63,330 nucleotides of DNA from a virus. How positions within the stretch are numbered: the stretch's first letter is position 1; every line of letters begins with the position of its first letter. Both the position numbers and the translations under genes were made by a program. The stretch lies in the IMG/VR virus record IMGVR_UViG_3300043409_002192, positions 1-63,330 of that record. One strand, written 5' to 3'. A model generated the notes under the pieces. It saw nothing but the letters and a program-made list of their open reading frames with translations. It was not told where the DNA came from and did not search any database. Shown piece by piece: positions 1-63,330 of this stretch.

Positions 1-324
1 CTTGACGGACATCCCGAAAGCGAACTGTGGGGAGAAAACGGACTGATCGCCGCAACGATGCGAGCTGCCAACTACGCCAGTCGCCAGCAAGAAGCGGAAT
101 GGAAGCTGGCCGACTACCTGCGCGGCGGAGGAATGCTCGCAGCGCCTGCTGACGATGGCGACGCGTGGAAAGCTGGTCGAAGCCAGTCGATGTGCTACTG
201 CATCGACGGGCAGGGTCGGACGATCATGGAATGCGTCGAATCAATATCGGATGCGATCATGGAGGAAATTTCTTCCGAGAACGTGCGGGTCACAGAGGAC
301 TCTGGCGGAAAGGACGCACAATGA
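1..324 (+). CDS. Lar-like zinc-finger protein, C-terminal part (gene crosses the circular join)
   Basis: This is the 3' part of the gene that begins at 62905; joined across the terminal overlap it makes about 198 aa. The part here encodes roughly 107 residues, mostly charged and helical, with no domain I recognise after the Lar-like zinc finger, which lies in the N-terminal part. The stop TGA at 322-324 overlaps the ATG of the next gene (ATGA), so the two are probably translationally coupled. The gene belongs to the cassette array. A half-site-like GGCGAAC at 63108-63114 lies inside the reading frame, so the C-terminal extension could be a fused second unit. Confidence 0.7.
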   Translation, partial: LDGHPESELWGENGLIAATMRAANYASRQQEAEWKLADYLRGGGMLAAPADDGDAWKAGRSQSMCYCIDGQGRTIMECVESISDAIMEEISSENVRVTEDSGGKDAQ

Positions 325-569
325 CACCTGACGCGCCAACGGTTGACGCTCTCATTGCGGACTTGGAAGCGCGCGGCCTCGGCTGGTCGCTCGACAACAC
401 AGGACGGCTCATCGAGGCGCGCGTGTGGGACTGGCCGTATGTGATCGGACGCTACCGCCCGAATGCCACCGAGCCGCTCGCCAAGATGCTCGCCGAAGCG
501 ATGTATCAGGTGGACTGGACCCGCTACCCGGTGAAGTCGCCGAACGCTCTGCCAACCTCTGGGGCATGA
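321..569 (+). CDS. Small cassette protein, unknown function
   Basis: This is an 82-aa protein starting at the ATG that overlaps the previous stop codon (ATGA). It is rich in Trp and Tyr (GLGWSLDNTGR, RVWDWPYVIGRYRP) and has a small folded-domain look, but I cannot assign a family. Its last residues, NALPTSGA, are encoded by the 5' arm of the attC-like junction that starts at 539, so the end of the gene and the recombination site are the same DNA. The longer upstream reading frame from 165 overlaps the Lar-like gene and is less likely to be used. Confidence 0.6.
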   Translation: MTPDAPTVDALIADLEARGLGWSLDNTGRLIEARVWDWPYVIGRYRPNATEPLAKMLAEAMYQVDWTRYPVKSPNALPTSGA

Positions 570-668
570 CCAGTGAATCTCAAAATACCAAAAGACATGA
601 TCGAAGATGCAAAACTCACGAAGTCCGACACGCCAGCCCCAGAGGTTGGCAGCAGCGCTTTGTTCGGC
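539..668 (+). repeat. attC-like cassette junction J2
   Basis: The 5' arm begins with R''-like GCCGAAC (539-545) and continues to GGGGC at 565. The 3' arm runs from GCCCC (636) to R'-like GTTCGGC (662-668). The arms pair over about 25 bp: CCAACCTCTGGGGC matches GCCCCAGAGGTTGG, with an unpaired C before AGCGC. The loop of about 70 nt holds the start of the next gene. This is the clearest long-stem member of the family. Confidence 0.8.
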
Positions 669-974
669 TGGCTTGGCGAGGAGATAGCTCGCAATCGACG
701 GAGGGCTGAGCAAGCTACTGCTCTCGCTGACCGTCTAGCCTCCCTAATGGCCGGAGCCTGCGCTGCCGGCCAATGGCGCGGAGTCAAGACGGTGAAACTC
801 GTGACCGATAGGGCCTATGTGATCCGCAGGCCGGGAACAACATCGCTCGAGCTAGCAACATGGCACGACGGATGGCGCACAATCATGGGGCATATTGCCA
901 ACGGGGGGGAACTCGAAGTGTGGGAGCCGAACGCTGAGGTGAGGCACGGCGCAAAGGACGCTGACCTCGACTAG
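597..974 (+). CDS. Small cassette protein, unknown function
   Basis: The ATG at 597 gives a 125-aa product; a GTG at 573 would add eight residues. I chose 597 because neighbouring cassette genes also start 10-16 codons before the conserved arm. Residues encoded by the arm are SSALFGWLG near the N-terminus and EPNAEVRHG near the C-terminus. The middle (WRGVKTVKLVTDRAYVIRRPG, WHDGWRTIMGHI) resembles a small alpha-beta protein, but I recognise no family. The unit begins with GTTCGGC at 662 and ends with GCCGAAC at 926, a perfect 7-base complement. Confidence 0.55.
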   Translation: MIEDAKLTKSDTPAPEVGSSALFGWLGEEIARNRRRAEQATALADRLASLMAGACAAGQWRGVKTVKLVTDRAYVIRRPGTTSLELATWHDGWRTIMGHIANGGELEVWEPNAEVRHGAKDADLD

Positions 975-1011
975 AAACTTTCCCGCCGTTGCCTCGACCG
1001 TCTTGTTAGCC
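926..1011 (+). repeat. attC-like cassette junction J3
   Basis: R'' GCCGAAC lies at 926-932 and R' GTTAGCC at 1005-1011. The inner arms GAGGCACGGCG and CGCCGTTGCCTC pair with one extra unpaired T. R'' and R' are not complementary to each other here. Instead R'' matches the start of the preceding unit and R' matches the end of the following one. Confidence 0.8.
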
Positions 1012-1117
1012 GTTCGGGGGACGCGGAAACCAAGCCGGACATGGGGGTTCTTCATGTCCGGCTAACGCTGCGGATCAGGCGACAGATGCGCTTCGAGCCG
1101 TTGCCTGCATCCCGCTG
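1005..1117 (+). other. ORF-less 113-bp cassette with a perfect hairpin
   Basis: This unit starts at GTTAGCC (1005) and its R'' is GGCTAAC (1060-1066), an exact complement. It contains no plausible gene. Its body is a perfect 11-bp inverted repeat, AGCCGGACATG (1033-1043) and CATGTCCGGCT (1053-1063), with a 9-nt loop; the second arm runs into R''. It may encode a structured RNA or a regulatory element, or be an eroded cassette. Confidence 0.6.
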
Positions 1118-1124
1118 GTTCTCT
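1060..1124 (+). repeat. attC-like cassette junction J4
   Basis: R'' GGCTAAC is at 1060-1066 and R' GTTCTCT at 1118-1124; the whole site is 65 bp, the second shortest after J12. GCGGATCAGGCGACAG pairs with CCGTTGCCTGCATCCCGC, allowing small bulges. The sequence directly after R' (1128-1150) closely resembles the sequence after the J12 R' site at 28289. Confidence 0.75.
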
Positions 1125-1153
1125 GACGTTGGTAAAAAATCTTCAAATAGGGC

Positions 1154-1182
1154 TTGCATAATGTAGCTTAAAGCTACATAAT
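1154..1182 (+). promoter_or_regulatory. Cassette-borne promoter with an operator in its spacer
   Basis: TTGCAT (1154-1159) and CATAAT (1177-1182) are separated by 17 bp, close to a sigma-70 consensus. A perfect palindrome, ATGTAGCTT-A-AAGCTACAT (1161-1179), fills the spacer and part of the -10 box. A repressor bound there should block transcription, and the XRE-type protein encoded at 1498-1698 is the obvious candidate. No strong Shine-Dalgarno sequence precedes the ATG at 1206. Confidence 0.75.
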
Positions 1183-1205
1183 AACACCGTAACCCGATCC
1201 AAACT

Positions 1206-1511
1206 ATGAGCCTTCAATCCGACATCCAAGAATACAAAGCCGCTTCAAACTCAGCTAATGCTCTCTATGCCAAAATCGGCACAGATAGAGACGCAGCCGT
1301 AGCCAAAAAGAATGAGCGCTGGGCGGTCAATAAGCGCAAACGTGAAGCCGGAGAAAACATCATCATGGCGATGCTGGGCGAACACAAAGCAGCTCTGCAA
1401 CGGGCTGGACTGGTTGATCTCTACAACGAAATGGCCGCTGGCAAACATGAGTGTGACACAGCGTTCTTTGCAATCGTGGACGCCACCGTAAAATACTATG
1501 ACGCCGCCTGA
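1206..1511 (+). CDS. Helical cassette protein upstream of an XRE regulator
   Basis: This 101-aa protein is predicted to be almost wholly alpha-helical and charged (KKNERWAVNKRKREAGE in the middle), with no membrane segment or signal peptide. It is the first gene behind the promoter at 1154-1182 and overlaps the HTH gene by 14 bp. The pairing of a small protein with a small XRE regulator under a self-operator resembles toxin-antitoxin or regulatory cassettes, but nothing in the sequence identifies it as a toxin. I recognise no family. Confidence 0.65.
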   Translation: MSLQSDIQEYKAASNSANALYAKIGTDRDAAVAKKNERWAVNKRKREAGENIIMAMLGEHKAALQRAGLVDLYNEMAAGKHECDTAFFAIVDATVKYYDAA

Positions 1512-1698
1512 ATACAAAAAGCTCCGCGAAAGCCTCGGCACACAAGCCGAGGTTGCTCGCATTCTGGGAGTCAACCGAGTGACAATCGCCAAACGCGAAA
1601 GCGGAGCGATGAAGCTCACTTGGGAAGCGTCTCTTGCAATGCGTGCCATTGCACCGCTCCGCAGTCCTAAACGCTTCCGGGAGGCACGCCGGAAATGA
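1498..1698 (+). CDS. Small XRE-type helix-turn-helix regulator
   Basis: This is a 66-aa DNA-binding protein. Residues 6-50 form a helix-turn-helix (YKKLRESLGTQAEVARILGV, then NRVTIAKRESG), typical of the minimal XRE/Cro class. It lies 14 bp inside the end of the upstream gene, so the two are coupled. It probably binds the palindrome at 1161-1179 and autoregulates the pair. The C-terminal residues SPKRFREARRK are encoded by the 5' arm of junction J5. Confidence 0.75.
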   Translation: MTPPEYKKLRESLGTQAEVARILGVNRVTIAKRESGAMKLTWEASLAMRAIAPLRSPKRFREARRK

Positions 1699-1751
1699 AG
1701 CCCGAATCAATCACAGACGTTATCGGCGTTGCCTCGCACGCCTTGTTCTCC
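1666..1751 (+). repeat. attC-like cassette junction J5
   Basis: R''-like CCTAAAC lies at 1666-1672 and R' GTTCTCC at 1745-1751. GGAGGCACGCCGG pairs with TCGGCGTTGCCTC, again with an extra T. R'' fits the GTTCTCT start of its own unit poorly, unlike most other units, so this end may have drifted or been exchanged. Confidence 0.7.
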
Positions 1752-1766
1752 ATCTTTTGAATTACC

Positions 1767-2072
1767 ATGAAAGTCCGCGACAAAAACATCAAACAGACTG
1801 TAAGTGTGGCCCATTCGCGTTGCCTCAAATGCGCGTGCTATTGGCCACGCCCCGATCCGGGGGTATTCACGCAAGGGCAGGGATACCGCCGACGCGAGGG
1901 AAAACAGGAATGGCTTTGCGGAACACGCGAAATCAGAGGATGCCCAACACGGGCGCGATGCTGCAACAGAGCCTACGCCGCCTATGAAACCAAGTGCCGG
2001 GAATGTGGTCATTCTTTGGAGAACGCACAAGCTCTGGCACAGCCGGGGCGCAACCAGACTCCGACACCATGA
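1767..2072 (+). CDS. Cysteine-rich cassette protein, probable zinc binder
   Basis: This 101-aa protein has about ten cysteines, arranged as CLKCAC, then CGTREIRGC, RARCC and KCRECGHS. That pattern suggests two or more zinc-ribbon-like sites. The final 20 residues (from SLENAQAL to the end) are encoded by the 5' arm of junction J6. The stop overlaps the start of the PAPS-reductase-like gene (ATGA). The unit begins with GTTCTCC (1745) and ends with GGAGAAC (2018), exact complements. Function is unknown; a nucleic-acid or protein-binding role is only inferred from the cysteines. Confidence 0.6.
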   Translation: MKVRDKNIKQTVSVAHSRCLKCACYWPRPDPGVFTQGQGYRRREGKQEWLCGTREIRGCPTRARCCNRAYAAYETKCRECGHSLENAQALAQPGRNQTPTP

Positions 2073-2117
2073 AAAACTCCACCGCCCCGGCCGTTGTCCA
2101 GCAGCGCCTTGTTCGGC
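2018..2117 (+). repeat. attC-like cassette junction J6
   Basis: R'' GGAGAAC is at 2018-2024 and R' GTTCGGC at 2111-2117. The arms GCTCTGGCACAGCCGGGGCG and CGCCCCGGCCGTTGTCCAGC pair over most of their length, with an unpaired T and an unpaired C in the 3' arm. The junction contains the ATGA overlap between the flanking genes in its loop. Confidence 0.8.
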
Positions 2118-2914
2118 CTTCCGGTCGTGTGCTTTGCCGCTTCTCCTGTGGTGCCGCTTCCGCTGTGGCTACAAAGCTGGCAATCGAGAAATACGGCACG
2201 GTAGAAATCAACTACTCGGACACTGGCAGCGAGCATCCAGACAATGCCCGCTTCATCGCAGACTGTGAGCGGTGGTTCGGTCAGAAAGTCACGATCACGA
2301 AAAGCGAAAAATACCGCGACATCTGGGAAGTGTTCGAGAAGAAGCGGTTTCTTGTCTCGCACCAAGGAGCGCCATGCACGGCGGAAATGAAACGCCGCCC
2401 AGGTGATTCGGTCTGGAGTATCGGGGACACTGAAATCTTCGGATACACGGCAGACGAACGGCATCGGGTAGAGAAATGGTCACGGGACAACTTCGAGAGA
2501 ATCATTGAATGCCCGCTCATCGAAAAGAACCTCACGAAGGATGACTGCTTCGGAATCTTGGACCGTGTAGGCATCGAGCTTCCCGCCATGTATCGGTTGG
2601 GGTTCCGCAACAACAACTGCATCGGGTGCGTGAAAGCCCGCGATAATCTCGACTACTGGAAAAGAGTGCGAAAGCACTTCCCCGAAATCTTCGAGCGCAT
2701 GGCAAAGCTGGAGAGGGACATCGGAACGACGATCAACCGAATCACAAAAGCGGGGGAACGCTCCCCGATCTTCCTCGACGAAATCGAAGCAGGCGACCCG
2801 AAAGGCGCGGACCCTAATATCCAGTGCGGACTCTTCTGCATGGCCGAAGCTGACGCGCTACTTGATGGGCCGAACGATAAAACTGAGCCACAGGCCCCAC
2901 AATCAAATCTATGA
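2069..2914 (+). CDS. PAPS-reductase / ATP-pyrophosphatase-like enzyme
   Basis: This 281-aa protein has the adenine-nucleotide alpha-hydrolase fold. The N-terminal loop FSCGAASAVAT is a variant of the SGGxDS PP-loop, followed by VEINYSDTGSEHPDN, the usual acidic strand after it, and a C-terminal RNNNCIGC plus CGLFC that may bind a metal cluster. Members of this superfamily reduce PAPS or act in sulfur transfer, including DNA phosphorothioation (DndC). Phage members are common but mostly of unknown role. It sits in the cassette array; the first residues (VVQQRLVRPSG) and last residues (GPNDKTEPQAPQ) are encoded by attC-like arms. Start and end motifs GTTCGGC and GCCGAAC are exact complements. 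It is the largest cassette gene here. Confidence 0.8.
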   Translation: MKNSTAPAVVQQRLVRPSGRVLCRFSCGAASAVATKLAIEKYGTVEINYSDTGSEHPDNARFIADCERWFGQKVTITKSEKYRDIWEVFEKKRFLVSHQGAPCTAEMKRRPGDSVWSIGDTEIFGYTADERHRVEKWSRDNFERIIECPLIEKNLTKDDCFGILDRVGIELPAMYRLGFRNNNCIGCVKARDNLDYWKRVRKHFPEIFERMAKLERDIGTTINRITKAGERSPIFLDEIEAGDPKGADPNIQCGLFCMAEADALLDGPNDKTEPQAPQSNL

Positions 2915-2964
2915 CAACACAAGAGACATCCGAGGGGCATATTGGCTCCAGTGCCTTGTTCGGC
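2869..2964 (+). repeat. attC-like cassette junction J7
   Basis: R'' GCCGAAC lies at 2869-2875 and R' GTTCGGC at 2958-2964. ACTGAGCCACAGGCCCC pairs imperfectly with GGGGCATATTGGCTCCAGT, with an unpaired T and an unpaired C. The weaker stem suggests some decay. Confidence 0.7.
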
Positions 2965-3264
2965 GTCCTTGAGTGGATCAGCCTCCAAGGAGGCACGTTC
3001 AACGCCTTCAATCCCGGCCTCATCACTGGCAAAGTGAGAGGTCTGACTTACCGCTACTTCATCGCGGAAGGGTGGATTGGGTTGAAGACACCGGACTGCA
3101 CGGCAGGGAAGGCGACAGAGTGCCTCAATATTGAGGATTTTCGATATGCGCTAGAAATCCATGCGCCGAACGCCGCTGCGCAGGACATGCCACACTTCCT
3201 GCCGAACGATTTAGCGCACACACAGAAGGGGCGGGAGCGCGGCCCCGATAAAACTCAAGCCTAA
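2911..3264 (+). CDS. Cassette protein, unknown function
   Basis: This 117-aa protein starts within the ATGA overlap of the preceding gene. Arm-derived residues are GSSALFGVLEW at the N-terminus and LPNDLAHTQKG near the end. The middle has aromatic beta-type sequence (GLTYRYFIAEGWIGLK), with no recognised domain. Two R'' motifs lie in its frame, at 3165-3171 and 3201-3207. The first shares an 18-bp block beginning CGAACGCCGC with junction J10. Residues from APNAAAQDM onward could therefore be an in-frame extension. Confidence 0.55.
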   Translation: MTTQETSEGHIGSSALFGVLEWISLQGGTFNAFNPGLITGKVRGLTYRYFIAEGWIGLKTPDCTAGKATECLNIEDFRYALEIHAPNAAAQDMPHFLPNDLAHTQKGRERGPDKTQA

Positions 3265-3329
3265 CTCTATGGAAACGACTACCTTTAACACAGCGGCCCC
3301 TTCTGTTGATGTGCCGCGCCTTGTTCGCC
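3201..3329 (+). repeat. attC-like cassette junction J8
   Basis: R'' GCCGAAC is at 3201-3207 and R' GTTCGCC at 3323-3329. GCACACACAGAAGGGGCGG pairs with GGCCCCTTCTGTTGATGTGC with one or two bulges. The start codon of the next gene (3269) lies in the loop. Confidence 0.75.
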
Positions 3330-3586
3330 CATTACGGACTGACGAGGAGATCGTCATGCAAACAGATAAGCTCGCCTTCACGCTGGCGCTACTGTCAGGC
3401 TACGCGTTCGATGCAGATTACAAGTTCCACCTGCACACGCGGATCGCTAGCTGCCCAATGCCTCGGCAGGCGCAGTTCTGGGAGATGGCTCGGCAAGCTC
3501 AATTGCTCCTGACCGACACTGACCCAGATGACGCCGTGGATAATCTCGATTGGGCGAACAGTGTGATACCCAAACCAGAAAAATGA
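3269..3586 (+). CDS. Last cassette protein of the first array, unknown function
   Basis: This is a 105-aa, mainly helical protein. DVPRLVRPLR is encoded by the 3' arm of J8; ANSVIPKPEK at the end overlaps the terminal R'' half-site GGCGAAC (3553-3559). That half-site exactly complements the unit's own start GTTCGCC at 3323, and no 3' arm follows it. No domain is recognised. Confidence 0.55.
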   Translation: METTTFNTAAPSVDVPRLVRPLRTDEEIVMQTDKLAFTLALLSGYAFDADYKFHLHTRIASCPMPRQAQFWEMARQAQLLLTDTDPDDAVDNLDWANSVIPKPEK

Positions 3587-3592
3587 CATCCT

Positions 3593-3679
3593 ATGACACC
3601 CTACAAACAACTCTTTGTCGCCCGATCCGACATATTTGCTGACTTCGTGCGCAACTACGTCAGTGTAATTAGTCCATAG
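3593..3679 (+). CDS. Possible 28-aa ORF between the array and the giant gene
   Basis: An ATG just after the last cassette gene opens a 28-codon frame (MTPYKQLFVARSDIF...) ending at TAG. Its TTTGTCGCCC stretch looks like an eroded R' (TTGTTCGCCC). There is no ribosome-binding site or homology evidence, so it may be a remnant of another cassette start. Confidence 0.2.
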   Translation: MTPYKQLFVARSDIFADFVRNYVSVISP

Positions 3680-3711
3680 CCCAGTGTGTCAAAATTATAA
3701 AAATTATCAAA

Positions 3712-6700
3712 TCATTTTTCCACCTCCCCGAGTTGATCCACCGGCCGGTTCTTGAGTTCTCCCCATGCCCGGCGGCGGCCTTCCTCGTAGGCGTCCTTGA
3801 TGCGCTTCACATCGTCCTCGGTGGGCTTCAGCGGAATCCCGGCCAAGGCATTCTTTGCCAGTGTGGCACTGCGGACGCTCAGGTATTTGTAGGCTTGGGC
3901 GTTCAGTTTCACGCGGGCCGGTTTTCCGCCGATGGTGAGGTTCTGTGTGCGCTCGGGGGAACTTGGAGCCCATGCCGGTTTTCCGGGGTTCGCCTGATTC
4001 CATTTTCGCAGGACGATATCGGAAAGCGTGGGTTTTCCGCTTTCGATGGTGGCTGGAATAACCAAGCGGCTGATTGCATTCCCTGATTTCTGCTTGTCCT
4101 CCCCGGTGGCGGTATTCACGCGGGCTTCTGCCCCGGAGCCCAAGGGGGCCAGCTGATACCACCAGTCTGCCGTGGTGCTATCGCGCACGAGCGGATCCAT
4201 GTTCCGGACCGGTTGGCGGATGAGGTTGGGCACGAGGGCATTCAGGATGAACCGCTCGCCCTTGTCTGCCAGTTTGCCGGGCTGCTTCACGCTGTCGAAC
4301 ACCGCGGCCAGGCCGCTCAGGAACGTCTTATTGAGGGCGGCATCCTTCAGGCTACCGAACACCAGTCCGGCCTTCTCGGCGCTGTCTCCGCCGCCCTTCC
4401 AAATGCGGAGGGCGTCAATGATGCTGCCAAGGACGGTGGCGATCGGTTCAATGCGACCGTAGGGGATTTTGGTGTCACCGATGCGGATGATGTAGCTTCC
4501 GCCAGCCACGCGCTCCTGTAGGTCTCTTTCCGCAAAGTCTGCGGGCGGGCTGCCGGTGATGAGGAAGGTTTTTTCTTCGTCATCGTCATCGCCTTCTGCC
4601 GCGCCTTTCAATAAGGCGAGGGCGGCCATGGCGATGGTTTGCTCGGCGAGCCATTGCATCATCTGCGGGCTCGTGGCGGGGGTGAGTCCCACGCGGCCGC
4701 CGGAGATTTTCACTAGTCCGGATTTCCCGAGTTGGTAAAGCAGATGCGCCATCCCCAGCGGAGACTTCCGGATGCCGGCGCGGAAGATATTGTAAGGAGT
4801 GCGGATGAAGGGCAGGATGAAACCCAGGAGGCGGCTGGAGTTTTTCCATTGCTGGAGGGGTTTCAGGGATTCCGGCAGTTCCGTCTGGAAGGTCAGTTCA
4901 CGCGCCTTCTCGACCGCCAGCTGCCATGCCTGGCTGCCGGGAGTGTAGAGGAGGGCATTCATGCGCTTCTGCATGGGCTCGCCACTGAGGCCTTCCGCCT
5001 TGGCGATGCGGTAGGCCTGCGCTGCGGCTTCCAGTTGGGCGACGGCGCCTTTGAAGAAGCCATCGACGGCCATGAGGGCGCGTCCGGGAATGCGCACCGT
5101 AGATCCGACGCTGGCACCCTTCCATCCTTTGCCTTTGGCTAGATCAATCACAGCGCCGGGCAGGCTTTTTGCCCCCGGTGTTCCGATCCGCCCCAGACTA
5201 TCCGGAATGGCGACCCGGCGTCCTTCGCCCTTCGGCCCGGTTTCGAAGAGTTCCGGCTCATTGTTCATGACATCGTAGTCGAACCAATCGGTTTCCGTTC
5301 GCCAGGCTTTGGACATGAGGCGGTATCCTCTGGCGACCCCGGGGAAGATGGCTTTGGCCATATAACGGAACTCTCCGAACTGGGCACCTTTCTTGTCGCG
5401 GATGGCGAGGTTCCAGACGGCTTCCATCCCACGCTGCACGGTCAATTCCCATGCGCTGGCAGCGGCGTTCCCGCTGATGTTGACCACCTGAGTCTGGGGG
5501 CCGGAGAGGAGGTTGTTGATCCAGTATTCCTGAACCATGTCCAGCGGATGGCCTTCGACCGTCTGGGCGAGGCGGGCGAGACGCACCATGTCTTCCACAT
5601 TGGCCATGTCGGCACCGTTGAGCACAGAGATTTCCATTTCCACCGGTTCATTGAGGCCAAGTCCAAGTTCCTGCTGGGGGATGTTGCGTTCCCATGTCTT
5701 CCCGGGTCCTGGCGGGATGCTGTTGTCAGCAGGTGGCGTGGTGCCGGGAATGCGGGGCTGAGTGCCATCTTGGCGGGGGAGGCGGGGCAGAGCGGCGTAT
5801 TCGTCCAAAGACATGCCAGTGCCGGCGGCGGGTGGCTGGAACAGGCGTTTGCGCTTCACCGTCTTTCGTTTGCCCTGCTGCTTGTCGGGGAAGTATCCCA
5901 TCTGACGGATGAGTTTCTGAATCTCCGCTTCCGCATCGGCATCCGACATGGCAGCCATGGCGGCGAAATCCACGTCCACGAGGTCGGCCGGCTGGCTGCC
6001 AAGTGGGGAGGACTGCAATCCGGCGGCGGCTTTGGCCCGGACCCGCATGGCGCGGAGTTGTTCCGCCAGCTTTGTCATCATCTTCTCCTTCACGGCGCGG
6101 ACTTCCTGAGGCGTCAGGCCTACCTCTTTCCCGATGTCGATGAAGGTCTTCTCTCCGCCTTGGAGGAGGATGGCAGCCTTCGCTTCCTTGGCTCCCAGGG
6201 TGGCAGCGGTCTGGCCGATGATGGCAGCCTTCCGGAGGGAAAGCTGAATCCCGCCGGAGAACAAATCATCAAGGGTAACGCCCATCTTGGCGAACTCCAT
6301 TTCGATCCGGCGGATGCGCTTGGCGTCCTCATCAAGGATCTTCTGGCGTTCGGCGGCGGTTTTTGCTTCCTCCATCTTCTTCCGCACCTTAGCCGGCGGC
6401 GTGAATATTTGCTTGGCGAGGAACTCGCGGTGCCGCGCCTCTGGTGTCTTAAAGGGATCCCGGCGGGAGGCGAGGCCGCGGGCTTGTTCCGTGCCGGCCT
6501 GGCGGTAGGCATAGACGAGAGCCTGCAACCGGCGCTGGCGGGGGCCGGTGAGAGGATTCCGGGATTCGCGTTCCACGATCATCTGGGCGGCCCGGGTAAG
6601 CTCCGGGGTCAACTGTCCGCCTTGGAGCCCATTGGCCATCAGACGTTGCACGGTGCCTTCGTAGTCATCAGCCAGCATGGCGCGGGCGGCGGCGTCCCAT

Positions 6701-9700
6701 TGGTCGAAGGTTTCCTCGGTGGCGGTGGCGGCGCGGTAGGCATCCACGCCCATGATGACGGGATCGCCGAAAGCGGTGAAACCCCCACCCAAGCCAAGAT
6801 CAGGATTGCCCACCGTGCGGTTGCCGGAGGTTTCTGCTTCGGCTTGGCCGGTGAGGTCATTGAGGGCGGTGAGGTCCACGCCAGCAGCGCGGAGGGCGTC
6901 TTCGAAGGATTGGGATTGGAGAATGGAATTGCTGTCAGGATTGAAGCGTTGGGACAGCGGGATGACGTTGCCCTGCTCGTCGCGGGTGATCGGGTCGGCG
7001 GATTTGATTTGGGATGCGGATGCGTAGATCTGCCCGTTAAATCGGTCGAACCCGTTGCCCCAGTTGCTTAGTTCTTCTGCCCGAATGAGGGCTTCAAACT
7101 CGATGGGGACAACCCCGGCCATCAAGGCTACTTTTGCTGTTTTAGCTTTGTCCGTGTCGTCGCCGGCGGTTCTGTCAAAATTAGCGTAACTCAGAGCATT
7201 TGTGTCTCCAGCCCCGTCGCCTTGAATCCATTCGTCAAATTCTTGTGCTTGGTCTTCAGATAGCTCAAATGTTGGAATTTCGATCTCGGCGCGGCCGGCG
7301 CGACGGAGTATTTCGTTTGCCCTTCTCGCTGCAAAAATGCGATGTGACCCCGTTAACGCTCTGTCCCCCAATCGTAAGATCGGGCGGCCATTCCATTTTC
7401 CAGATTTGGCAAACTCCCGAGCCATGGCAGCAACGTGCTTTTCCCGACCGGGGTATATCTCGTTAACAGGTTCAAGATACTCAGGATCAATGGAATCGTT
7501 TGGTTGCAATAACTCCAGTCCCGCCGCCTGCGCCGCCGCGTCCACCATGCGCTGCGCCGTCTCCATGTCACCGGCTTCCACGGCGGCCATGTATTCGGCG
7601 TCATGCAGGCGGTCGGTTGTCGTGATGGAAAAGGAGTTGACGGCAGCGCCGGATTGTGTTGGATTCGCTTCGTCAGCAATGACACGACCGGCCGCCCCGT
7701 CAGGGGCCAAGGCAACTGTTTTTGCCTTGGTTCCACCGTCAGTCTTCGCAAGAGGGCTGACGGTTTTGCTTGTCCACGGCATCCCTTCCCAACCGTTTCC
7801 GTAGGCTTTTTCCGCAGCAATGGCGAACTTGGAAATCAGCCATTCTGACGCCTTTTTGACCTCTGCCAAGGTCGTAGGCTTTGATAGTCTGAAATCATCG
7901 TTATTAAAACCAAACTGCTTTTCGCGGAAGACAGACGGATCATGATTGGCAATCCGGTATTTTTTCACCTCGCCACCTGCAAATGCATCATCGTCTGCCC
8001 AGTCAGGTATGCCTACATCATTAAAATCAGCCGCCGGGCGGATCATAAAATATTGGCTTCCAGTAGTCGCGCCTTGGTATTGTATTTCAACGCCAATAGC
8101 TTTGGCCAGTTCTGATGCTTCCTGCGTGCTTTCATGAATGTAATCCAGCGGAAAGTCAGGATTGAAATCAACATCCGTTGGCTCCATGGATTTTAATCTA
8201 TCCAACGCTGATGCGTAATGATCATTGGCAGGCAAGGAATCCTCAAAGGATTGAGACTGTAAAGGCTGAGCTTCATACCATCGCTGGAACGCATCATAGG
8301 CACTGGCAGCCGTTTTTCCTTCGCCTCCAGATATTCCTCCTTCACTTAGAACAGTCCAACTTTGATTGCGCTTGTAAAGATTTGGAAGAAAAGTCGAATT
8401 TTCACCAGGAGCAATTAATTCCCAACCTTTTGGCAACTGGCGTTTTACTTCTTCTGGCGACATTTGATTTTGGACTTCTGAAAACACTGGCAATCCAGTT
8501 TCGTTTTGCAGATTTAAATATTCCACTGGCTCCACGCCTTCTTCCTTTTCAATCAGCACAAAGAACTCGCCATCAATGACCCGATGCCCGGCTACCCCGT
8601 ATTCCTGCCCGTCCAGATAAACAGAGGTTCCCACTGGAGCCCCGTTTCGAAGCCATGAAGGCGCGGGAACAGGATTGGCTTCCAAATCCTGCACAAGATC
8701 CGCCAGTTGCTTCTGCTTTTTCTCAAGGTCTGTCTGCCGGGCGAATGGTGTTTCCGCCACTTTTTGAAGGCTGAGGATACTGGATTCCCGCTCTTTCACC
8801 AATTGGCCAAGAGCAGTGATTTCCGCAGTGATACCGCGAAGGGTGTAGTCCAATGAACCCACGGCGACATTCCGCACCAGATGGTCTGTGGCCCCGCGGA
8901 GTTCGATCTTCCGGACTGGTTCCGTAGAGGCCAGAGAACGCTGGCGGAAAGCACGGATTTCAAAGCCCCGGTATTCTCCGATAGTGGTCCATTGAATCGC
9001 GGTGTTGAACGTCTCCTGAATGGGCAGCTGCTCCACGGCATCCGCCAATGTGTTTTCAGCGGTGTCCTTGTCGGTGATGGTCTTTCCATCCAGCACGATG
9101 GAAAACTTCTGTTCCCGTGCTTTGGCGAAAGTGTCAGCGTCAATGCTCAGTTCAGGAATGCGGCCGGAGTAATACCGGATGTCACGTTCTAGGGAAGGAA
9201 TACGGTTCTTGGCATTGGCGATGGCCTGCCAGTGGCTCCGCTGTTTATCAAGGAGCTTGTTCACGTCCTTGTTCAGCTTTTCGCGCATAAGGATGCGGGG
9301 ATCACCGGCAGCGGCAGAGAATGTTTCCTCAAAGCCTCCGCCCCCTTCCTCTTCCATGTCCACGCCATCGCCTTCAATCACGCGAAGGGAGCCGTCCGCT
9401 TTCATGAATTTCTTGATGAAGCGGTCCTTTGTCAGGAGAATCTGCCACCGCCGGCCATCGTGACTGCCTTCGGTGATGTAGCGGTATTCCAGCACGGTAT
9501 TCCACCGGTTCCCCTGACGCCATCCACGGCCGTTCCGTTGCTCAAGGTCGCCAGGCATCCATGGGGCATCCAAATGGTGCATGGCCCGCATTTCCATCTG
9601 GGCATTCACCCCGGTCCCCATGGTTTCCGTGCTGCCAATGGCGACACGGATCAAACCTTCCTGCATTTTCTCGGCGGCAATCTTCCGCTCATCAGCGGAA

Positions 9701-12700
9701 AGGTCAGAGAAAATAACAATCTCATCTTCGGAAAGGCCAGCTTCGATCAGCTTGTTTTTGAGGTCCTTGGCCACATTGAAGACAGGCACTTTCACCTTGC
9801 CCTTCTCCTTGTTGCCGCGCTCCACAAAGTCAGAGAAACCCGTCTGCATGAACACCATTTGCGTGCTCTTTGGGTGTTCTCCGTAGTGCCGCATGATGTT
9901 TTTGGCGGCCCGGTAAACCTTGCTATCAGGCGTATCCAGTGCGTTCGGTTCGATCAGACGGTAATCCATGGAGGACTTCACGCCTTCGCCTTCAATCATG
10001 ATCGGCATTTCGGGGGCACCGCTGCGCATGGCATCCCGTTTCTGCTTGCCATTCATGTTTTTCCAACGGCGGTAACGGGCGGATAACTGCTCCTTGTGCG
10101 CTTTCTGCACGGCACTCATGGGGCTGATTTCATTCACCACTTGTTTGAATGGGCGTCCGATGGCGTCTTCGGTGCGTTCGTCACGGTCACTGCGGGGCTC
10201 AAACTCCGGCATGTCATCAGCAAACACGATGTCGAGGTATTGCCCAATCATCCGGCGGAGTTCCGGCAGGTTCACGAAGGAGGAAAGGCGTTCCACCGGT
10301 TCCCACTCGCTGGCACTGTTGAGTTCTACTTCTGTGGTGCTGGAGGCGAAGGAATTGAACCAATCATCCCAGCCGGCAATGCCGTCCCGCTTCATCACGT
10401 CATCCATGATGTAGCGCATCATGTTAAACACCTCATTCAGGGTGTTGGTGATAGGAGTCCCGGTAAACAGGTGAATCCCATTGCCTCCGTTGTTCCGCTT
10501 CACGTAATCAGCCAGTAATCCCAGCATGATCCCGCGCTTGCTGCCGTTTTTGTTCAGGCCCTTGAGCTTCTGCTTGGTGCTGAGAGGCAGCTTTTTGAAG
10601 ATGTGCGCTTCATCGACAATCACCATGTCTACGCCCAAATCTTCGAAGAACACGGAATCCGGGTTCTCGGCCATCTGCCGGGCCTTTTCGATCATGGCTT
10701 TGACCTTCTCGCGCTCCTTCACCAATTCCTTGGCAGTGGGGCTGCGGAGTTTCTTCAGAGCGTCAGGATCATCCATATCCTCAATGGACAGGCTGGCGTT
10801 GTCATCTTCGGCAGCGGCAATGGCGGCCTGTTCCAGTTGTTCGATTTCCTCACGAACCAAGGCTTCCACGGATTCCGGACGGAGAGACAAACGGGAAATC
10901 AGACTGTGGGGAATCACTACGGCGTCCCACTCATCCAGTGCGATCTGGGCGAGAGTGGCGGCACGGGTGGCCGGGTTAAAGTTGTCCACGAACAACACCT
11001 TCCCGCCGGGATAGGCAGACTGGATTTCAGCGGCCACCTGTCGGGCATTGGCATTGTGGGCAAGGATGATTGGTTTACGCGCCCGGCCCAACCGGCGGCT
11101 TTCCATGACAAGGCCAGCCATGACAAGAGTTTTGCCAGTGCCGACCTCATGAGCATTCAGCGAGCGACCGGTGACCACACCACGCCAGACGGCATTCTGT
11201 TGGTGTTGCCGGAGATTGAACGGACCATTCCCCTTGGAAACAGCCAAGCCTTCAAATGCAAGGTGGCTGCCATCGTAATTTGGCAGAGCGATGGCATTGT
11301 AAACCTCGTTATAGTTTTTCTCCAAGCGTCCGGCGCGTTCCGGATCCTGCCAGAGCCATTTCGTGAACTCTTCCCGGATGGCTTCCACCTTGGCGTTTGC
11401 TTCCTTGGTCGCCTTTTCATTCACGGGCTGGCTACCGTCTTCCTGCCGGGGGTATTTGATCACCACGGTCGCGTTGTTCATGGCAGCGGATACCAACTTG
11501 CGGAAGGAGTAATCGGCCACGCCCCATGTGGTCGTGGCTTCCGGCTTGCGGGTCAGGCCATCGTCCATTTGCACTTTCCAGCCCTGCGGCATCTTGTCGA
11601 TCTTCACCCCTGAATCTGTATTCAGGAGAGACTGGACAAACTCCACATAATCCTTCGACGGTACCCAAGTAGCTCCGATCTTCGCTTCAATCTGGAAGTA
11701 AGGGATATCGGCAGGAATCACCGCAGCAAGGGCGTCAATGTTCCGGTCCATGTCCATCACGCCCTGTTCCTTGGCATCAAGGGCTTGACGGTATTTTTCC
11801 CGGACATTGCCGGCGAGGTAGATGTCCGTGGGTTCGTAGGTGCCCACCGGGGTCTTGTAAATCTGATTGGTGGCAAACAGTTCCTTCTCCACCTCATCCA
11901 CCGTGGTCTTGGCCTTTACTGCAATGGAGGGAAGATCCAGAACTAAGGAGGCATTGCGGGCGAGGACGTAGGCATCCGCGATGGAAGGATTCTTAATGCT
12001 CCGAACGCCCCGCAGCACGTCCTTGGTGAAAATGTCGGCTTTTATCACGGTGTCGCCATTCACCTTTTCCAAGGCCATCAGCATAGGCATAAACGGATCG
12101 CCTACCCGAGCCATGATAGAAATCCCTTCACTCCTCCGGATGGATTTGTGCGCTTTGGTGAACGCGTCGTATTGATCATTCAACTGCTTCCGCAGGCCGG
12201 TGGAATCGCGATTGTTGCGCTGGGCATCCAGCAAAGCCCCGACTGTCCGACGGATTTCCACCAGGTCTTTGATTTGAGCTTCCCGCTTGGCCGTTTTGGC
12301 GGCGTCCTTCACGGCATACTTCACCACATTGGAAAGCGGCTTCAGATGGTCACCATCGACCACGTAAAGGCCATCATCTGTTCTTACCACGCTGCCCTGT
12401 CGGTCATTGGAATTGTTGGTGACGTAGCTATCAGCTTGGCCAGCGGTCAGTGATGGAACGTAAGCGGCATCTTTCGGCAGCATTTCCGCCACCTTGGCCA
12501 AGCGCTCTGGCAGGTCGTCAGTGCGGTTCACAATCATCCCTGGCCGGTAGCTCGTGGTGCCGTGGCCGTGATTGAGCACTCCCAGAATGTTTTCCGGGTG
12601 GTCGGCGAAGTATTCATTGATTTCCACATCCGTCCCACTTGGGGTCCGGACGCTCTTGAGATTGAGGAATCCGCTTTCACGCGGGTCGCTTGGTTTCTCC

Positions 12701-14160
12701 AGCTTTTGGAAAACAAGAATGTCCGTCACAACACTGGTGCCGGCGTATTCCTTGAAGGCACCTGTGGGCAAACGGAAGGCGGCCACCAGTTTCCCACGCT
12801 TGGCCATTTCAATGCGGGAGCGGATGCCCTTCTTGTCCATGGTGCCATTGGAGGTAATGCCCACCACGAGGCCGCCGGGGCGGGTTTGATCCAGTGCCTT
12901 GATGAAAAAGTAATCGTGAAGCACTGCGCCGATGGCGTCATACCGCTTGTCCACGGGAATTCCATTGGAGAACGGCCAGTTCCCAATAACCATATCGTAG
13001 AAGTTATCACTGGTCTTGCTTTGCTCGTAGGGTTTAATCTGGATGTTCGCCTGCGGGAAGAGGATTTTAGCCATGCCTCCGCTGACTTCATCCATTTCAA
13101 TGCCGGTCAGGGTGGAATTGGCGGCAATGTCTGGCGGCATGAGACTGAAGAAGTTTCCAATACCCATGGACGGCTCCAGCACACGGCCCCCCGTGAAGCC
13201 AAGAGCCTTCACGATGTCATACACAGCCTTCACCGTGGGCGGGTCGGTGTAGTGGGCATTGATGATGCTGGTTTGCATCCCCTCCCATTCCTTCTGTCCC
13301 AAATGATCCCGCAGCCATTCGTCTTCTTTTTCCCATCCGGCTTTTGGCTTGGACTTGGACCACGATCCTTGGAAAAGCTCTTGGCCGAATGATCCCCACC
13401 CCATGTAACCGGCCAGAGTATCCAGTTCTTCCTGAGTAGGTTCCCGATTGGCGGTGCGGAGGTCCTGGTAAACCTCAATCGCTTTCTGATTCCGGGCAAA
13501 CTTGGACTTGGGTCCACCGCCAACAATGGCTTCCGGGTTGGTCAGCTGATAATTGGCACGACTTGGCGCTTTCTCTGCCGGGGCGCGAACATCAGGCGCT
13601 ACGCTAGGCTTGCGCTTTCTTCTGCGTCCTCCGGTGTCATCAGGTCGCCTAATACTTCGATCGACGCCTGAATCATTGGTTCCGGGTGATTCTGATCCCC
13701 CAGTTCCTGCCATCGATTCATCATTTTGGCTTCCATCACCCGGGCGTAATGCAGGGTTATCCCCGCTTCGTTCAGTTGCATCCACCGCCGGGGGCAATGC
13801 TCCTTCCAGAACTCCACCATCTCCTTCATCTTGGGTGAGACTCCCGGCCACTCCTGCGCTATCTTGAGTGATTCCGTCTTGATTTCCTGGGCGTAAGTCG
13901 GGTTCATTTGCGGTAATGTCGGCTAAGTTGGTAGGTTCGTCAATCTCTGGCTTGGGAGCCAAGGCAGCCCTGAGCGTTTTCACGTTCTTCATGGTCATCA
14001 CCATGACCTCTTTGACGGCTTGCAGTTCCGCTTCCTCCTGTGAGCGCAGATAGCCTGGACTGTCCATGATGGTCTGCACCCGTGCCTTAAGGCCGGTCCG
14101 GACGACTTTGGGGAGGCTGATGGTCTGAAGACAGCCGCGAAGGTTGGGGGAAGAGAGCAT
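3712..14160 (-). CDS. Giant polyvalent protein: N6-adenine methyltransferase + SNF2 helicase + ParB-like + C-terminal phage module
   Basis: This 3,482-aa protein belongs to the large polyvalent proteins known from phages and conjugative elements (DarB-like). After a disordered N-terminus of about 200 aa there is an N6-adenine methyltransferase domain: SAM motif EPSMGIGNFF near 328 and catalytic-type GNWPFS. A SNF2-type helicase follows, with EVGTGKT near 1007, VDEAH near 1180 and QRNGRGWRQGN near 1543. A ParB-like patch (TGSHRIFAARR) lies near 2273, then coiled-coil stretches. A C-terminal module (PFIRTPYNIF near 3120, IPYGRIEPIATVLG) recalls the LPD38-type domain. Such proteins are thought to enter the host with the DNA and protect it from restriction, or act on it early. 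It is the last gene of the leftward block, directly after 14163-14393. The large rightward frames within it are shadows. Confidence 0.85.
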   Translation of the reverse strand: MLSSPNLRGCLQTISLPKVVRTGLKARVQTIMDSPGYLRSQEEAELQAVKEVMVMTMKNVKTLRAALAPKPEIDEPTNLADITANEPDLRPGNQDGITQDSAGVAGSLTQDEGDGGVLEGALPPAVDATERSGDNPALRPGDGSQNDESMAGTGGSESPGTNDSGVDRSIRRPDDTGGRRRKRKPSVAPDVRAPAEKAPSRANYQLTNPEAIVGGGPKSKFARNQKAIEVYQDLRTANREPTQEELDTLAGYMGWGSFGQELFQGSWSKSKPKAGWEKEDEWLRDHLGQKEWEGMQTSIINAHYTDPPTVKAVYDIVKALGFTGGRVLEPSMGIGNFFSLMPPDIAANSTLTGIEMDEVSGGMAKILFPQANIQIKPYEQSKTSDNFYDMVIGNWPFSNGIPVDKRYDAIGAVLHDYFFIKALDQTRPGGLVVGITSNGTMDKKGIRSRIEMAKRGKLVAAFRLPTGAFKEYAGTSVVTDILVFQKLEKPSDPRESGFLNLKSVRTPSGTDVEINEYFADHPENILGVLNHGHGTTSYRPGMIVNRTDDLPERLAKVAEMLPKDAAYVPSLTAGQADSYVTNNSNDRQGSVVRTDDGLYVVDGDHLKPLSNVVKYAVKDAAKTAKREAQIKDLVEIRRTVGALLDAQRNNRDSTGLRKQLNDQYDAFTKAHKSIRRSEGISIMARVGDPFMPMLMALEKVNGDTVIKADIFTKDVLRGVRSIKNPSIADAYVLARNASLVLDLPSIAVKAKTTVDEVEKELFATNQIYKTPVGTYEPTDIYLAGNVREKYRQALDAKEQGVMDMDRNIDALAAVIPADIPYFQIEAKIGATWVPSKDYVEFVQSLLNTDSGVKIDKMPQGWKVQMDDGLTRKPEATTTWGVADYSFRKLVSAAMNNATVVIKYPRQEDGSQPVNEKATKEANAKVEAIREEFTKWLWQDPERAGRLEKNYNEVYNAIALPNYDGSHLAFEGLAVSKGNGPFNLRQHQQNAVWRGVVTGRSLNAHEVGTGKTLVMAGLVMESRRLGRARKPIILAHNANARQVAAEIQSAYPGGKVLFVDNFNPATRAATLAQIALDEWDAVVIPHSLISRLSLRPESVEALVREEIEQLEQAAIAAAEDDNASLSIEDMDDPDALKKLRSPTAKELVKEREKVKAMIEKARQMAENPDSVFFEDLGVDMVIVDEAHIFKKLPLSTKQKLKGLNKNGSKRGIMLGLLADYVKRNNGGNGIHLFTGTPITNTLNEVFNMMRYIMDDVMKRDGIAGWDDWFNSFASSTTEVELNSASEWEPVERLSSFVNLPELRRMIGQYLDIVFADDMPEFEPRSDRDERTEDAIGRPFKQVVNEISPMSAVQKAHKEQLSARYRRWKNMNGKQKRDAMRSGAPEMPIMIEGEGVKSSMDYRLIEPNALDTPDSKVYRAAKNIMRHYGEHPKSTQMVFMQTGFSDFVERGNKEKGKVKVPVFNVAKDLKNKLIEAGLSEDEIVIFSDLSADERKIAAEKMQEGLIRVAIGSTETMGTGVNAQMEMRAMHHLDAPWMPGDLEQRNGRGWRQGNRWNTVLEYRYITEGSHDGRRWQILLTKDRFIKKFMKADGSLRVIEGDGVDMEEEGGGGFEETFSAAAGDPRILMREKLNKDVNKLLDKQRSHWQAIANAKNRIPSLERDIRYYSGRIPELSIDADTFAKAREQKFSIVLDGKTITDKDTAENTLADAVEQLPIQETFNTAIQWTTIGEYRGFEIRAFRQRSLASTEPVRKIELRGATDHLVRNVAVGSLDYTLRGITAEITALGQLVKERESSILSLQKVAETPFARQTDLEKKQKQLADLVQDLEANPVPAPSWLRNGAPVGTSVYLDGQEYGVAGHRVIDGEFFVLIEKEEGVEPVEYLNLQNETGLPVFSEVQNQMSPEEVKRQLPKGWELIAPGENSTFLPNLYKRNQSWTVLSEGGISGGEGKTAASAYDAFQRWYEAQPLQSQSFEDSLPANDHYASALDRLKSMEPTDVDFNPDFPLDYIHESTQEASELAKAIGVEIQYQGATTGSQYFMIRPAADFNDVGIPDWADDDAFAGGEVKKYRIANHDPSVFREKQFGFNNDDFRLSKPTTLAEVKKASEWLISKFAIAAEKAYGNGWEGMPWTSKTVSPLAKTDGGTKAKTVALAPDGAAGRVIADEANPTQSGAAVNSFSITTTDRLHDAEYMAAVEAGDMETAQRMVDAAAQAAGLELLQPNDSIDPEYLEPVNEIYPGREKHVAAMAREFAKSGKWNGRPILRLGDRALTGSHRIFAARRANEILRRAGRAEIEIPTFELSEDQAQEFDEWIQGDGAGDTNALSYANFDRTAGDDTDKAKTAKVALMAGVVPIEFEALIRAEELSNWGNGFDRFNGQIYASASQIKSADPITRDEQGNVIPLSQRFNPDSNSILQSQSFEDALRAAGVDLTALNDLTGQAEAETSGNRTVGNPDLGLGGGFTAFGDPVIMGVDAYRAATATEETFDQWDAAARAMLADDYEGTVQRLMANGLQGGQLTPELTRAAQMIVERESRNPLTGPRQRRLQALVYAYRQAGTEQARGLASRRDPFKTPEARHREFLAKQIFTPPAKVRKKMEEAKTAAERQKILDEDAKRIRRIEMEFAKMGVTLDDLFSGGIQLSLRKAAIIGQTAATLGAKEAKAAILLQGGEKTFIDIGKEVGLTPQEVRAVKEKMMTKLAEQLRAMRVRAKAAAGLQSSPLGSQPADLVDVDFAAMAAMSDADAEAEIQKLIRQMGYFPDKQQGKRKTVKRKRLFQPPAAGTGMSLDEYAALPRLPRQDGTQPRIPGTTPPADNSIPPGPGKTWERNIPQQELGLGLNEPVEMEISVLNGADMANVEDMVRLARLAQTVEGHPLDMVQEYWINNLLSGPQTQVVNISGNAAASAWELTVQRGMEAVWNLAIRDKKGAQFGEFRYMAKAIFPGVARGYRLMSKAWRTETDWFDYDVMNNEPELFETGPKGEGRRVAIPDSLGRIGTPGAKSLPGAVIDLAKGKGWKGASVGSTVRIPGRALMAVDGFFKGAVAQLEAAAQAYRIAKAEGLSGEPMQKRMNALLYTPGSQAWQLAVEKARELTFQTELPESLKPLQQWKNSSRLLGFILPFIRTPYNIFRAGIRKSPLGMAHLLYQLGKSGLVKISGGRVGLTPATSPQMMQWLAEQTIAMAALALLKGAAEGDDDDEEKTFLITGSPPADFAERDLQERVAGGSYIIRIGDTKIPYGRIEPIATVLGSIIDALRIWKGGGDSAEKAGLVFGSLKDAALNKTFLSGLAAVFDSVKQPGKLADKGERFILNALVPNLIRQPVRNMDPLVRDSTTADWWYQLAPLGSGAEARVNTATGEDKQKSGNAISRLVIPATIESGKPTLSDIVLRKWNQANPGKPAWAPSSPERTQNLTIGGKPARVKLNAQAYKYLSVRSATLAKNALAGIPLKPTEDDVKRIKDAYEEGRRRAWGELKNRPVDQLGEVEK

Positions 14161-14162
14161 GA

Positions 14163-14393
14163 CTAGAAAAGGTTGTGCATGAGGGCGATTTCCAGCACTT
14201 CGAGAAGTTCTTCGGGGTGATCTTGGGAATGCTGCCGCTGATGGTAGTCGGATTGGCTCCAGCCTCCTCCACCCAAGGACGCTGGCGGGGCGGGTGGTTC
14301 CGGGGTGACGGACGACAGGGCACCTACCAGGGCAAAGACTGGCATCTGCAGGGCCACCATGGCACCCCGGGGCATTTGTCCTAAATTGATCAT
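14163..14393 (-). CDS. Small protein before the giant gene, unknown
   Basis: This 76-aa protein has a hydrophobic N-terminal half (GAMVALQMPVFALVGALSSV), which may be a membrane segment or signal-like helix, then a Pro/Gly linker and an acidic helical tail (HPEELLEVLEIALMH). It overlaps the upstream gene by ATGA and ends two bases before the giant gene starts, so it is part of the same operon. Confidence 0.6.
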   Translation of the reverse strand: MINLGQMPRGAMVALQMPVFALVGALSSVTPEPPAPPASLGGGGWSQSDYHQRQHSQDHPEELLEVLEIALMHNLF

Positions 14394-15229
14394 GGGTCGA
14401 GAATGACGGTGCTACGGTTTCCGCTGGTGTCCACGGTCATGGCAATCATGTCCTTGGTGTCTGAGAGATCCCGCAGCACAATAGCGGAGGTTCCCCCGCC
14501 GGTGGCTTTGCCTGCGAGAGCAGCGGCGACGATGCGCATCACATCGGCAGCGGTGTAGGATCCGTCAATGGCGGTGTCCCACGGGTTGCCGGATGATCCC
14601 GCATTGAGGACAGCCTCTCCCATGGTGCCGGGCTGGTTGAACTGGAGGGCGAGGGCATTCCAGATGGATTCCGCCACGTTGGCGCTGGTGAGGATGTCTC
14701 CGGTGACGTTGATGGCTGCTCCCAAGGTACCGAGAGCGCGGATGGTGCTGGTCAGTTGCCCGGTGCCGCCCAGTTCCGCGACGGCGTTGGCAAGTGCGGA
14801 CGCTGCTCCAGTGAGGTTTCCGCTGCCTGCCAGGGTGGCGGCGAGTTGCAGGAACCCTTCGGCGCTGGCGGTGATGTCCCCGCTGCCCGAGAGCGCGGCG
14901 ACCATGGAGATGATGAGGTCGGCCGTTCCGGTGATGTCCCCGCTGCCGGTCAGGGCAGAGTTGAGGTTACGCCCTTCCACTAGGGAAAACGGCACCAAAT
15001 CCCCCTCCCCGGCGAGTAGGTTTCGGGACGACATGCTGCCTGCTTTGCGCGGGAGGTTCCATGCTGTAGGCGGGTAAGTGCCCGCCGGGACTGCGGCAAG
15101 CTGCCCGTAGCTGGACGACTGATTGCGCCGGTCTCCTTTCATGTAGGCCGCCGGGGAACTGCCCTGCAATCCCGTGCGCCAATGGACGGGAAGCTGGTTC
15201 TGGAGAAAGCTGTTTTGAAGAAGGGCCAT
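14390..15229 (-). CDS. Virion-type protein with GSGDIT repeats
   Basis: This 279-aa protein has at its centre five imperfect repeats of about 22 aa built on LxGSGDITxxA (SALTGSGDITGTA, AALSGSGDITASA, ATLAGSGNLTGAA, then two diverged copies). Repeats of this kind are common in phage fibres and decoration proteins, where they form extended beta or helical rods. The C-terminal part (SYTAADVMRIVAAALAGKATGGG) resembles a segment often seen at the end of tail-fibre-like proteins. It is translationally coupled to the gene at 14163. An assignment as a virion protein is inferred from repeats and neighbours. Confidence 0.6.
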   Translation of the reverse strand: MALLQNSFLQNQLPVHWRTGLQGSSPAAYMKGDRRNQSSSYGQLAAVPAGTYPPTAWNLPRKAGSMSSRNLLAGEGDLVPFSLVEGRNLNSALTGSGDITGTADLIISMVAALSGSGDITASAEGFLQLAATLAGSGNLTGAASALANAVAELGGTGQLTSTIRALGTLGAAINVTGDILTSANVAESIWNALALQFNQPGTMGEAVLNAGSSGNPWDTAIDGSYTAADVMRIVAAALAGKATGGGTSAIVLRDLSDTKDMIAMTVDTSGNRSTVILDP

Positions 15230-15237
15230 GGCGTGTT

Positions 15238-16119
15238 TTATCCCCAGGCGAACTCGGTCGCGCCGTAGAAGTTGGAGGAAGCGCCTACTGCGGCCCCGGT
15301 GAAGAGGAGCCAGTGGAGGCAGGCACCGTCCTTGATGGTCGGGAGGGACGGGAACTGGTTCAGGAGATCCCGTTCAGCGGCGATGGAGACCGTGGTCAGC
15401 GGCAGAGTGGCCAAGGGGCGCACCAGACACAGCGCAGCCGTAGAGGCAGTTCCCGAGGCGATGGACAGGGTTACAGACGCTACGTTGCTGACTCCGGTGT
15501 CACCAGACGCCAGCGGGAGGAATGGACCGTAGTTGTTTGCCGCCGTGCCGGAGTGGACGATATGCGGGACGATGGCGGAAGCGGTGGCAGCTACGGTGAC
15601 GGGCAGGGAGCGGCCTGCTGTGGGGGTGGTGTTCGAGTAGCTGACGGCGATGTTGTGGGCGGTCGCCCCGGTGGTGGCACGGGCCACAAGGAACAGTCTG
15701 CACCCCTCGCCATTGGTGTAGCGCAGGGTAGGGGTCCCAGTCAGGGTATTGACCGTGGTATTCATGTTGATGCCCGGCCAGTAGCCCTGCATGTCACAAA
15801 GCATGAGCATGGCGGGGACTCCGGTGGCTACCCCGGTGAGGGCATACATGTTGAGGATGTGCTTCAGGTCGGACAAGACGTTGCCCCCGTGTCGGATACC
15901 AAAGATGTCTGTGCCGTTGCCGGTGGATTCATCACACGTTCTCCACGCCAGCGCGGTGCCGGGGAAGCTGTTGGCTACGGGAGTGCCTGCGAGGCTGCTG
16001 GTATCATACCAACGGCCTGCCGTGTAGGCGGCGGCTCCGGTAATCTTGTTCCAGTCGGCACGGTGGAATTTCCCCGAGGTGATGGAGGTAATGAGGGCGT
16101 CTTGCGAGTTGATGGCCAT
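15238..16119 (-). CDS. Virion-type structural protein, paralogue A
   Basis: This is a 293-aa, Ala/Thr/Ser-rich beta-type protein without signal peptide or membrane segments. It is a paralogue of the next gene upstream (16125-16988). Both share the block GPFLPLASGDTGVSNV versus GPFLALANGDTGVQSV and a following LVRPLA strand. The middle (HILNMYALTGVATGVPAMLM) aligns in position with the paralogue's HMLDYIGFYPL. Two tandem copies next to repeat-rich proteins suggest a virion decoration or fibre role. I cannot name a family. Confidence 0.6.
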   Translation of the reverse strand: MAINSQDALITSITSGKFHRADWNKITGAAAYTAGRWYDTSSLAGTPVANSFPGTALAWRTCDESTGNGTDIFGIRHGGNVLSDLKHILNMYALTGVATGVPAMLMLCDMQGYWPGINMNTTVNTLTGTPTLRYTNGEGCRLFLVARATTGATAHNIAVSYSNTTPTAGRSLPVTVAATASAIVPHIVHSGTAANNYGPFLPLASGDTGVSNVASVTLSIASGTASTAALCLVRPLATLPLTTVSIAAERDLLNQFPSLPTIKDGACLHWLLFTGAAVGASSNFYGATEFAWG

Positions 16120-16124
16120 GGCGT

Positions 16125-16988
16125 TTAGTTTCGTGCAACGGTGATGCCGCCCCGTAAGATAGCGGGGGTGATGGAACCACCCGTGGTGAAAATCATGTTG
16201 AGGTATGCGTCGTCTGCGATGTCCACGACGCGGCCGGACTTCATGAGCAAGTCTGACTCCGTGACGGTGGGGGACTCCAGCAGGGTGAGTTCTGCCAGCG
16301 GGCGGACAAGGACGAGGGCCGCAAAGCCCCCTGCCGAGGCTGCAAAGGTGATGGACTGGACGGACTGGACTCCTGTGTCCCCGTTTGCCAAGGCAAGGAA
16401 AGGACCGCGTTTCCCTGCGGCAAAGGTGGATTCCGTGGCGGTGATAATATTGCCCGTGAATGCCCCCACGCCTACTGACCCGGAGGCGATCCGGCCCACG
16501 ACGCCTAGTTCATTTGTGTAGCTGACAGTGAAGTCCGCATTGGACGCCGAGGGGGTGGTGATGACAAGCATGAGCCGCAACCCCTTGCCATCCGTATGCC
16601 GGGTGAGAGGCACCAGATTCTCAAGCTCCTGAACGTCCGTGGAATCCAGGTCAATCAGGGGATAAAACCCGATGTAGTCCAGCATGTGAAACGTGCCGGG
16701 GATGTTGTTGGCGCTCATGGTCTGGAGCCACCAGTGCGTCAGATACTTCGTCCGGCCCGGTTCTGCCTCCCCGGTGTAGATGCCAAAGTTTCCGCTGCCC
16801 TGCATGGGGGTGAAAGCCGCCTGGTCTCCCACGTAGGCATTGAACTTGGGGGTACCTGCCGCCATGGACAGGTCAATGAAGTCTCCCGCGCCTCCGTCCG
16901 CATGGCTGGTCTTGTGGATAAACTGGGTATGGACCCGCGAGTTGTCCCCGAGGATCTTGCCGAGTTGGGCTGGTCCGATGATGGGCAT
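16125..16988 (-). CDS. Virion-type structural protein, paralogue B
   Basis: This 287-aa protein is related to the downstream gene by the shared GPFLxLAxGDTGV block and the LVRPLAEL segment near residue 235. The N-terminal 110 residues differ more, as expected if the C-terminal half is a common scaffold and the N-terminal half is specialised. It is followed after 5 bp by its paralogue. Function is inferred only as a virion component from composition and context. Confidence 0.6.
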   Translation of the reverse strand: MPIIGPAQLGKILGDNSRVHTQFIHKTSHADGGAGDFIDLSMAAGTPKFNAYVGDQAAFTPMQGSGNFGIYTGEAEPGRTKYLTHWWLQTMSANNIPGTFHMLDYIGFYPLIDLDSTDVQELENLVPLTRHTDGKGLRLMLVITTPSASNADFTVSYTNELGVVGRIASGSVGVGAFTGNIITATESTFAAGKRGPFLALANGDTGVQSVQSITFAASAGGFAALVLVRPLAELTLLESPTVTESDLLMKSGRVVDIADDAYLNMIFTTGGSITPAILRGGITVARN

Positions 16989-17126
16989 TTAATTGACGGC
17001 GGATTCTCCGCTGGCGACGGCTTGGATGTCTGCGATGACGGGGGCTTCGTGTTCACAGGTACGGATGACTTCGCCATCCTCCACGGTGGCGGGTGCTCCG
17101 CATTCTGAGCAATGATAGGTGGTCAT
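16989..17126 (-). CDS. Small zinc-ribbon-like protein
   Basis: This is a 45-aa protein starting MTTYHCSECGAPATV, with a C-x2-C pair and a later TCEH that could complete a metal site. The start at 17126 overlaps the stop of the preceding gene (ATGA), and it ends directly against the next gene. It is too small for a firm assignment, but the packing supports it as real. Confidence 0.55.
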   Translation of the reverse strand: MTTYHCSECGAPATVEDGEVIRTCEHEAPVIADIQAVASGESAVN

Positions 17127-17554
17127 GATTCCAGGACTGACAGGGCGGTAGCGGCGAACTGAGGCTGAATGCCGTTGGCAACAGCAAGCGAGGAAGACAG
17201 CGCCCCGGCGTAGAGCACCTTTCCAGCGCCGGACGAGGCAGTGCCTACCGCGACATGGCTGATGGTGGCACCGGTGACTCCGCACTTGGCAAACTGGGCG
17301 AGCGCGGCATTGGTGGCTCCTCCAGAGGCGACCGTCCAGCCACCTACGGTCCGGGCAATGGGAATCCGGGCGTAGTTGGTGTAGGCCGTTTCATTGGTGG
17401 TCTGGGCACCGCCAATCCCCGGCGATGCGGTATGCAGCGAAAGATAAAGGTTGGTGGCAGGGGAGGCTGACGCATTGTCTGCGATGCCGACGATGGCAGT
17501 GGCATTGAAGATCAACGCGGCCAAATCGTTGCTGAACGTGATAGACTTAGGCAT
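17123..17554 (-). CDS. Tail-type virion protein, related to the gene at 53073
   Basis: This 143-aa protein has the pattern LYLSLHTASPGIGGAQTTNE followed by YARIPIARTVGGW. The same architecture appears in the protein at 53073-53477 (WYLALYTAAPTDSGGGTEV, YARLAL). This LALHTADP-type family is common among phage small virion proteins. The chosen ATG gives MPKSITFSND; an upstream frame extension to 17599 has no clear start. Having one copy in each virion gene block suggests gene duplication within the phage or separate acquisition. Confidence 0.65.
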   Translation of the reverse strand: MPKSITFSNDLAALIFNATAIVGIADNASASPATNLYLSLHTASPGIGGAQTTNETAYTNYARIPIARTVGGWTVASGGATNAALAQFAKCGVTGATISHVAVGTASSGAGKVLYAGALSSSLAVANGIQPQFAATALSVLES

Positions 17555-17568
17555 GGTGGTAATGGTGG

Positions 17569-17814
17569 TTATTGGGCTTCGATTTCGGCAGTCTTCCACC
17601 GGCCTTGGGAGTCGCGGGAGGTGATGGAAATGCGGTATTTGCGGGGGCGTTCCTGTGCTGGGGACATGTGAATGACCGGAGCAGGCACATTGATAATGGG
17701 GGCAGGCTGTTCCCGCAAGGGGGACACGGCCATAGCCCGATACGCATCAGCCAAAGCAATGGTGGCTTCAGCGGAATCCGCAATGGCTTCGGCTAATTCG
17801 GATTCTGGCGTCAT
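17569..17814 (-). CDS. Small helical protein, unknown
   Basis: This 81-aa protein has an acidic helical N-terminus (ESELAEAIADSAEATIALAD) followed by a Pro-rich linker and a short beta stretch (PRKYRISITSRDSQGRW). It overlaps the end of the giant gene at 17811 by ATGA and is the first small gene after it. No family is recognised. Confidence 0.55.
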   Translation of the reverse strand: MTPESELAEAIADSAEATIALADAYRAMAVSPLREQPAPIINVPAPVIHMSPAQERPRKYRISITSRDSQGRWKTAEIEAQ

Positions 17815-20800
17815 GAGGTTTTCAGCTTACTGTTCAGGCAACCAATGAGTTTTGCAAGTTTGCGTGCAAACTGCTGTTGTGTGTCCAATTGTTCCTGCGA
17901 GGGGGACGCGAGGGGAGATTCAATGGTGTTCCCATCCCGGCCGAGGGAAAGGAGCACGTCCGGGGCAGCATCTGGGCCAGTTGTGCGGCTTCTGTCTCCA
18001 GCGGCTACGTCTCCGCGATCTGGTTCCAAATTGGGGCGGGCAGGGAGGTCATTTTGATTGGTAGGGCTGGTGGGTGGATTGTCGAGGGCGGAATAAATGG
18101 CGTTCCAGTCCGGCTGGATGCTGCGGAGGTCCTTGTTGCTCATGCCCATGCCGGACCAGATGGCTTCCGAGAACCCACGGTAGGCGGGTCCCATCTTCGT
18201 CAGACTGGCGGCAAGGGCTTCTGGGGTCGTGGCGACCTTGGCGAAGTTCTTGGCGGCGGTGGCGAGAGGGATGAACGCGGCATCCGGGATTTCGAGGGCG
18301 TAGGTTGGAGCGAGCGGCTGACTTTGCAGCGATCCATCCATGATGGAATCCAGCACCTTCTTGAGTTCCGCTTCCTCGGGCGTCAGGGCAGGCGGGAGTT
18401 CTGGCGTGGCGGCTTCGGCGGCTTTCTCGGTGGCGGCTTCCTTCGCCTTCCGTTTGTTTTCAGCGGCGAGTTCCTTGGCTTCCCGGGCGCGGCGTTCTGC
18501 GGCGGATTCCGGGGTGAGATTGAAAGGCTCGTCCGGTTGGCCAGCAAGAAAGTCCTGTTGGCCATCAGCGGTGACTACGGCGGTTTTGGGGTAAACATAC
18601 AATTCACTCTGCTTGATGTATCCGTCAGGAATGGCTTTCAAATCCGCCCATTCCACAGCTGCAACAGCCACAGGACGCTTCTGTGCCAGTGCATCTTGAA
18701 TGCTTATTAAATAAGTGTTATAAAGCTTGGAGCGTTCAATCTCCTTTGTTTTTGCCGCATTAATATCCTCCAATGCGGTCTGATAATCATAATCCGTCCA
18801 GTCATCAGGCTTGGCTGGTTTAGAGTTTCTCCCGGGAACCCAAACGTCACCCTGCTTGAGGTATCCTGAATTCTTCATGAACTCCTTACTGGGAAGATCA
18901 TCAATCCAGCTGTTTGAAATCTGTCTTTGTTTGGCTACGTTGCCCCACAGAAAATTGCGGCGGCGTTCCACCCATTTTGCAAAAGCATTGACAGCCTCAG
19001 TTTGGCTGACTTCCTCCGACTTCATTCTACTGGGTTTTGGATTCTTCTCCAGCCATTCCGCTTGAGTAGGAACCTTTTTACCACTCCATCGGGATTCAAA
19101 TTCCTTCGCAAACGCTTCTTCTGGAGTCATCTGCTCAGGTTTGGTGAGATCACGGGCCGCTGGCTTACTGACGGCGGCGGCATTGTCCGCAAAATTAAGA
19201 AGCGCGGTGATGGCGTCTTCTTTGGTGCTGTCTTTCTTGAGTTCAATGCCAGCTTGTTTCGCTTCGCTGCGTAGAGTAAACACGTCCAGTAATTGTAGCC
19301 CGTCCCGCATTTCCGTCCGGATGTTTAATGGAAGCGACTGAATTTGATTTTGGAATCCTGCGGACCCTTCAAAAAATGAAGCATTAAGCATCCGGCGCAG
19401 CTCTCCAATCGATTCGAACCGTCGTTCATCCACGTAATCAGGGGCTACTCCATCATGCCAGAAATAAGCGCCGTCCCTGAATTTAATTGTGGCGTTTGGA
19501 CGGTCAGAAACACGGAGCACTGATCGGTTCCCCACGAAAGTTCTCGGTTCTGGCGTGGCATTCCGAACTCCGAAACTGTCCCCGTAAGCGATGGCTTCTT
19601 TAAGCGTTGAAAAAGTCTTATTCAACTCAGGATTGCTTTTCCCATCATTCGTCAGGGAAACGGCAACCTGAAAATACGAGCGGGGGGAATCCACGAAATC
19701 CTTCTTTTGGTAAATATAATAACCCGGGCTTAGTGGATCAGGCTCTGCGGCGGGCACTATGGTGGTTTCGGTTTGAGTGCCTGCAAACTCCTTAAGCCGC
19801 GCCTCAATGCGTTGCACGGTGTCATCAATGGCCCGGGACCAGAGGGCTTCCCGGCTGGCGGGTTCATCCCCAAACATATCCGCCTGCGCGGGGTTTCCGA
19901 GATTCACCACGCCTTCCACGTAGTTGGACAGGGCCTCCTCCAGCCGTTGACGGCTGCTGCGGTTCTCCACCATGAACTGCATGAGGCGAGTGACCATGGG
20001 GTCTTCGAAGGCATCCGGCTGTCCGGCAAGGCCTTCATAGACGGCGCTGGCGGGAGTTTTGGCGGGCTTGTCCCTCAAGGCTACGGCGATGCGCTGGACG
20101 GCGCTTCCAAGATCGGTGCTGATGTCGCGGTCGTAGAGCTTTCCGGCGGCGGCTTCCGCTTTCATCCATCCCATGCCGGCGGCCATGGTTAGCATGGCAT
20201 TGGTGATCTTCTTCGCGCCGTCATCGGTTTCCCCTGCCATGCGGGCCAGGGCAGCGCGGCCTTCCGCGTTGAGTCCGTAGGCACTGGCGAAGATACCCAT
20301 GCGGATGCGGTTGGCGAGTTCCGGCCCAGTGAGGTTCGCTTCGTTGGCTCCTCCGGCGGCGATAACCTGCGTGACGTAGGCTTGGCGGAAGGGTTCGTTC
20401 TGCCTGGCTTCCAGATCGTAGTTCGGATCCAGCAAGGCGAGGACGTTCTTGGCCGGTCCGCTGAGACGCTGGGCATCCTGCCCGGCAAGTTCCACGGCGT
20501 TGGTCCGCATGGCTACGCCTTCGTTGCTGCCTTGGGAGAACTTGATCACCGTTTCCTTGTCCACGGGGTCGAGGACCCGCACGAGCACGGGCTCCTTCAT
20601 GGCTTCGACGACGGCGGGGTCAAGTCCAAAGGTTTTGGCGGCGGCCACCATGTCGGCTTTGTATTTGCCAGCGGAGGGGAAGCCTTCGCCATAGGCCATG
20701 GCGATGCCGTTGAAGCGGCCATTGCCGATGATCACCTGTGCGCCGGCATCAATCACCGGGGCTCCGAGATCCGGAGTGGTGGCGGGGACTTCGGTGTCCG

Positions 20801-23800
20801 GGAAGTAGGCGGCCTGATCGAAGGACAGCTCGCGGGCGATGTTCTGGGATTGCTTCTGGTATTCCGGCAGGGAGCGGTCCCGGGGCTGCAGGGCTTGGTC
20901 GTAGCCTTCGCTGATGTTGCCGCGATAGTCGTGGCTGGGCAGGAGGGAGGCGCGTTCACGGACGGCAAAGCGGGCGGTCAGCTTGACGCTGTGCTGGGTG
21001 ATGGCGGTGGGGTTACCAGAATCGGTTCTAGGAACCGGATTCGGCGTTCCAACCGGTTCAACTACCGGGGATTCCTCGGTAGTTGCCTCCGGTGCCGGTT
21101 CAGCAACAGCCGCCGTTTTTTCTGTTGGAGGAGTGGCGGCTGTTTCGGTGCCTGCAAACTCCTTAAGCCGCGCCTCAATGCGCTGCACGGTGTCATCAAT
21201 GGCGGCGATGGTTTCCGGGGTGGCTCCGGCCTTGGCCAGGCGCTTCCGGAAGTCCTTGAGGTATGCCAGCAAGGCATTGATGGCCCGGCGGATGGTGGCG
21301 GCCAAGGTAGGGCTGGCCTGCTCGGTGGTGATGATGGTGCCATCCAGTGTGATGCCATTGGCTCCCATGGCGAGCCGTCCCTGAATGATCATCCGCAGGA
21401 ACTCGTGGCCGAGATTGCGCGGATCTGCCGTGGTGCGGTAGGCCTGCCGGATGACGCGTTGCACCTTGGGCGGCAGGGCGTTGTAAATCGCGGCGGCATC
21501 CAGTTTCTTCGCGTTCTCCAGTTCCAGCGCGGCGGAATGGATGACCTCCTCCTGAATGGCTAGGCGTGCCCACTCTCCGACGTTTCCGCCGGTCGCTTCG
21601 GCACTGATGGCCAAGCCGTCGAAGTCCAATTCAAGGGCGCGGTCGGTGCTGATCTGCACTCCGCCGGAATTGGTGGCGGTCTTCACGCGGAATCCACCCG
21701 GAAAAGCCGCACCCCACCGCTTGGCTTCATTTTCAAGAGCCTTGGCAAGCACGGCATTTCGCTTCACGCGTTCCGGGGTGGATGCCATGCCGCGAGCAAC
21801 TCCGGCAGCGGTGATGGCCTGGGCGAAATCCGGCTTGGCCGTGGGGGCGGGGGAAACCTCCACAGCATCCCGGACCATGCCTTTTCCTTCGCTGGCGACC
21901 TGAGCAATGGCGGCGGTTTTGTTGGCGGCAGTGACGCGGACGGGTGCCTCTTGACCATCGACGGTGACATCGAACTGGCGGTTGGTTGCAGTGGCGGAGG
22001 GTGATTGTGTCGGTGATTGTGTCGCTTTGGTCGTATTTGTAGCCGGTTTATCCTGAACGGATTCTGGCGTTGAATTGACTGGATTGTCCGCTGGAATGTC
22101 CTTTTCCTCCGATTTAGCTTTCTCCTTTGCCGCCATTTCAGCAACGGATGCGCGCCGTTCTGTCTCACTTTGACCGATCAAAGGGGCGGCGGCCGGGAAC
22201 ATGGAAGTCACCCGGTTAATGGTGCCTTGGGACACAATCAGCTCCCCATTCTCCACGCTGACACGCGGCACGCCATCCGGTGCCGTGGTCTTTCCGCCAA
22301 GCGGCTCAATCTCCCCGCTGGTTCCCCGCTTGAGGTCCAAGGCCAGCAACTGGGCGTTATCCAAGGTATCAGCACGGCCGGTAGCTACGGCCACCACGGC
22401 GCGGGCTGTGGAGGTCATGGCTTCGTGCTCAGGCATCCCGGGTTGCAGAATCACGCCATTGTTATCAATGGGGGCGGCAAAGGATTCCTCCAATGCCACA
22501 AGATTCTTGATGCCACCCAACATGGCTTCCCGCCGCTGCTTTTCGAGCACCGCCATGCCCTTCAAGGCTTCACGCGCCGTTACCCGGTCGCCTTTGGCTT
22601 TGGCATCGGCGGCAATGAGTCCGAGAGCATCCCTTTGGGCTGTCATTCCCGGAACGGGGCCGAAAGCATCCAGTGAAGGCACTGCTCCCAGTGCGGCCGT
22701 CATCATGGCAGGATCCACACCGGCCAGTTCTGCCAGTTGTTCCGGCGGGCTGGTGACCACGGCGGCGGTCTTTTTGATTTCATCCTGAACTTTGTTGTTC
22801 GCCTGATTGACCTGCCAAGCTTCTTTGATGGGAGCCAGTGCGGTGCGCGTGGCTCCCACGGAAGTGAACACACCACCACCGATGGCTTCCCCCACGGTGT
22901 TTTCGAAAATTTCGGCGCTTTCCTCTTTGGTCAATGGCAGGTCCAAATCCACCTTGTCTGTGATGCGCTTGGCATAGACTCCCATGATGCCCTGCATCAA
23001 GCCGGTGCCAGCTTCTTTCCCCACGCCCACGCCAAGTTCCTTGGCAAAGGACAGAGCGGCGTTCTCGGTCTTTTTCCGCAGTTCCTTTCCGGTGTTCCCC
23101 AGGAGTTTCTGCACCATTCCGGACTCCACTCCATCGAGGGCGTCAAGGGCGGCGGCAGGCACGGCCAATAACAGAGAGGCGGCAATTGCACGGTCCACTT
23201 TATCAGGATCCGCCGCTATTTCCGCAGAGGTCATTTCTCCCAAAGTGCTGTTGAGGTATTCCCCGCCATTTCCCCGGAAGCTGCTGGCAAAGGCTCCCCA
23301 TTTCGCCAGAGTCTGGGAGGTCTGCTGGCGGATCAGATTACTGAGCACGCCCTTTCCGCCGGCTTTGGCTTCCGTTTTGAGGGCGCTCAGAACGCTGCGC
23401 TCCGCAAGACTCATGGCCACCTCTTGCTTCAGCCCCTGTTTGGCAATCAGTTCCACCGCTTCCTTGGCAATCGCCCGCTTGATGGCAGTCTTGCCAAAAA
23501 CCCCGGCAATGGCCCCGCCAGCGGTTCCAGCCCCCGGCGCGGCCGCGCTACCGATGAGGGCTCCTGTCAGGCCAAACCCGGCAGTTTCCACGAGGTCAGG
23601 AATCATCCTGAGAACGGTCTGCCCCACGTAGTGGAAGGCATCCGACTTGGATTTGATGGAGCCGAAGGATTCCACGACACTGCCGCGGGCTTCGACCTTG
23701 GCGCTCCGTGCATTGGCCCGCTGATGCAGGTCCAGAAACTCCTGCTCATCACCGGACAGATGATTCATGGCCGCCCGCATCATGAGATAGGAGCCCGTGA

Positions 23801-25868
23801 ACTGGTCCCATCCGTTGGCAATTTCCGTGGCCGCGACGTTCAGGGAACCACTGGCACGCAGCTGTTCCTTTTTGAGATTCCGGGTGGCAAGCTCCAGTTC
23901 CCTGGAGACAGCGGCGGTATTGAAAAGCGGTTGGTCAGCATGCTCCCGGATGTATCCATTCAGGGCATCCAGCCGGGCCTTTGCTTTGTCTGGGCTCTGC
24001 TCGTCCAGTTTTCCGGCGGCATCCAAGGTGGTGTTTAGATCGGGCACGGGTTTGACTTCGACCCCGGCCGCTTTGTAGGCCTCCACGACTTTGTTGATTG
24101 GCACCGCACCTTGGAATCCAAGATCACGCACCCGGCGCAGATCGCCCTGCACGCTTTCTGCGATGGTATCAAATTCACTGACGGAAGCACCGGCCCAGTC
24201 CTTGAACATTTTCTGGCCCTGTTCCGGAGTCACGCTGCCATCCTTCACCATTTTGGCGATACGGCCGCCGTCCTCCTGAACTTTGGCATCCACCCGGGCA
24301 GCCAGTTCACGGGCGCGGCGGGTGGTTTCCGCCACGAGAGCATAACCGGTTTCCCGTTCCATCCGGACATCCGGCACCTCCGTTCCCCCTTCCTGCTCGC
24401 GGCCAAGCAGTTTCCCGCGGTCACTGCGCACGGCTCCCTGCTCACTGTCACGCAGGAAGATATCCTTCCCGGGGTTTTGAGCGAGGGCCGTCGGTAGATC
24501 CTGCACGCGGTTGGTTTCCAGAACGCCCTGACGGTATTTCGGCGTGAAGCCGGGAGTCAGTTTGACCGGTGGGGAGGACTGCAAAGCCGGATCGGCACCG
24601 GTCGCTTTGGCCTGCTCCTCCACCTTGGCGGCCTCTTCAGCCTTCACACTCTCCAAGGCTTGGGTTTGCTCCTGATTGAGACCTTCCGCCCACTTCTGGT
24701 GATCTTCAATACTGGCATTGACGCTGGCAGCCTTGGCATTCAGGGCTTCCATCCGCAGACGCAAAGCTCCCTGCTGCCGGATGATATCCGGAGCCTCGGC
24801 CGCCGTGTATCCTTTCTGCGCCCGTTCCATCAGGGCCATCTGTTCCTGTTCCAGAGCCGTGCGCTCCTGATCCAATCCTGTCTTCAGGGCTTGGATGCGC
24901 TGGCTCCCCTGCTCCATCTGTTTCCGTTGCAGGGCCGCCAGTTCCTCAGGCTTCCGGCTGCCCAGCTTTTCCTTCACGAACTCATCCAAGGGTTTCTCTT
25001 CGAAAGCCATCCGGTCGAGTTCCAGCTTCGAAATCTGTTCCAGCCGGTTCTGCCGCTCGCCATGTTTGCGCAACAGTTCCTCATCCCCCGGCATGACGTT
25101 GTTGCTGGCCTTCCGCTCAGTGGCTTCCTTGACCAACTGCGCAACCTTGGCCGGCGTGGCATCCATGCTGAGGGCAGGGCTCTTAAGTTCCGCGGCAATC
25201 CGTGCCTTCTCGCGGTTCATCTGCTGCAACTCACGATCCCGCAAAGCCGCCGCACTGGCATCCTTCACCTTCTTGTCAGGTGAGAGCAATCCTTCCTCGG
25301 GATCAATCGCATCCCATGGCTTCGCCTTGTTCTGGCGGTAGATAAAACGGTCGTTAGGGTCCTGCGGATTGTTTCCAATCGGCGCGTCCGCATCAAGGAA
25401 CTTTTGTTGGAAAGCTCCGTCCGTCCGTTCCACCTGATACGCCCGGCCGGTGGCGTCATACTGCACGGGCCCCTTGATGTCCTTCACCACCGGCTTGCCC
25501 GTCAGGGGGTCCTTGGCCTGCACCACGCTGCCATCTGGATTCCTGTCAGTCACCAGTCCCTGGGACTCCATGCTGATTTCCTTCAGGTCATTCGCTTCCT
25601 TCGTCCGGCGTTTGTTTTCGGCTTCCGCCTCCTTCGCCGCGGCCTCTGCTTCCTGCTGCTGGAAATACCCCTGCCGGATCTGCTCATTGGCTACTGCGGC
25701 TTTCTGCTGGTCGTATTGATCCCATTGCCGGGCCTGGCCTTCGTCATAGGTGTCAGCCAATCCGCCACTGAGCCGGCGGGGATCCACGGGGCCGGGCTGC
25801 TGGGGCTCCGGGGCGGGGATTTGAGTGGCAGGAGAGAGAACGCGGCGGCGGTAGTTTTGCAGGGACAT
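17811..25868 (-). CDS. Second giant polyvalent protein with coiled coils, a membrane-active region, protease-like and ddrB-ParB-like domains
   Basis: The protein is about 2,685 aa from the ATG at 25868; a TTG two codons upstream is less likely. Residues 20-450 are mostly coiled coil. Near 770 a Gly/Ala-rich hydrophobic stretch (GFGLTGALIGSAAAPGAG) could insert in a membrane. Near 1443, EEVIHSAALE resembles a degenerate zinc-protease helix. A ddrB-ParB-like domain around 1610-1850 carries VIIGNGRFNGIAMAYGE and ends with PAQADMFGD. A segment of about 17 residues, DDTVQRIEARLKEFAGT, occurs twice (near 1560 and 2015). It is probably a virion-packaged protein injected with DNA that shields or processes it, as inferred for this family. 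It starts the leftward block; about 370 bp of non-coding DNA lies upstream. Confidence 0.8.
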   Translation of the reverse strand: MSLQNYRRRVLSPATQIPAPEPQQPGPVDPRRLSGGLADTYDEGQARQWDQYDQQKAAVANEQIRQGYFQQQEAEAAAKEAEAENKRRTKEANDLKEISMESQGLVTDRNPDGSVVQAKDPLTGKPVVKDIKGPVQYDATGRAYQVERTDGAFQQKFLDADAPIGNNPQDPNDRFIYRQNKAKPWDAIDPEEGLLSPDKKVKDASAAALRDRELQQMNREKARIAAELKSPALSMDATPAKVAQLVKEATERKASNNVMPGDEELLRKHGERQNRLEQISKLELDRMAFEEKPLDEFVKEKLGSRKPEELAALQRKQMEQGSQRIQALKTGLDQERTALEQEQMALMERAQKGYTAAEAPDIIRQQGALRLRMEALNAKAASVNASIEDHQKWAEGLNQEQTQALESVKAEEAAKVEEQAKATGADPALQSSPPVKLTPGFTPKYRQGVLETNRVQDLPTALAQNPGKDIFLRDSEQGAVRSDRGKLLGREQEGGTEVPDVRMERETGYALVAETTRRARELAARVDAKVQEDGGRIAKMVKDGSVTPEQGQKMFKDWAGASVSEFDTIAESVQGDLRRVRDLGFQGAVPINKVVEAYKAAGVEVKPVPDLNTTLDAAGKLDEQSPDKAKARLDALNGYIREHADQPLFNTAAVSRELELATRNLKKEQLRASGSLNVAATEIANGWDQFTGSYLMMRAAMNHLSGDEQEFLDLHQRANARSAKVEARGSVVESFGSIKSKSDAFHYVGQTVLRMIPDLVETAGFGLTGALIGSAAAPGAGTAGGAIAGVFGKTAIKRAIAKEAVELIAKQGLKQEVAMSLAERSVLSALKTEAKAGGKGVLSNLIRQQTSQTLAKWGAFASSFRGNGGEYLNSTLGEMTSAEIAADPDKVDRAIAASLLLAVPAAALDALDGVESGMVQKLLGNTGKELRKKTENAALSFAKELGVGVGKEAGTGLMQGIMGVYAKRITDKVDLDLPLTKEESAEIFENTVGEAIGGGVFTSVGATRTALAPIKEAWQVNQANNKVQDEIKKTAAVVTSPPEQLAELAGVDPAMMTAALGAVPSLDAFGPVPGMTAQRDALGLIAADAKAKGDRVTAREALKGMAVLEKQRREAMLGGIKNLVALEESFAAPIDNNGVILQPGMPEHEAMTSTARAVVAVATGRADTLDNAQLLALDLKRGTSGEIEPLGGKTTAPDGVPRVSVENGELIVSQGTINRVTSMFPAAAPLIGQSETERRASVAEMAAKEKAKSEEKDIPADNPVNSTPESVQDKPATNTTKATQSPTQSPSATATNRQFDVTVDGQEAPVRVTAANKTAAIAQVASEGKGMVRDAVEVSPAPTAKPDFAQAITAAGVARGMASTPERVKRNAVLAKALENEAKRWGAAFPGGFRVKTATNSGGVQISTDRALELDFDGLAISAEATGGNVGEWARLAIQEEVIHSAALELENAKKLDAAAIYNALPPKVQRVIRQAYRTTADPRNLGHEFLRMIIQGRLAMGANGITLDGTIITTEQASPTLAATIRRAINALLAYLKDFRKRLAKAGATPETIAAIDDTVQRIEARLKEFAGTETAATPPTEKTAAVAEPAPEATTEESPVVEPVGTPNPVPRTDSGNPTAITQHSVKLTARFAVRERASLLPSHDYRGNISEGYDQALQPRDRSLPEYQKQSQNIARELSFDQAAYFPDTEVPATTPDLGAPVIDAGAQVIIGNGRFNGIAMAYGEGFPSAGKYKADMVAAAKTFGLDPAVVEAMKEPVLVRVLDPVDKETVIKFSQGSNEGVAMRTNAVELAGQDAQRLSGPAKNVLALLDPNYDLEARQNEPFRQAYVTQVIAAGGANEANLTGPELANRIRMGIFASAYGLNAEGRAALARMAGETDDGAKKITNAMLTMAAGMGWMKAEAAAGKLYDRDISTDLGSAVQRIAVALRDKPAKTPASAVYEGLAGQPDAFEDPMVTRLMQFMVENRSSRQRLEEALSNYVEGVVNLGNPAQADMFGDEPASREALWSRAIDDTVQRIEARLKEFAGTQTETTIVPAAEPDPLSPGYYIYQKKDFVDSPRSYFQVAVSLTNDGKSNPELNKTFSTLKEAIAYGDSFGVRNATPEPRTFVGNRSVLRVSDRPNATIKFRDGAYFWHDGVAPDYVDERRFESIGELRRMLNASFFEGSAGFQNQIQSLPLNIRTEMRDGLQLLDVFTLRSEAKQAGIELKKDSTKEDAITALLNFADNAAAVSKPAARDLTKPEQMTPEEAFAKEFESRWSGKKVPTQAEWLEKNPKPSRMKSEEVSQTEAVNAFAKWVERRRNFLWGNVAKQRQISNSWIDDLPSKEFMKNSGYLKQGDVWVPGRNSKPAKPDDWTDYDYQTALEDINAAKTKEIERSKLYNTYLISIQDALAQKRPVAVAAVEWADLKAIPDGYIKQSELYVYPKTAVVTADGQQDFLAGQPDEPFNLTPESAAERRAREAKELAAENKRKAKEAATEKAAEAATPELPPALTPEEAELKKVLDSIMDGSLQSQPLAPTYALEIPDAAFIPLATAAKNFAKVATTPEALAASLTKMGPAYRGFSEAIWSGMGMSNKDLRSIQPDWNAIYSALDNPPTSPTNQNDLPARPNLEPDRGDVAAGDRSRTTGPDAAPDVLLSLGRDGNTIESPLASPSQEQLDTQQQFARKLAKLIGCLNSKLKTS

Positions 25869-26241
25869 AGGCAAATGTCCGGTCCAGCTTACGCGCCTTT
25901 CCGGACCAGCGCAATTGTTGCCTAGATTACATCTGCCGCAACTTTGAGACCTCAGCTCCTAAATCGACTGCACCGCGCCGTGGACGGCTCCCCACTCGGC
26001 AGGCCGATACGCTTTGCCGAGTGGGTCGACGCATAGCTCATGGATCACTGCCCGCCATCGACGTTGACTTCGGAAAAACTGTCCGCCGGGCAGGGATTCC
26101 ATGCAGCGTCTTGTTCTGGGTCTTTTTTGGGGCGGTGAAAATAAATGATAAAAGATTGAAATAATGCTTGCAGGAAATCAAACCGCGATTTAAGGTCTTC
26201 TCAGTTGCCGCACGAAGCGCAATCGAACCGACCAACAAAAA
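25869..26241. other. Divergent non-coding region with hairpin and an eroded attC-like site
   Basis: No gene is seen here. It separates the leftward block from the rightward gene at 26242. It holds a perfect 11-bp hairpin, CCCACTCGGCA (25991-26001) and TGCCGAGTGGG (26015-26025), not followed by a T run, and then the attC-like junction J13. AT-rich sequence at 26130-26180 probably carries a promoter, but I cannot assign boxes with confidence. Confidence 0.5.
26025..26119 (+). repeat. attC-like junction J13 (eroded)
   Basis: The 3' arm ends in R'-like GTTCTGG (26113-26119). ATGGATCACTGCCCG pairs with CGGGCAGGGATTCCAT, with one extra T and then a C before AGC, as in the other junctions. The expected R'' is only GTCGACGC (26025-26032), lacking one A of the CGAACGC core. 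It opens the second cassette region. Confidence 0.55.
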
Positions 26242-27117
26242 ATGAAAATACAACATCCAACTCTACCACTCGTCCTCGAAGCAATGCCCTATCGCGGCGA
26301 TGTGCATCTCGAAATCAACAAAAAAAATGCCGGGCATACCACCGACGAGGAGCCGGGATATCCCACCGCATCAGACATCACCAATCTCAAAAAAGCTGGC
26401 AAAAATCCCGAGGAATACCGCACCATCGGCAAAGCCTGCCTCAATCCAAATGCACTCTCATGGGTGCTGGAAAATCGCCCCGCATTACTCGCGGATGCAA
26501 AAAAAGGAAAAGCGGAATACGATGCAAAAGTCAAAGCCAACCGTGACGCCGAGATCGCTCGTGATGCTCCATTGATCGCGGAAATGGAAGCAGAAGTAAA
26601 ACGCCTCCAAGCAACAATCCCGTCAGACCACATCGAAGTCACAGTAATCGACAAAGGCGACTTTGACGGATACCGCATGGAGGACTTTGTTTGTGATGGC
26701 GTAAAGCTCCGTTGGGATCAAGTTACAACCATCGGCCATGCCAGCGCGATCCGCCCAGGAGCGTTGGGTGCTTTTGCCCACCGCCGCGTTTGCTCAATCA
26801 GCCGTTTGGACTTGGAGTCCGCGCGAGCGGAGCAAGAAAAAGACGCAGTAAAAGCCGCCGAGAAAAAAGCAGAGCGAGAAACCGAACTCAACGCACCAGT
26901 GCCACCTGAAGCGGTCGCCGCCTACAAATCCTGCGGAGGTGATCCAGAGCGCCTGCATGACGACATCGACCACCCTCATTACTGGATCGTAAAACGATAC
27001 GCAGATGCAATCGAGCACCAAGGATTGGCTTGCGAGGCCACGCTCAAAAAAATGACCGCCGAAATGAAAGAAGCGGCTCGTGAAGAACAGTCACAATACG
27101 CAGGAGGTGAAGCATGA
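26242..27117 (+). CDS. Helical protein with coiled-coil segments, unknown
   Basis: This 291-aa hydrophilic protein is rich in Lys, Glu and Ala. Residues 90-130 and 200-225 are predicted coiled coil (ESARAEQEKDAVKAAEKKAE). The middle (HIEVTVIDKGDFDGYRMEDF) looks like a small beta domain. There is no signal peptide or membrane helix. It overlaps the next gene by ATGA. It follows junction J13, so it may be a cassette or cassette-adjacent gene. No family is recognised. Confidence 0.65.
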   Translation: MKIQHPTLPLVLEAMPYRGDVHLEINKKNAGHTTDEEPGYPTASDITNLKKAGKNPEEYRTIGKACLNPNALSWVLENRPALLADAKKGKAEYDAKVKANRDAEIARDAPLIAEMEAEVKRLQATIPSDHIEVTVIDKGDFDGYRMEDFVCDGVKLRWDQVTTIGHASAIRPGALGAFAHRRVCSISRLDLESARAEQEKDAVKAAEKKAERETELNAPVPPEAVAAYKSCGGDPERLHDDIDHPHYWIVKRYADAIEHQGLACEATLKKMTAEMKEAAREEQSQYAGGEA

Positions 27118-27461
27118 GCCGTGACATCAAAAAGTGCCTGCAATGCGAATCAGAGTATGATGCGGGACTTTCCCAGCCGGGAAACGAGCAACGCCGCAAG
27201 TTTTGCTGTCGAGACTGCAAGACGGCGTATCACAACTCAAAGTACTATCGCGAACATACAGAGGAGATTAAAGCTGCCGTCATCAATCGCCGAGGAGGGA
27301 AACGGGAAGGAGCGGGGCGCAAGCCCCGCGATACTCCCCGAGAAGCTATCACCGTGCGGTTGGAGCCGCAGGATGCGGACAAGTTGCGGGATCTGTGCAA
27401 TGCGCGGGAGATGTCTCAGGCCGATTGGATCACCGAAAAAATCAGAAAGTCCCGCCAATGA
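27114..27461 (+). CDS. Zinc finger fused to a ribbon-helix-helix-like segment
   Basis: This 115-aa protein has an N-terminal treble-clef-like finger, CLQCESEY, RRKFCCRDCKTAYHNSKYYRE. A basic linker follows (RGGKREGAGRKPRDTPRE), then ITVRLEPQDADKLRDLCNAREMSQADWI, which fits a ribbon-helix-helix DNA-binding unit. It is probably a DNA-binding regulator. The RRKFC-x2-C motif is shared with the frameshifted gene at 40346-40533, so both may descend from one phage family. Confidence 0.65.
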   Translation: MSRDIKKCLQCESEYDAGLSQPGNEQRRKFCCRDCKTAYHNSKYYREHTEEIKAAVINRRGGKREGAGRKPRDTPREAITVRLEPQDADKLRDLCNAREMSQADWITEKIRKSRQ

Positions 27462-27465
27462 TAAC

Positions 27466-27669
27466 GTGGAAATCAATGACGAAGGTGACAAGTCGGAGGA
27501 GGAAATCTGGTGGTTTAATGTCTCTCGGAACAGGGAAGAGATATTCAACTCATCTGACTTTAAAGGAGCGATCATAGGCGGCGAAATGTGCCGTGCGCTC
27601 GCTGAGGCCATTATGGCGAACGCCGCTGCGCAGGAACCCCCGCTGACACTGAACCCAACCAACAAATAA
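27466..27669 (+). CDS. Small acidic protein ending in an attC-like arm
   Basis: A GTG at 27466, five bases after the previous stop, would give 67 aa (VEINDEGDKSEEEIWWFNV...). The sequence is well composed and ends in NAAAQEPPLTLNPTNK, encoded by the 5' arm of junction J10. This matches the arm-encoded C-terminus of other cassette proteins. The start codon is uncertain because upstream the frame overlaps another gene. Confidence 0.45.
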   Translation: MEINDEGDKSEEEIWWFNVSRNREEIFNSSDFKGAIIGGEMCRALAEAIMANAAAQEPPLTLNPTNK

Positions 27670-27738
27670 AATGAACGAACTACCTAGCACTAAACCGGAG
27701 GCGGATGGCGGGGTTACCCTGCCTCAGCCTTGTTCATC
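27615..27738 (+). repeat. attC-like cassette junction J10
   Basis: R'' GGCGAAC (27615-27621) and R' GTTCATC (27732-27738). GCTGCGCAGGAACCCCCGC pairs with GCGGGGTTACCCTGCCTCAGC with small bulges. The bases just after R'' share an 18-bp block beginning CGAACGCCGC with 3167-3184 in the first array. Confidence 0.75.
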
Positions 27739-27964
27739 GCCGCTTGACCCTGCCACATGCCTTGCCCTCAAGCCCGTCCACGACATCGGCGATCAGGCGG
27801 TGAAGGAGCGCGACGAATGGAATCGCTGGTCTGTGGGAATCGCTGGGATGCTCAATGTGTCGTGTTCTGACTTCGCCTCAGACGTGGTGGCAGATCAATA
27901 CGCGGAACTCCGCGCCCGAATCACTCAAGCACTGAACGACTCAAGCTCAGCGACCCGGCCATGA
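27671..27964 (+). CDS. Cassette protein, unknown function
   Basis: This 97-aa protein has an N-terminal VTLPQPCSSPLDPATC encoded across the 3' arm of J10 and a C-terminal LNDSSSATRP encoded across the 5' arm of J11. The middle (HDIGDQAVKERDEWNRWSVG) is helical. It overlaps the next gene by ATGA. No family is recognised; phage genomes often carry small proteins of this composition. Confidence 0.55.
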   Translation: MNELPSTKPEADGGVTLPQPCSSPLDPATCLALKPVHDIGDQAVKERDEWNRWSVGIAGMLNVSCSDFASDVVADQYAELRARITQALNDSSSATRP

Positions 27965-28023
27965 AAGACTCACCCTTGCAACCAACGGACGATGGCCGGG
28001 TTCGCTGCAGCGCATGGTTAGGC
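27931..28023 (+). repeat. attC-like cassette junction J11
   Basis: R''-like ACTGAAC (27931-27937) and R' GTTAGGC (28017-28023), the latter fitting the classical integron GTTRRRY core. GCTCAGCGACCCGGCC pairs with GGCCGGGTTCGCTGCAGC with an extra T and an extra C, a particularly clear example. Confidence 0.8.
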
Positions 28024-28236
28024 GGCGGGCTATCGGCACTCCAGCGAGTGCGCAATCGGCTCCGGGACGAAGAATGTGAACTGCGCAAGCAAGCGGATAA
28101 ATGGCACCACCTCGGTGCGCCCGAAACTGCAACCGCAAAGCGCCTCGCAGCAGATGTTCTGGATGCTGCGGTCAGCGTCATCGTTAAGCTTGAGGTCGAA
28201 ATCATCGCTGAGCGAGATGAGCCGCCTAACGCTTGA
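27961..28236 (+). CDS. Cassette protein, helical, unknown function
   Basis: This 91-aa protein starts in the ATGA overlap. RVRCSAWLGGGLSAL is encoded by the J11 arm; the middle (RVRNRLRDEECELRKQADKW) and DVLDAAVSVIVKLEVEI are helical. The stop lies inside R'' of J12. Its start GTTAGGCGGC and end GCCGCCTAAC are complementary over 10 of 10 bases. On the opposite strand the arm reads NHALQRTR, a peptide type I remember from many environmental bacterial genomes. Confidence 0.55.
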   Translation: MKDSPLQPTDDGRVRCSAWLGGGLSALQRVRNRLRDEECELRKQADKWHHLGAPETATAKRLAADVLDAAVSVIVKLEVEIIAERDEPPNA

Positions 28237-28285
28237 GATCAGCCACGGGGCCTTAGCCCCGTTGGACTGTATCTCATTGTTCTGC
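28224..28285 (+). repeat. attC-like cassette junction J12
   Basis: R'' GCCTAAC (28224-28230) and R' GTTCTGC (28279-28285). TGAGATCAGCCACGGGGC pairs with GCCCCGTTGGACTGTATCTCA with two extra T bases. At 62 bp it is the most compact junction. Confidence 0.8.
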
Positions 28286-28314
28286 TCCGTTGGTGAGAAT
28301 CTTCAAAATACCGC

Positions 28315-28342
28315 TTGTGTCATAACCCGCTTATGATAATAT
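28315..28342 (+). promoter_or_regulatory. Promoter with operator palindrome, likely leaderless
   Basis: TTGTGT (28315-28320) and TAATAT (28337-28342) are 16 bp apart. TCATAA-CCCGC-TTATGA (28320-28336) forms a palindrome in the spacer. A start site about seven bases after the -10 would fall on the ATG at 28350, giving a leaderless message. The same layout and the same upstream block occur at 1128-1182. Confidence 0.6.
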
Positions 28343-28349
28343 CAGACAC

Positions 28350-28547
28350 ATGAACGCTGAATACATCGCCGACGCCAAAGCCCTTATGTCCACCGCTGAT
28401 CGGTGCGACTCAACCACTGAGCAGGCCCGCCGCCTATACACTCAGGCCGCCCGTATCCTTCGCGCCTGCCCTCGGTCAACTGACTGGTCGGAGGCATCAC
28501 GCATCAACAATCTCATCCAGGAGGCCGACTACAATGCAAGCCTCTGA
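28350..28547 (+). CDS. Small helical protein, unknown
   Basis: This 65-aa protein, probably helical, has TPR-like spacing (EYIADAKALMSTADRCDSTT, then ARRLYTQAARILRACPRS). It is the first of three overlapping small genes behind the promoter at 28315. The next gene's AGGAGG ribosome site lies inside its end. Confidence 0.55.
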   Translation: MNAEYIADAKALMSTADRCDSTTEQARRLYTQAARILRACPRSTDWSEASRINNLIQEADYNASL

Positions 28548-28725
28548 ATCGGTGGCGGAAATCTCCGTCAATGGAGTGCTCGAATCAGTGGTTCGCGTGC
28601 CGTCTGATTGCGTGCCGTCTCTCATGGCCTACCTCGAAAAGCGAGGGGCATCCTTCCCGATGGCGATCCTGCTGCGCATCTTCGTGGCGAACTGGAAAAC
28701 TGGCGTCGATCTATCGAAGGCATGA
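28534..28725 (+). CDS. Small protein, unknown
   Basis: This is a 63-aa protein. The start at 28534 is supported by AGGAGG about 10 bases upstream. It contains beta-type sequence (AEISVNGVLESVVRVPSDCV) and a short hydrophobic helix (FPMAILLRIFVANW). It overlaps the previous gene by 14 bp and the next by ATGA. Confidence 0.55.
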   Translation: MQASESVAEISVNGVLESVVRVPSDCVPSLMAYLEKRGASFPMAILLRIFVANWKTGVDLSKA

Positions 28726-28910
28726 AAAAGGAACTCAAGAAATACCTCGCGGAGATCGGCAGCAAAGGCGGCAAGGCAAGCCGCCGCAAGATCACCCCAG
28801 CACAGCAGGCAGCGATGCAGGAAGCTCGAAAGGCCGCAAGACTCCGCAAGGAGCAGAACAGTGTATTATCACAAACTCATGAGAATTTACCGCAACCAGA
28901 AAGCGAGTAA
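28722..28910 (+). CDS. Small basic protein, unknown
   Basis: This 62-aa, strongly basic and helical protein (KKYLAEIGSKGGKASRRKIT) resembles small GGKA-type phage or antitoxin-like DNA-binding proteins, though I cannot assign it. Its C-terminus covers GCAGAAC (28853-28859), the exact complement of this unit's start GTTCTGC at 28279 and a possible terminal half-site. Confidence 0.5.
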   Translation: MKKELKKYLAEIGSKGGKASRRKITPAQQAAMQEARKAARLRKEQNSVLSQTHENLPQPESE

Positions 28911-28938
28911 GGCACTCAAAATCAAGCTGCGGGAGCGG

Positions 28939-29166
28939 TCATTGAAAGGAGTCGCCGCCCGTGCTGCCAAGCGCATGGCCCGCGCGCCCGATGCCCTGCC
29001 GGAGCCGCAGCGCATCCCATTCCCGAATTGCGTCGCGCCTCGTTCGCATGGTGTGCCCCTCGTACTCGCATCCATCTGGATGCCGCTCGCACTTCACTTT
29101 CCAATACGAGTCCCAGTGCAGTATTCTTGCGCTGCTTCCGCAACAGCATTTTTGCGCTTCAATCAT
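28939..29166 (-). CDS. Lar-like (restriction alleviation type) zinc-finger protein
   Basis: This 75-aa protein follows the Lar pattern: an N-terminal Cys cluster CCCGSSARI, a Trp-containing strand, then KCERHPDGCEYEGHTMRTRRDAIREWDALR, ending in the usual EAIxxWN-like helix. Lar proteins are small phage-borne zinc fingers linked to relief from type I restriction. The start overlaps the stop of the upstream gene at 29163, so both are in one leftward operon. A second Lar-like gene is at 62905. Confidence 0.65.
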   Translation of the reverse strand: MIEAQKCCCGSSARILHWDSYWKVKCERHPDGCEYEGHTMRTRRDAIREWDALRLRQGIGRAGHALGSTGGDSFQ

Positions 29167-29819
29167 GATGCCCCTCCTACCCCTATGTGTGCTTTGATTG
29201 CTGCAAACCGGTCCACAGGCGCAGGCGGCACAAACACTGCCTGAGCCACCACCGCGGCCGATTCAATCCACACCGTCTTTTTCCGCCCCTTCCGCTCCGC
29301 CTTCAACACTCCCTCCTTCTCCGCCTCATCCACCAACGCATACCCACGCGATGGCGAATACCCCAGCTCCACCAACTGAGCCACCACATCCCTGCAATCC
29401 ATCCGATCCTTCACGATCTTCCCCCATTCCACCGCCGGATTCTTCACATTCAGCCGCACAAGGTTTTTTCCCTTCTCCCCCTTCTCAATTTTCAACGATC
29501 CACCAACCACCCCACGCTGGATCAATTCCCCCGCCGCCTTTCCTCCCATCGAGTAATCCACATTCAAAAGCGAAATCAAATCCGTCTTCCAAATCCCTTC
29601 CCCAGGCACCCGGCCCACCAATTCTTCCACCGTGACAACCGGCACCACGCGCAGCCGCTCCTTCATCACCGCCACCATTTCAGGATGCTCCCGCACCCAT
29701 TCAGCCGCCGCCGCTTTCATCAGTTCAGCCACCACGGCTTCCTCCATCCCACGCCCATACTCCCCCATCATCAATGGGTTTTCCAGCTTCAGTTGCAGTG
29801 ATTTTTTGATGTCATCCAT
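29163..29819 (-). CDS. Probable DNA-binding protein with winged-helix-like repeats
   Basis: This 218-aa protein has an acidic helical N-terminus and then two similar segments of about 60 residues. The first runs from TVEELVGRVPGEGIW through SMGGKAAGELIQRGVVGGSL; the second from DCRDVVAQLVELGYSPSR through EGVLKAERKGRKKTVW. The helix-turn-helix plus basic beta-wing look suggests a transcription regulator. It faces a 700-bp region full of inverted repeats that may hold its operators. The family is not recognised. Confidence 0.55.
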   Translation of the reverse strand: MDDIKKSLQLKLENPLMMGEYGRGMEEAVVAELMKAAAAEWVREHPEMVAVMKERLRVVPVVTVEELVGRVPGEGIWKTDLISLLNVDYSMGGKAAGELIQRGVVGGSLKIEKGEKGKNLVRLNVKNPAVEWGKIVKDRMDCRDVVAQLVELGYSPSRGYALVDEAEKEGVLKAERKGRKKTVWIESAAVVAQAVFVPPAPVDRFAAIKAHIGVGGAS

Positions 29820-30530
29820 GTTATTACATTCCTCCTATTGAGGGCAGAATAGTAATTTCCTGCGGCCCCCGTTAAGTGTGTGTCATACAGCGCAGGAATA
29901 TCGCCGTCAATCCTATATTTTACAAGCCTTGGGAAATTACTGCCGTCATTCCTGCGGTGTTAGTCATCATTCCTCCTCCTTCACAGTAATAATTTACTCT
30001 CATTTTCAACGACTTACACGAATGCCGCTGGCAACATCGGCGCAATGGAGGGAAGGGAACCCCCCTATAGCTAAAGCGATATTAGGGGGGTGTGTTCCTC
30101 CCTTAATTCCGTCACTTCCCCCCTGGCTTCCCTCCTCCATTGCGCCATGCCACCGCCGCCACTGTATCAAATTTGAGCCGGAAACCCATCAAATTTCAAT
30201 CAGAACCCCCTCCGCCTTGTCCTGAGCCACACCACCCCATCCCACCACCATCCACGCTCATTCCTGTTTTCATTCCTGCCCCCGTAGAATCCACTCAGGT
30301 TTTCTTCCCCATTTCCACCCTCATACCACTCAGTTGTTATCAACCGCAGGAAGATCAGTTCCGGGGGGCACTCAGTTTCGCCCAGGAAATCACCTGCGCC
30401 ATCAAGTCACATTCCGTTTTCATAGTTGACGGGGAAGGTCGTGGGTGGCAAAATGACGCACCCGAAGCCCACGCGGGCGCGAGGCTCAAATCCGGCCCGG
30501 CTCTAACTAAATCTGGCTTCTTTCTCAGAA
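29820..30530. other. Non-coding region with inverted repeats between divergent operons
   Basis: I see no convincing gene in these 711 bp. Near the leftward gene there are paired inverted repeats: AGTAATTTCC (29851-29860) with GGAAATTACT (29932-29941), and GCAGGAAT (29892-29899) with ATTCCTGC (29948-29955). Further on is a nested inverted repeat at 30039-30146. The C-rich stretch at 30180-30340 opens long Pro-rich frames that look like composition artefacts. Confidence 0.5.
30039..30146. repeat. Nested inverted repeat upstream of the small terminase gene
   Basis: Outer arms GGCGCAATGGAGG (30039-30051) and CCTCCATTGCGCC (30134-30146) are perfect over 13 bp. Inside lies a second hairpin, ACCCCCCTA (30059-30067) and TAGGGGGGT (30083-30091). 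There is no T run. It lies about 400 bp before terS, so a packaging or replication signal is possible; this is inference from position. Confidence 0.6.
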
Positions 30531-30884
30531 ATGCGAAAAACCCAGACAGAACTGAAAAACCTCCGTGCCGGCGACATCGGAACCGGCCTCATCCTGCAAC
30601 TCGCCAAGGAAGTACCCCCTGAGCAAATCGCGGTGGCCATCAAGGAGATGCTGGGGGCTACCACCAATCAGCGGACCGGTGCTCATGACTACGAGGAGGT
30701 GCCGGATTGGCGGGCTCGAGAGGCGGCGGTGAAACTCTACCTCTCCTACATGCTGGGGATGCCAGTCCAGCGAACCGAAGTGAAAACCCAAGTCATCGAG
30801 TCTGAAGAGCAGACGCTGGCCAGGCTGCTGGGAAGTCCGGCCGTCAGGGAGGCTTTGCGCAGGGAGTTGGCTCAGGAGGTCTGA
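30531..30884 (+). CDS. terS: Probable terminase small subunit
   Basis: This is a 117-aa protein. The C-terminal half, EVPDWRAREAAVKLYLSYMLGMPVQRTEV, is of the type seen in phage small terminase-like proteins: a conserved Trp-Arg helix followed by GxPxxR. The N-terminal half is a helical pair suitable for oligomerisation. Small terminases bind the packaging site and load the large subunit. The large terminase lies 2.1 kb downstream on the same strand. The assignment rests on pattern and context and is not certain. Confidence 0.6.
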   Translation: MRKTQTELKNLRAGDIGTGLILQLAKEVPPEQIAVAIKEMLGATTNQRTGAHDYEEVPDWRAREAAVKLYLSYMLGMPVQRTEVKTQVIESEEQTLARLLGSPAVREALRRELAQEV

Positions 30885-31002
30885 CCGCTCTAAAATAAAC
30901 TGTCGGCGGAAATCCCCCGTTCAGAAGGGCGGGATAACTTTTTTCTTTCGTTACAAGAAATACGTTGCATTTATTTAGAACGCGTGCGACACTGTATTCG
31001 TT

Positions 31003-31161
31003 ATGAAAGCCAACTTTGATTCCGCCATCGAAATCGCCATTACCACCGTTGCCAAGATGCTTGGTATTTCCGCTGAGGAGGTCGCCAGAAAAGCACAGCA
31101 ACCCGGTCCGGTCCGTGATTCTGTCATGATGCTGGCCGCTACTGGAAAGGAGGCGGCATGA
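31003..31161 (+). CDS. Small helical protein, unknown
   Basis: This 52-aa protein (MKANFDSAIEIAITTVAKML...) is too short for most gene finders, but its stop overlaps the next ATG (ATGA) and its composition is normal. ISAEEVARKA looks like a short helix-turn-helix half, not enough to name a function. Confidence 0.5.
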   Translation: MKANFDSAIEIAITTVAKMLGISAEEVARKAQQPGPVRDSVMMLAATGKEAA

Positions 31162-31346
31162 ACAGGAAGAGGGAACGCGACTCAAGTATGATGACTGCCC
31201 CACGGGATCGGAAGCTACTCTTGGAGCGGTATGGCTCTCCTTCAAAATTTGTGGGTCGGTGGGATCATGAAACGCAACGCTGGCTAAATGAAGCCGGCGA
31301 ATGGATGACGAAAGTTCACACTTGGCACCCTTTACCATCAAAATGA
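31158..31346 (+). CDS. Small basic protein before the resolvase, unknown
   Basis: This 62-aa protein contains WDHETQRWLNEAGEWMTKVHTW. It starts after an AAGGAGG ribosome site and overlaps the resolvase start by ATGA, so it is co-translated. No domain is recognised. Confidence 0.5.
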   Translation: MNRKRERDSSMMTAPRDRKLLLERYGSPSKFVGRWDHETQRWLNEAGEWMTKVHTWHPLPSK

Positions 31347-31987
31347 AAACACCCGTCGCTATCTTGGTCCGTGTCTCCACCGTGAAGCAGGAAACCGCCC
31401 GTCAGATTTCAGAACTGACAGCGGCGGCTACTGCGAAGGGCTGGAACGTCGTGGAGGTCATTGAGGAAACCATTACCGGCCGGGCGGACGCCAATATCCG
31501 GCCAGGGCTCGCCCGCATCACCGCCCTCATGGCTGCCGACAGAATCAGGAAGGTCATGGTTCATGAGGTTTCGCGCCTGAGCCGCCGGCCTGCGGTGGTC
31601 CATCAGTTCGTCGAGGATCTGGAAGCCGCGGGCGTCTCGCTCTATTGGCACGCCCAGGGCATCGAGACACTGCTGGCGGATGGGAAGCGGAATCCTGCCG
31701 CAGCAATCATGCTGGCCTTGCTGGCGGAGTTGGCCAGGGCAGAGACTGATACACTGCGGGAGCGGGTGAAATCAGGGCTGGCAGAGGCCAAGCGGAATGG
31801 TGTGAGGTTGGGAAGGCCTGAGGGTACGCTGAAGGCTGCTGCGGTGTTTCTGCGGGATCATCAGGACGTGGTGAAGTATCTGGAGCGGAAGCATACTATT
31901 CGCGATGTGGTGAAGCTGACCGGGAAAGCAATGGGCACGGTGCAGAAGGTGAAGCACGCTTTGAAGGGGGGAGAAGAAAAACCTTGA
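31343..31987 (+). CDS. Serine recombinase of the resolvase/invertase family
   Basis: This 214-aa protein has the usual small-recombinase length. The catalytic serine is in ILVRVSTVKQE near residue 10, and the conserved arginines are in VHEVSRLSRRP. The helix LRERVKSGLAEAKRNG and the GRPEG hinge precede a C-terminal helix-turn-helix (HTIRDVVKLTGKAMGTVQKV). It probably resolves genome dimers or inverts a segment. No crossover site is obvious. It lies between the terminase subunits. It is not an integron integrase, which would be a tyrosine recombinase. Confidence 0.9.
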   Translation: MKTPVAILVRVSTVKQETARQISELTAAATAKGWNVVEVIEETITGRADANIRPGLARITALMAADRIRKVMVHEVSRLSRRPAVVHQFVEDLEAAGVSLYWHAQGIETLLADGKRNPAAAIMLALLAELARAETDTLRERVKSGLAEAKRNGVRLGRPEGTLKAAAVFLRDHQDVVKYLERKHTIRDVVKLTGKAMGTVQKVKHALKGGEEKP

Positions 31988-32186
31988 AACGGAAGCCGGC
32001 GGATGGTGTAGTATGATTGTGAATGCGGAGTTGGCGCTTTGGGCTTCTTTTTTGCCTACGTGTCAACTTTTGATTTGCGCGTGAGACAGCGTAAGTGTAG
32101 GGGTGGCGTGCTTTATGGGGGCAGGACGGCGCTGTTTATGGCTTTTCAGCGAAGTCCTGTCCCTTGGGGCACCAAAGCCAAAAGTC

Positions 32187-32336
32187 ATGCAACTAAATTC
32201 AGAAGACCCGATGGAGGAAGGATTGAAGCAATGGGATCGGAAGCAGGATGAGTGGGGACAAGTTCTTTTTGGGATTGGCATGGGATGGATTTCCATGGCG
32301 GCGTGCATCTGGATTTACAATTTGATAACCCTATGA
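32187..32336 (+). CDS. Small single-pass membrane protein
   Basis: The ATG at 32187 gives 49 aa: an acidic N-terminus, then one hydrophobic helix (VLFGIGMGWISMAACIWIYN). Alternative starts at 32103 or 32115 would add up to 28 residues. It ends over the start of the next gene. It could be a holin-like or regulatory membrane peptide, but nothing specific shows this. Confidence 0.45.
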   Translation: MQLNSEDPMEEGLKQWDRKQDEWGQVLFGIGMGWISMAACIWIYNLITL

Positions 32337-32731
32337 AATGCGCAATCTACGCAAAAGGTCCGGGTGCTGAACAGCGGCTGGTGGAGTGTGAGAACTGGGG
32401 ATTCAAGCAGGAATTCCCTCCGATGGCGGTGTGTCAGACGTGGGATGAACTACTGCAATGCGTGAGGGAGGGAAATGTGCAGTGCGTGGTGCTGGGCAGC
32501 CTTGGGGATTGTGAAGATGTGATGGAACTGGCTGGGGTGGTGGTGTCGAAGGGGGCGTTTTTGGTGTCATTGGGGGATGAAGTGGATACGCGACCGTATG
32601 GTCAGGTGCAGAGTGGGCAAGGTCGGATGTTGGAGGGTATGGCGCGGTGGTGGCGTGGGTGGTGGCGTGATGATGCGGTGAAGAGACGCGTAGGCCGTCC
32701 GAAGAAGGTGGTGGAAGGAGGTTGCTTGTGA
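32333..32731 (+). CDS. Degenerate serine-recombinase relative without catalytic serine
   Basis: This 132-aa protein opens MKCAIYAKGPGAEQRLVECENWGF, matching the resolvase opening (AIYARVSTxEQ) but with GPG in place of VST. Later SKGAFLVSLGDEVDTRPYGQ matches the resolvase strand before the long helix, and RRVGRPKKVV matches the hinge. The active serine and the DRLxR arginine region are missing and the helix-turn-helix is absent, so it cannot recombine DNA. It may regulate the resolvase at 31343 or bind DNA in packaging. The similarity is by eye only. Confidence 0.5.
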   Translation: MKCAIYAKGPGAEQRLVECENWGFKQEFPPMAVCQTWDELLQCVREGNVQCVVLGSLGDCEDVMELAGVVVSKGAFLVSLGDEVDTRPYGQVQSGQGRMLEGMARWWRGWWRDDAVKRRVGRPKKVVEGGCL

Positions 32732-32997
32732 GCACGGCGGAAGAGCGGGCATCGTGGACGGATCAGGAATGCGGGGAGGCTGCGTTACTGCTTGAGGGCG
32801 CTGTTGGGCGCGAGAAGGCGGTGTCGGTGGCTGAGGTGGTGGATGGGTTGACGCGGAAGGGGTTTGGATTTCAGGAGATGATGGGGAATTTTGCTGGGTT
32901 GCCTGGGCCGATGGTGGAGATGTTTGAGCGTGTGATTGAAGGATACCGTCGGGCGTCGTTGCGGGTGACGATGGAGGAGAACATTAAGAACAACTGA
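32728..32997 (+). CDS. Small helical protein upstream of terminase, unknown
   Basis: This protein is about 89 aa from the GTG at 32728, which overlaps the previous stop and follows GGAGG by a normal distance. It is helical throughout (CGEAALLLEGAVGREKAVSV, MVEMFERVIEGYRRASLRV). It ends one base into the terminase start and could be a terminase accessory protein, but this is only context. Confidence 0.5.
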   Translation: MSTAEERASWTDQECGEAALLLEGAVGREKAVSVAEVVDGLTRKGFGFQEMMGNFAGLPGPMVEMFERVIEGYRRASLRVTMEENIKNN

Positions 32998-34883
32998 TGG
33001 CAGCGAAGAAGAAACAACCTGACGAAGACTTGGTGGCGCGATTGGGGCGGGCGCTGAGGGATCGGAATATCCGGCCAGGGCAATTGGAGCGGGCATTGGT
33101 GAAGGAACCGTTGCAGTGGTTTGAACTGCATGGGTGCATTTTGGACAAAAAGCGGCGGCCGCTGAGGTTTCCGGAGTTGAAGGGGAATGACCTGCAGAAG
33201 GAGATGAATGCAGTCATCCGGTATTGTGAGGAGAAGGGGATACCGTGCCGGATTATCAACTTGAAGGGTCGTCAGCAGGGTTCGTCCACGTTTTCGGTGG
33301 CGACGGCGTATCAGCAGTGTCAGATGCGGGTATCGAAGTGCTGTATCATTGGCGATGAGTATGAGAAGTCGGTGAAGAACTTGGAGGCGATGTTTGAGGA
33401 CTTCGCCGCGAATGACACGTTTGCATGGGGTAACAAGTTTACGCGGACGAACGGGAAGTTTTCGCATGGCTCCATTTTGGTAACGGAAACGGCGAATGAT
33501 CCGCGGGCGGGGGCGTCAGGCACCATGCAGATTGTGCTGGCAACGGAGGTGGCCCACTGGAAGGAAACGGGGGTAATCAGCGGGAAGGCGACGTTTGCGG
33601 CGTTGCTGAACTGCGTTCCGGAGGAGCCGGGGACGCTGATGGTGGTGGAATCCACACCGAATGGGACAGGTGGGGTTTATCATTCGACGTATATCAACGC
33701 CATTTCGTTGGAGGATCACAAGGCTGGGCGGATACCTGAGACGTGGAACGGGTTTTTCAAGGTTTTTTATCCGTGGCATCGGCATCCAGAATACCGGTTG
33801 GATGTCACAGAAGAGCAAGCGGCGGTGATAGAGGAATCGTTGACGGAGCGGGAATTGGAACTGGTGGAAATGGAGCTCGGAATGGATCGGTTGGCTTGGC
33901 GGCGGAAGATGATCAAGAGTCCGCGATTTGATGGGGATGAAGAGCTATTTGAGCAGGAGTATCCCAGTGATGAAGATAGATGCTTTTTGGCGTCAGGAAG
34001 GCGTCTTTTCCCGCAGCCGGCGGTGCAGGGAATGCGGCGTAGGGCGGAAGAGGACGAGCGGGCGTGCGGGCAAAAAGTGGGTGTGTTGTCCTGGACGGAT
34101 GAGACAAAGCGGAGGGTTAAGTTTGAGCCGTGTTCGGAAGATGACGCGTTTGTGCGGGTGTGGGAAATGCCGATGGCGGGATTGTCTTACAATCTGCCGG
34201 TGGACCCGATGACGGGCGCGAGCGGAGTTGTGGGAGCGGATCCGGATAATCATGGCGCGGGCATCCTGCGGAAGGGGTATTGGGATCGTGATGGCGTGTG
34301 GAAGCCGTTGCTGCTGGGGGCCCGGCTGGCGGACTGCTGGGCAGAGAAGCGGCACAAGCGCGGGCAGCCTGTGTGCAAGTGGGACATCGACGTATTGACG
34401 GAGCGTGTGGCCATGATGGCGACGTGGTATGGTGGGGCGTGCGTGGTGGTTGAGACAAACATGGACAAAGGGATTATCGAATTGATGCGGGCAAAATATG
34501 CGCAGGTGTTGCTTTACCGACGGATGATGCCGAATCGGGTAAAGCAGACGATGTCGCCGGTTTACGGTTGGAAAACGGATGTATCGACGCGGGCGGAACT
34601 ACTTGAGAACTTGGTGCGCCGGGTGCGGTTGTTCCAAGAGCCGGGGGATGGAATTGAGGTTCGGGACAAGCGGGTAGTGGGGGAACTGGGGAGCATGATT
34701 ATCAATCCGAATGGGAAAGCGGAGGCGATGGGAGGGCATCATGACGACCAAGTGTTGATGTTGGGGATAGGTGCGGTGACGATTGAGGCGGCGCATATGA
34801 TGGCGCCGGAGCGGCGTGGTCGTGCTGAATGGGATTCGGAGGAGGGTGGCGAGAAGAAAATTCGTGATTGGTCAATGACATGA
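32997..34883 (+). CDS. terL: Terminase large subunit
   Basis: This 628-aa protein is the DNA-packaging motor and headful or site-specific nuclease. The ATPase half has a Walker-A-like LKGRQQGSSTFSV near residue 85, a B strand LATEVAHW near 180 and a coupling SSTPNGTGG-type motif (VESTPNGTGG). The RNase H-type nuclease half has VVGADPDNHGAG near 405, VVVETNMDKG near 485 and a final acidic HHDDQVLM near 580. Length and domain order are normal. It overlaps the HTH gene at 34880 by ATGA. Confidence 0.9.
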   Translation: MAAKKKQPDEDLVARLGRALRDRNIRPGQLERALVKEPLQWFELHGCILDKKRRPLRFPELKGNDLQKEMNAVIRYCEEKGIPCRIINLKGRQQGSSTFSVATAYQQCQMRVSKCCIIGDEYEKSVKNLEAMFEDFAANDTFAWGNKFTRTNGKFSHGSILVTETANDPRAGASGTMQIVLATEVAHWKETGVISGKATFAALLNCVPEEPGTLMVVESTPNGTGGVYHSTYINAISLEDHKAGRIPETWNGFFKVFYPWHRHPEYRLDVTEEQAAVIEESLTERELELVEMELGMDRLAWRRKMIKSPRFDGDEELFEQEYPSDEDRCFLASGRRLFPQPAVQGMRRRAEEDERACGQKVGVLSWTDETKRRVKFEPCSEDDAFVRVWEMPMAGLSYNLPVDPMTGASGVVGADPDNHGAGILRKGYWDRDGVWKPLLLGARLADCWAEKRHKRGQPVCKWDIDVLTERVAMMATWYGGACVVVETNMDKGIIELMRAKYAQVLLYRRMMPNRVKQTMSPVYGWKTDVSTRAELLENLVRRVRLFQEPGDGIEVRDKRVVGELGSMIINPNGKAEAMGGHHDDQVLMLGIGAVTIEAAHMMAPERRGRAEWDSEEGGEKKIRDWSMT

Positions 34884-35182
34884 AGCGAGTGCTTAAGAAA
34901 TCGGAGTTGGTATTTATGGGCCGGCGCGTGTGTGAAATGCGGCGGGCGGCTGGATTGACCATGAAGCAGTTGGCTAAGGAGGCATTGGTGGCTGAGTGGA
35001 CGGTGCGTCATGTCGAGCGAGGGGATTTCAAGTTACTGGCTGGATATATGAGGTGTGTGGCGGCGTTTGGGATACAGATGCGGCATATCCTCAATGCCAA
35101 AGAAGAGACTTGGCGGGAGTTTTTGGAGCGTGTGGACGGTGCCAAAGTTGCGCGGGAGGCAGAGAAGCCGCATCGTCGGTGA
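34880..35182 (+). CDS. XRE-family DNA-binding protein
   Basis: This 100-aa protein has a helix-turn-helix at residues 15-55 (VCEMRRAAGLTMKQLAKEA, then EWTVRHVERGD), close to the XRE/Cro pattern. It is translated from an ATGA overlap with terL, an unusual place for a regulator. It may control the downstream tail genes or the packaging operon. Confidence 0.75.
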   Translation: MKRVLKKSELVFMGRRVCEMRRAAGLTMKQLAKEALVAEWTVRHVERGDFKLLAGYMRCVAAFGIQMRHILNAKEETWREFLERVDGAKVAREAEKPHRR

Positions 35183-35472
35183 TGGATCTTACAACACCCA
35201 CAGCGGCCACGGGCCAGCGCGTTATTTCCACGGTTAAAGGCCAGGATGGATTCATTGTTGTCGTCAAGGCAGACAGTCCATCGGGGCTACGGGTATTGAC
35301 TGGGCAATCCTTCAAGGTGGATGGCGTGGAGACGGCGGACACGACTGGGTTATTGATTCCGGCGGATGGGTCATTGGAATTGCCTCCTGGCGTTTATTGC
35401 TGCAAAACGGCAACAAATGGGAGTGCAGCGACGTTTTCGGCGGTGGCGTTTGTCCGTGATTACGTGTCATGA
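35182..35472 (+). CDS. Small virion-type beta protein, unknown
   Basis: This 96-aa beta-rich protein (VISTVKGQDGFIVVVKADSP) looks like a small Ig-like or decoration domain. The start overlaps the XRE stop by one base and the next gene overlaps its stop by four. It probably forms part of the virion with the following protein; this is inferred from composition and position. Confidence 0.5.
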   Translation: MDLTTPTAATGQRVISTVKGQDGFIVVVKADSPSGLRVLTGQSFKVDGVETADTTGLLIPADGSLELPPGVYCCKTATNGSAATFSAVAFVRDYVS

Positions 35473-36518
35473 AATGGATACCTTTGATTGGTGGTGCGAG
35501 AATGTTCCGCCGGGCCGGGCGCGCTCCTGCCATGATCACGGTGGCCGACGAAGCAGCGCGATATGCCCTCACGGGCATTGCTCCGGGGCAGTTGGTCAGA
35601 CAGCTTTACACTCCATCCCGAGTAGTGGTTAGCGGTGCCGGGATGCAAGAGGTGAATGGGCTCTATGAGCCCCGTGGGCTCTATGGAGGCATAACCTTTT
35701 TCAACAAAGTCGGCTCCCCTACTGATCCGCTGGATAACAGCATTTACGCAGAGAACCTATCTTGGCGCATTATCTACGGTGGGGGGATTACCTATTATTC
35801 CACTGGCGCTCACGCCGATCCTTGGATGGTTGGGGTAATTGAGGGGCAGTGGAATGGTATTGAGGGGGAAAACGGCCCCGAAGGATTACCCGTGCCGGTC
35901 GTTACGGAGGTTCCGATGGCACCCGTAGTGTATCGTCTCAAAGCCCCCAGCACCGCACCCGGAGGGGTGTTCGTTTCTGGCGGGGCAGCCGATGGGATTT
36001 ACGTATTTACAACAGCTGACAGCTATATTAAGCTAGGAACCGAATTCTCGCCTCATGAAATCTATTGGAATGGCCTTAATTGGGTCATTAATTCCTATGG
36101 CGGCAGCACCGTTTACTACAGCAACGATAATGTAGGATCACCTGATTTGGTGCAAAATTGGCTGGATGCCTCGGATAATAATCCGGTAAGCATATCGGTT
36201 ATCAGTGTGACTAAGGGAGAGATGGATGCGGGGCTTACCGTGTCGGGGGCAGGGAGCGGGTTTGTGAACGGCCCGATGCCGAAAAGCGCAAACGTTGAAT
36301 CAGCAAGATACGGCTATGGGTCCGACCGTAGAATTATGCATTTTGGCGGTTTCTGGAATTTAGTTGACGACCAACTAGCTGCAACTGCCTACGTCGCCGA
36401 ATCCGAATCGGCCTTCCCTTGGCCCGGTCTGGGCTGGCTGCTGGTGGATGGCGATGCTCCTGCCCCAGCCGTCAGCCGCAACGACATCGCAGCCCCTGCA
36501 AACTGGGAGATTGTCTAA
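35469..36518 (+). CDS. Probable tail or fibre protein
   Basis: This 349-aa protein is rich in Gly, Tyr and Asn. It contains three similar units: VVSGAGMQEVNGLYEPRG, FVSGGAADGIYVFTTADS and VSGAGSGFVNGPMPKSAN. Two are followed by W-x-I-x-GG-x-T-Y-Y-S (WRIIYGGGITYYST, WVINSYGGSTVYYS). Such tandem modules of about 90 aa are common in phage receptor-binding or decoration proteins. There is no signal peptide. It ends just before the attP region. Confidence 0.6.
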   Translation: MKWIPLIGGARMFRRAGRAPAMITVADEAARYALTGIAPGQLVRQLYTPSRVVVSGAGMQEVNGLYEPRGLYGGITFFNKVGSPTDPLDNSIYAENLSWRIIYGGGITYYSTGAHADPWMVGVIEGQWNGIEGENGPEGLPVPVVTEVPMAPVVYRLKAPSTAPGGVFVSGGAADGIYVFTTADSYIKLGTEFSPHEIYWNGLNWVINSYGGSTVYYSNDNVGSPDLVQNWLDASDNNPVSISVISVTKGEMDAGLTVSGAGSGFVNGPMPKSANVESARYGYGSDRRIMHFGGFWNLVDDQLAATAYVAESESAFPWPGLGWLLVDGDAPAPAVSRNDIAAPANWEIV

Positions 36519-36577
36519 TTTGCGACCCAATTTTGCAACCCGACCTATCACCAAACCTCATAACTCGCTGATTCAAA

Positions 36578-36624
36578 GGTGGGCCCGGTCGGACTTGAAC
36601 CGACGACCAAGGGATTATGAGTCC
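36578..36624 (-). other. Putative attP core: 3' half of a CAU tRNA
   Basis: Read leftward, these 47 bases are the 3' half of a tRNA: anticodon loop CTCATAA with GGA/TCC closing pairs, variable loop, T arm GTCGG-TTCAAGT-CCGAC, acceptor CGGGCCC, discriminator A, then CC. The 5' half of the tRNA is absent and pairing fails beyond GGA, so this is not a working tRNA. A tRNA 3' end beside an integrase start is the usual attP form. Confidence 0.75.
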
Positions 36625-36734
36625 TGATGAATCCCCTGATTCCCCGTAAAGTTTCGGGAAAAAGTTTCTGTTCGGGCGTGTTGGTGGCTGATTTTCGGCT
36701 TGTTCTGCGACTCTGATTGCTACCCATGTGAGGT

Positions 36735-36872
36735 ATGGCTACCATCAAAGGACTCTACCGGGATACAAAAGGGAACTGGCGGTATCAGCCAAGCACGAAG
36801 GGGTTACCTAAAGGTGTGGGGAGGCCGGCGGTGATTTGTTTGGGCACCAAGGATGAATCTGAGGCCATGACA
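36735..36872 (+). pseudogene. Truncated tyrosine-integrase start
   Basis: The ATG at 36735 opens MATIKGLYRDTKGNWRYQPS, then KGVGRPAVICLGTKDESEAM. This is typical of the N-terminal arm-binding region of phage tyrosine integrases. After about 45 codons the frame continues into sequence without integrase character (to 37193). No catalytic domain with the RHRY residues exists anywhere in the window. The adjacent attP core supports the reading. The phage probably descends from an integrating ancestor. Confidence 0.6.
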
Positions 36873-36980
36873 GAACTCTGCCAGTTTTTTGGTGTCCTCC
36901 ATCTGAGTTTTGGTCAGACTGAAAGTGGCTGTGGTGTTCTCCGGGGAGCGTTTTGGTGTATAGATTTTCTGGTTTTTCAT
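36805..36980 (-). pseudogene. Possible truncated ribbon-helix-helix protein facing the integrase remnant
   Basis: A leftward frame of 58 codons starts MKNQKIYTPKRSPENTTATF, then SLTKTQMEDTKKLAEF. The TATFSLTKTQMEDTKKLAEF segment fits the start of a ribbon-helix-helix protein. The remaining codons are antisense to the integrase remnant and look non-native. A deletion joining two convergent genes near 36870 would explain both truncations. Confidence 0.35.
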
Positions 36981-37059
36981 GGCTTCTGGGGTTGGTTGTG
37001 TGGGACAGGTAAGGGAGGAAAAAATAATTTCAACTTATTCTTGCATGGATTCCAAGTGC

Positions 37060-37069
37060 GTGTAAGACA
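37060..37069 (+). promoter_or_regulatory. Candidate operator, copy 1 (GTGTAAGACA)
   Basis: GTGTAAGACA lies about 50 bases before the ribbon-helix-helix gene at 37120. Its inverted copy, TGTCTTACAC, is at 37351-37360, just before the gene at 37365. Identical 10-mers before both genes suggest binding sites for the protein encoded between them. Confidence 0.4.
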
Positions 37070-37119
37070 TACACCAGTAATTCAAATACACGCGGACAAT
37101 CCACCAACCCGACCCTATC

Positions 37120-37314
37120 ATGGCTGCAAAACGCAAAAACAAAGTTATAAAGCATCCGGCTTCCCGCCGCATGGTGACTCTTTCCATGCCTGAGGACATG
37201 AAGAAACAACTTCTGGCTATCGCCAAAAAACAGCGGCGTTCTCTGTCCAATCTGCTGCAATACATGGTGGCAACCGGGCTTGAGCGCCAATCTGCTGCCC
37301 AATCTGAAGGCTGA
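37120..37314 (+). CDS. Ribbon-helix-helix regulator
   Basis: This 64-aa protein has RRMVTLSMPEDMKKQLLAIA, then KKQRRSLSNLLQYMVATGLE, a textbook ribbon-helix-helix fold with a basic N-terminal arm. It is likely a dimeric repressor. Shared 10-mers flank the gene (37060 and 37351) and would place its operators at its own promoter and at that of the replication-module operon. Confidence 0.7.
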   Translation: MAAKRKNKVIKHPASRRMVTLSMPEDMKKQLLAIAKKQRRSLSNLLQYMVATGLERQSAAQSEG

Positions 37315-37350
37315 TTTTTTTTGATTCTGCATTCCTACACATTTTTACGC

Positions 37351-37360
37351 TGTCTTACAC
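37351..37360 (-). promoter_or_regulatory. Candidate operator, copy 2 (inverted)
   Basis: TGTCTTACAC is the reverse complement of the 10-mer at 37060. It ends four bases before the ATG at 37365, so a bound protein would block transcription or translation of the operon that follows. Confidence 0.4.
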
Positions 37361-37364
37361 ACCC

Positions 37365-37526
37365 ATGAAAAAGCCAACCTATCAATATCCTCCGTTTCTG
37401 GAAATCCCCAAGCCGCCGCGCCACTTCCGGCTGACTGCCGCTCAAATCATGCTGTGCTTTTTGGCGGGCAGTGCCTGGGGCTGTTTCATCGCTCTCTACT
37501 ATTTTCTGGAAGGAGGGGTGAAGTAG
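37365..37526 (+). CDS. Small single-pass membrane protein
   Basis: This 53-aa protein has a Pro-rich N-terminus (YQYPPFLEIPKPPRHF) and one hydrophobic helix (AAQIMLCFLAGSAWGCFIAL). The gene is shorter than usual detection limits, but AAGGAGG for the next gene is inside its end. Its stop TAG shares a base with the next GTG. Function is unknown. Confidence 0.5.
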   Translation: MKKPTYQYPPFLEIPKPPRHFRLTAAQIMLCFLAGSAWGCFIALYYFLEGGVK

Positions 37527-37780
37527 TGGCCACTCCAATTGATGACGGTGGACCGGCTTTTCCCGTGGCAGATTTGGTTTATCCAAACGGCCAAGTAGAG
37601 TTGGGCTCTGGCGGAATGACCCTCCGTGCTTACTTTGCCGGGCAGGCAGTGGCTGGCTTGATGGCAAACACTGATTACGAGGCGGTTTTTGATCCCGATG
37701 ATGCCGCAGAAGTCGCCTATCATTCTCTGAAGGTGGCGGATGCACTTATCGCGCAGCTAAAAGGAAAGGGGGACGAATAA
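37526..37780 (+). CDS. Small conserved phage-type protein
   Basis: This is about 84 aa from the GTG at 37526, which has AAGGAGG at 37510 before it. The pattern IDDGGPAFP, GGMTLRAYFAGQAVAGLMAN and a closing helix with KVADALIAQL is common in phage genomes next to nucleases and recombination genes. Its role is not known. Confidence 0.65.
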   Translation: MATPIDDGGPAFPVADLVYPNGQVELGSGGMTLRAYFAGQAVAGLMANTDYEAVFDPDDAAEVAYHSLKVADALIAQLKGKGDE

Positions 37781-37782
37781 CC

Positions 37783-38841
37783 ATGGAAGACGCCTTCATT
37801 CTCGCGGCCATCGAAGCCCAGTTCCCGTATTGGGAACGCTCCACCGGAGCCAGTATCAAGGCCACCTATGACGTTCTCGCCGTCGAACGTGAGTTCATTT
37901 TTCCCCTGATGAATCCTGAGTCCACGGGTGAATCAAAGTCCTTCGTGGAAGCTGGCAAGATTGATCTCCTCCTGCGCCACAAGGTCACCGGTTTGGTTTC
38001 CGTCGGTGAGCACAAGACTACCTCAGACACGGATATTTCTCCCTCTGCGGATTATTGGTATGGTCTGAAAATGGACACTCAGGTTTCCAAGTATGTCATC
38101 GCCTCACAAGTGCTGTATCCCGGTTCCGGGATCGGTCCAATCTTCTATGATGTCTGCCGGAAGCCTGGCCAACGTCCGGCCTCGGTGCCTGTCCGGGACG
38201 AAGCTGGTTTGAAAATAGTAAATGATGCGCTCGGAAACCGGGTGAAGACCAAGGACGGAAAGAAATGGCGGGAAACCGGTGATGCAGAACAGGGCTACAC
38301 GCTCCAGACGCGTCCTGAAACGCCAGAGGAATACGGAGTCCGCATCGCTGAAGCCATGGCGGAAGATCCCTCCCGGTATTTTCAAGCGCGGGAAATCCCC
38401 CGGCTGGCTGGTGACTTGGACGAATACCAGAAAGACGCATGGCAACAAAGTCAGCAATTGCTGTATGCCCGGCGGTTCAATCTTTGGCCGCGGAATCCCT
38501 CGCATTGTGACGCCTGGAGCCGGTGCCAGTTCTGGGAACTCTGCGCGGGCATTGTGCCACCGGATTCCAGCCTCTACGCGCCAGTAGAGAAGGCTCATGC
38601 TGAATTAAACATGGCGGGGGAAGTCGAAGGCCGGCAGTTGCTCACAAACTCACGTCTAAAAGCCTTCCGTGCTTGTGGCCGGCTGCATTACCACCTCTAT
38701 GAGAATCCAATCCGGCGGGTGGGCGAGCAGGCTGAAGCTCTGCGCTGGGGCACCCTCTGGCATGAGCGGCTGGAAAACTGGCTGCGTCCGCTGATTGTTC
38801 CTGATACGGAATTGATGGCGATCCAACCTTCACTGTTCTGA
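37783..38841 (+). CDS. PD-(D/E)XK nuclease with apparently permuted halves
   Basis: This 352-aa protein is a Cas4/RecB-like phage nuclease. The active-site strand pair GKIDLLL and VGEHKTTS lies near residues 60-75. A cysteine set C-x5-C-x5-C (CDAWSRCQFWELC) near 245 probably belongs to an iron-sulfur cluster. Unusually, the segment that normally opens this family, SRLKAFRACGRLHYHLYE and EALRWGTLWHERLE, is at the C-terminus (about 290-335) instead of the N-terminus. The family's usual ending (VEKAHAELN) sits in the middle. It is either a circular permutant that still folds or a broken gene joined to the start of a second copy. It precedes the MazG-like and Sak4-like genes. Confidence 0.75.
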   Translation: MEDAFILAAIEAQFPYWERSTGASIKATYDVLAVEREFIFPLMNPESTGESKSFVEAGKIDLLLRHKVTGLVSVGEHKTTSDTDISPSADYWYGLKMDTQVSKYVIASQVLYPGSGIGPIFYDVCRKPGQRPASVPVRDEAGLKIVNDALGNRVKTKDGKKWRETGDAEQGYTLQTRPETPEEYGVRIAEAMAEDPSRYFQAREIPRLAGDLDEYQKDAWQQSQQLLYARRFNLWPRNPSHCDAWSRCQFWELCAGIVPPDSSLYAPVEKAHAELNMAGEVEGRQLLTNSRLKAFRACGRLHYHLYENPIRRVGEQAEALRWGTLWHERLENWLRPLIVPDTELMAIQPSLF

Positions 38842-38849
38842 ACCCATTT

Positions 38850-38866
38850 GGATACAGTATGTATCC
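38850..38866. promoter_or_regulatory. Palindromic operator candidate
   Basis: GGATAC-agtat-GTATCC is a perfect 6-bp-arm palindrome just after the nuclease gene and before the small gene at 38897. It resembles a repressor site. Confidence 0.4.
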
Positions 38867-38896
38867 ACCCCATTTCCGGGGCTGTCCCGACTGATT

Positions 38897-39091
38897 ATGC
38901 CCTCAATCTATCAGCGTGCTCCCAGCGCGGCTGCTCCGGAAACAACACCACACCAAAAACTGCCCCGGCTAGAGATACCACTGGCCGGGGCACTCACTCA
39001 AACCATGCCTTACTCTGAATACTCCACATTTGATGCATTGATGATGGTTATTACCGTTTTCATTTTCATCTACATCCTCAAAAACTCATGA
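38897..39091 (+). CDS. Small membrane protein
   Basis: This 64-aa protein ends in a hydrophobic helix (ALMMVITVFIFIYILKNS). A shorter form from 39005 (28 aa) would be just the helix. It overlaps the next gene by four bases (ATGA). Function is unknown. Confidence 0.4.
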   Translation: MPSIYQRAPSAAAPETTPHQKLPRLEIPLAGALTQTMPYSEYSTFDALMMVITVFIFIYILKNS

Positions 39092-39417
39092 ATACTTCCG
39101 AACTAATCGAAGCTGTCAGCCAATGGGGCATGGACAAAGGGATCACCGGCCCCAACGGAAAAGGCACCCTCCTAAAGCAACTCTCCAAGACACAGGAGGA
39201 ACTGACGGAAACGCGGGATGCTGCGGTTCTGCACGAAAACAGCTTAATGTATGAGCATTGTGACGCGCTACAGGATGGCATAGGCGACACAACCGTCACT
39301 CTCATTCTTGCCGCCGAACTTGCTGGCCTTAAGTTTGAAGACTGCCTACTCTTCGCCTACGAGCAAATCAAAGACCGCACTGGTCAGATGATTGGTGGCC
39401 AGTTTGTCAAAGATTGA
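39088..39417 (+). CDS. MazG-like nucleotide pyrophosphohydrolase
   Basis: This 109-aa protein has the MazG-like magnesium-binding pattern: EELTE near residue 38 and DALQDGIGDTTVTLI near 60, on two helices. Such enzymes hydrolyse NTPs or dNTPs and are common in phages, where they may alter the nucleotide pool or alarmone levels. A 36-bp gap separates it from the Sak4-like gene. Confidence 0.75.
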   Translation: MNTSELIEAVSQWGMDKGITGPNGKGTLLKQLSKTQEELTETRDAAVLHENSLMYEHCDALQDGIGDTTVTLILAAELAGLKFEDCLLFAYEQIKDRTGQMIGGQFVKD

Positions 39418-39449
39418 TTTTTACCCCTCCAACCAAAAAAGAAAACATC

Positions 39450-40349
39450 ATGTCTCTGCTTAAACAACTCGGTCCAAAAACCACCACTCTTCCGCCTCGA
39501 GGTGTTATTGCTGGCGTTCCCGGCATCGGGAAAACCACGTTTGTCTGTTCCTCCGTTCGGCCGGCTGTCATCGCCTGTGAAACCGGCCTTGTGGGTCTGG
39601 AGCACGTCCCGCAATTCGAACCCGCTGGCTACAAGGATGTACTCGCGTTTCTTGATGAATGCATCGGCTCTGAAACGGTGCCGTTTGAAACGTTGGCCGT
39701 CGATACGCTGGACGCGCTGGAAGCCATGATTTACCGCGCTGTCATCGAAGAAGCCAACAGCCCGAAAATCAAAGCCATTGAGGACGTAGGCGGCGGATAC
39801 GGCAAAGGCTACATGAGGGGCCGCGAACTCCTTGAAGGCGTTTTACAGCGTCTGGACATCATCAACAAAAAACATCAGGTTGCCATCTGGATCACGTCCC
39901 ATACTTCTGTCAAAACGTCCAAGCAACCGGACGGCCTTGAGTTCAATTACTGGGGGCTGAAGGGCAATGAGAAGTTTAACAATATCGTGCTGGCATGGGC
40001 GGATATGGTGCTGTTTGCAAACTACCGTATGTATCAGTCCGGCGATAAAAAGGACAAAAAGGCGATTGGCGGCGACCGGTATTTGTTCACCGAGAAAACA
40101 CCGCAGTGGGAAGCCAAAAACCGCTATGGGCTGCCTCCTGAAATCCCACTGGACTGGCAGACGTTTGCCAAAGAAATGGCGGCGGTTCACCGACCTACAC
40201 TGGAGGAACGCGCCAAGTCCCTGATTGCCGGATCTGTGCTGCCCAACGAGAAACGGGTGGCGATGATTGCGGAAATCCCCACTCTGACGCCGGATCGTCT
40301 TCGCAAGATGATTGCTTTTCTTCAACTCAACCAAGACGAACTGCCATGA
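39450..40349 (+). CDS. Sak4-like RecA-fold recombination ATPase
   Basis: This 299-aa protein has Walker A AGVPGIGKTTF near residue 25, Walker B-type FETLAVDTLDALE near 82, and a later IWITSHTSVKTSK strand. This fits the phage AAA/RecA-like nucleotide-binding family that includes single-strand annealing proteins (Sak4). The next genes encode a DUF669-like protein and a helicase, a standard recombination cluster. ATG 39450 is chosen because the upstream 12 codons lack a good start. Confidence 0.8.
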   Translation: MSLLKQLGPKTTTLPPRGVIAGVPGIGKTTFVCSSVRPAVIACETGLVGLEHVPQFEPAGYKDVLAFLDECIGSETVPFETLAVDTLDALEAMIYRAVIEEANSPKIKAIEDVGGGYGKGYMRGRELLEGVLQRLDIINKKHQVAIWITSHTSVKTSKQPDGLEFNYWGLKGNEKFNNIVLAWADMVLFANYRMYQSGDKKDKKAIGGDRYLFTEKTPQWEAKNRYGLPPEIPLDWQTFAKEMAAVHRPTLEERAKSLIAGSVLPNEKRVAMIAEIPTLTPDRLRKMIAFLQLNQDELP

Positions 40350-40533
40350 AGATTGTCGTCAGGTCTGAACGTCAGGCTGTCAGTGAAATGACCTGCAAGC
40401 AAGTTCATGGTAAGCACTTGGGAAACCAAGGGAAACCGCCGGAAGTTTTGCTCTGTTGAATGCTGCAACGACTCCAAACGCAAATACATGAAAGGCACGG
40501 TGCTTGGATTTATAGCCCGCGAATGGATCTGAT
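40346..40533 (+). pseudogene. Frameshifted zinc-finger protein
   Basis: The ATG at 40346 reads MKIVVRSERQAVSEMTCKQ and then runs to an early stop. In another frame the same DNA reads WETKGNRRKFCSVECCNDSK, the second half of a treble-clef finger, ending at 40533. CKQ followed by RRKFC-x2-EC matches the intact protein at 27114 if one or two bases are lost or gained near 40410. An alternative is a separate 41-codon gene from the ATG at 40408. Confidence 0.5.
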
Positions 40534-40540
40534 TTACCCC

Positions 40541-40562
40541 AAACCACACCCAAACCACACCC
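40541..40562 (+). repeat. Two tandem 11-mers upstream of the DUF669-like gene
   Basis: AAACCACACCC occurs twice in a row just before the gene at 40579. It may be a protein-binding site or a simple duplication. Confidence 0.4.
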
Positions 40563-40578
40563 AAGTCAATACACTACT

Positions 40579-41082
40579 ATGAAATATCTGAAAACCGAAG
40601 GCGAATATAACGCTATTGTTGTGTCCCACGCCAGTAACGGCCTGTTTGAATCCAATAACGGCACCCCCGGAATCCGTCTTGTTCTCGAAGTGAATGACGG
40701 CCCAAATGCCGGTGAACGTGTTTCTTGGACGGGTTGGCTTTCCGAGAAGGCCTTTGAACGCACGGTCAAAACTCTTGACGATGCTTTCGGCTTCTCCGGC
40801 AACTTCGAAGAATTGGTGGAGATGCCTAATCTGTTCATGGAGCAACAGTGCTCGATCGTTACCGAAATGGAAATGGACGATCGGGATGCCAGTAAGGAAC
40901 ACTGCCGCGTGAAGTGGCTCGATCCTATGGGCGGGCGCCGCGGCAATGCGCCTACGCTGGAAAAGAATGCGGCGTCTGCGCTGGCAAAACGCCTTACTGG
41001 CCGCGCTCAGGCGCTCCTGAAATCCGCTTCCATGGGTGGCAGTGCTCCCGCCCGTCCGGCACCGGCTGGATCTGACTACTGA
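40579..41082 (+). CDS. DUF669-like protein, probable single-strand DNA-binding partner
   Basis: This 167-aa protein matches the pattern of phage DUF669: beta-rich VVSHASNGLFESNNGTPGIR, then GERVSWTGWLSEKAFERTVKTL, followed by a loop and an acidic/basic C-terminus ending PAPAGSDY. These proteins sit beside Sak4-type ATPases and are thought to act as single-strand DNA binders in recombination. Context here is the same. Confidence 0.75.
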   Translation: MKYLKTEGEYNAIVVSHASNGLFESNNGTPGIRLVLEVNDGPNAGERVSWTGWLSEKAFERTVKTLDDAFGFSGNFEELVEMPNLFMEQQCSIVTEMEMDDRDASKEHCRVKWLDPMGGRRGNAPTLEKNAASALAKRLTGRAQALLKSASMGGSAPARPAPAGSDY

Positions 41083-41105
41083 ACCCCTCTTTCTTTCTCC
41101 CCGTC

Positions 41106-41309
41106 ATGACAGCAATACATGCTTGGCCCCGCTGGATGCGCCCTGATGTCGCTGAGGCCTACTGTGGAGGTCGCACGAATCTGGAACGCCTGTGCAAGGC
41201 TGGCCTGAAGCCGGTCATCCAGCACAAATCCAACACCACCTATGACAGGGTGCTGGTGGATCAGGCCATGGATCGCGTGGCGCTGTCTGGCGGGGAACGC
41301 GGGAAGTAA
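41106..41309 (+). CDS. Small MerR/excisionase-like protein
   Basis: This 67-aa protein (WPRWMRPDVAEAYCGGRTNL, then KPVIQHKSNTTYDRVLVDQ) resembles a short winged-helix of the excisionase or MerR type: helix, turn, then a wing with KxxNTTYDRVLVDQA. It probably binds DNA. It is flanked closely by DUF669-like and helicase genes. Confidence 0.5.
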   Translation: MTAIHAWPRWMRPDVAEAYCGGRTNLERLCKAGLKPVIQHKSNTTYDRVLVDQAMDRVALSGGERGK

Positions 41310-41323
41310 CTTTTTGCAAAGCC

Positions 41324-42742
41324 ATGGCTGATAACACAAAAATTGGCATGATCCTGCGCGGTTACCAAGAAAACGCGCTGGATGCTCTGGCCGAGGGGCA
41401 GCGCCGGATGTTCTCCCGCCAGTTGGTGTTCCTGCCGACTGGCGGGGGGAAGACGGTGGTGTTCATGGAGCACGCCCGGCGGGCGCTGGAAGCCGGGAAG
41501 TCCGTGTTGGTCCTGGCTCATCGGGAAGACCTTGTGATGCAGGCGGCAGAGAAGGCGCGGCAGTTGGGGATGGTGCCACAAATTGAGATGGCCTCCTTGA
41601 CGGCATCGCCGGATGCACGGTTGGTGGTGGCATCGGTCGCCAGTTTGTGGGGGCAGCGGATTCGGCTGCACCGGCAGTTTGATTTGATCATTGTCGATGA
41701 GGCGCATCACAGCTTGGCCCCGAAATGGAAACAGTTCTTGGAATCCCTCAGCCCTGATTTCTCGGCGCAGTATGTCGGGGTGACGGCTACCCCCTTCCGG
41801 CATGACCGGAAGAAACTGACGGATTGGTGGGAGCGGGTGGCCTTTGAAATCAGTCTGGGGGAATTGATTGCGCAGGGGTTTCTGTGCAACATCATGGTAT
41901 CGTGCCTGCCGCTCTCGGTGAATCTGCCGGCGGTAAAGGGGGAGATGCCACCGGAACAGGCGGATGCGCTGATCACGCCGATTCTGAGGGAGATTGCCCG
42001 GGAGGTGGTGAAGGCCACGGCGGACCGGAAGGCGGTGGTGGTGTTTCTGCCGCTCATTGAGACATCCAAGCGGTTTGCTGCCATGCTGGCGGAATTTGGA
42101 GTGCCTGCCGCGCATGTGGACGGCACAATGGACCGGACCGAAATCATGAAGGATTTCAGGGAGGGACGAATCCGGTATCTATGCAATGCTGCGGTGCTGA
42201 CTGAGGGCTGGGATGAGCCGGTGGTGGATTGCGTGGTGCCTCTGCGGCCGATCAAGAGCACATCGCTCTATCATCAGATCGTGGGACGTGGCACCCGGCT
42301 GGCAGAGGGGAAAAAGGACATGCTTTTATTGGATCTGCTCTGGCAGACCAAACAGCATTATGCGAGGGCAGGCACCATTTTTTCCGATGATCCGGAACTG
42401 GCATATGAGGCAGCCCGGCAGTCCCAAGGGAAACGATTGAATCTGCAAGAACTGACGACAGCCACCCAGAACGCGCTGCGGATTGCGCGGGAGGCCAGCT
42501 TGGCGAGGAAGATCAAGGCGGAGGAGCGGCGGAAAAATTACACCGTGTCACTGGCGGCATTTTGCGCACAGAACAAGGTGGCGGTAATTGCCACGGTAGA
42601 CGGGCCGATGGCGACGGAAAAGCAATTGGCAATCCTGAAGCGGTTCCATGTGGCGATTCCGCCTACTGGAATCTCCAAGGCTGCGGCTACTACGATGATC
42701 GGTGCAAAATTCAGCCGGAAGAAATTTTATGGACGAAGATAA
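41324..42742 (+). CDS. SF2 DEAD/DEAH-type helicase
   Basis: This 472-aa protein has Walker A LPTGGGKTVVF near residue 38, DEAH (VDEAHHS) near 123, TATPFRHD near 150 and motif VI QIVGRGTRLAEGK near 322. It matches RecG/UvsW-type phage helicases. ATG 41324 is used; an ATG at 41348 is possible. It likely remodels replication or recombination forks. It overlaps the next gene by 14 bp. Confidence 0.85.
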   Translation: MADNTKIGMILRGYQENALDALAEGQRRMFSRQLVFLPTGGGKTVVFMEHARRALEAGKSVLVLAHREDLVMQAAEKARQLGMVPQIEMASLTASPDARLVVASVASLWGQRIRLHRQFDLIIVDEAHHSLAPKWKQFLESLSPDFSAQYVGVTATPFRHDRKKLTDWWERVAFEISLGELIAQGFLCNIMVSCLPLSVNLPAVKGEMPPEQADALITPILREIAREVVKATADRKAVVVFLPLIETSKRFAAMLAEFGVPAAHVDGTMDRTEIMKDFREGRIRYLCNAAVLTEGWDEPVVDCVVPLRPIKSTSLYHQIVGRGTRLAEGKKDMLLLDLLWQTKQHYARAGTIFSDDPELAYEAARQSQGKRLNLQELTTATQNALRIAREASLARKIKAEERRKNYTVSLAAFCAQNKVAVIATVDGPMATEKQLAILKRFHVAIPPTGISKAAATTMIGAKFSRKKFYGRR

Positions 42743-43073
42743 CAAAAAACGGGTGGCAGCCCTCCAATCCTGCCTTTTGCGGATTCACCGGCGCGGAAAA
42801 AATCCCGTTGGACTCACCTCTGGGCAAACCGTGATTCTGACGCTTCTATTTATAAAAGGCGAGGCCATGCGGAATATGGATTTGCAGACCGAGGGGGGCT
42901 TGCATCGAAACTCCGTCAATGGCACTGTCATTTCTCTGGAAAGTCATGGTTTCATCAAGTGTTACAAAGCCATGGGTCCCGGCGAAGTGTTGCGCAGATA
43001 CACGTATGCCAAGCTGACTGATAGAGGTCGGGATTACCTGCTTCACATGATTTCACCCACACAATCCCCGTAA
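42729..43073 (+). CDS. Winged-helix (MarR-like) protein
   Basis: This 114-aa protein (TSGQTVILTLLFIKGEAMRNM, then GLHRNSVNGTVISLESHGFI and AKLTDRGRDYLLH) fits a winged helix-turn-helix of the MarR kind: helix, recognition helix, beta-wing, closing helix. It may regulate the replication operon. It overlaps the helicase end. Confidence 0.7.
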   Translation: MDEDNKKRVAALQSCLLRIHRRGKNPVGLTSGQTVILTLLFIKGEAMRNMDLQTEGGLHRNSVNGTVISLESHGFIKCYKAMGPGEVLRRYTYAKLTDRGRDYLLHMISPTQSP

Positions 43074-43156
43074 TGGGAACACGCTGGGTGCCGGGCGAAA
43101 CCGTGGCACGATTCCTCCTCATGTTCCGCCTCCTCATTTCATTCTCTCTGCTTTGC

Positions 43157-45292
43157 ATGTCCGATCTCACTGCTGATCTTTCCCGCGCCCGTGCCCTGAT
43201 GCCTATTGAAGGCGTGATGCGTCGGCTTGGTATTGAGGTCCCTCCGCGTCATGGCAAGCTCATCATGTCACCTTTCCGCGTGACCGATAAGCCGCACTTC
43301 ACGGTGCGGGCGATGCCGAATGGACGCATCAAAGCGATGGACGAAGCGACAGGCGAGACATGGGATGAGATTGACTTAATTGAGAAAATCAAAGGGCTTC
43401 CCCCGGCGGAAGCGATTCAGGAATATCTGGTGATGGCGGGAGTAAAGCGGGAGGAACGGTCGTCCAGCAGAGAGAGGCCGGCGCAGCTCCCGCCATCACC
43501 TGATGTTCCTGAATCGGTAACAAAAGGCCCGCTTGCTCAGGCGCTGGCGTCCATTGGGAGCGCCTTGGCTTCCGCAAAAGGGAAGCCAGCTGTCGAGGTG
43601 GATTTCGACTGGGACGCATGTCTTGCGGGAATGACACTGGAGAAACGGCAGGAATTGGCGGTGTGGCGGGGCTGGCCGGTGGAGTTTGTGGATTGGTTGG
43701 TGGGGGAACGGTTGGTGGGCTTGCATCAGGGGAAGTGGGCAATACCTGTGTACCGGGGTGAGAAATGCATTGGGGCACATCTGCGCACCGACGATGGCGC
43801 ATGGATTTATACCAAAGGGGCTAAGGCGTTGCCTCTGATTTGGGGCGAAGGAAATAGCATGGTGATGGCATTTGAAAGCCAATGGGACGCTTACACTGCT
43901 TTGCTGGTATTGGATACGCACAGGCAAGCCGCTATGCGGCATGAGGTTAAAATCTGCGTTACGCGTGGGGCGGCAAATGCTGAAAAGCTGGGAGCCTATT
44001 TTTTTGAAGGACAAAGCGTTGGGTTCGAGCAGAACGATCCGCCCTTGGAGCCCGGCGAGGCATTGGAAGGAAACTGGTTGTGGAAGGATAAGTTGGCAAA
44101 AGCGTGGCCAGGGGTTGAATGGGCTAGTCCGCCGAAGCAATACAAAGACCTGAATGATTGGCGGAGGGCCGAGGGGGATCGCATGATGCAAAGTGCCAAG
44201 GAGGCTATTCTCTGTCCACGGTCCGAACGTCGGAGCACCATGAGTGTGCATTCCTTGGAAGAAGTGGATGCGATGGAAAATGATCCGCCGGGCGCATGGC
44301 TGGAAGATGAGGTGATTTCCCAAGGTGAACCGGTGTCCATCCTTGGGGAGGGTGGTTTGGGTAAGTCGCGCTGGACGCTGCAATTGATTGCGCATCTGAT
44401 CTTACAGAAAGATTTCTGTGGGCTCAAAGTGCATCAGGCGGCCTACGGTCGGCGGTGGTTGATTTTGCAGGGGGAGAACCGTAAACGCCGCATCAAACAA
44501 GACATTGATTCACTGAAAAAAAACTTGGAAAGGTCGGAGTTTGATTTCGTGAAATCACGGATTTTTATCACGACGCTGCTCAAGCCGGAGGATTTTGATT
44601 TAGACATGACGTCTCCGGAACGGGCCGCGGAAATTCAGCAGGTCATCAATGACTTCAAGCCGGATGCGGTGGTAGTGGACCCGCTGGGGGATTTTACCTC
44701 CGCTGATATGAATGCGGATGAGCACATGAAAAAGGTGGCGGATAACATTATCACTGCCGTGAGAGCCGGGAATTCGAAGCGGGTGATTGTGTTTGTCCAC
44801 CACGCCTTGACCGGCAAGGATGGCGCGGCAAAGGCAGTGGGCTGGGATGCCGCGTCGTTTGGCCGTGGCTCGAAGGCGCTGCATGGCAAGGTGCGCTCGC
44901 AAATCAATCTGGCGCGGGTGGATCCTGAGGACGATTCCCGGATTCTGGTTGCCTGCGGGAAGAACAATAACGGACGGAAGTTTCCGCCGATTGGGGTCGT
45001 CCTGACAGAAGCGGGGCTTTATGAGCGGGATCCTGATTTTGACCTGGAAATCTGGAAGGAGGAAATGTCGGGGACGAAGGAGAAGAAGACAGCGGAGTTC
45101 AGGGTTCCGATTGGCGCAATCTATGGAGTGACTGGGCGCGATGGCATCTCCCAAGCGGCCTTGGAAAAGAGACTCTTTGAGGAATACGGGGGCACAAAGG
45201 CGGCCATGCGCCGGATAGTGGAGGAGGCGAAGAAGCGGAATGAGCTGAAGTGTTTCCGGGTGGGGCAAATCTATCACGTCAAGCCCACCTGA
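43157..45292 (+). CDS. Primase-helicase (Toprim-like plus RepA-type AAA ATPase)
   Basis: The ATG at 43157 gives 711 aa; the upstream frame from 43073 begins with hydrophobic residues and has no better start. The N-terminal part (PRHGKLIMSPFRVTDKPHF) resembles a DnaG/CHC2-type zinc module without the cysteines. A Toprim-like strand (VMAFESQWDAYTALLVLD) follows near residue 240. The C-terminal half is a RepA-like ATPase with ILGEGGLGKSRWT near 395 and VVVDPLGDFTSAD near 510. It probably starts phage DNA replication. Confidence 0.8.
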   Translation: MSDLTADLSRARALMPIEGVMRRLGIEVPPRHGKLIMSPFRVTDKPHFTVRAMPNGRIKAMDEATGETWDEIDLIEKIKGLPPAEAIQEYLVMAGVKREERSSSRERPAQLPPSPDVPESVTKGPLAQALASIGSALASAKGKPAVEVDFDWDACLAGMTLEKRQELAVWRGWPVEFVDWLVGERLVGLHQGKWAIPVYRGEKCIGAHLRTDDGAWIYTKGAKALPLIWGEGNSMVMAFESQWDAYTALLVLDTHRQAAMRHEVKICVTRGAANAEKLGAYFFEGQSVGFEQNDPPLEPGEALEGNWLWKDKLAKAWPGVEWASPPKQYKDLNDWRRAEGDRMMQSAKEAILCPRSERRSTMSVHSLEEVDAMENDPPGAWLEDEVISQGEPVSILGEGGLGKSRWTLQLIAHLILQKDFCGLKVHQAAYGRRWLILQGENRKRRIKQDIDSLKKNLERSEFDFVKSRIFITTLLKPEDFDLDMTSPERAAEIQQVINDFKPDAVVVDPLGDFTSADMNADEHMKKVADNIITAVRAGNSKRVIVFVHHALTGKDGAAKAVGWDAASFGRGSKALHGKVRSQINLARVDPEDDSRILVACGKNNNGRKFPPIGVVLTEAGLYERDPDFDLEIWKEEMSGTKEKKTAEFRVPIGAIYGVTGRDGISQAALEKRLFEEYGGTKAAMRRIVEEAKKRNELKCFRVGQIYHVKPT

Positions 45293-45293
45293 C

Positions 45294-45515
45294 CCATCGC
45301 CAGTGGCTATGCGGGCTGCTTGGAGTCGAATACTCGGAGGATCTGGCGTGGAGGCTCAACCCGGCGTTCACGGCGTGGCTGATGGGATGGCACCCGCTCT
45401 GGACTTCGCTGATACCTATCTTGCCACCCGGGCCGATCAACTCCGCATCGCCGGAAACGGCGTCTGCCCCCAGCAAGCCGCATGGGCCTACCATCAACTC
45501 CTGAACCGGCTTTAA
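45294..45515 (+). pseudogene. Frameshifted C-terminal remnant of a DNA methylase
   Basis: In one frame the DNA reads LAWRLNPAFTAWLMGWHPLWT and in another, further on, ATRADQLRIAGNGVCPQQAA, then AYHQLLNRL. Both are typical of the last 60 residues of phage DNA-cytosine or adenine methylases (LNPxFxxWLMGxPxxWT, then LRxxGNGVxPQxAxxA). The N-terminal catalytic part is absent and the two pieces are in different frames. It directly follows the primase-helicase gene. Confidence 0.6.
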
Positions 45516-45778
45516 TCCACATCCTTCCCGGAGTTCCGCGCTTGCTCCAGCCAGTCTGCCGCTTGCTGCTTCAACTGTCCGGGCCGATCCATGGTTTCCT
45601 TCAATGTTTGGTATTCCACCCGCAGTTTTGCTGTCTGCTCCGGGGTCAGGTCGCCAAGGATTTCTTCCTTGATGGCTTCTTGCCGGGTTTTGAGGAGTCC
45701 TTGGATCCACCGCCAGACGGCGCTGTCTTCGGCGGCGGTGGCTGATTCATGATGCAGTTGGGCAGTTTGGATATCCAT
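45512..45778 (-). CDS. Small helical protein, unknown
   Basis: This 88-aa helical protein (AVWRWIQGLLKTRQEAIKEE, then LTPEQTAKLRVEYQTLKETM) overlaps the upstream nuclease-like gene by 133 bp, unusually long for this genome. One of the two C-/N-terminal extensions may therefore not be real. It is the last gene of the leftward portal cluster. Confidence 0.45.
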   Translation of the reverse strand: MDIQTAQLHHESATAAEDSAVWRWIQGLLKTRQEAIKEEILGDLTPEQTAKLRVEYQTLKETMDRPGQLKQQAADWLEQARNSGKDVD

Positions 45779-46086
45779 GACAGAATGCGCTCGGCGGTGA
45801 GGAAGGTGAGTTGGGAGGGAATCAGGCGGATGATGCGCCAGCCGGCCAAAGTGGCTTCGAGGTATTTCTCGGCATCATTGGAAAAGCCGGTGCCACGGGT
45901 GTGGCGGCCGCCGGAATGCACGCCGCCTTCGATTTCAATGAGGACGGCCTTGGTGGGCAGGGCAAAGTCTGCCCTCCATTTGCGGGTGGGGTGGAAGCGG
46001 AACTCCGGGACGAGGGCGAGGCCGGATTCAATGCCGCCGGCAGCTTGCCAGAGCAGGGCGAAGTGTTCTTCTGGCTCAGAAGGCAT
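45646..46086 (-). CDS. Small PD-(D/E)XK nuclease-like protein
   Basis: This 146-aa protein has RADFALPTKAVLIEIEGGVHS near residues 38-58 and then DAEKYLEATLAGWRIIRLIPS. That is the D-...-ExE pattern of Vsr-like or DUF559-like phage nucleases with the closing GW-x-I-x-R strand. The Pro/Lys-rich C-terminal 35 residues overlap the next gene and may be a tail or an over-read. A role in DNA repair or packaging is possible. Confidence 0.65.
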   Translation of the reverse strand: MPSEPEEHFALLWQAAGGIESGLALVPEFRFHPTRKWRADFALPTKAVLIEIEGGVHSGGRHTRGTGFSNDAEKYLEATLAGWRIIRLIPSQLTFLTAERILSWISKLPNCIMNQPPPPKTAPSGGGSKDSSKPGKKPSRKKSLAT

Positions 46087-46237
46087 GGCGGATTTCCTCG
46101 GAGTTGCGATAGTAGGCGTCTGCGGCCTTTGACAGGCGGGACTGGCAGCCAGTCAGGAAAAGGCAAGTCAAGGCAATAAGGACGGGAATGAAACCCAGCC
46201 AATCAATCCAGTTCCATTTTGCTATCTGACGTTTCAT
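46076..46237 (-). CDS. Small lipoprotein
   Basis: This 53-aa protein has one hydrophobic segment (IDWLGFIPVLIALTCLFLTGC) ending in a lipobox-like LTGC, so it is probably lipidated in the outer or inner membrane. ATG 46237 is used. It lies between the portal and the nuclease-like gene. A spanin or superinfection-exclusion role is possible but not shown. Confidence 0.5.
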   Translation of the reverse strand: MKRQIAKWNWIDWLGFIPVLIALTCLFLTGCQSRLSKAADAYYRNSEEIRHAF

Positions 46238-46274
46238 TACATTTCCTTGTCGCTCCCGTTTCGGAGCCATGCAA

Positions 46275-48422
46275 TCACAAATTAGGCGGCGGCGTCTTGG
46301 ATGCGCTTCCTGGGGCCTGCGGGGTGCCGGTGGGTCCCATGGGGGCGGTCATGGCCACGCCGGGCTGGATGTAGTTGTCCGCTTTCTGGATTTGCAGGGA
46401 CTTTAGCATGTCCCGGTAAAGCGGGGCCATGATCACTTGGAGTTCCGGCGGGTAGCCGTAGTATTCACGGATCAACACGGCGGCTTGTGAGGTGCCTTGC
46501 AGCACCTGTTCATCCCGGAATCGGGTCAGGAGCACCTGCACGTTAAACCGCAGCCCGGCCACGTCCCGCGCTGCCACGGTGAGTTCCTGCGGGACTTCAT
46601 CTTCCAAATACACGAACGTTTCTTCATCTTTCAGATTTGCGTAGAGCGTGGTGGTAAAGGCGTCGCACAACGGAGTCAGGCAGGATTCAATTTCTGAGAT
46701 AGGCAGGGCAAACATTTCCTGACCGGATTTTTCGATGTTCCGGACGCCAGTAGCCAGTTTGGCGGAATCGAAACCAGCGGCTTGGGCGTCGTTCGCGTGC
46801 TGAACGCCACTTTCATTCATGGCAATCTGCATGATGAACTCGATTTCAGCCGTCAAGGCTTCGAATTTGTTGTCATCCAGATAGACCACTTTGAGCACGT
46901 CATCCACGAGCATGTTTGGCTTGAGCCGGTAGGTCTTGCCCCAGTTGAGTTTCAGGTTGGGGTCCATGTCGCCCTCCACGGTGGCGGAAGGATTGAAGAA
47001 CGTGACACGACCGGCGGCGGATTGGTTGAAGTTTCGCCGGTTATACATGAGGTCAATTGCCGTTTGGTGAGTCTCAAATTCCTCGATGATGCCCTGACCA
47101 TACCACCGGTTCTGCACAGGCTTAGCGGTGATGACGTGGAACGGGCGCTTGTGGTCGTCGGTGACGTTGGCCACGTAGTCATAATAGACGGGGAAGCCGG
47201 TGGCGGGGTTGATCAGACAGATAATGTCTTCCGTCACGCCGTCGCCATCGGCATCATAATGGATATAGACCTCGGCGTATTCGGTGACAGGCTCACTGTT
47301 TTCCGTGCTGGTTTCCTGGTGCTGCTCGGCACGGGCTCCCCGGTCGCCGGTCTTGCTGGCGTTGGTGTTGGACATCGCTTCCTTGAGCATGGCGACGGCA
47401 CGTTTCAGGCTATCCATATCCCGGTTGCCGGAGGACAGGTAAAGCTCGGCAATCTGGCTGGCGGTCATCTCCACAAAATGCACCACACATTCCGCCGATT
47501 GGATGTCTTTGGCGTTCTCGGGGCACATGAAATCCCGGTAGTAAATCTGCGTCACTTCCGGCCCTTCGTATTCCGTGATTTCCTGCTCTAGTTGCGTCTG
47601 AGCGAAAACAAGTTCCGCCGGCATGGGGGTAACTCCATCGCGTTTCAAGACTTGATCGCCAGCGTCATCAAGGATAAACAGGTCGGTTTCCGTAATGGGG
47701 CCGCCGTCCTGTGCTAGAAGCGGATTTCCGGAAGCATCTACAGCCACCACTTTGGTTTCTCGGAACCGTTTGGTTTGGCGTGTCTGAATGACCTTCATGA
47801 TGGATTCCCCCAAATCGAAAGCCTTGGCGACGCCACGGCGGAGGGTGGCGAGGCTTCCGGATTCGATAAACTTGATATCAAGAAGGCGTTGCAGCTTTTT
47901 TGTGAGGGAGGTATCACTGGCTCCCACGGCGTGAAGCGCCAACCATGGATCGGTTCCGAAAAAGTAATTGATGGCGCGGGCGGCGGATTGCTTGGCGATG
48001 CGGCGGGAAAGCGGGACAGTCAGATTGCTCTGACGGAAGATGGAATCCTTGTAGAGGTATTTTCTCCAGGTTACATCGTTTTTGGCGGTGAGTTCGTAAA
48101 GGCTTCTTTTGCACATGAACTTCCGGGCCATCATATCCTGATCTTCCCGGCGCAAGGTTAACTCCCCACCCAGAAACATAGGCAAGCCATTGTCGATGCT
48201 GGTGTCACTGCGGCCCAAGTCGCCATCAAGCTTTTTAATCCATTGCACGATGTGGGCGCACATGGCGTCTTCCTGCTTCCGGTTCAGTTTCAGGTCCGTA
48301 GGGAACAGAGTCTTGGGCTCATTCCACGAAATAGGCTCGGCGCGTTCGTGTTCGCTGACGAGACTACGGGCGACGTTCCCGATGGTGATATCCGGAGTGG
48401 CTTGCTTTGAGGTTGAAATCAT
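46275..48422 (-). CDS. Portal protein (P22-like)
   Basis: This 715-aa protein has the length and features of P22-type portals. It starts with a charged region, a middle with RPFHVITAKPVQNRWYGQGI, then EEFETHQTAIDLMYNRRNFN, and ends in a long helical region followed by a Pro/Gly-rich tail. The portal forms the dodecameric ring that takes DNA from terminase. It lies on the minus strand, opposite to terL and capsid. Confidence 0.8.
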   Translation of the reverse strand: MISTSKQATPDITIGNVARSLVSEHERAEPISWNEPKTLFPTDLKLNRKQEDAMCAHIVQWIKKLDGDLGRSDTSIDNGLPMFLGGELTLRREDQDMMARKFMCKRSLYELTAKNDVTWRKYLYKDSIFRQSNLTVPLSRRIAKQSAARAINYFFGTDPWLALHAVGASDTSLTKKLQRLLDIKFIESGSLATLRRGVAKAFDLGESIMKVIQTRQTKRFRETKVVAVDASGNPLLAQDGGPITETDLFILDDAGDQVLKRDGVTPMPAELVFAQTQLEQEITEYEGPEVTQIYYRDFMCPENAKDIQSAECVVHFVEMTASQIAELYLSSGNRDMDSLKRAVAMLKEAMSNTNASKTGDRGARAEQHQETSTENSEPVTEYAEVYIHYDADGDGVTEDIICLINPATGFPVYYDYVANVTDDHKRPFHVITAKPVQNRWYGQGIIEEFETHQTAIDLMYNRRNFNQSAAGRVTFFNPSATVEGDMDPNLKLNWGKTYRLKPNMLVDDVLKVVYLDDNKFEALTAEIEFIMQIAMNESGVQHANDAQAAGFDSAKLATGVRNIEKSGQEMFALPISEIESCLTPLCDAFTTTLYANLKDEETFVYLEDEVPQELTVAARDVAGLRFNVQVLLTRFRDEQVLQGTSQAAVLIREYYGYPPELQVIMAPLYRDMLKSLQIQKADNYIQPGVAMTAPMGPTGTPQAPGSASKTPPPNL

Positions 48423-48446
48423 AATTTGTAAGAGGTATTAGGTTTG

Positions 48447-48791
48447 ATGATTGATACTCCGGCCTATTTGAAAAAATTGTGTGAACGGGAAGGGCTGTCC
48501 AACCAAGCTTTGGCGGACCGGTGCGGACTTTCCAAGGTGGCAGTGTGGCGATCCATCACGGAGGGCTGGGCAGTGAAGGGTGTGACTCTGGATGCAATCT
48601 TGCAACGCGGTCTGCGTTTGAATCCGGAAACCAAGGAATACAAAAAAGCGGTGGCACTCTGGACAAAAGAACGACTCCATGGGACTGGGCCAGTAAAAAG
48701 CAAGATGATTGAGGTGGTGGCGGGCATGAGTGCGGCTGATTTATTGAAGTTGCAAAGATGGATCAAGGAAGAGGAGGGGAGGCGCTCCTGA
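48447..48791 (+). CDS. XRE-family regulator opposite the portal
   Basis: This 114-aa protein has a helix-turn-helix at residues 10-55 (LCEREGLSNQALADRCGLSK, then VAVWRSITEG). A second small domain at the end (SAADLLKLQRWIKEEEGR) is dimerisation-like. ATG 48447 is chosen over a TTG three bases earlier. It is divergent from the portal gene with only 24 bp between, so it may control both. Confidence 0.7.
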   Translation: MIDTPAYLKKLCEREGLSNQALADRCGLSKVAVWRSITEGWAVKGVTLDAILQRGLRLNPETKEYKKAVALWTKERLHGTGPVKSKMIEVVAGMSAADLLKLQRWIKEEEGRRS

Positions 48792-49722
48792 AAAACTTGA
48801 TTTCAAGTATGCCTGATCGTGTCCAACCGTGACTCCATGATCCTCCTGCCAAGGGGCTTGTTTCGTCGTAATCCAGATTGGTGCGGGCAGCGTTTCCACT
48901 GATTCGATCCATTTGATCGGAGAAGATACCGTTGGCCAAAACTCTCAAGGCGTGGTTTGCCCAATACACTTCATCTCCCGGATTACCCTCGGGATCCATT
49001 TCCTGTGGATCGAATGGGATGGGGGTAAATTCGTAGGCGTCGTTTGCTCCTCCCGGTAAATCTTCGATAATTTGGGCATCATCGTAAATGGCAAATCCGG
49101 GTCCATGATAATTCTGGCGGAGTTGCAGCTTAATTTTGCTGTTTAACCCCCGCAGGCGGGCGATCTTCCAATCTGTCCGGTATGGCAAGGGGTATTCAAT
49201 CATCAATGACTCGGTGGTCTGACGATTGGTTTCTGGCAAAAAAGTATCCGAGTTTGTTTCTACCCATTTTGTTTGAACAAAGATCCGCCAAATCCCGAAG
49301 CAATCATATAGTCCTTCGCCGTAAGGCGTGGCGGAGGCGTGATAGCGCAGAGCTGAATTGATGGGGGGGGCTTGGACATTTTGAGCAACGGAGTATAGCC
49401 AAATGATGCGGTCTCGGGGAATCTCAGCAACTGCCACCATGTTACCGGTGACGATCCGTGTCCGGGATTGAGGCGGGTTTCCGTTGTCAAAGGTCGAAGT
49501 TTCGCTGATGTTTTGGTAAAAAGTTTCAACCTGCGAAAAACGAAGACTGCCGGATGACCCGAAATGACGCCACCATGCGTTCCCGGAAATTTGGTTGTCT
49601 GCACGGGGCAGCACATAATTCCGATCCGGGTTTGACCACGCCCCACGGTTATGGATACGCGAAATGCCACGTTGGTAAGAGCGACGGATGTTGTCCCGCC
49701 ATGCTGGATAGTTGCGGGTCAT
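48763..49722 (-). CDS. Virion-type protein, unknown
   Basis: The ATG at 49722 gives 319 aa and overlaps the preceding stop (ATGA); a TTG at 49740 is less likely. It is rich in Arg, Asn, Tyr and Trp, with VAVAEIPRDRIIWLYSVAQ and RTDWKIARLRGLNSKIK. No domain is recognised. Together with the upstream gene it forms a pair between the portal and scaffold genes, so a head or neck protein is likely but not shown. Confidence 0.5.
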   Translation of the reverse strand: MTRNYPAWRDNIRRSYQRGISRIHNRGAWSNPDRNYVLPRADNQISGNAWWRHFGSSGSLRFSQVETFYQNISETSTFDNGNPPQSRTRIVTGNMVAVAEIPRDRIIWLYSVAQNVQAPPINSALRYHASATPYGEGLYDCFGIWRIFVQTKWVETNSDTFLPETNRQTTESLMIEYPLPYRTDWKIARLRGLNSKIKLQLRQNYHGPGFAIYDDAQIIEDLPGGANDAYEFTPIPFDPQEMDPEGNPGDEVYWANHALRVLANGIFSDQMDRISGNAARTNLDYDETSPLAGGSWSHGWTRSGILEIKFFRSASPPLP

Positions 49723-50363
49723 AATGGTTCGCAATCCCAAGTGAAAGACTGAGGTGGGCCGTAGCGGCGGAGGACAAATACGAATGAGCGCAGAGCATCA
49801 AGGGTAAAAGTATTACCTGTCAGGAAATACTCGGCCAGATGAATATTAACCGTGCTGCCTGTGCGTTGCAGAAAACCGGACTCTGGCTTGGCACCAGCTT
49901 TAATGCTGGCGCTTTGGATGATGCCGTGTTCGTCATCGTCGTCTGATACCTGACATTCCAGCCAGACGTATCCATGATCCGGCCTGGCAGGCAACTCCAC
50001 GTCAACAAAGGTTTCTGCTGAACTGGCAATGCCATTGTAAGACGGCCAAACATTGTTGCCTTTCCCATCCCAGATGGCTGATGGCCAAACCCGTAATATC
50101 CGATTGGGTTGTTTGGTCATCTGCCATGGAGCCCCGCCAGCGGTGGTGCCATCGCTGGCCGATTTTACCAATACCGTGAACTTTCCTTCTGGAGTGTTGA
50201 TTTCCTGTTCTTGGAATCCAGCGAAGTATTCGTTCCATCCTTCAATGGCTTTTCGGGACTCGTCTGTAGAATCCTGCTGCTGATTGGTCCACCGCTGTTC
50301 ACTGCTGCCCTTTCTTAGTCGGGTGGCGGGAGGTTGATTTCGGAATTTTGCAATCGGTAGCAT
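49719..50363 (-). CDS. Virion-type protein, unknown
   Basis: This is 214 aa from the ATG at 50363. Starts further upstream would run into the scaffold gene. It contains APWQMTKQPNRILRVWPSAI and DVELPARPDHGYVWLECQVS, beta-type strands of an unknown fold. It is divergent from the scaffold gene with a 44-bp intergenic palindrome between them. Confidence 0.5.
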   Translation of the reverse strand: MLPIAKFRNQPPATRLRKGSSEQRWTNQQQDSTDESRKAIEGWNEYFAGFQEQEINTPEGKFTVLVKSASDGTTAGGAPWQMTKQPNRILRVWPSAIWDGKGNNVWPSYNGIASSAETFVDVELPARPDHGYVWLECQVSDDDDEHGIIQSASIKAGAKPESGFLQRTGSTVNIHLAEYFLTGNTFTLDALRSFVFVLRRYGPPQSFTWDCEPL

Positions 50364-50405
50364 GTGCCAAAGTTGCACAGCTTGACAATCGCGCCACTTT
50401 GGCAC
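50364..50405. promoter_or_regulatory. Divergent operator between head genes
   Basis: GTGCCAAAGT (50364-50373) and ACTTTGGCAC (50396-50405) form a perfect 10-bp inverted repeat separated by 22 bp. It fills the gap between the leftward gene at 50363 and the scaffold start at 50408. TTGACA (50382-50387) lies between the arms; no good -10 box follows. It may be a regulator site or hairpin in both leaders. Confidence 0.5.
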
Positions 50406-50407
50406 GC

Positions 50408-51391
50408 ATGACACCCGAAGTCACAGAAACCACCCTCAATCAGGAGGAACAAGCCCACGGTCAATTTGAACTACCGACCGACCCCAAGGAGTTTGATGCC
50501 TTCATGGAAAACATGCGGGCAGGCAAGGTGGATTTTCTGGATGAACAGGCAGTTACAAAAGAAATCCTGGCTGAACAAATTCCTGCCGTGCAGGAGGAAA
50601 AATTTCAAGAAGAACCTGCGACTCCTGTTGAAGACGCTGAAAAAGGCAAACAGTTCCGCCTTCGCTCTAATGATCCCCGCGATCAGGCAGTGTTTGCCGT
50701 CATGAAAGCCAACGGCCTTTCCTATAAAGAAGCCGAATCCATCCTTTTTCCTAATCAAACCCCGGCGGCCATCATGCCGGCCACTGAGGAGAAATCCCAG
50801 GAGCCAGTGGAAACCGTCGAGAGCATTGACGCGGAAATTACCAAGCTCCGTCAGGAGCGGCGGGAAGCCATCAAAAATCTGGACTTTGAACGCCAGGCAG
50901 AACTTGATGACCTCCTGCAATATGAACTCCCGCAAAAGCGGGCTGAACTCGCAGACAAGCAGGCTAAAGCCGCTGTCTCTGCTGATCAGGTCGCCATGCA
51001 GGCTTACACCCAACATCAGGAGACGGCGATAAGCCTCTACCCGGATGCGGCGGTGGAAGGCTCACCGCTTTATACAGCGGCAGCTGAAATCATTGACGCG
51101 TGGCAAGCGAATGGTGACCCGATCCTCGGGAAGCCTGAAAGCGTGCTGCGGGCAGTGCAAATGGCGGCCAGTGAACTTGGGATTGCTCCCAAGCGTGCCG
51201 GCAGCCCCGTTTCGGGAACGGCTAAAGCTCCCGTCTCCGCTCCGGCTCCGGCCCCTACCCGTATGCGTCCTGCGGCGGGTGGCACCGGCCAAGGCGCTCC
51301 CCCTGCTGAAGCAGCCTCACAGCTGATTCAGCAGATGGATTCCCTCGATCTTGATGAACTGAGGATTCTTGCCAGGCAATTTGGCCGGTAG
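50408..51391 (+). CDS. Scaffolding protein
   Basis: This is 327 aa from the ATG at 50408. It is acidic and helical with a coiled-coil middle (DAEITKLRQERREAIKNLDF), then a basic and Pro/Ala-rich tail ending in LIQQMDSLDLDELRILARQF. It lies directly before the major capsid gene, the usual place for a scaffold, and is of typical size. Assignment is by position and composition. Confidence 0.7.
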   Translation: MTPEVTETTLNQEEQAHGQFELPTDPKEFDAFMENMRAGKVDFLDEQAVTKEILAEQIPAVQEEKFQEEPATPVEDAEKGKQFRLRSNDPRDQAVFAVMKANGLSYKEAESILFPNQTPAAIMPATEEKSQEPVETVESIDAEITKLRQERREAIKNLDFERQAELDDLLQYELPQKRAELADKQAKAAVSADQVAMQAYTQHQETAISLYPDAAVEGSPLYTAAAEIIDAWQANGDPILGKPESVLRAVQMAASELGIAPKRAGSPVSGTAKAPVSAPAPAPTRMRPAAGGTGQGAPPAEAASQLIQQMDSLDLDELRILARQFGR

Positions 51392-51482
51392 AACCCAAGG
51401 GCATTATTCACCCGGCTGAATGCCGGAATCTCCCATCCCCCGTGCAGGGTGCTTCAATGCGTCCTGACAACCTACCCTTATT

Positions 51483-52973
51483 ATGCCTGACTATAACTTG
51501 GTCTCCGGACCCAACACAGGAGCCGCTTATGTGGCCCAAGCCGCTGCCTCCCAAGTGTGGCAGAAACTCGTCGAACGGTTTGCTGAAAACTGCGACTTTT
51601 GGAACTCCATGGAAGGAAGTTCTGACGACTCCATCATCATCACTGGGGAAGACCTCGCTGCTGGTGCTGGCATGACCATGAACATCCGTATCTCCGGCGG
51701 CTTCTATAAGAAGCCCACGTTTGGGGAAACGCCGTTCGGCAGCGAAAGCCAGTTTGAGAAACGCAAGCTGAAAGACTACCAACTGAAGATCAACCTCATC
51801 CGCCACGCCACGTCCTACAATGAACTGAGCGAGGAATTGCTTGGTGCCCGTGGGGAAATCAACGCTGGTGTGCCTGAGGATCTTGGCAATTGGCTGGGCC
51901 GTTTCAAGGCGGAACAAATGGATCAAAGCTGGATCTACAAGGTCAATCAGGAGAACCACTACTACTCGAACAACAAAACCATGGCCACGCTTGGTGCGGC
52001 TGATGGACTGAAGTGGAATGACATCATCGGCGCTGGTGCTCTGATGGGGCGCTGGGGCGGTGGTCCTGGCCGCGTTTCCCGCAGTGTCAAAGGACAACAG
52101 CCTGATTTGCGTCTCACGCTGGTGGCGACCTCTTCGGCTTTGGCCGCTCTCCGCAAGGACAGTGATTACCAGAGCAAGGTCATCAATGCTCAGGCCCGCA
52201 GCCTTCAGAACTCCATCTTTACCGGTGTAGTCCCTGATGTTGACGGCGTCGCCGTCGTGGAACGCCGGGTGGTCGATCATGATGGGGATGGTCCTATTGG
52301 TTCGCCGCAGGAACCCCGCGCCTTGCTAGGTGAAGCCGTCATCGCTGCCGTCAATGGTAACGAAGTGCTGGAAATCAAAGGTGGCGGCAATCCTACCTCG
52401 GCTGCTATGACCGATGTAGATTACTTCCGCTACTTCGAAGCCGCGCCTTACTCCTTCATGGATGGGAGCACGACTCCGATCACCAATGACGAAAAATACT
52501 TCCTCATCGTCAATCCGGCCAACCACGTCACCGCTCCGAACAAGATCGGCATGTATGCCTATACCACTGGCAACAACGGCAACAAGATCACCATCACCAA
52601 GCGTCTTGGTGCGGCGGATCTTGGTTCTCTGGTCAAACAGACAGTTGGTGCGGTCACTTGGAACACTGGCGTCTGGGCTGGTCTTCACACCAATGTCCAT
52701 CCTGCTGGCGCTGCTGTCATCCAGTGTAACGCCAAAGGTGAACCCATTGGCCGTTCCTTCCTGCTTGGCCGGGCTGCTGCCGTTCGTGGCTACGGAAAAC
52801 ACCGCGCCAAACGCGGCTCCGAAACGGAAGAAGACGGCTTCTTCACCAAGGTATTCCTCCGGTCCTACTTTGGTCAGTCTGTCCGTCAGAATATGCGCGG
52901 ACAGTATCCGGGCATCATCGTGCTAAATCACGCCCTGCACTACAGCGATATGCCACTGCCAACGGTGGTGTAA
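51483..52973 (+). CDS. Major capsid protein (N4-gp56-like)
   Basis: This 496-aa protein contains RISGGFYKKPTFGETPFGSE, SYNELSEELLGARGEINAGV and, near the end, FFTKVFLRSYFGQSVRQNM. This pattern resembles the N4-gp56-type capsid family with the HK97 fold. It is preceded by the scaffold gene and followed by a strong terminator, fitting the most abundant virion protein. Confidence 0.75.
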   Translation: MPDYNLVSGPNTGAAYVAQAAASQVWQKLVERFAENCDFWNSMEGSSDDSIIITGEDLAAGAGMTMNIRISGGFYKKPTFGETPFGSESQFEKRKLKDYQLKINLIRHATSYNELSEELLGARGEINAGVPEDLGNWLGRFKAEQMDQSWIYKVNQENHYYSNNKTMATLGAADGLKWNDIIGAGALMGRWGGGPGRVSRSVKGQQPDLRLTLVATSSALAALRKDSDYQSKVINAQARSLQNSIFTGVVPDVDGVAVVERRVVDHDGDGPIGSPQEPRALLGEAVIAAVNGNEVLEIKGGGNPTSAAMTDVDYFRYFEAAPYSFMDGSTTPITNDEKYFLIVNPANHVTAPNKIGMYAYTTGNNGNKITITKRLGAADLGSLVKQTVGAVTWNTGVWAGLHTNVHPAGAAVIQCNAKGEPIGRSFLLGRAAAVRGYGKHRAKRGSETEEDGFFTKVFLRSYFGQSVRQNMRGQYPGIIVLNHALHYSDMPLPTVV

Positions 52974-53003
52974 CCTTCTGGCCCCGTTTCGGGGCTGGTC
53001 ATT

Positions 53004-53048
53004 GGGCGGGAGGAGATTTTTCGGGTTTTCCTCCTCCCGCCCTTTTTT
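53004..53048 (+). terminator. Strong factor-independent terminator after the capsid gene
   Basis: GGGCGGGAGGAG (53004-53015) pairs fully with CTCCTCCCGCCC (53031-53042), followed by TTTTTT (53043-53048). A smaller GGCCCCGTTTCGGGGC hairpin precedes it. It would end capsid messages and set capsid expression apart from downstream tail genes. Confidence 0.85.
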
Positions 53049-53072
53049 AAAACCCGGCCACTTTCTGATTTT

Positions 53073-53477
53073 ATGCCTGGTCCTTCCAACGCTTTTGCCA
53101 ATTCCCTGCTGAAAAACATTTTCCGGGGGGAATCCGTCATTATTCCTGCCACTTGGTATCTGGCGCTTTACACTGCCGCTCCGACGGATTCCGGAGGAGG
53201 CACAGAAGTTTTTGGAGCAGGTTATGCCCGTCTGGCTCTGACCAAGAACACTTCTGTGTTCACTGATTCCACGGCGCGACAGGTGAACCTTTCCACCACT
53301 GGCAGTTTTCCGGAAGCCGCAGCCAATTGGGGGACGATTACTGCAGTAGCTCTCTTTGATGCTTCCACCGGCGGTAATATGCTCTGGTGGGGGAATTTGG
53401 ATTCTGCTCAGGTCATCAATACTGGCGACACCTTCAGAATCCCGGCTGGATCTGCTGGACTCCGCATCACTCTCTGA
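53073..53477 (+). CDS. Tail-type virion protein, related to the gene at 17123
   Basis: This 134-aa beta-rich protein has WYLALYTAAPTDSGGGTEVF, YARLALTKNTSVF and a closing GSAGLRITL. It shares the LxLxTAxPxxGG and YARxxxA motifs with the protein at 17123-17554. It is the first gene after the terminator and probably a head or tail decoration protein. Confidence 0.65.
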   Translation: MPGPSNAFANSLLKNIFRGESVIIPATWYLALYTAAPTDSGGGTEVFGAGYARLALTKNTSVFTDSTARQVNLSTTGSFPEAAANWGTITAVALFDASTGGNMLWWGNLDSAQVINTGDTFRIPAGSAGLRITL

Positions 53478-53484
53478 CGCAATC

Positions 53485-55626
53485 ATGAACTTTGCCATCG
53501 ACAACACGGTAACCAATCCATCCGCGTTGGTCGGTGTTGTTGTGGGTAGCACCTATCTGGTGCCACCGTCTGGAGCATCTGGAGCATGGCTGGACAAAGA
53601 AGATCAAATTGCCGTTTGGGGCGGTTCTGTTTGGAATTTCTTGCGTCCTGCAACAGGCACTGAATATCAAATCCAGACTGGACCGAACGCTGGGAATATT
53701 TACGTCCGCACTAATTCGGCAAGTCCCTCCCTTAATTTGGTAGAGAACGGGGATTTGATTTTTGACATTGAAGAAGGGTCGCAATGGTTTCTTGCGACGA
53801 CGGGTAGCGGTGCAGCGGAGTGGTCTCCGGGCATTATTACGCTCTCAAATCCTGCCTCTGCCCCTCATTCTGCGGAAGCATCCGTGGTGATTACGACTGA
53901 GCCCGGAACAAATTACGAACTCAGCTATGGTTTGACATCCTTGGTGGCGGATAATAGCAACCAGTTTGCCCGGCTGACGGTAAAGGAACTGCCTTCCGGA
54001 AATATCATCACGGATCCGTCTTTGGCCATTGCTGACAATTTGACATTTCAGGCAGTTACCGCTCAAACATCCATTGCCTTCCGGGTTACAAACGCTGCCG
54101 GCACCGCAGTTTCCAGTGCTGTGATTGATTTCCTCAGGGTGAAGCGGAAAGCAGAGTTAATGTCCAATGGGGATTTTGAAAATGGTGATTTCGGGTGGGA
54201 TTACGCAGAAGGACCGTGGGTAATAGATGCAGGGCAGGCCACAGCCATCATTGATTATTCTGGACACGAACCATTCCCGGCTTTGCGGCGCATCGTTAAT
54301 AATCTGACGGTAAACCGGTATTACCGCATACAGTTTGATGCCACCGGCAACTTTAACCGTGGTATCTTGTCTGTCTGGGCAGGTGGCGTGCTTTTAGGCG
54401 ATGTGAACACGTCAGGCACGCACGTTTTCTTTTTCAAGGCTCAGGCGTCATCCGCTGCCATAGAGTTCCCGCTGACGCATATCAGTAATTCCACCTTCGA
54501 GGTGGTCTTGGACAATGTATCCGTGATGGCTGCATTGTGGCAGAGCGGACCCATCCTGAGAGCATTGCTGCCGGGGCTTGGTGGATTGACTTCCGGAGGT
54601 GCCATGGGCCGTCCCGTCCGGATTAACCTTGCTGGCACCTTTGGCTTTGCTGCTGGTGCCAAGCGCGATCGGTCGGGTTACTCCCTGATGCCGGGCATGG
54701 GCGGGCTTTCGGCAGGGTCTACTAAATCCACCTCGCGCTACGTTGGCCCTATTTTGATGCCGGGGCGCGGTGGGCTTACGGCCGGTGCATCAAGGAACAA
54801 GTTCGGAGCAGTTACCATGGCTGGTCAGGGTGGATTGGAAGTCACCATGCAGTCCAACGGCTACGTATTGGTGCGCGATGTGGTCCAGCGCATCCTGAAC
54901 CTGTGGGGGCACCCGTCCTGCGGGGAAGTTTCTTGTGACAGCCCGGCGACTGAAGAAGCAATCGGCAAACTGAATGCAGCCATGCAGCGGCTCTATGCCA
55001 CCGGCAAGGATTTCGGCTTTGTCTCCACGGTGCCGATGACCATTACAAAGTCTGGCGTCCAGCAGTTCATTCCCCTGCCGGGGGATGTCGTGGCGGTGAA
55101 GCGGGTTGTGTTTCAAGCGGCCACAAATCAGGCAGAATCGACGTTCGCTGACTTTCCCCTTCGTCCAGTGCAGACGCGCCACGAATACGAATCCTTTGCC
55201 GCCAGTCATAGCAAGGATATTTGGCCGTTGGACACCTCGTCGGCGGATCTTATGCCCTACGTGATTCCGCTGGCCTTCTTTATCGAGGCGGAGGATACAC
55301 GGGCTGTCATTGGGATTCCCCGCCTCCGGCTAATGTTGGGGCCGGTCCCGAATCTCCCACGCACTTGGAAGATCGACCTTCAGGCCACCATCCGCCCACC
55401 GAATTACCGTTGTCGGGATGTGCCGGCAGGAACCATTTTGGCGGTGCCGCACAACTATGCGGAAACCTTGCTCATTCCGCTGGCGCTTTATTATGCCACG
55501 GCTTCAAGGTATTTCACCAAGCGCGAACTGTTGGAAAGCGTGACCGCTCAGGCACAGGAAGCGCGGGAGTTTGTGGGGGAAATTCAACCGGCCCCGGCTG
55601 AGGCCAGCAAAGGAGGCGACCGATGA
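53485..55626 (+). CDS. Fusion of a jelly-roll-like domain to a head-tail adaptor
   Basis: This is 713 aa from the ATG at 53485. The first 350 residues look like two jelly-roll or carbohydrate-binding-type domains (GDFENGDFGWDYAEGPWVID, QFDATGNFNRGILSVWAGGV). A middle with four copies of P/G-x-x-GL-type repeats (LLPGLGGL, LMPGMGGL, LMPGRGGL, MAGQGGL) follows. The last 250 residues are a P22-gp4 or T7-gp11-like adaptor (VRDVVQRILNLWGHPSCGEV, then AAMQRLYATGKDFGFVS). The adaptor joins portal to tail. The added N-terminal modules may face outside. Confidence 0.6.
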   Translation: MNFAIDNTVTNPSALVGVVVGSTYLVPPSGASGAWLDKEDQIAVWGGSVWNFLRPATGTEYQIQTGPNAGNIYVRTNSASPSLNLVENGDLIFDIEEGSQWFLATTGSGAAEWSPGIITLSNPASAPHSAEASVVITTEPGTNYELSYGLTSLVADNSNQFARLTVKELPSGNIITDPSLAIADNLTFQAVTAQTSIAFRVTNAAGTAVSSAVIDFLRVKRKAELMSNGDFENGDFGWDYAEGPWVIDAGQATAIIDYSGHEPFPALRRIVNNLTVNRYYRIQFDATGNFNRGILSVWAGGVLLGDVNTSGTHVFFFKAQASSAAIEFPLTHISNSTFEVVLDNVSVMAALWQSGPILRALLPGLGGLTSGGAMGRPVRINLAGTFGFAAGAKRDRSGYSLMPGMGGLSAGSTKSTSRYVGPILMPGRGGLTAGASRNKFGAVTMAGQGGLEVTMQSNGYVLVRDVVQRILNLWGHPSCGEVSCDSPATEEAIGKLNAAMQRLYATGKDFGFVSTVPMTITKSGVQQFIPLPGDVVAVKRVVFQAATNQAESTFADFPLRPVQTRHEYESFAASHSKDIWPLDTSSADLMPYVIPLAFFIEAEDTRAVIGIPRLRLMLGPVPNLPRTWKIDLQATIRPPNYRCRDVPAGTILAVPHNYAETLLIPLALYYATASRYFTKRELLESVTAQAQEAREFVGEIQPAPAEASKGGDR

Positions 55627-56549
55627 ACACCGTGGAACTGATACAGGATGCGGCCACGCGCTGGCTTACCGTGCCAGCGGCCAGTGCCATGAATGCCAGT
55701 GAGGTCAAGGACATGCTCATTGCCTTGAATGCCGCGCAGGCATCCATCTGGCGCGGACTGCCAGCCCATTACCGCCGGATGCCGGTGGCGGTGGATTTCT
55801 ACGGCCCCGCAACGGGAACGGTGGTGGTTTATGGGTATGGGTCCAAAAAGGTCACTGGGGTTTCCTTCCCGTCCATCATGGACATTTTAACGTATCAGGG
55901 GGAGCCGATTTTGTATCAGGGGGAACCTTTGATGTTTAATGGGTCGTCCGTGTATGAAAATCCACGGCCGTATTGCTCCATGGATATTAACGGGGACAAA
56001 CGGAACGTGTTTGATGGCACGGTATTACGATACCCCTACTTTGGCCGGGCCACAGGAACCCAAGGGGCCACGCTTTACCATGATTCCAGCCTCTTACCGA
56101 TCCTGTTGGAACAAATCATTACCGAAGTCAGAGACCGGGTTTCCGGCTGCATCTACCAGCATGTGCTCAGGCATCAACCAGACTATCAGCCTTACGATAC
56201 GTGGAGCCTGCGGAGGATCCAGCATCACGGCGTGACACGTTCACTGGTGGAACTGAAGCCCGGCCATGACAAGCCGGTGATTTTGGAATTTGACGCGTTC
56301 ATCGCTCCTATAGGCCTGACACTGGGGTCGTCAATGCGGGCAGTGGACCTGCCATACGATGCGGAGGTGGGCGGGCTAATTGTGGCTGCCGCCGGGGCAG
56401 GGCTGGCAACTCATCGCCTGTTTGACCGCGAGCGCCATACCCGCGCCACGGCTTTGGAAGCCGGACATTTGGCCATGCAGCAACTCCGGGAAATTCCCGG
56501 ACAAATCTGGACAGGCCACAACCTTATTCTAACCCCTGAAGGATACTGA
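55623..56549 (+). CDS. Tail-associated protein, unknown
   Basis: This 308-aa protein overlaps the adaptor stop by ATGA. It opens MNTVELIQDAATRWLTVPAA and has a beta-type middle with MDILTYQGEPILYQGEPLMF. It may be a tail-nozzle-like protein of the P22-gp10 type, which follows gp4 in the usual order, but the similarity is weak by eye. Confidence 0.5.
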   Translation: MNTVELIQDAATRWLTVPAASAMNASEVKDMLIALNAAQASIWRGLPAHYRRMPVAVDFYGPATGTVVVYGYGSKKVTGVSFPSIMDILTYQGEPILYQGEPLMFNGSSVYENPRPYCSMDINGDKRNVFDGTVLRYPYFGRATGTQGATLYHDSSLLPILLEQIITEVRDRVSGCIYQHVLRHQPDYQPYDTWSLRRIQHHGVTRSLVELKPGHDKPVILEFDAFIAPIGLTLGSSMRAVDLPYDAEVGGLIVAAAGAGLATHRLFDRERHTRATALEAGHLAMQQLREIPGQIWTGHNLILTPEGY

Positions 56550-56550
56550 T

Positions 56551-58536
56551 ATGCCAATTGAACTTACTACAGCGACAAATGAGACAAAAAGTGCCATTCG
56601 CAATGAAATAGGTGCTCATAAGGCTCCGCTTACTGTAGAGGATATCCCGCTGCTGGATGCCACCGCCCACGCGGCGGATCAGATTGATCGGCGAATTGCG
56701 GGGCTGACGGCTAGTGACGTGACCAAGAAGATCTTCACCACGGAAAACCACGCGGCGGGAATCTACGTTAGGAATCCGCAATGCTGGGCGGCTGATATTG
56801 ACCTGACGGGGCTGGGCGTGGTGCGTAATTCCGGCGGGGGCTGGACGACGCAGCTGGGCTTTGCGGCCATCACGCCGCGCCATGTGGTGATGTGCCATCA
56901 TGCCATCATCCCGGATGGCAGCACGCTGAGGTTTGTCACGGCGGGGAATGTAGTGGCGGATAGGACTTTGAGCAGCTCCGTCCAGATCGGCAGCACGGAT
57001 CTGCGGGTGGGCACGCTGAGCGCGGATCTTCCGGGGACGATTACGCCGCTTTATCTTGCGCCTCCCACGGCGTCTTTTCACTTACGCCGGGCGGGCCTGC
57101 CTATTTTTGTGACGGATCAGGATAACAAGGCACTGGTGGCTGAGATGACGGGGGACGCCTCGCTTGGCGCACCGGGCGGCAGCTCGCGCAGCTCGTTTTA
57201 CGAGTTGGCGGCCACTGGCGATTCCGGGCGTTCGTGGGCGGCCGTGCATGAGGGACGGCTGGTGGCGCTATCGCATTCCAACTCTTCGACCGCGGGGCCT
57301 GATTACGCCAGCCAGCACAGCAGCATCCTGACGGCCTGCGGGGCTTATGCGCCCGGCCTGCCTGACCTGCGCGGCGTGGATTGGGAGGCGCTGACGAACC
57401 GGCCCGCTTTTTCCAATGCGGCTACCATTACGGCCAGCGCCTCGCCTTCCGTGGGGCAGATCCCGCTGGTGGGATCTGGCGGAAAACTCAGCCCCGAAAT
57501 GCTGCCGGACGGGGCGGTGGCCAGTCCAAGCATTCCTCTGGCCAAAACGCTATGGGAGCTGACGGCGGGGACGAATACGCTGGCCGCCAGCGGCCCGGCC
57601 GCCGCCTTTTCTGACATTTTGGCCCCGGCGGCGGTGCTGCCTTATGACGATGTTATCACGGTGGGCAGTGTGAATCTGCTGGGCGGTGTGCATCTGGTGA
57701 GCGATGGCACGGCATGGGTGGACGCGGTGGACTTCACGACCCCGACGGATCCGGCGGTGTCAGGAGGTGATGCTATTCTGGCGACGCTGCTGGTGGATGC
57801 TACGGTGACTTTTTCCCAGCCGGTCTATCAGCCTTTAGATGCCTCCGGGGATTGGTGGGCGTTGGACCGACCGCTGCAGCCTATCACCTCCGCCGTTGCC
57901 GGCAGCACGCGCGCCAATCTGGGGCTCACCGCATGGGCCACCAAAGGCTACCCCCCGGACTCGTCGGGCGTGCTGACGAATAACGGCAGCGGGGGGCTGT
58001 CTTGGGAGCCGGCACCTAACGTTACAGACGAATTACCCCGCCTCACTAACGTGTTCGAGGTCGGCGCAGATCTAGGCATTGTTGCCTTCCCGCCGCTCGT
58101 TGGATCAGTGGACTTGTCTAATCTTTTTGTGACTCCACCAGAGGACGGTGACGTGCTGTATTACGATGGCTTTTCCGAGACACTTTTTGGCACGTATACT
58201 TCTCTCACTTATGTCGCATCAGCTGGGCAGTGGTCTCTCGGGGATTATGATATCGGTAATGGTGGGCTTGAGCCAGTTTACGAAAACCCCGGCTTCGAGC
58301 CAGGTCAGTTATTATCCTACTATTCTGTAGTTGATAGAGAAATCAGCACGACACGCTATTTCGGGCCGACAACAGCGGCACCCACGGCCGTAGCGCTTGA
58401 TTATCCTCTCTATCCCTCATCATCCGGAGTGGCCGCGACCACCCTGCGAAATCTAGTGGCCAATCTCCCAACCTCTGCCACTGGCCTTTCCGCCGGTAAT
58501 GTCTGGAGGGATGGCAATCTGATCAAGATCGTCTAA
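56551..58536 (+). CDS. Tail protein with an embedded trypsin-like protease domain
   Basis: This 661-aa protein has, in residues 70-270, a chymotrypsin-like order: AAITPRHVVMCHHA (His), GSTDLRVGTL (Asp) and ATGDSGRSWAAVHEGRLVAL (Ser in GDSG). All three catalytic residues seem present. The rest is Ala/Ser-rich beta sequence of tail-fibre kind with SSGVLTNNGSGGLSWEPAPN. It could cleave virion proteins or host surface layers. It follows the tail gene cluster. Confidence 0.65.
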   Translation: MPIELTTATNETKSAIRNEIGAHKAPLTVEDIPLLDATAHAADQIDRRIAGLTASDVTKKIFTTENHAAGIYVRNPQCWAADIDLTGLGVVRNSGGGWTTQLGFAAITPRHVVMCHHAIIPDGSTLRFVTAGNVVADRTLSSSVQIGSTDLRVGTLSADLPGTITPLYLAPPTASFHLRRAGLPIFVTDQDNKALVAEMTGDASLGAPGGSSRSSFYELAATGDSGRSWAAVHEGRLVALSHSNSSTAGPDYASQHSSILTACGAYAPGLPDLRGVDWEALTNRPAFSNAATITASASPSVGQIPLVGSGGKLSPEMLPDGAVASPSIPLAKTLWELTAGTNTLAASGPAAAFSDILAPAAVLPYDDVITVGSVNLLGGVHLVSDGTAWVDAVDFTTPTDPAVSGGDAILATLLVDATVTFSQPVYQPLDASGDWWALDRPLQPITSAVAGSTRANLGLTAWATKGYPPDSSGVLTNNGSGGLSWEPAPNVTDELPRLTNVFEVGADLGIVAFPPLVGSVDLSNLFVTPPEDGDVLYYDGFSETLFGTYTSLTYVASAGQWSLGDYDIGNGGLEPVYENPGFEPGQLLSYYSVVDREISTTRYFGPTTAAPTAVALDYPLYPSSSGVAATTLRNLVANLPTSATGLSAGNVWRDGNLIKIV

Positions 58537-58544
58537 AATTCCTC

Positions 58545-59018
58545 ATGAAAATCCGCATCGAAGATATCTCCGCTGAACTGGTCCGATTTGTGGCTCAGAT
58601 CAAAGAGGCGCGTTGCAAAGCGTCGAAGGATGGCATTGCCAACCTCCAGTTTGACGAGGAGTTCACCTTTCAGATGGAAGTCATTACTACCGACGGCCTC
58701 AATGCCTTTGACCGGCCGGACATTTCCGTTGCGGAGCCGGTGGAAAGCCGGAGCCTGGAGCCGGAGAAAATCCAGCGTCAGGAGGCGGGGGAACAGGTTT
58801 CGGAATCGGTGGCCGCCGGGTTTGTATCCACGTCCGTTTCCGTGAAGACGGAAAAGGCCAGCACCACACGCCAGACGACTCCAGAGAAGGAATCCATCAC
58901 CACCCAGGAATCCGAGCCGACCGTTGAAGTGCAGGAATCCACGGAAGAACAGAATGGCGAAACCCTGACTGGCACTTCCGGCGGGGATTCAAGGACCACC
59001 ATCAATACCTTCGAATAA
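58545..59018 (+). CDS. Acidic low-complexity protein, unknown
   Basis: This 157-aa protein has a short folded N-terminus (DEEFTFQMEVITTDGLNAF) and a long Ser/Thr/Glu-rich tail (TTPEKESITTQESEPTVEVQ), probably unstructured. The next protein looks similar in composition with the ordered part at the other end. Function is unknown. Confidence 0.5.
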   Translation: MKIRIEDISAELVRFVAQIKEARCKASKDGIANLQFDEEFTFQMEVITTDGLNAFDRPDISVAEPVESRSLEPEKIQRQEAGEQVSESVAAGFVSTSVSVKTEKASTTRQTTPEKESITTQESEPTVEVQESTEEQNGETLTGTSGGDSRTTINTFE

Positions 59019-59020
59019 CC

Positions 59021-59383
59021 ATGCCTGATCTCACCAAAACAGTAACTACCACGAACGCTGGGGAGGGTGCGAAGCGGGATGATAAGACGCTTTCCAAAAG
59101 CAAGCGCACCAGCACCACCACGCCGGGGAAACAAACCTCGCGCCAAACGGAACGGTCGGTAATCAGTATCAGCGAACAAACACCGGGGGAGGTCACGCAG
59201 AACCAGACGGAAACCCAGCCGACACGACGGACCACGGAAACGCGGAAGCCTTCAATTACCCGGACGATTACGGAGCCTTCCGAAACCATCCAGCGGCAGG
59301 GCGAGCAACGCACAGTGAGGACAGGGAAGGAGGACAGCGGGTTTACCGTGACGTTCAAACTCAAGATTTCTGATTTCCTTTAG
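59021..59383 (+). CDS. Basic low-complexity protein, unknown
   Basis: This 120-aa protein is rich in Thr, Ser, Arg and Gln (TTRTITEPSETIQRQ-type stretches) and ends in an ordered FTVTFKLKISDFL. It mirrors the preceding acidic protein, and the two may bind each other. No family is recognised. Confidence 0.5.
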   Translation: MPDLTKTVTTTNAGEGAKRDDKTLSKSKRTSTTTPGKQTSRQTERSVISISEQTPGEVTQNQTETQPTRRTTETRKPSITRTITEPSETIQRQGEQRTVRTGKEDSGFTVTFKLKISDFL

Positions 59384-59442
59384 GCAAAGTTGCGAATCCT
59401 CCCTGCGGGGCGAGTTTGGCCCCGTAACGGAAACAACCCACT

Positions 59443-59814
59443 ATGAAAACCGGAATTAACGAAACCACCGATGTTGTCATCGCTGTCCTTGATCTGCTGA
59501 CCAGTCACGCAAAAGCAAAAGCCGATGACGGTAAAGTGTCGCGCACGGAAGCCATTGGTATTCTACTGGGCAATACCGGGTCCATCTGGACCGCCGTAAA
59601 TGGTATCTCTGAAGTGCCGGCAGAACTTAAGGATCTGGATGCGGAGGAACTGGATTTCCTGTTTGCTACCGTGCTGGGCTCCATGGCTTGGGAGCGGACG
59701 GAAGACACGGAATCCATCGTGCGTGCCGTCTATGACAGCGTGCGCCAGCTGCTTTCCACGGTGCGCCGGATCCAGAACACCATACATCCCCCGAAGGCTG
59801 AAGTGGTCGGCTAA
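59443..59814 (+). CDS. Helical virion-type protein, unknown
   Basis: This 123-aa protein, VVIAVLDLLTSHAKAKADDG, then IGILLGNTGSIWTAVNGISE, is helical with a DDGKVS-type turn. Related proteins are frequent in phage tail and lysis clusters, but I do not know their role. It is followed by the lipoprotein gene. Confidence 0.55.
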   Translation: MKTGINETTDVVIAVLDLLTSHAKAKADDGKVSRTEAIGILLGNTGSIWTAVNGISEVPAELKDLDAEELDFLFATVLGSMAWERTEDTESIVRAVYDSVRQLLSTVRRIQNTIHPPKAEVVG

Positions 59815-59832
59815 CCCACACTATCTGAACGA

Positions 59833-60210
59833 ATGAAACCTGCTCTTTTTTTACTGCTGGCGCTTTTGCCGGCCTGCACGGTGAAGCCAACCATCCGGAG
59901 TGGTCAAACCGTAGTCACACTGGGCGGTTCCATCTTCACCAAGACAACGGGTGAAACTGCCAGTTATTCGGGGCCGCTTGGAAACCTGAATTACTCGACG
60001 GCCACGAATGACGAGACTGTAGTGCCCGGCAAGATCGTGAATTATTACGGCATCAAGTCCGCTGTGAATGGTGCCACCGCCGCGTTGCGGACCACGGAAA
60101 GCACCAAGCGAATTTTAGGCGCTCAACAAGTCAGCAAAGAAGCCACGCGATCCGCCGCAGACGTGGAAAAACTGCGCATCCTGAACCCGGTAGAAATCCC
60201 CGTGCCATGA
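59833..60210 (+). CDS. Outer-membrane lipoprotein, spanin-like
   Basis: This 125-aa protein has a lipoprotein signal at the start (KPALFLLLALLPAC; lipobox LPAC) and then a soluble periplasmic part. It sits beside a small membrane protein at 60207 and an endolysin, so an o-spanin role is likely by context. There is no classical Rz partner, but the gene at 61021 has a membrane helix and a coiled coil that could fill that role. Confidence 0.55.
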   Translation: MKPALFLLLALLPACTVKPTIRSGQTVVTLGGSIFTKTTGETASYSGPLGNLNYSTATNDETVVPGKIVNYYGIKSAVNGATAALRTTESTKRILGAQQVSKEATRSAADVEKLRILNPVEIPVP

Positions 60211-60500
60211 AACTAAACGCCTTCTTTTCTCCCGTCGCTGCGGCTTTCCGTGGTGCCGTCCTTGCTCTTTCCAAGGTGGATGGCAAGCCGGGCCTTTCTG
60301 CGGACGATTTCATGCAGGTCGTCAAGTGGACCATCAATCTGCGCACCTCCGAGGAATCGGATGGAGCTAAGGCAACCCTGATCGCCGATGCTATTCTTCA
60401 GGCGTTCGCAAACAAATTGCCGAACTGGCCATGGATTCCCTATGCTATCGGGTGGGTTGGTCACTACGTGGCAAAACGTCTGAAACCAAAAACCAAATGA
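60207..60500 (+). CDS. Small lysis-associated protein, unknown
   Basis: This 97-aa protein (ADDFMQVVKWTINLRTSEES, then KLPNWPWIPYAIGWVGHYVA) overlaps the lipoprotein and endolysin genes by ATGA at both ends. The C-terminal hydrophobic stretch could be a membrane anchor. It could be a holin-like protein, though only one weak membrane segment is seen. Confidence 0.5.
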   Translation: MKLNAFFSPVAAAFRGAVLALSKVDGKPGLSADDFMQVVKWTINLRTSEESDGAKATLIADAILQAFANKLPNWPWIPYAIGWVGHYVAKRLKPKTK

Positions 60501-61024
60501 GCACTGTCGCGCTACGCCGTAAATTCATCGTTATTGCCCGGCAGCATGTCGGGAAAAAGGAAGTGACACGCAATCAAGCCCCGTGGATTAAAACCCTGTG
60601 GCCTGCGACCTCCTATCCCTCTGGTCATGATGAGCGGCAACCTTATTGCGCGGCGGGTGTGGCGTGGGCGGTGCGGGAGTGGCTGAAGGATCCGGAGGTA
60701 TTAAAAGCCTTTGAGATGACGCCTGAGCAGGCGGAGTTCTGGCGGTGCAAGTCCGCCAGCTGCTATAAGGCGAAAGGATCATGGCTGGACTGGGCCAAGC
60801 TGAACAAAATGACCATCCTTGGAAAGGATGACAATTTCCACACGGGCGACCTCATCATCTACGATTATTCCCACATTGAAATCTATGTGGATGATCTGCC
60901 GGAAAACCGGTTTATGGCTATTGGATTCAACACCAATGATGCTGCGGGCCGTGATGGGGACGGCTGTTGGGAAAAACCACGTTCCCGCGCCAAAATTAAA
61001 GCAGTCATCCGTCTTCTCCCATGA
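60497..61024 (+). CDS. Endolysin of the CHAP / NlpC-P60 type
   Basis: This is 175 aa from the ATG at 60497. A catalytic Cys is in QPYCAAGVAWAVREW near residue 50, and His is in YDYSHIEIYVDD near 125, the order of CHAP amidase/peptidases. There is no signal peptide, so it needs a holin. It sits in the lysis cassette next to the lipoprotein and small membrane proteins. Confidence 0.75.
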   Translation: MSTVALRRKFIVIARQHVGKKEVTRNQAPWIKTLWPATSYPSGHDERQPYCAAGVAWAVREWLKDPEVLKAFEMTPEQAEFWRCKSASCYKAKGSWLDWAKLNKMTILGKDDNFHTGDLIIYDYSHIEIYVDDLPENRFMAIGFNTNDAAGRDGDGCWEKPRSRAKIKAVIRLLP

Positions 61025-61290
61025 TTACCATTGCCGTCATTGAAATCCACGAAACCATCATTGCTGCCATCACGGCAATGGGACTTGCCATTATCCACCT
61101 CTACAAGCGATCTGCGGACTGTGACAAAAAGCACGAGGCCGCGAAGGAGCAAATCACCAAGCTCAAGATTGCTTTGAAGACCTGCCCGATGGATGAACAG
61201 TGCGGCTACTACAATGCAAATTTGGACGATGCCAAGCTGACACCGAATTCCCTGCACGCGCAACGCTTTACCCAATCCCCACAATCATGA
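61021..61290 (+). CDS. Membrane-anchored coiled-coil protein (i-spanin or holin candidate)
   Basis: This 89-aa protein has an N-terminal membrane helix (IEIHETIIAAITAMGLAIIH) and a coiled coil (CDKKHEAAKEQITKLKIALK). This is the layout of an Rz-type inner-membrane spanin or small holin. It overlaps the endolysin stop by ATGA. Confidence 0.6.
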   Translation: MITIAVIEIHETIIAAITAMGLAIIHLYKRSADCDKKHEAAKEQITKLKIALKTCPMDEQCGYYNANLDDAKLTPNSLHAQRFTQSPQS

Positions 61291-61928
61291 ACCTCGTGAA
61301 CAAAGTATATGCCCCCTCCGGCGTTGGTTCCGAAATTAGCGCCGGCATGAAGCCAAAGATGCAGATGGCACCGGGTCCCATGTCATCCCCCATGACTCCG
61401 TCCGCGCCTGCTGCTCCCAGCGGACTGGCAGGACGCGCCATGCAGAGTCGTCCTTTCAATGCGCCTGTCCAGAACAAGCTGGGGACGATGGAGTACACCA
61501 ACCTACAGCCGCGAGGGAATCCTCAGCCGGGCGGACTGGCCGGGCGGGCGATGGCTGCAGGGGCCGGGATGGGTAGTCCTGGCGGGCAGATGAGCACGGG
61601 CGGATTCACGGCGTATGCGGACAAGAATCTGGGCAGTGCAGGATTTATGAAATCCGGCGGTGATCGTAAAGCAGGGTGGGTGGCTCAATCCGGAGCTTAC
61701 AAAGGCAAGACCCGTGATGAAGCCATGGCTGATCTGCGGACGAAGTATGCTGGCATGAGTCCAGAGGAAAAAGCGCAGTACGAAGCCATGAGCCGAAATG
61801 AAGACATTGGCGATGCCGGAAGTGGGATGATGCCCCAAGGGCCGGTGGATCCTCCGATGAAACTTGCGGGCGTGGATAAAGTGCAAGGCAGTCTGGCTCG
61901 ACGTGCCATGAATATCCCAAAACGGTAG
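61287..61928 (+). CDS. Met/Gly/Pro-rich virion or lysis-end protein, unknown
   Basis: This is 213 aa from the ATG at 61287, low in complexity, with GGLAGRAMAAGAGMGS and PSGLAGRAMQSRPFN as a repeated SGLAGRAM/GGLAGRAM element. It is probably an extended or disordered virion protein. It converges on a leftward gene two bases away. Confidence 0.5.
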   Translation: MNLVNKVYAPSGVGSEISAGMKPKMQMAPGPMSSPMTPSAPAAPSGLAGRAMQSRPFNAPVQNKLGTMEYTNLQPRGNPQPGGLAGRAMAAGAGMGSPGGQMSTGGFTAYADKNLGSAGFMKSGGDRKAGWVAQSGAYKGKTRDEAMADLRTKYAGMSPEEKAQYEAMSRNEDIGDAGSGMMPQGPVDPPMKLAGVDKVQGSLARRAMNIPKR

Positions 61929-61930
61929 CG

Positions 61931-62221
61931 TTAACGCTGCTGGCGGGCCAATCGAGCCAAGCGTTCAAGGGCGGCGGCCTGCTGCTCCTGTTGCGCTTGG
62001 AGAAGCTGGAGTTGGATTTTTAAACGGTCATCCTGAGGGGTGGCCGTTTTGTTTGGCACGAGAGGCGGGGGAAGGCGAAGAGGCACCCGGTGGACAGCAG
62101 GGGGATCGGGAAGAATATGAATGGGGATGGGTTTCCATTCCAACATAGGAAAGGGCTTCAAGACTTCCGGGGAAGCCATGAGAGGAATCATGCAGGAAAA
62201 AAAGAAAAGGATCGTCTTCAT
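61931..62221 (-). CDS. Exported Pro-rich protein, unknown
   Basis: This 96-aa protein has an N-terminal signal-like hydrophobic stretch (KTILFFFSCMIPLMASPEVL), a Pro-rich middle (IPIHILPDPPAVHRVPLRLP) and a C-terminal coiled coil (LQLLQAQQEQQAAALERLAR). It is probably exported or membrane-linked. It is the only leftward gene between 50.4 and 62.6 kb. Confidence 0.5.
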   Translation of the reverse strand: MKTILFFFSCMIPLMASPEVLKPFPMLEWKPIPIHILPDPPAVHRVPLRLPPPLVPNKTATPQDDRLKIQLQLLQAQQEQQAAALERLARLARQQR

Positions 62222-62316
62222 CCAAGATCTTCGTGCCGGAATGGGAATGGGTCAAAAAAAATCACGGAATAATTTCTTTACTTATGCTGTAAGATGGTTT
62301 AAGACACAGAAAGCCA

Positions 62317-62528
62317 TGAACCTAAACGAAATCATCCGAATCCAAGTCCTGATGTATAGGGTCGCTCTGAAGGAATCACTTGAGGCCAAGACAGAATACA
62401 CACGCATTTACCAACGGGGGTATGCCAGAGGCATTGCCATTGCTCTGCGGGACATGACCTCAGGACAAAAATGTTCTCCAGCATTGCTGGAGCAATATAA
62501 GTTATCAAGCCTACGGCCCACGCCATGA
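62317..62528 (+). CDS. Small helical protein, unknown
   Basis: This is about 70 aa from the ATG at 62317, helical (EIIRIQVLMYRVALKESLEA, then RGYARGIAIALRDMTSGQK). It ends over the start of the first cassette gene. An upstream frame from 62121 overlaps the leftward gene and lacks a clear start. Confidence 0.45.
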
Positions 62529-62904
62529 AAAGTAACCCATCGACTAGGACGACCGGGGCGTCGGCTCCAGTGCCATGTTCGCTGACTTGGTGTGATGGCT
62601 GCCTAAATCGCCGTCCATGCCGCGCCCTAAGATCGGGAGTCGTTTACAACTGCATCGAACTGGAAATCCACCTCTGCCGCTGGTGCCGAGGGCAACGAAC
62701 TCGCAAGTCAGCGAACGACAAAGGCCAGACACGGCGGGAGGAATTAGCTGCGCCGCCCCCCGCGCTCCCCTCCGCCCCACTCCCTGACGATCAAATTACG
62801 CAAGCCATGCTGGAAGCCTGCTACGACTGTGGGATGAGCGCCCACGCGCTGCCGCTTCTGCCGAACGACCAAGCGCTGGCACCGGATGGGCCGAAAACAA
62901 CTCT
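62525..62904 (+). CDS. Cysteine-rich cassette protein
   Basis: This protein of about 126 aa (stop near 62908) has an N-terminal Cys-rich part: VPCSLTWCDGCLNRRPCRAL and LCRWCRGQR, two CxxC-type pairs of zinc-ribbon kind. A Pro/Ala linker and ACYDCGMSAHALPLLPNDQA follow, the last part encoded by the 5' arm of J1. The R' at its start, GTTCGCTGAC, is complementary over 10 bases to GTCAGCGAAC at 62706-62715 inside the gene, while a second R'' ends the gene. This suggests an in-frame extension of an older, shorter cassette. Confidence 0.55.
62577..62586 (+). repeat. Array entry: R'-only half-site J0
   Basis: The 3' arm GGGGCGTCGGCTCCAGTGCC ends in GTTCGCTGAC, but I find no pairing 5' arm upstream. 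A lone 3' half is what one expects at the first position of a cassette array, where the attI-like end would be. Confidence 0.5.
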
Positions 62905-62962
62905 ATGAAAACAGAACCAACTACCCCGGCCCAGCCGGTTGCCCAGCCGCGCCTTGTTCGCC
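62860..62962 (+). repeat. attC-like cassette junction J1
   Basis: R'' GCCGAAC (62860-62866) and R' GTTCGCC (62956-62962). GCGCTGGCACCGGATGGGCC pairs with GGCCCAGCCGGTTGCCCAGC with an unpaired T and an unpaired C. The next gene starts in the loop at 62905. Confidence 0.8.
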
Positions 62963-63330
62963 CGTTGCCCTGCCCTCATTGCGGTGGGCCCGCCGAACTC
63001 CGGCGATACCAACACGACCGCGAAAGGGTGTATTACGCCTGCGCGGCCGCGGCGTGCCACTACACATATACCGACCATAGCGAAGCACTGGCAGCGTGGA
63101 ATCATCGGGCGAACAGAGGAACCGAACCCACCCCACCCAGAAACCCGTCGCGAGTCGAAGAACAACTACGCATCGCACTTGACGGACATCCCGAAAGCGA
63201 ACTCTGGGGAGAAAACGGACTGATCGCCGCAACGATGCGAGCTGCCAACTACGCCAGTCGCCAGCAAGAAGCGGAATGGAAGCTGGCCGACTACCTGCGC
63301 GGCGGAGGAATGCTCGCAGCGCCTGCTGAC
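62905..63330 (+). CDS. Lar-like zinc-finger protein, N-terminal part (continues at position 1)
   Basis: This begins a 198-aa protein continuing at 1-324. Residues 22-70 follow the Lar pattern: PCPHCGGPAELRRYQ, YYACAAAACHYTYTD and the closing EALAAWNHRA. Lar proteins are small phage proteins linked to relief from type I restriction. The frame goes on for over 120 residues after the usual Lar end. The first residues (VAQPRLVRPL) come from the J1 arm. Two R'' motifs lie in its unit (63108-63114 and 539-545). Confidence 0.7.
   Translation, partial: MKTEPTTPAQPVAQPRLVRPLPCPHCGGPAELRRYQHDRERVYYACAAAACHYTYTDHSEALAAWNHRANRGTEPTPPRNPSRVEEQLRIALDGHPESELWGENGLIAATMRAANYASRQQEAEWKLADYLRGGGMLAAPAD
63178..63330. 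repeat. Terminal overlap with positions 1-153
   Basis: The last 153 bases repeat the first 153 with one difference (C at 63204, G at 27; both codons give Leu). Assembly overlap of a circular molecule is the simplest reading; a physical short terminal repeat is less likely because the frame runs straight through. Confidence 0.8.

Follow-up and report, generated by a model that had tools for sequence, protein, structure and literature searches.

Small genes in this viral genome are separated by paired arms resembling the attC sites of integrons, and the question raised by the locus is whether these are such sites and, if so, how a phage uses an array of them. The window, which is the whole 63,330-nt stretch of DNA analyzed here, is a circular phage genome of 63,177 bp, the first 153 bases of which recur at the end with one mismatch. 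As in the original prediction, it belongs to a phage: the terminase, portal, and major head protein of a tailed bacteriophage are present, together with an endolysin. The phage also encodes a Sak4-like annealing protein and an exonuclease.

A covariance model (R1) derived from 16 attC sites of other origin than the window matches ten sites there, all on a single strand, with E values from 2e-15 to 0.004, which bears out the predicted attC array. The sites fall into two clusters, one running from 62.8k via the circular join to 3.3k and one at 26.0 to 28.3k, and no further R1 match at an E value of ≤1 was found outside these clusters or on the other strand of the window. They sit at gene boundaries. 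The attC consensus contains 24 pairs, 18 of which are changed on both sides (covarying), with paired R and L arms, an unpaired spacer, and a variable loop. The AAC/GTT core of the boxes is invariant, and the fourth position of R′ is C (GTTCGGC), which does lie outside the strict GTTRRRY form, as had been noted; however, GTTCGGC with the same C also occurs in Verrucomicrobia genomes having IntI, where it is ordinary, and it is therefore not a phage peculiarity. In the viral sites, 229 extra unpaired bases lie in the 3′ arm (folded-strand side) versus 49 in the 5′ arm, comparable to the one-sided extrahelical bases of attC (PMC3053210). Judged from sequence and predicted fold, the junctions appear to be real integron attC sites.

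In a sequence-blind arm-pairing scan, A2, A1, and A8 (Table 1) exceeded the best match in all six dinucleotide-shuffled genomes, and the comparison with shuffled sequence proposed earlier thus singles out these three; the other real sites overlap the shuffle background, which is why the covariance model was adopted. An Rfam search of the window returned no attC family and no other match. Seven full junctions in the region spanning the join are supported by R1, and the degenerate sites at 62500 and A4 and the long-loop B1 were recognized by arm pairing and by eye, which is consistent with the predicted eight full junctions near the join and eleven overall. Since several window sites are degenerate (A4, A5, and those at 26024 and 62500), part of the array may be decaying.

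Table 1. Features of the two attC clusters of the window (E values for attC sites are those of covariance model R1)
Feature	Position	Strand	Evidence and remarks
Degenerate attC	62500..62583	-	Lacks outer left arm, retains right arm GGCTCCAGTGCCATGTTCGC; surrounds start codon of gene 1; sequence and fold; missed by R1
Cassette gene 1, 127 aa	62525..62908	+	Tail PNDQALAPDGPKTTL encoded by next attC
attC A1	62860..62962	-	E=3.7e-15 and fold; crossover box GCCGAAC at left end
Cassette gene 2, 198 aa	62905..63330 then 1..324	+	Base 63177 joins base 1; start codon inside A1; N-terminal Lar-like restriction-alleviation domain (Pfam PF14354, E=2.3e-6, just under cut-off)
GGCGAAC crossover-box-like remnant	63109..63115	-	Inside gene 2; isolated, no partner arm found; sequence
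Gene 3, 82 aa	321..569	+	Overlaps gene 2 at ATGA; A2 encodes its tail PNALPTSGA
attC A2	539..668	-	E=1.5e-7; 17-nt perfect inner stem; top arm-pairing score genome-wide, both strands
Gene 4, 133 aa	573..974	+	Start in A2; tail PNAEVRHGAKDADLD from A3
attC A3	926..1011	-	E=1.9e-10
Degenerate attC-like A4 (GGCTAAC ... GTTGGT)	1060..1133	-	Sequence only; missed by R1
12-nt inverted repeat ATAATGTAGCTT/AAGCTACATAAT, operator-like	1158..1182		Precedes genes 5 and 6
Gene 5, 101 aa	1206..1511	+	
Gene 6, small helix-turn-helix protein	1498..1698	+	Pfam HTH_3, E=4.9e-5
attC A5, damaged left box	1666..1751	-	E=0.004 over 1670-1747
Gene 7, 101 aa	1767..2072	+	Tail ENAQALAQPGRNQTPTP from A6
attC A6	2018..2117	-	E=4.9e-12
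Gene 8, phosphoadenosine-phosphosulfate (PAPS)-reductase family	2069..2914	+	Start codon inside A6
attC A7	2869..2964	-	E=2.1e-15
Gene 9, 117 aa	2911..3264	+	ATGA overlap inside A7
attC A8	3201..3329	-	E=1.3e-10
Gene 10, 105 aa	3269..3586	+	Start codon inside A8
Terminal GGCGAAC half-site	3549..3555	-	Closes array, position expected for attI or lost attC; sequence
attC, damaged left box	26024..26116	-	E=8e-7
attC-like B1, long loop	27615..27738	-	Arm-pairing scan; absent from R1 matches; tail ANAAAQEPPLTLNPTNK
Cassette gene, 97 aa	27671..27964	+	Start inside B1
attC B2	27931..28023	-	E=2.5e-8
Cassette gene, 91 aa	27961..28236	+	Start inside B2
attC B3, short, GCCTAAC box	28224..28285	-	E=9e-7

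A profile search of the whole window detected no tyrosine recombinase (no PF00589 match at an E value of ≤1). The window therefore holds no complete integron (intI, attI, and attC array), and the ten model-supported sites, clustered and with no neighboring intI, constitute a CALIN (at least two clustered attC sites), in agreement with the integrase-less array that had been proposed. IntI is lacking from the window and from most of the records related to it, and among 26 records that bear arrays, a single one has a convincing IntI. The exception, the distantly related phage G010, carries an IntI-like gene near its attC sites (TIGR02249, E=6e-55; best PDB match IntI4), the product of which aligns with VchIntI4 (PDB 2a3v) along 300 aa that cover the IntI-type KYPxA...W.FP stretch, scores 186.8 bits versus the TIGR02249 family cut-off of 265, and shows 34% identity with one Verrucomicrobia IntI. 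The geometry is standard, with the array on the 5′ side of the gene; attI was not identified.

Cassette traffic, which had been foreseen between hosts, is seen between phages, on related contigs. Two contigs (L065 and L077) differ by one cassette, with the breakpoint within GGCGAACGCCGCC, and a 331-nt cassette bounded from GCCGAAC to GCCGAAC is common to three others (L075, L080, and L067) in three right-hand and two left-hand contexts, so that discrete R′-bounded cassettes are present on these contigs. In addition, many related sites have the attC alone in common (~75 to 93%), with different genes on both sides, which simple R′-to-R′ exchange does not explain. A6 is 93% identical to a site of G010 (L033) and 89% identical to one in contig L049, and the flanking genes differ on both sides. 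The inner part of A3 is nearly the same (98.8% over 83 nt) as a site located after a different gene in viral contig L058, and A5 shows 82.9% identity over 70 nt with a site in L059. Gene 8 (PF01507, E=4e-6; phrog_424, E=7e-53; both on the ORF at 1994-2914) has a relative in contig L005 with 93% amino acid identity, for which no attC flanks were found and which is flanked by another direct repeat. The recognizable cassette cargo belongs mostly to DNA modification and anti-restriction, including methyltransferases, Mom-like proteins, a Lar-like domain, and the PAPS-reductase family gene.

The missing integrase, the pairs sharing nothing but attC, and the Sak4-like annealing protein and exonuclease would all suit a model in which the conserved attC repeats, as relics and not active integrase substrates, mediate exchange through homologous recombination. 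We consider this unlikely, although it is the strongest of the alternatives, since the breakpoints of the five contigs lie in the short left box and are not scattered over the ~100-nt site, and the box pairing and one-sided bulges have been retained.

With polarity fixed by one model, the ratio of backward to canonical gene directions is 45:4 (13 ambiguous) in viral arrays versus 2:45 (11 ambiguous) in those of Verrucomicrobia and Planctomycetes (Fisher P=4e-20), for sites gathered using attC patterns of one sub-family and with gene direction taken from the longest open frame, no gene finder being used. A second viral sample gave 15:3, and in two Verrucomicrobia genomes (L154 and L155), intI lies at the end predicted by canonical polarity. 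In the window, the canonical top strand of attC is the minus strand, and the genes run antiparallel to canonical cassettes: the attC stands at the 5′ end of the gene, whereas a canonical gene runs along the attC top strand with the attC 3′ of it. The GCCGAAC and GTTCGGC arms are as originally described, but the labels R″ and R′ were swapped; on sequence grounds, the crossover box, or true R′, is taken to be the left-hand GCCGAAC, which had been named R″. The alternative that each gene draws its start codon from the cassette before it was set aside because the breakpoints and bulge asymmetry place the crossover at this left box.

Most cassettes have their start codon within their own attC, where it often forms part of an ATGA overlap. 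The upstream gene reads the crossover box as CCG-AAC at 75 of the 87 viral sites (P=2e-24) and at all nine window sites whose box is intact, and as a result of this one-frame crossing, its C-terminal tail and stop are supplied by the next cassette. The original prediction did not include the backward layout, the locked frame, or the placement of start codons within attC. At the far, right-hand box, no frame lock of the leader peptide was found (phases 18/28/16; 19 of 36 related pairs agree), as expected if the left box alone is the crossover point. The frame lock is not absolute: GNNTAAC boxes are often in phase 0, where TAA is an immediate stop, one relative (G001) has its only site in that phase too, and the phases in the second viral sample are 16:7:1. 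The fixed frame apparently allows a new gene to be inserted without depriving its neighbor of a proper end. Taking these observations together, the region is very probably an integrase-less, integron-type cassette array in a phage, with a backward and frame-locked layout.

Tight gene packing and frequent ATGA overlaps are usual in phages, so the backward polarity and fixed frame could be functionless by-products of a gene-dense operon in an ordinary CALIN derived from a host integron. Host-type integrons with the same boxes exist, and CALINs are known in phages (PMC9892861). We regard this as improbable: bacterial arrays found with the same pattern are canonical, with starts just after R′, so that capture alone gives no backward cassettes, and packing accounts for overlaps but not for one phase at one box and no lock at the other. 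That the hairpins are instead gene-boundary RNA elements for translation coupling or termination is very improbable. Their position at stop/start overlaps fits this idea, and gene-sense RNA would fold into the same hairpin; however, coupling requires none of the attC hallmarks (conserved AAC/GTT boxes, a spacer, and bulges on one side), the same model detects arrays beside intI in bacteria, and whole units of site plus gene occur in different contexts with box-exact ends.

Chromosomal integrons of Verrucomicrobiota and Planctomycetota (IMCC26134, Opitutaceae MAGs, and Zavarzinella formosa) resemble the window in their GCCGAAC/GTTCGGC boxes, CTTGTTCGGC end, and covariance model match, with intI at the expected end where placeable. 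They differ in their canonical genes, in starts a few bases past R′, and in having no frame lock on the phage-gene strand. A portal search of 388 Verrucomicrobiota genomes yielded a single good match (40%), located on a contig of 63 kb whose first 40 kb hold no attC; Verrucomicrobiota are thus no more than suggested as the hosts, though probable.

Phage CALINs, including that of Tetrasphaera phage TJE1, were reported by Qi et al. in 2023, and several of the phage sites recombine with IntI1 in an assay (PMC9892861, in part). According to the same parts of that article, they share with the window attC arrays without integrase, small same-direction genes, and methyltransferase cargo; these parts make no mention of backward polarity, a start codon in attC, a frame lock, or cassettes moving naturally from phage to phage. 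Unlike those of the window, TJE1 sites are canonical by eye (attC after the gene). R1 had no match in TJE1, and a structural scan of TJE1, P12002L, and MW202573 (whole or nearly) and of the first 50 kb of H101 gave no convincing site of the window kind. In fused integron cassettes, as described in part of PMC4670013, adjacent cassettes likewise interact at the open-reading-frame level, within a canonical array and after partial or total attC loss, whereas here the attC is intact and carries a stop and a start as a rule. CALINs in phages being already known (PMC9892861), what is new here is the architecture, namely the polarity, start-in-attC, frame lock, and whole-cassette differences between related contigs with breakpoints in the left box.

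A more far-reaching reading, to which a probability of about 0.55 is assigned, is a phage-specific integron type with inverted cassettes, a start codon in the attC loop, and a common frame across the crossover box, in which attC would act as an in-frame protein connector; through a host or phage IntI, phages of Verrucomicrobia-like hosts would exchange anti-restriction genes in a translated operon, leaving swappable C-terminal tails. In the main explanation, which is probable, the cassette unit comprises C, the rest of the attC, the gene, and GCCGAA; the attC lies 5′ of the gene, whose start codon mostly falls within the unpaired loop of that attC. An IntI encoded by the host, or by a phage that, like G010, has an IntI-like gene, would act in trans by binding the folded gene-sense strand, and cassettes would be exchanged at GCCGAA^C. 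The upstream gene would enter the new attC nearly always in the CCG-AAC phase and gain a short C-terminal tail and a stop, which would overlap or abut the next start codon, so that translation could be handed on within a compact phage operon. Any cassette could then follow any gene, owing to the common frame, the tail and stop from the new attC, and the adjoining start.

Integron cassettes are usually viewed as genes that lack promoters and whose single orientation is dictated by the attC strand used. In the large set of phage cassettes described here, inversion is the rule, and yet the cassettes would be insertable via a fixed frame through the crossover point, and the question of a recombination site doubling as coding sequence becomes testable. 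The near-identical attC sites beside unrelated genes bear on a question still open, namely how genes come to carry an attC. For the phages, such a plug-in locus could let them swap counter-restriction genes quickly.

The phage genome in the window is circular and 63,177 bp long, its ends overlapping by 153 bases with one mismatch, and encodes a terminase, a portal, a head protein, replication genes, and an endolysin. A covariance model for attC (R1), which was trained on 16 attC-like sites drawn solely from other viral contigs and Verrucomicrobia genomes, gave ten matches in the window: nine reach E<=1e-6, and the tenth, A5, scores 0.004. The ten lie on one strand in two clusters, and at E<=1 R1 matches nothing else in the window. 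In the attC consensus, 18 of the 24 pairs show changes on both sides. The junctions are attC sites, as the original prediction held and this independent model confirms.

Features of the window and of related sequences
Feature	Sequence	Position	Description
First attC cluster	Window	62,860 to 3,329, across the join	R1 sites A1, A2, A3, A6, A7, and A8 (E<=1e-6) and A5
Second attC cluster	Window	26,024-28,285	R1 sites B2, B3, and 26024-26116 (E<=1e-6)
Stem-loop	Window	1046-1066	GCCGGACATG/CATGTCCGGC; terminator-like, between A3 and A4
Inverted repeat	Window	1158-1182	12 nt; operator look, upstream of genes 5-6
Giant-gene block	Window	3712-25874	Two giant genes
Serine recombinase	Window	31301-31987	
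Helicase gene	L064 (related sequence), reverse complement	5748-5840 and downstream	Start in attC loop; DnaB type, 838 aa, intein apparently present
Direct repeat	L005 (contig of record G002)	about 9974-10010 and 10778-10812	~35 nt; ACCGATGACATCCCGTTCTRAARCGACGGCGGTTG

Apart from a serine recombinase, no recombinase was seen in the window, and the PF00589 domain was not detected there. This makes the array a CALIN (an attC cluster without a neighboring intI), and the proposal of an integrase-less array in a phage is borne out. CALINs in phages have already been reported, and phage attC sites were recombined by the integron integrase IntI1 (Qi et al. 2023, PMC9892861). An IntI-like protein (TIGR02249, E 6e-55, below the family cutoff; best solved relative, IntI4) is encoded by phage G010 (head protein 28% identical to the window's), and its gene sits at the canonical end of the small array there.

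The closest relative found, G001 (head protein 70% identical), has a single attC site (R1, E 1e-8), which adjoins a homolog of the same large gene as in the window. The giant-gene block is inverted relative to G001 (L029-L031), and attC clusters lie near both its ends in the window. Among 18 related records, a terminase profile found a match in 8; the other 10 are fragments or have terminases of a kind missed by the profile used. Contig C172 (63,387 bp; L176 and L177) of the Verrucomicrobiota genome G276 encodes a portal 40% identical to that of the window and is probably a related phage or prophage; attC was absent from the 40 kb of it searched. The attC type, together with this one portal relative, suggests a Verrucomicrobiota host.

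Because the attC boxes are near-palindromic, direction can be read only from asymmetry, and one sequence polarity, set by the search pattern and R1, was used for all arrays compared; the records were gathered using attC patterns from a single subfamily, and near-duplicates mostly entered the counts once. Bacterial arrays viewed at this polarity have intI on their right, reading away from them (L154 and L155), which makes the opposite strand the canonical attC top strand; it carries 45 of the 47 clear genes in bacterial arrays, and these start mostly a few bases past the canonical crossover box, R'. The reverse direction prevails in viral arrays (45 of 49 clear genes; 15 of 18 in a second viral sample), and most start codons lie inside attC. 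In viral sites, unpaired extra bases lie mostly on the gene-sense strand's 3' arm (229 versus 49), the side that the VCR structure also indicates for a folded bottom strand. A folded bottom strand is expected to carry them there (PMC3053210). The gene directions and the one-sided unpaired bases together place the true crossover box at the left-hand GCCGAAC, as read on the phage gene-sense strand, and phage cassettes are thus inverted relative to canonical cassettes, which overturns the earlier naming of the left arm as R'' and the right arm as R'. Unlike these inverted cassettes, those of Tetrasphaera phage TJE1, a known phage CALIN, look canonical in polarity by eye; no earlier inverted phage cassettes were found in the open-licence literature, and reports in other journals are possible.

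The upstream gene reads across the left box in phase CCG|AAC in 75 of the 87 viral sites (P=2e-24). The window conforms: each of its nine sites whose AAC box is intact keeps this phase, and the resulting C-terminal tails include PNDQALAPDGPKTTL, PNALPTSGA, PNAEVRHGAKDADLD, and PNDKTEPQAPQSNL; bacterial sites, for the same strand and box, divide among the phases 18/14/8. The right-hand GTTCGGC-type box shows no frame lock (18/28/16), as predicted by crossover at the left box alone. Exceptions to the lock are GNNTAAC boxes, at which the gene often stops immediately with TAA in phase 0, and the sole attC site of G001, also in phase 0. An ATGA overlap occurs in 38 of the 62 viral sites having a read-through ATG near the stop.

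The related contigs L065 and L077 share 99.7% identity across 3.8 kb, with one extra cassette in L065, and the L077 junction consists of the left flank of one L065 site and the next L065 site from the box onward. A 331-nt cassette common to L075, L080, and L067 has both ends exactly at GCCGAAC, with two kinds of neighbors on its left and three on its right. Window site A3 is nearly identical to a site in L058 located after a different gene, and A6, with 93% and 89% identity to sites in G010 and L049, respectively, differs from both in its two flanking genes. Such sharing of attC alone is frequent; cassette exchange does not account for it, and the pattern is similar to the repeat families of large chromosomal integrons.

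Recognizable cassette domains comprise C5 and N6/N4 methyltransferases, MT-A70, and Mom, and in the window a Lar-like domain (gene 2) and a PAPS-reductase family member (gene 8); cassette genes are otherwise mostly without a recognizable domain. Genes 5-6, preceded by the operator-like 12-nt inverted repeat and the latter encoding a small HTH protein, may form a cassette that regulates itself from a promoter of its own. The direct repeat in L005 lies on both sides of a PAPS-reductase gene and is not attC-like; the same record has a tyrosine recombinase, and the repeat-flanked gene is possibly another cassette system.

In the best reading of these data, from which we infer recombination, coupling, and benefit alike, an integron integrase would act in trans, exchanging cassettes at GCCGAA^C with the folded gene-sense strand as its substrate, and, through the frame lock, the gene upstream of each insertion would gain a tail in frame and a stop beside the new start.
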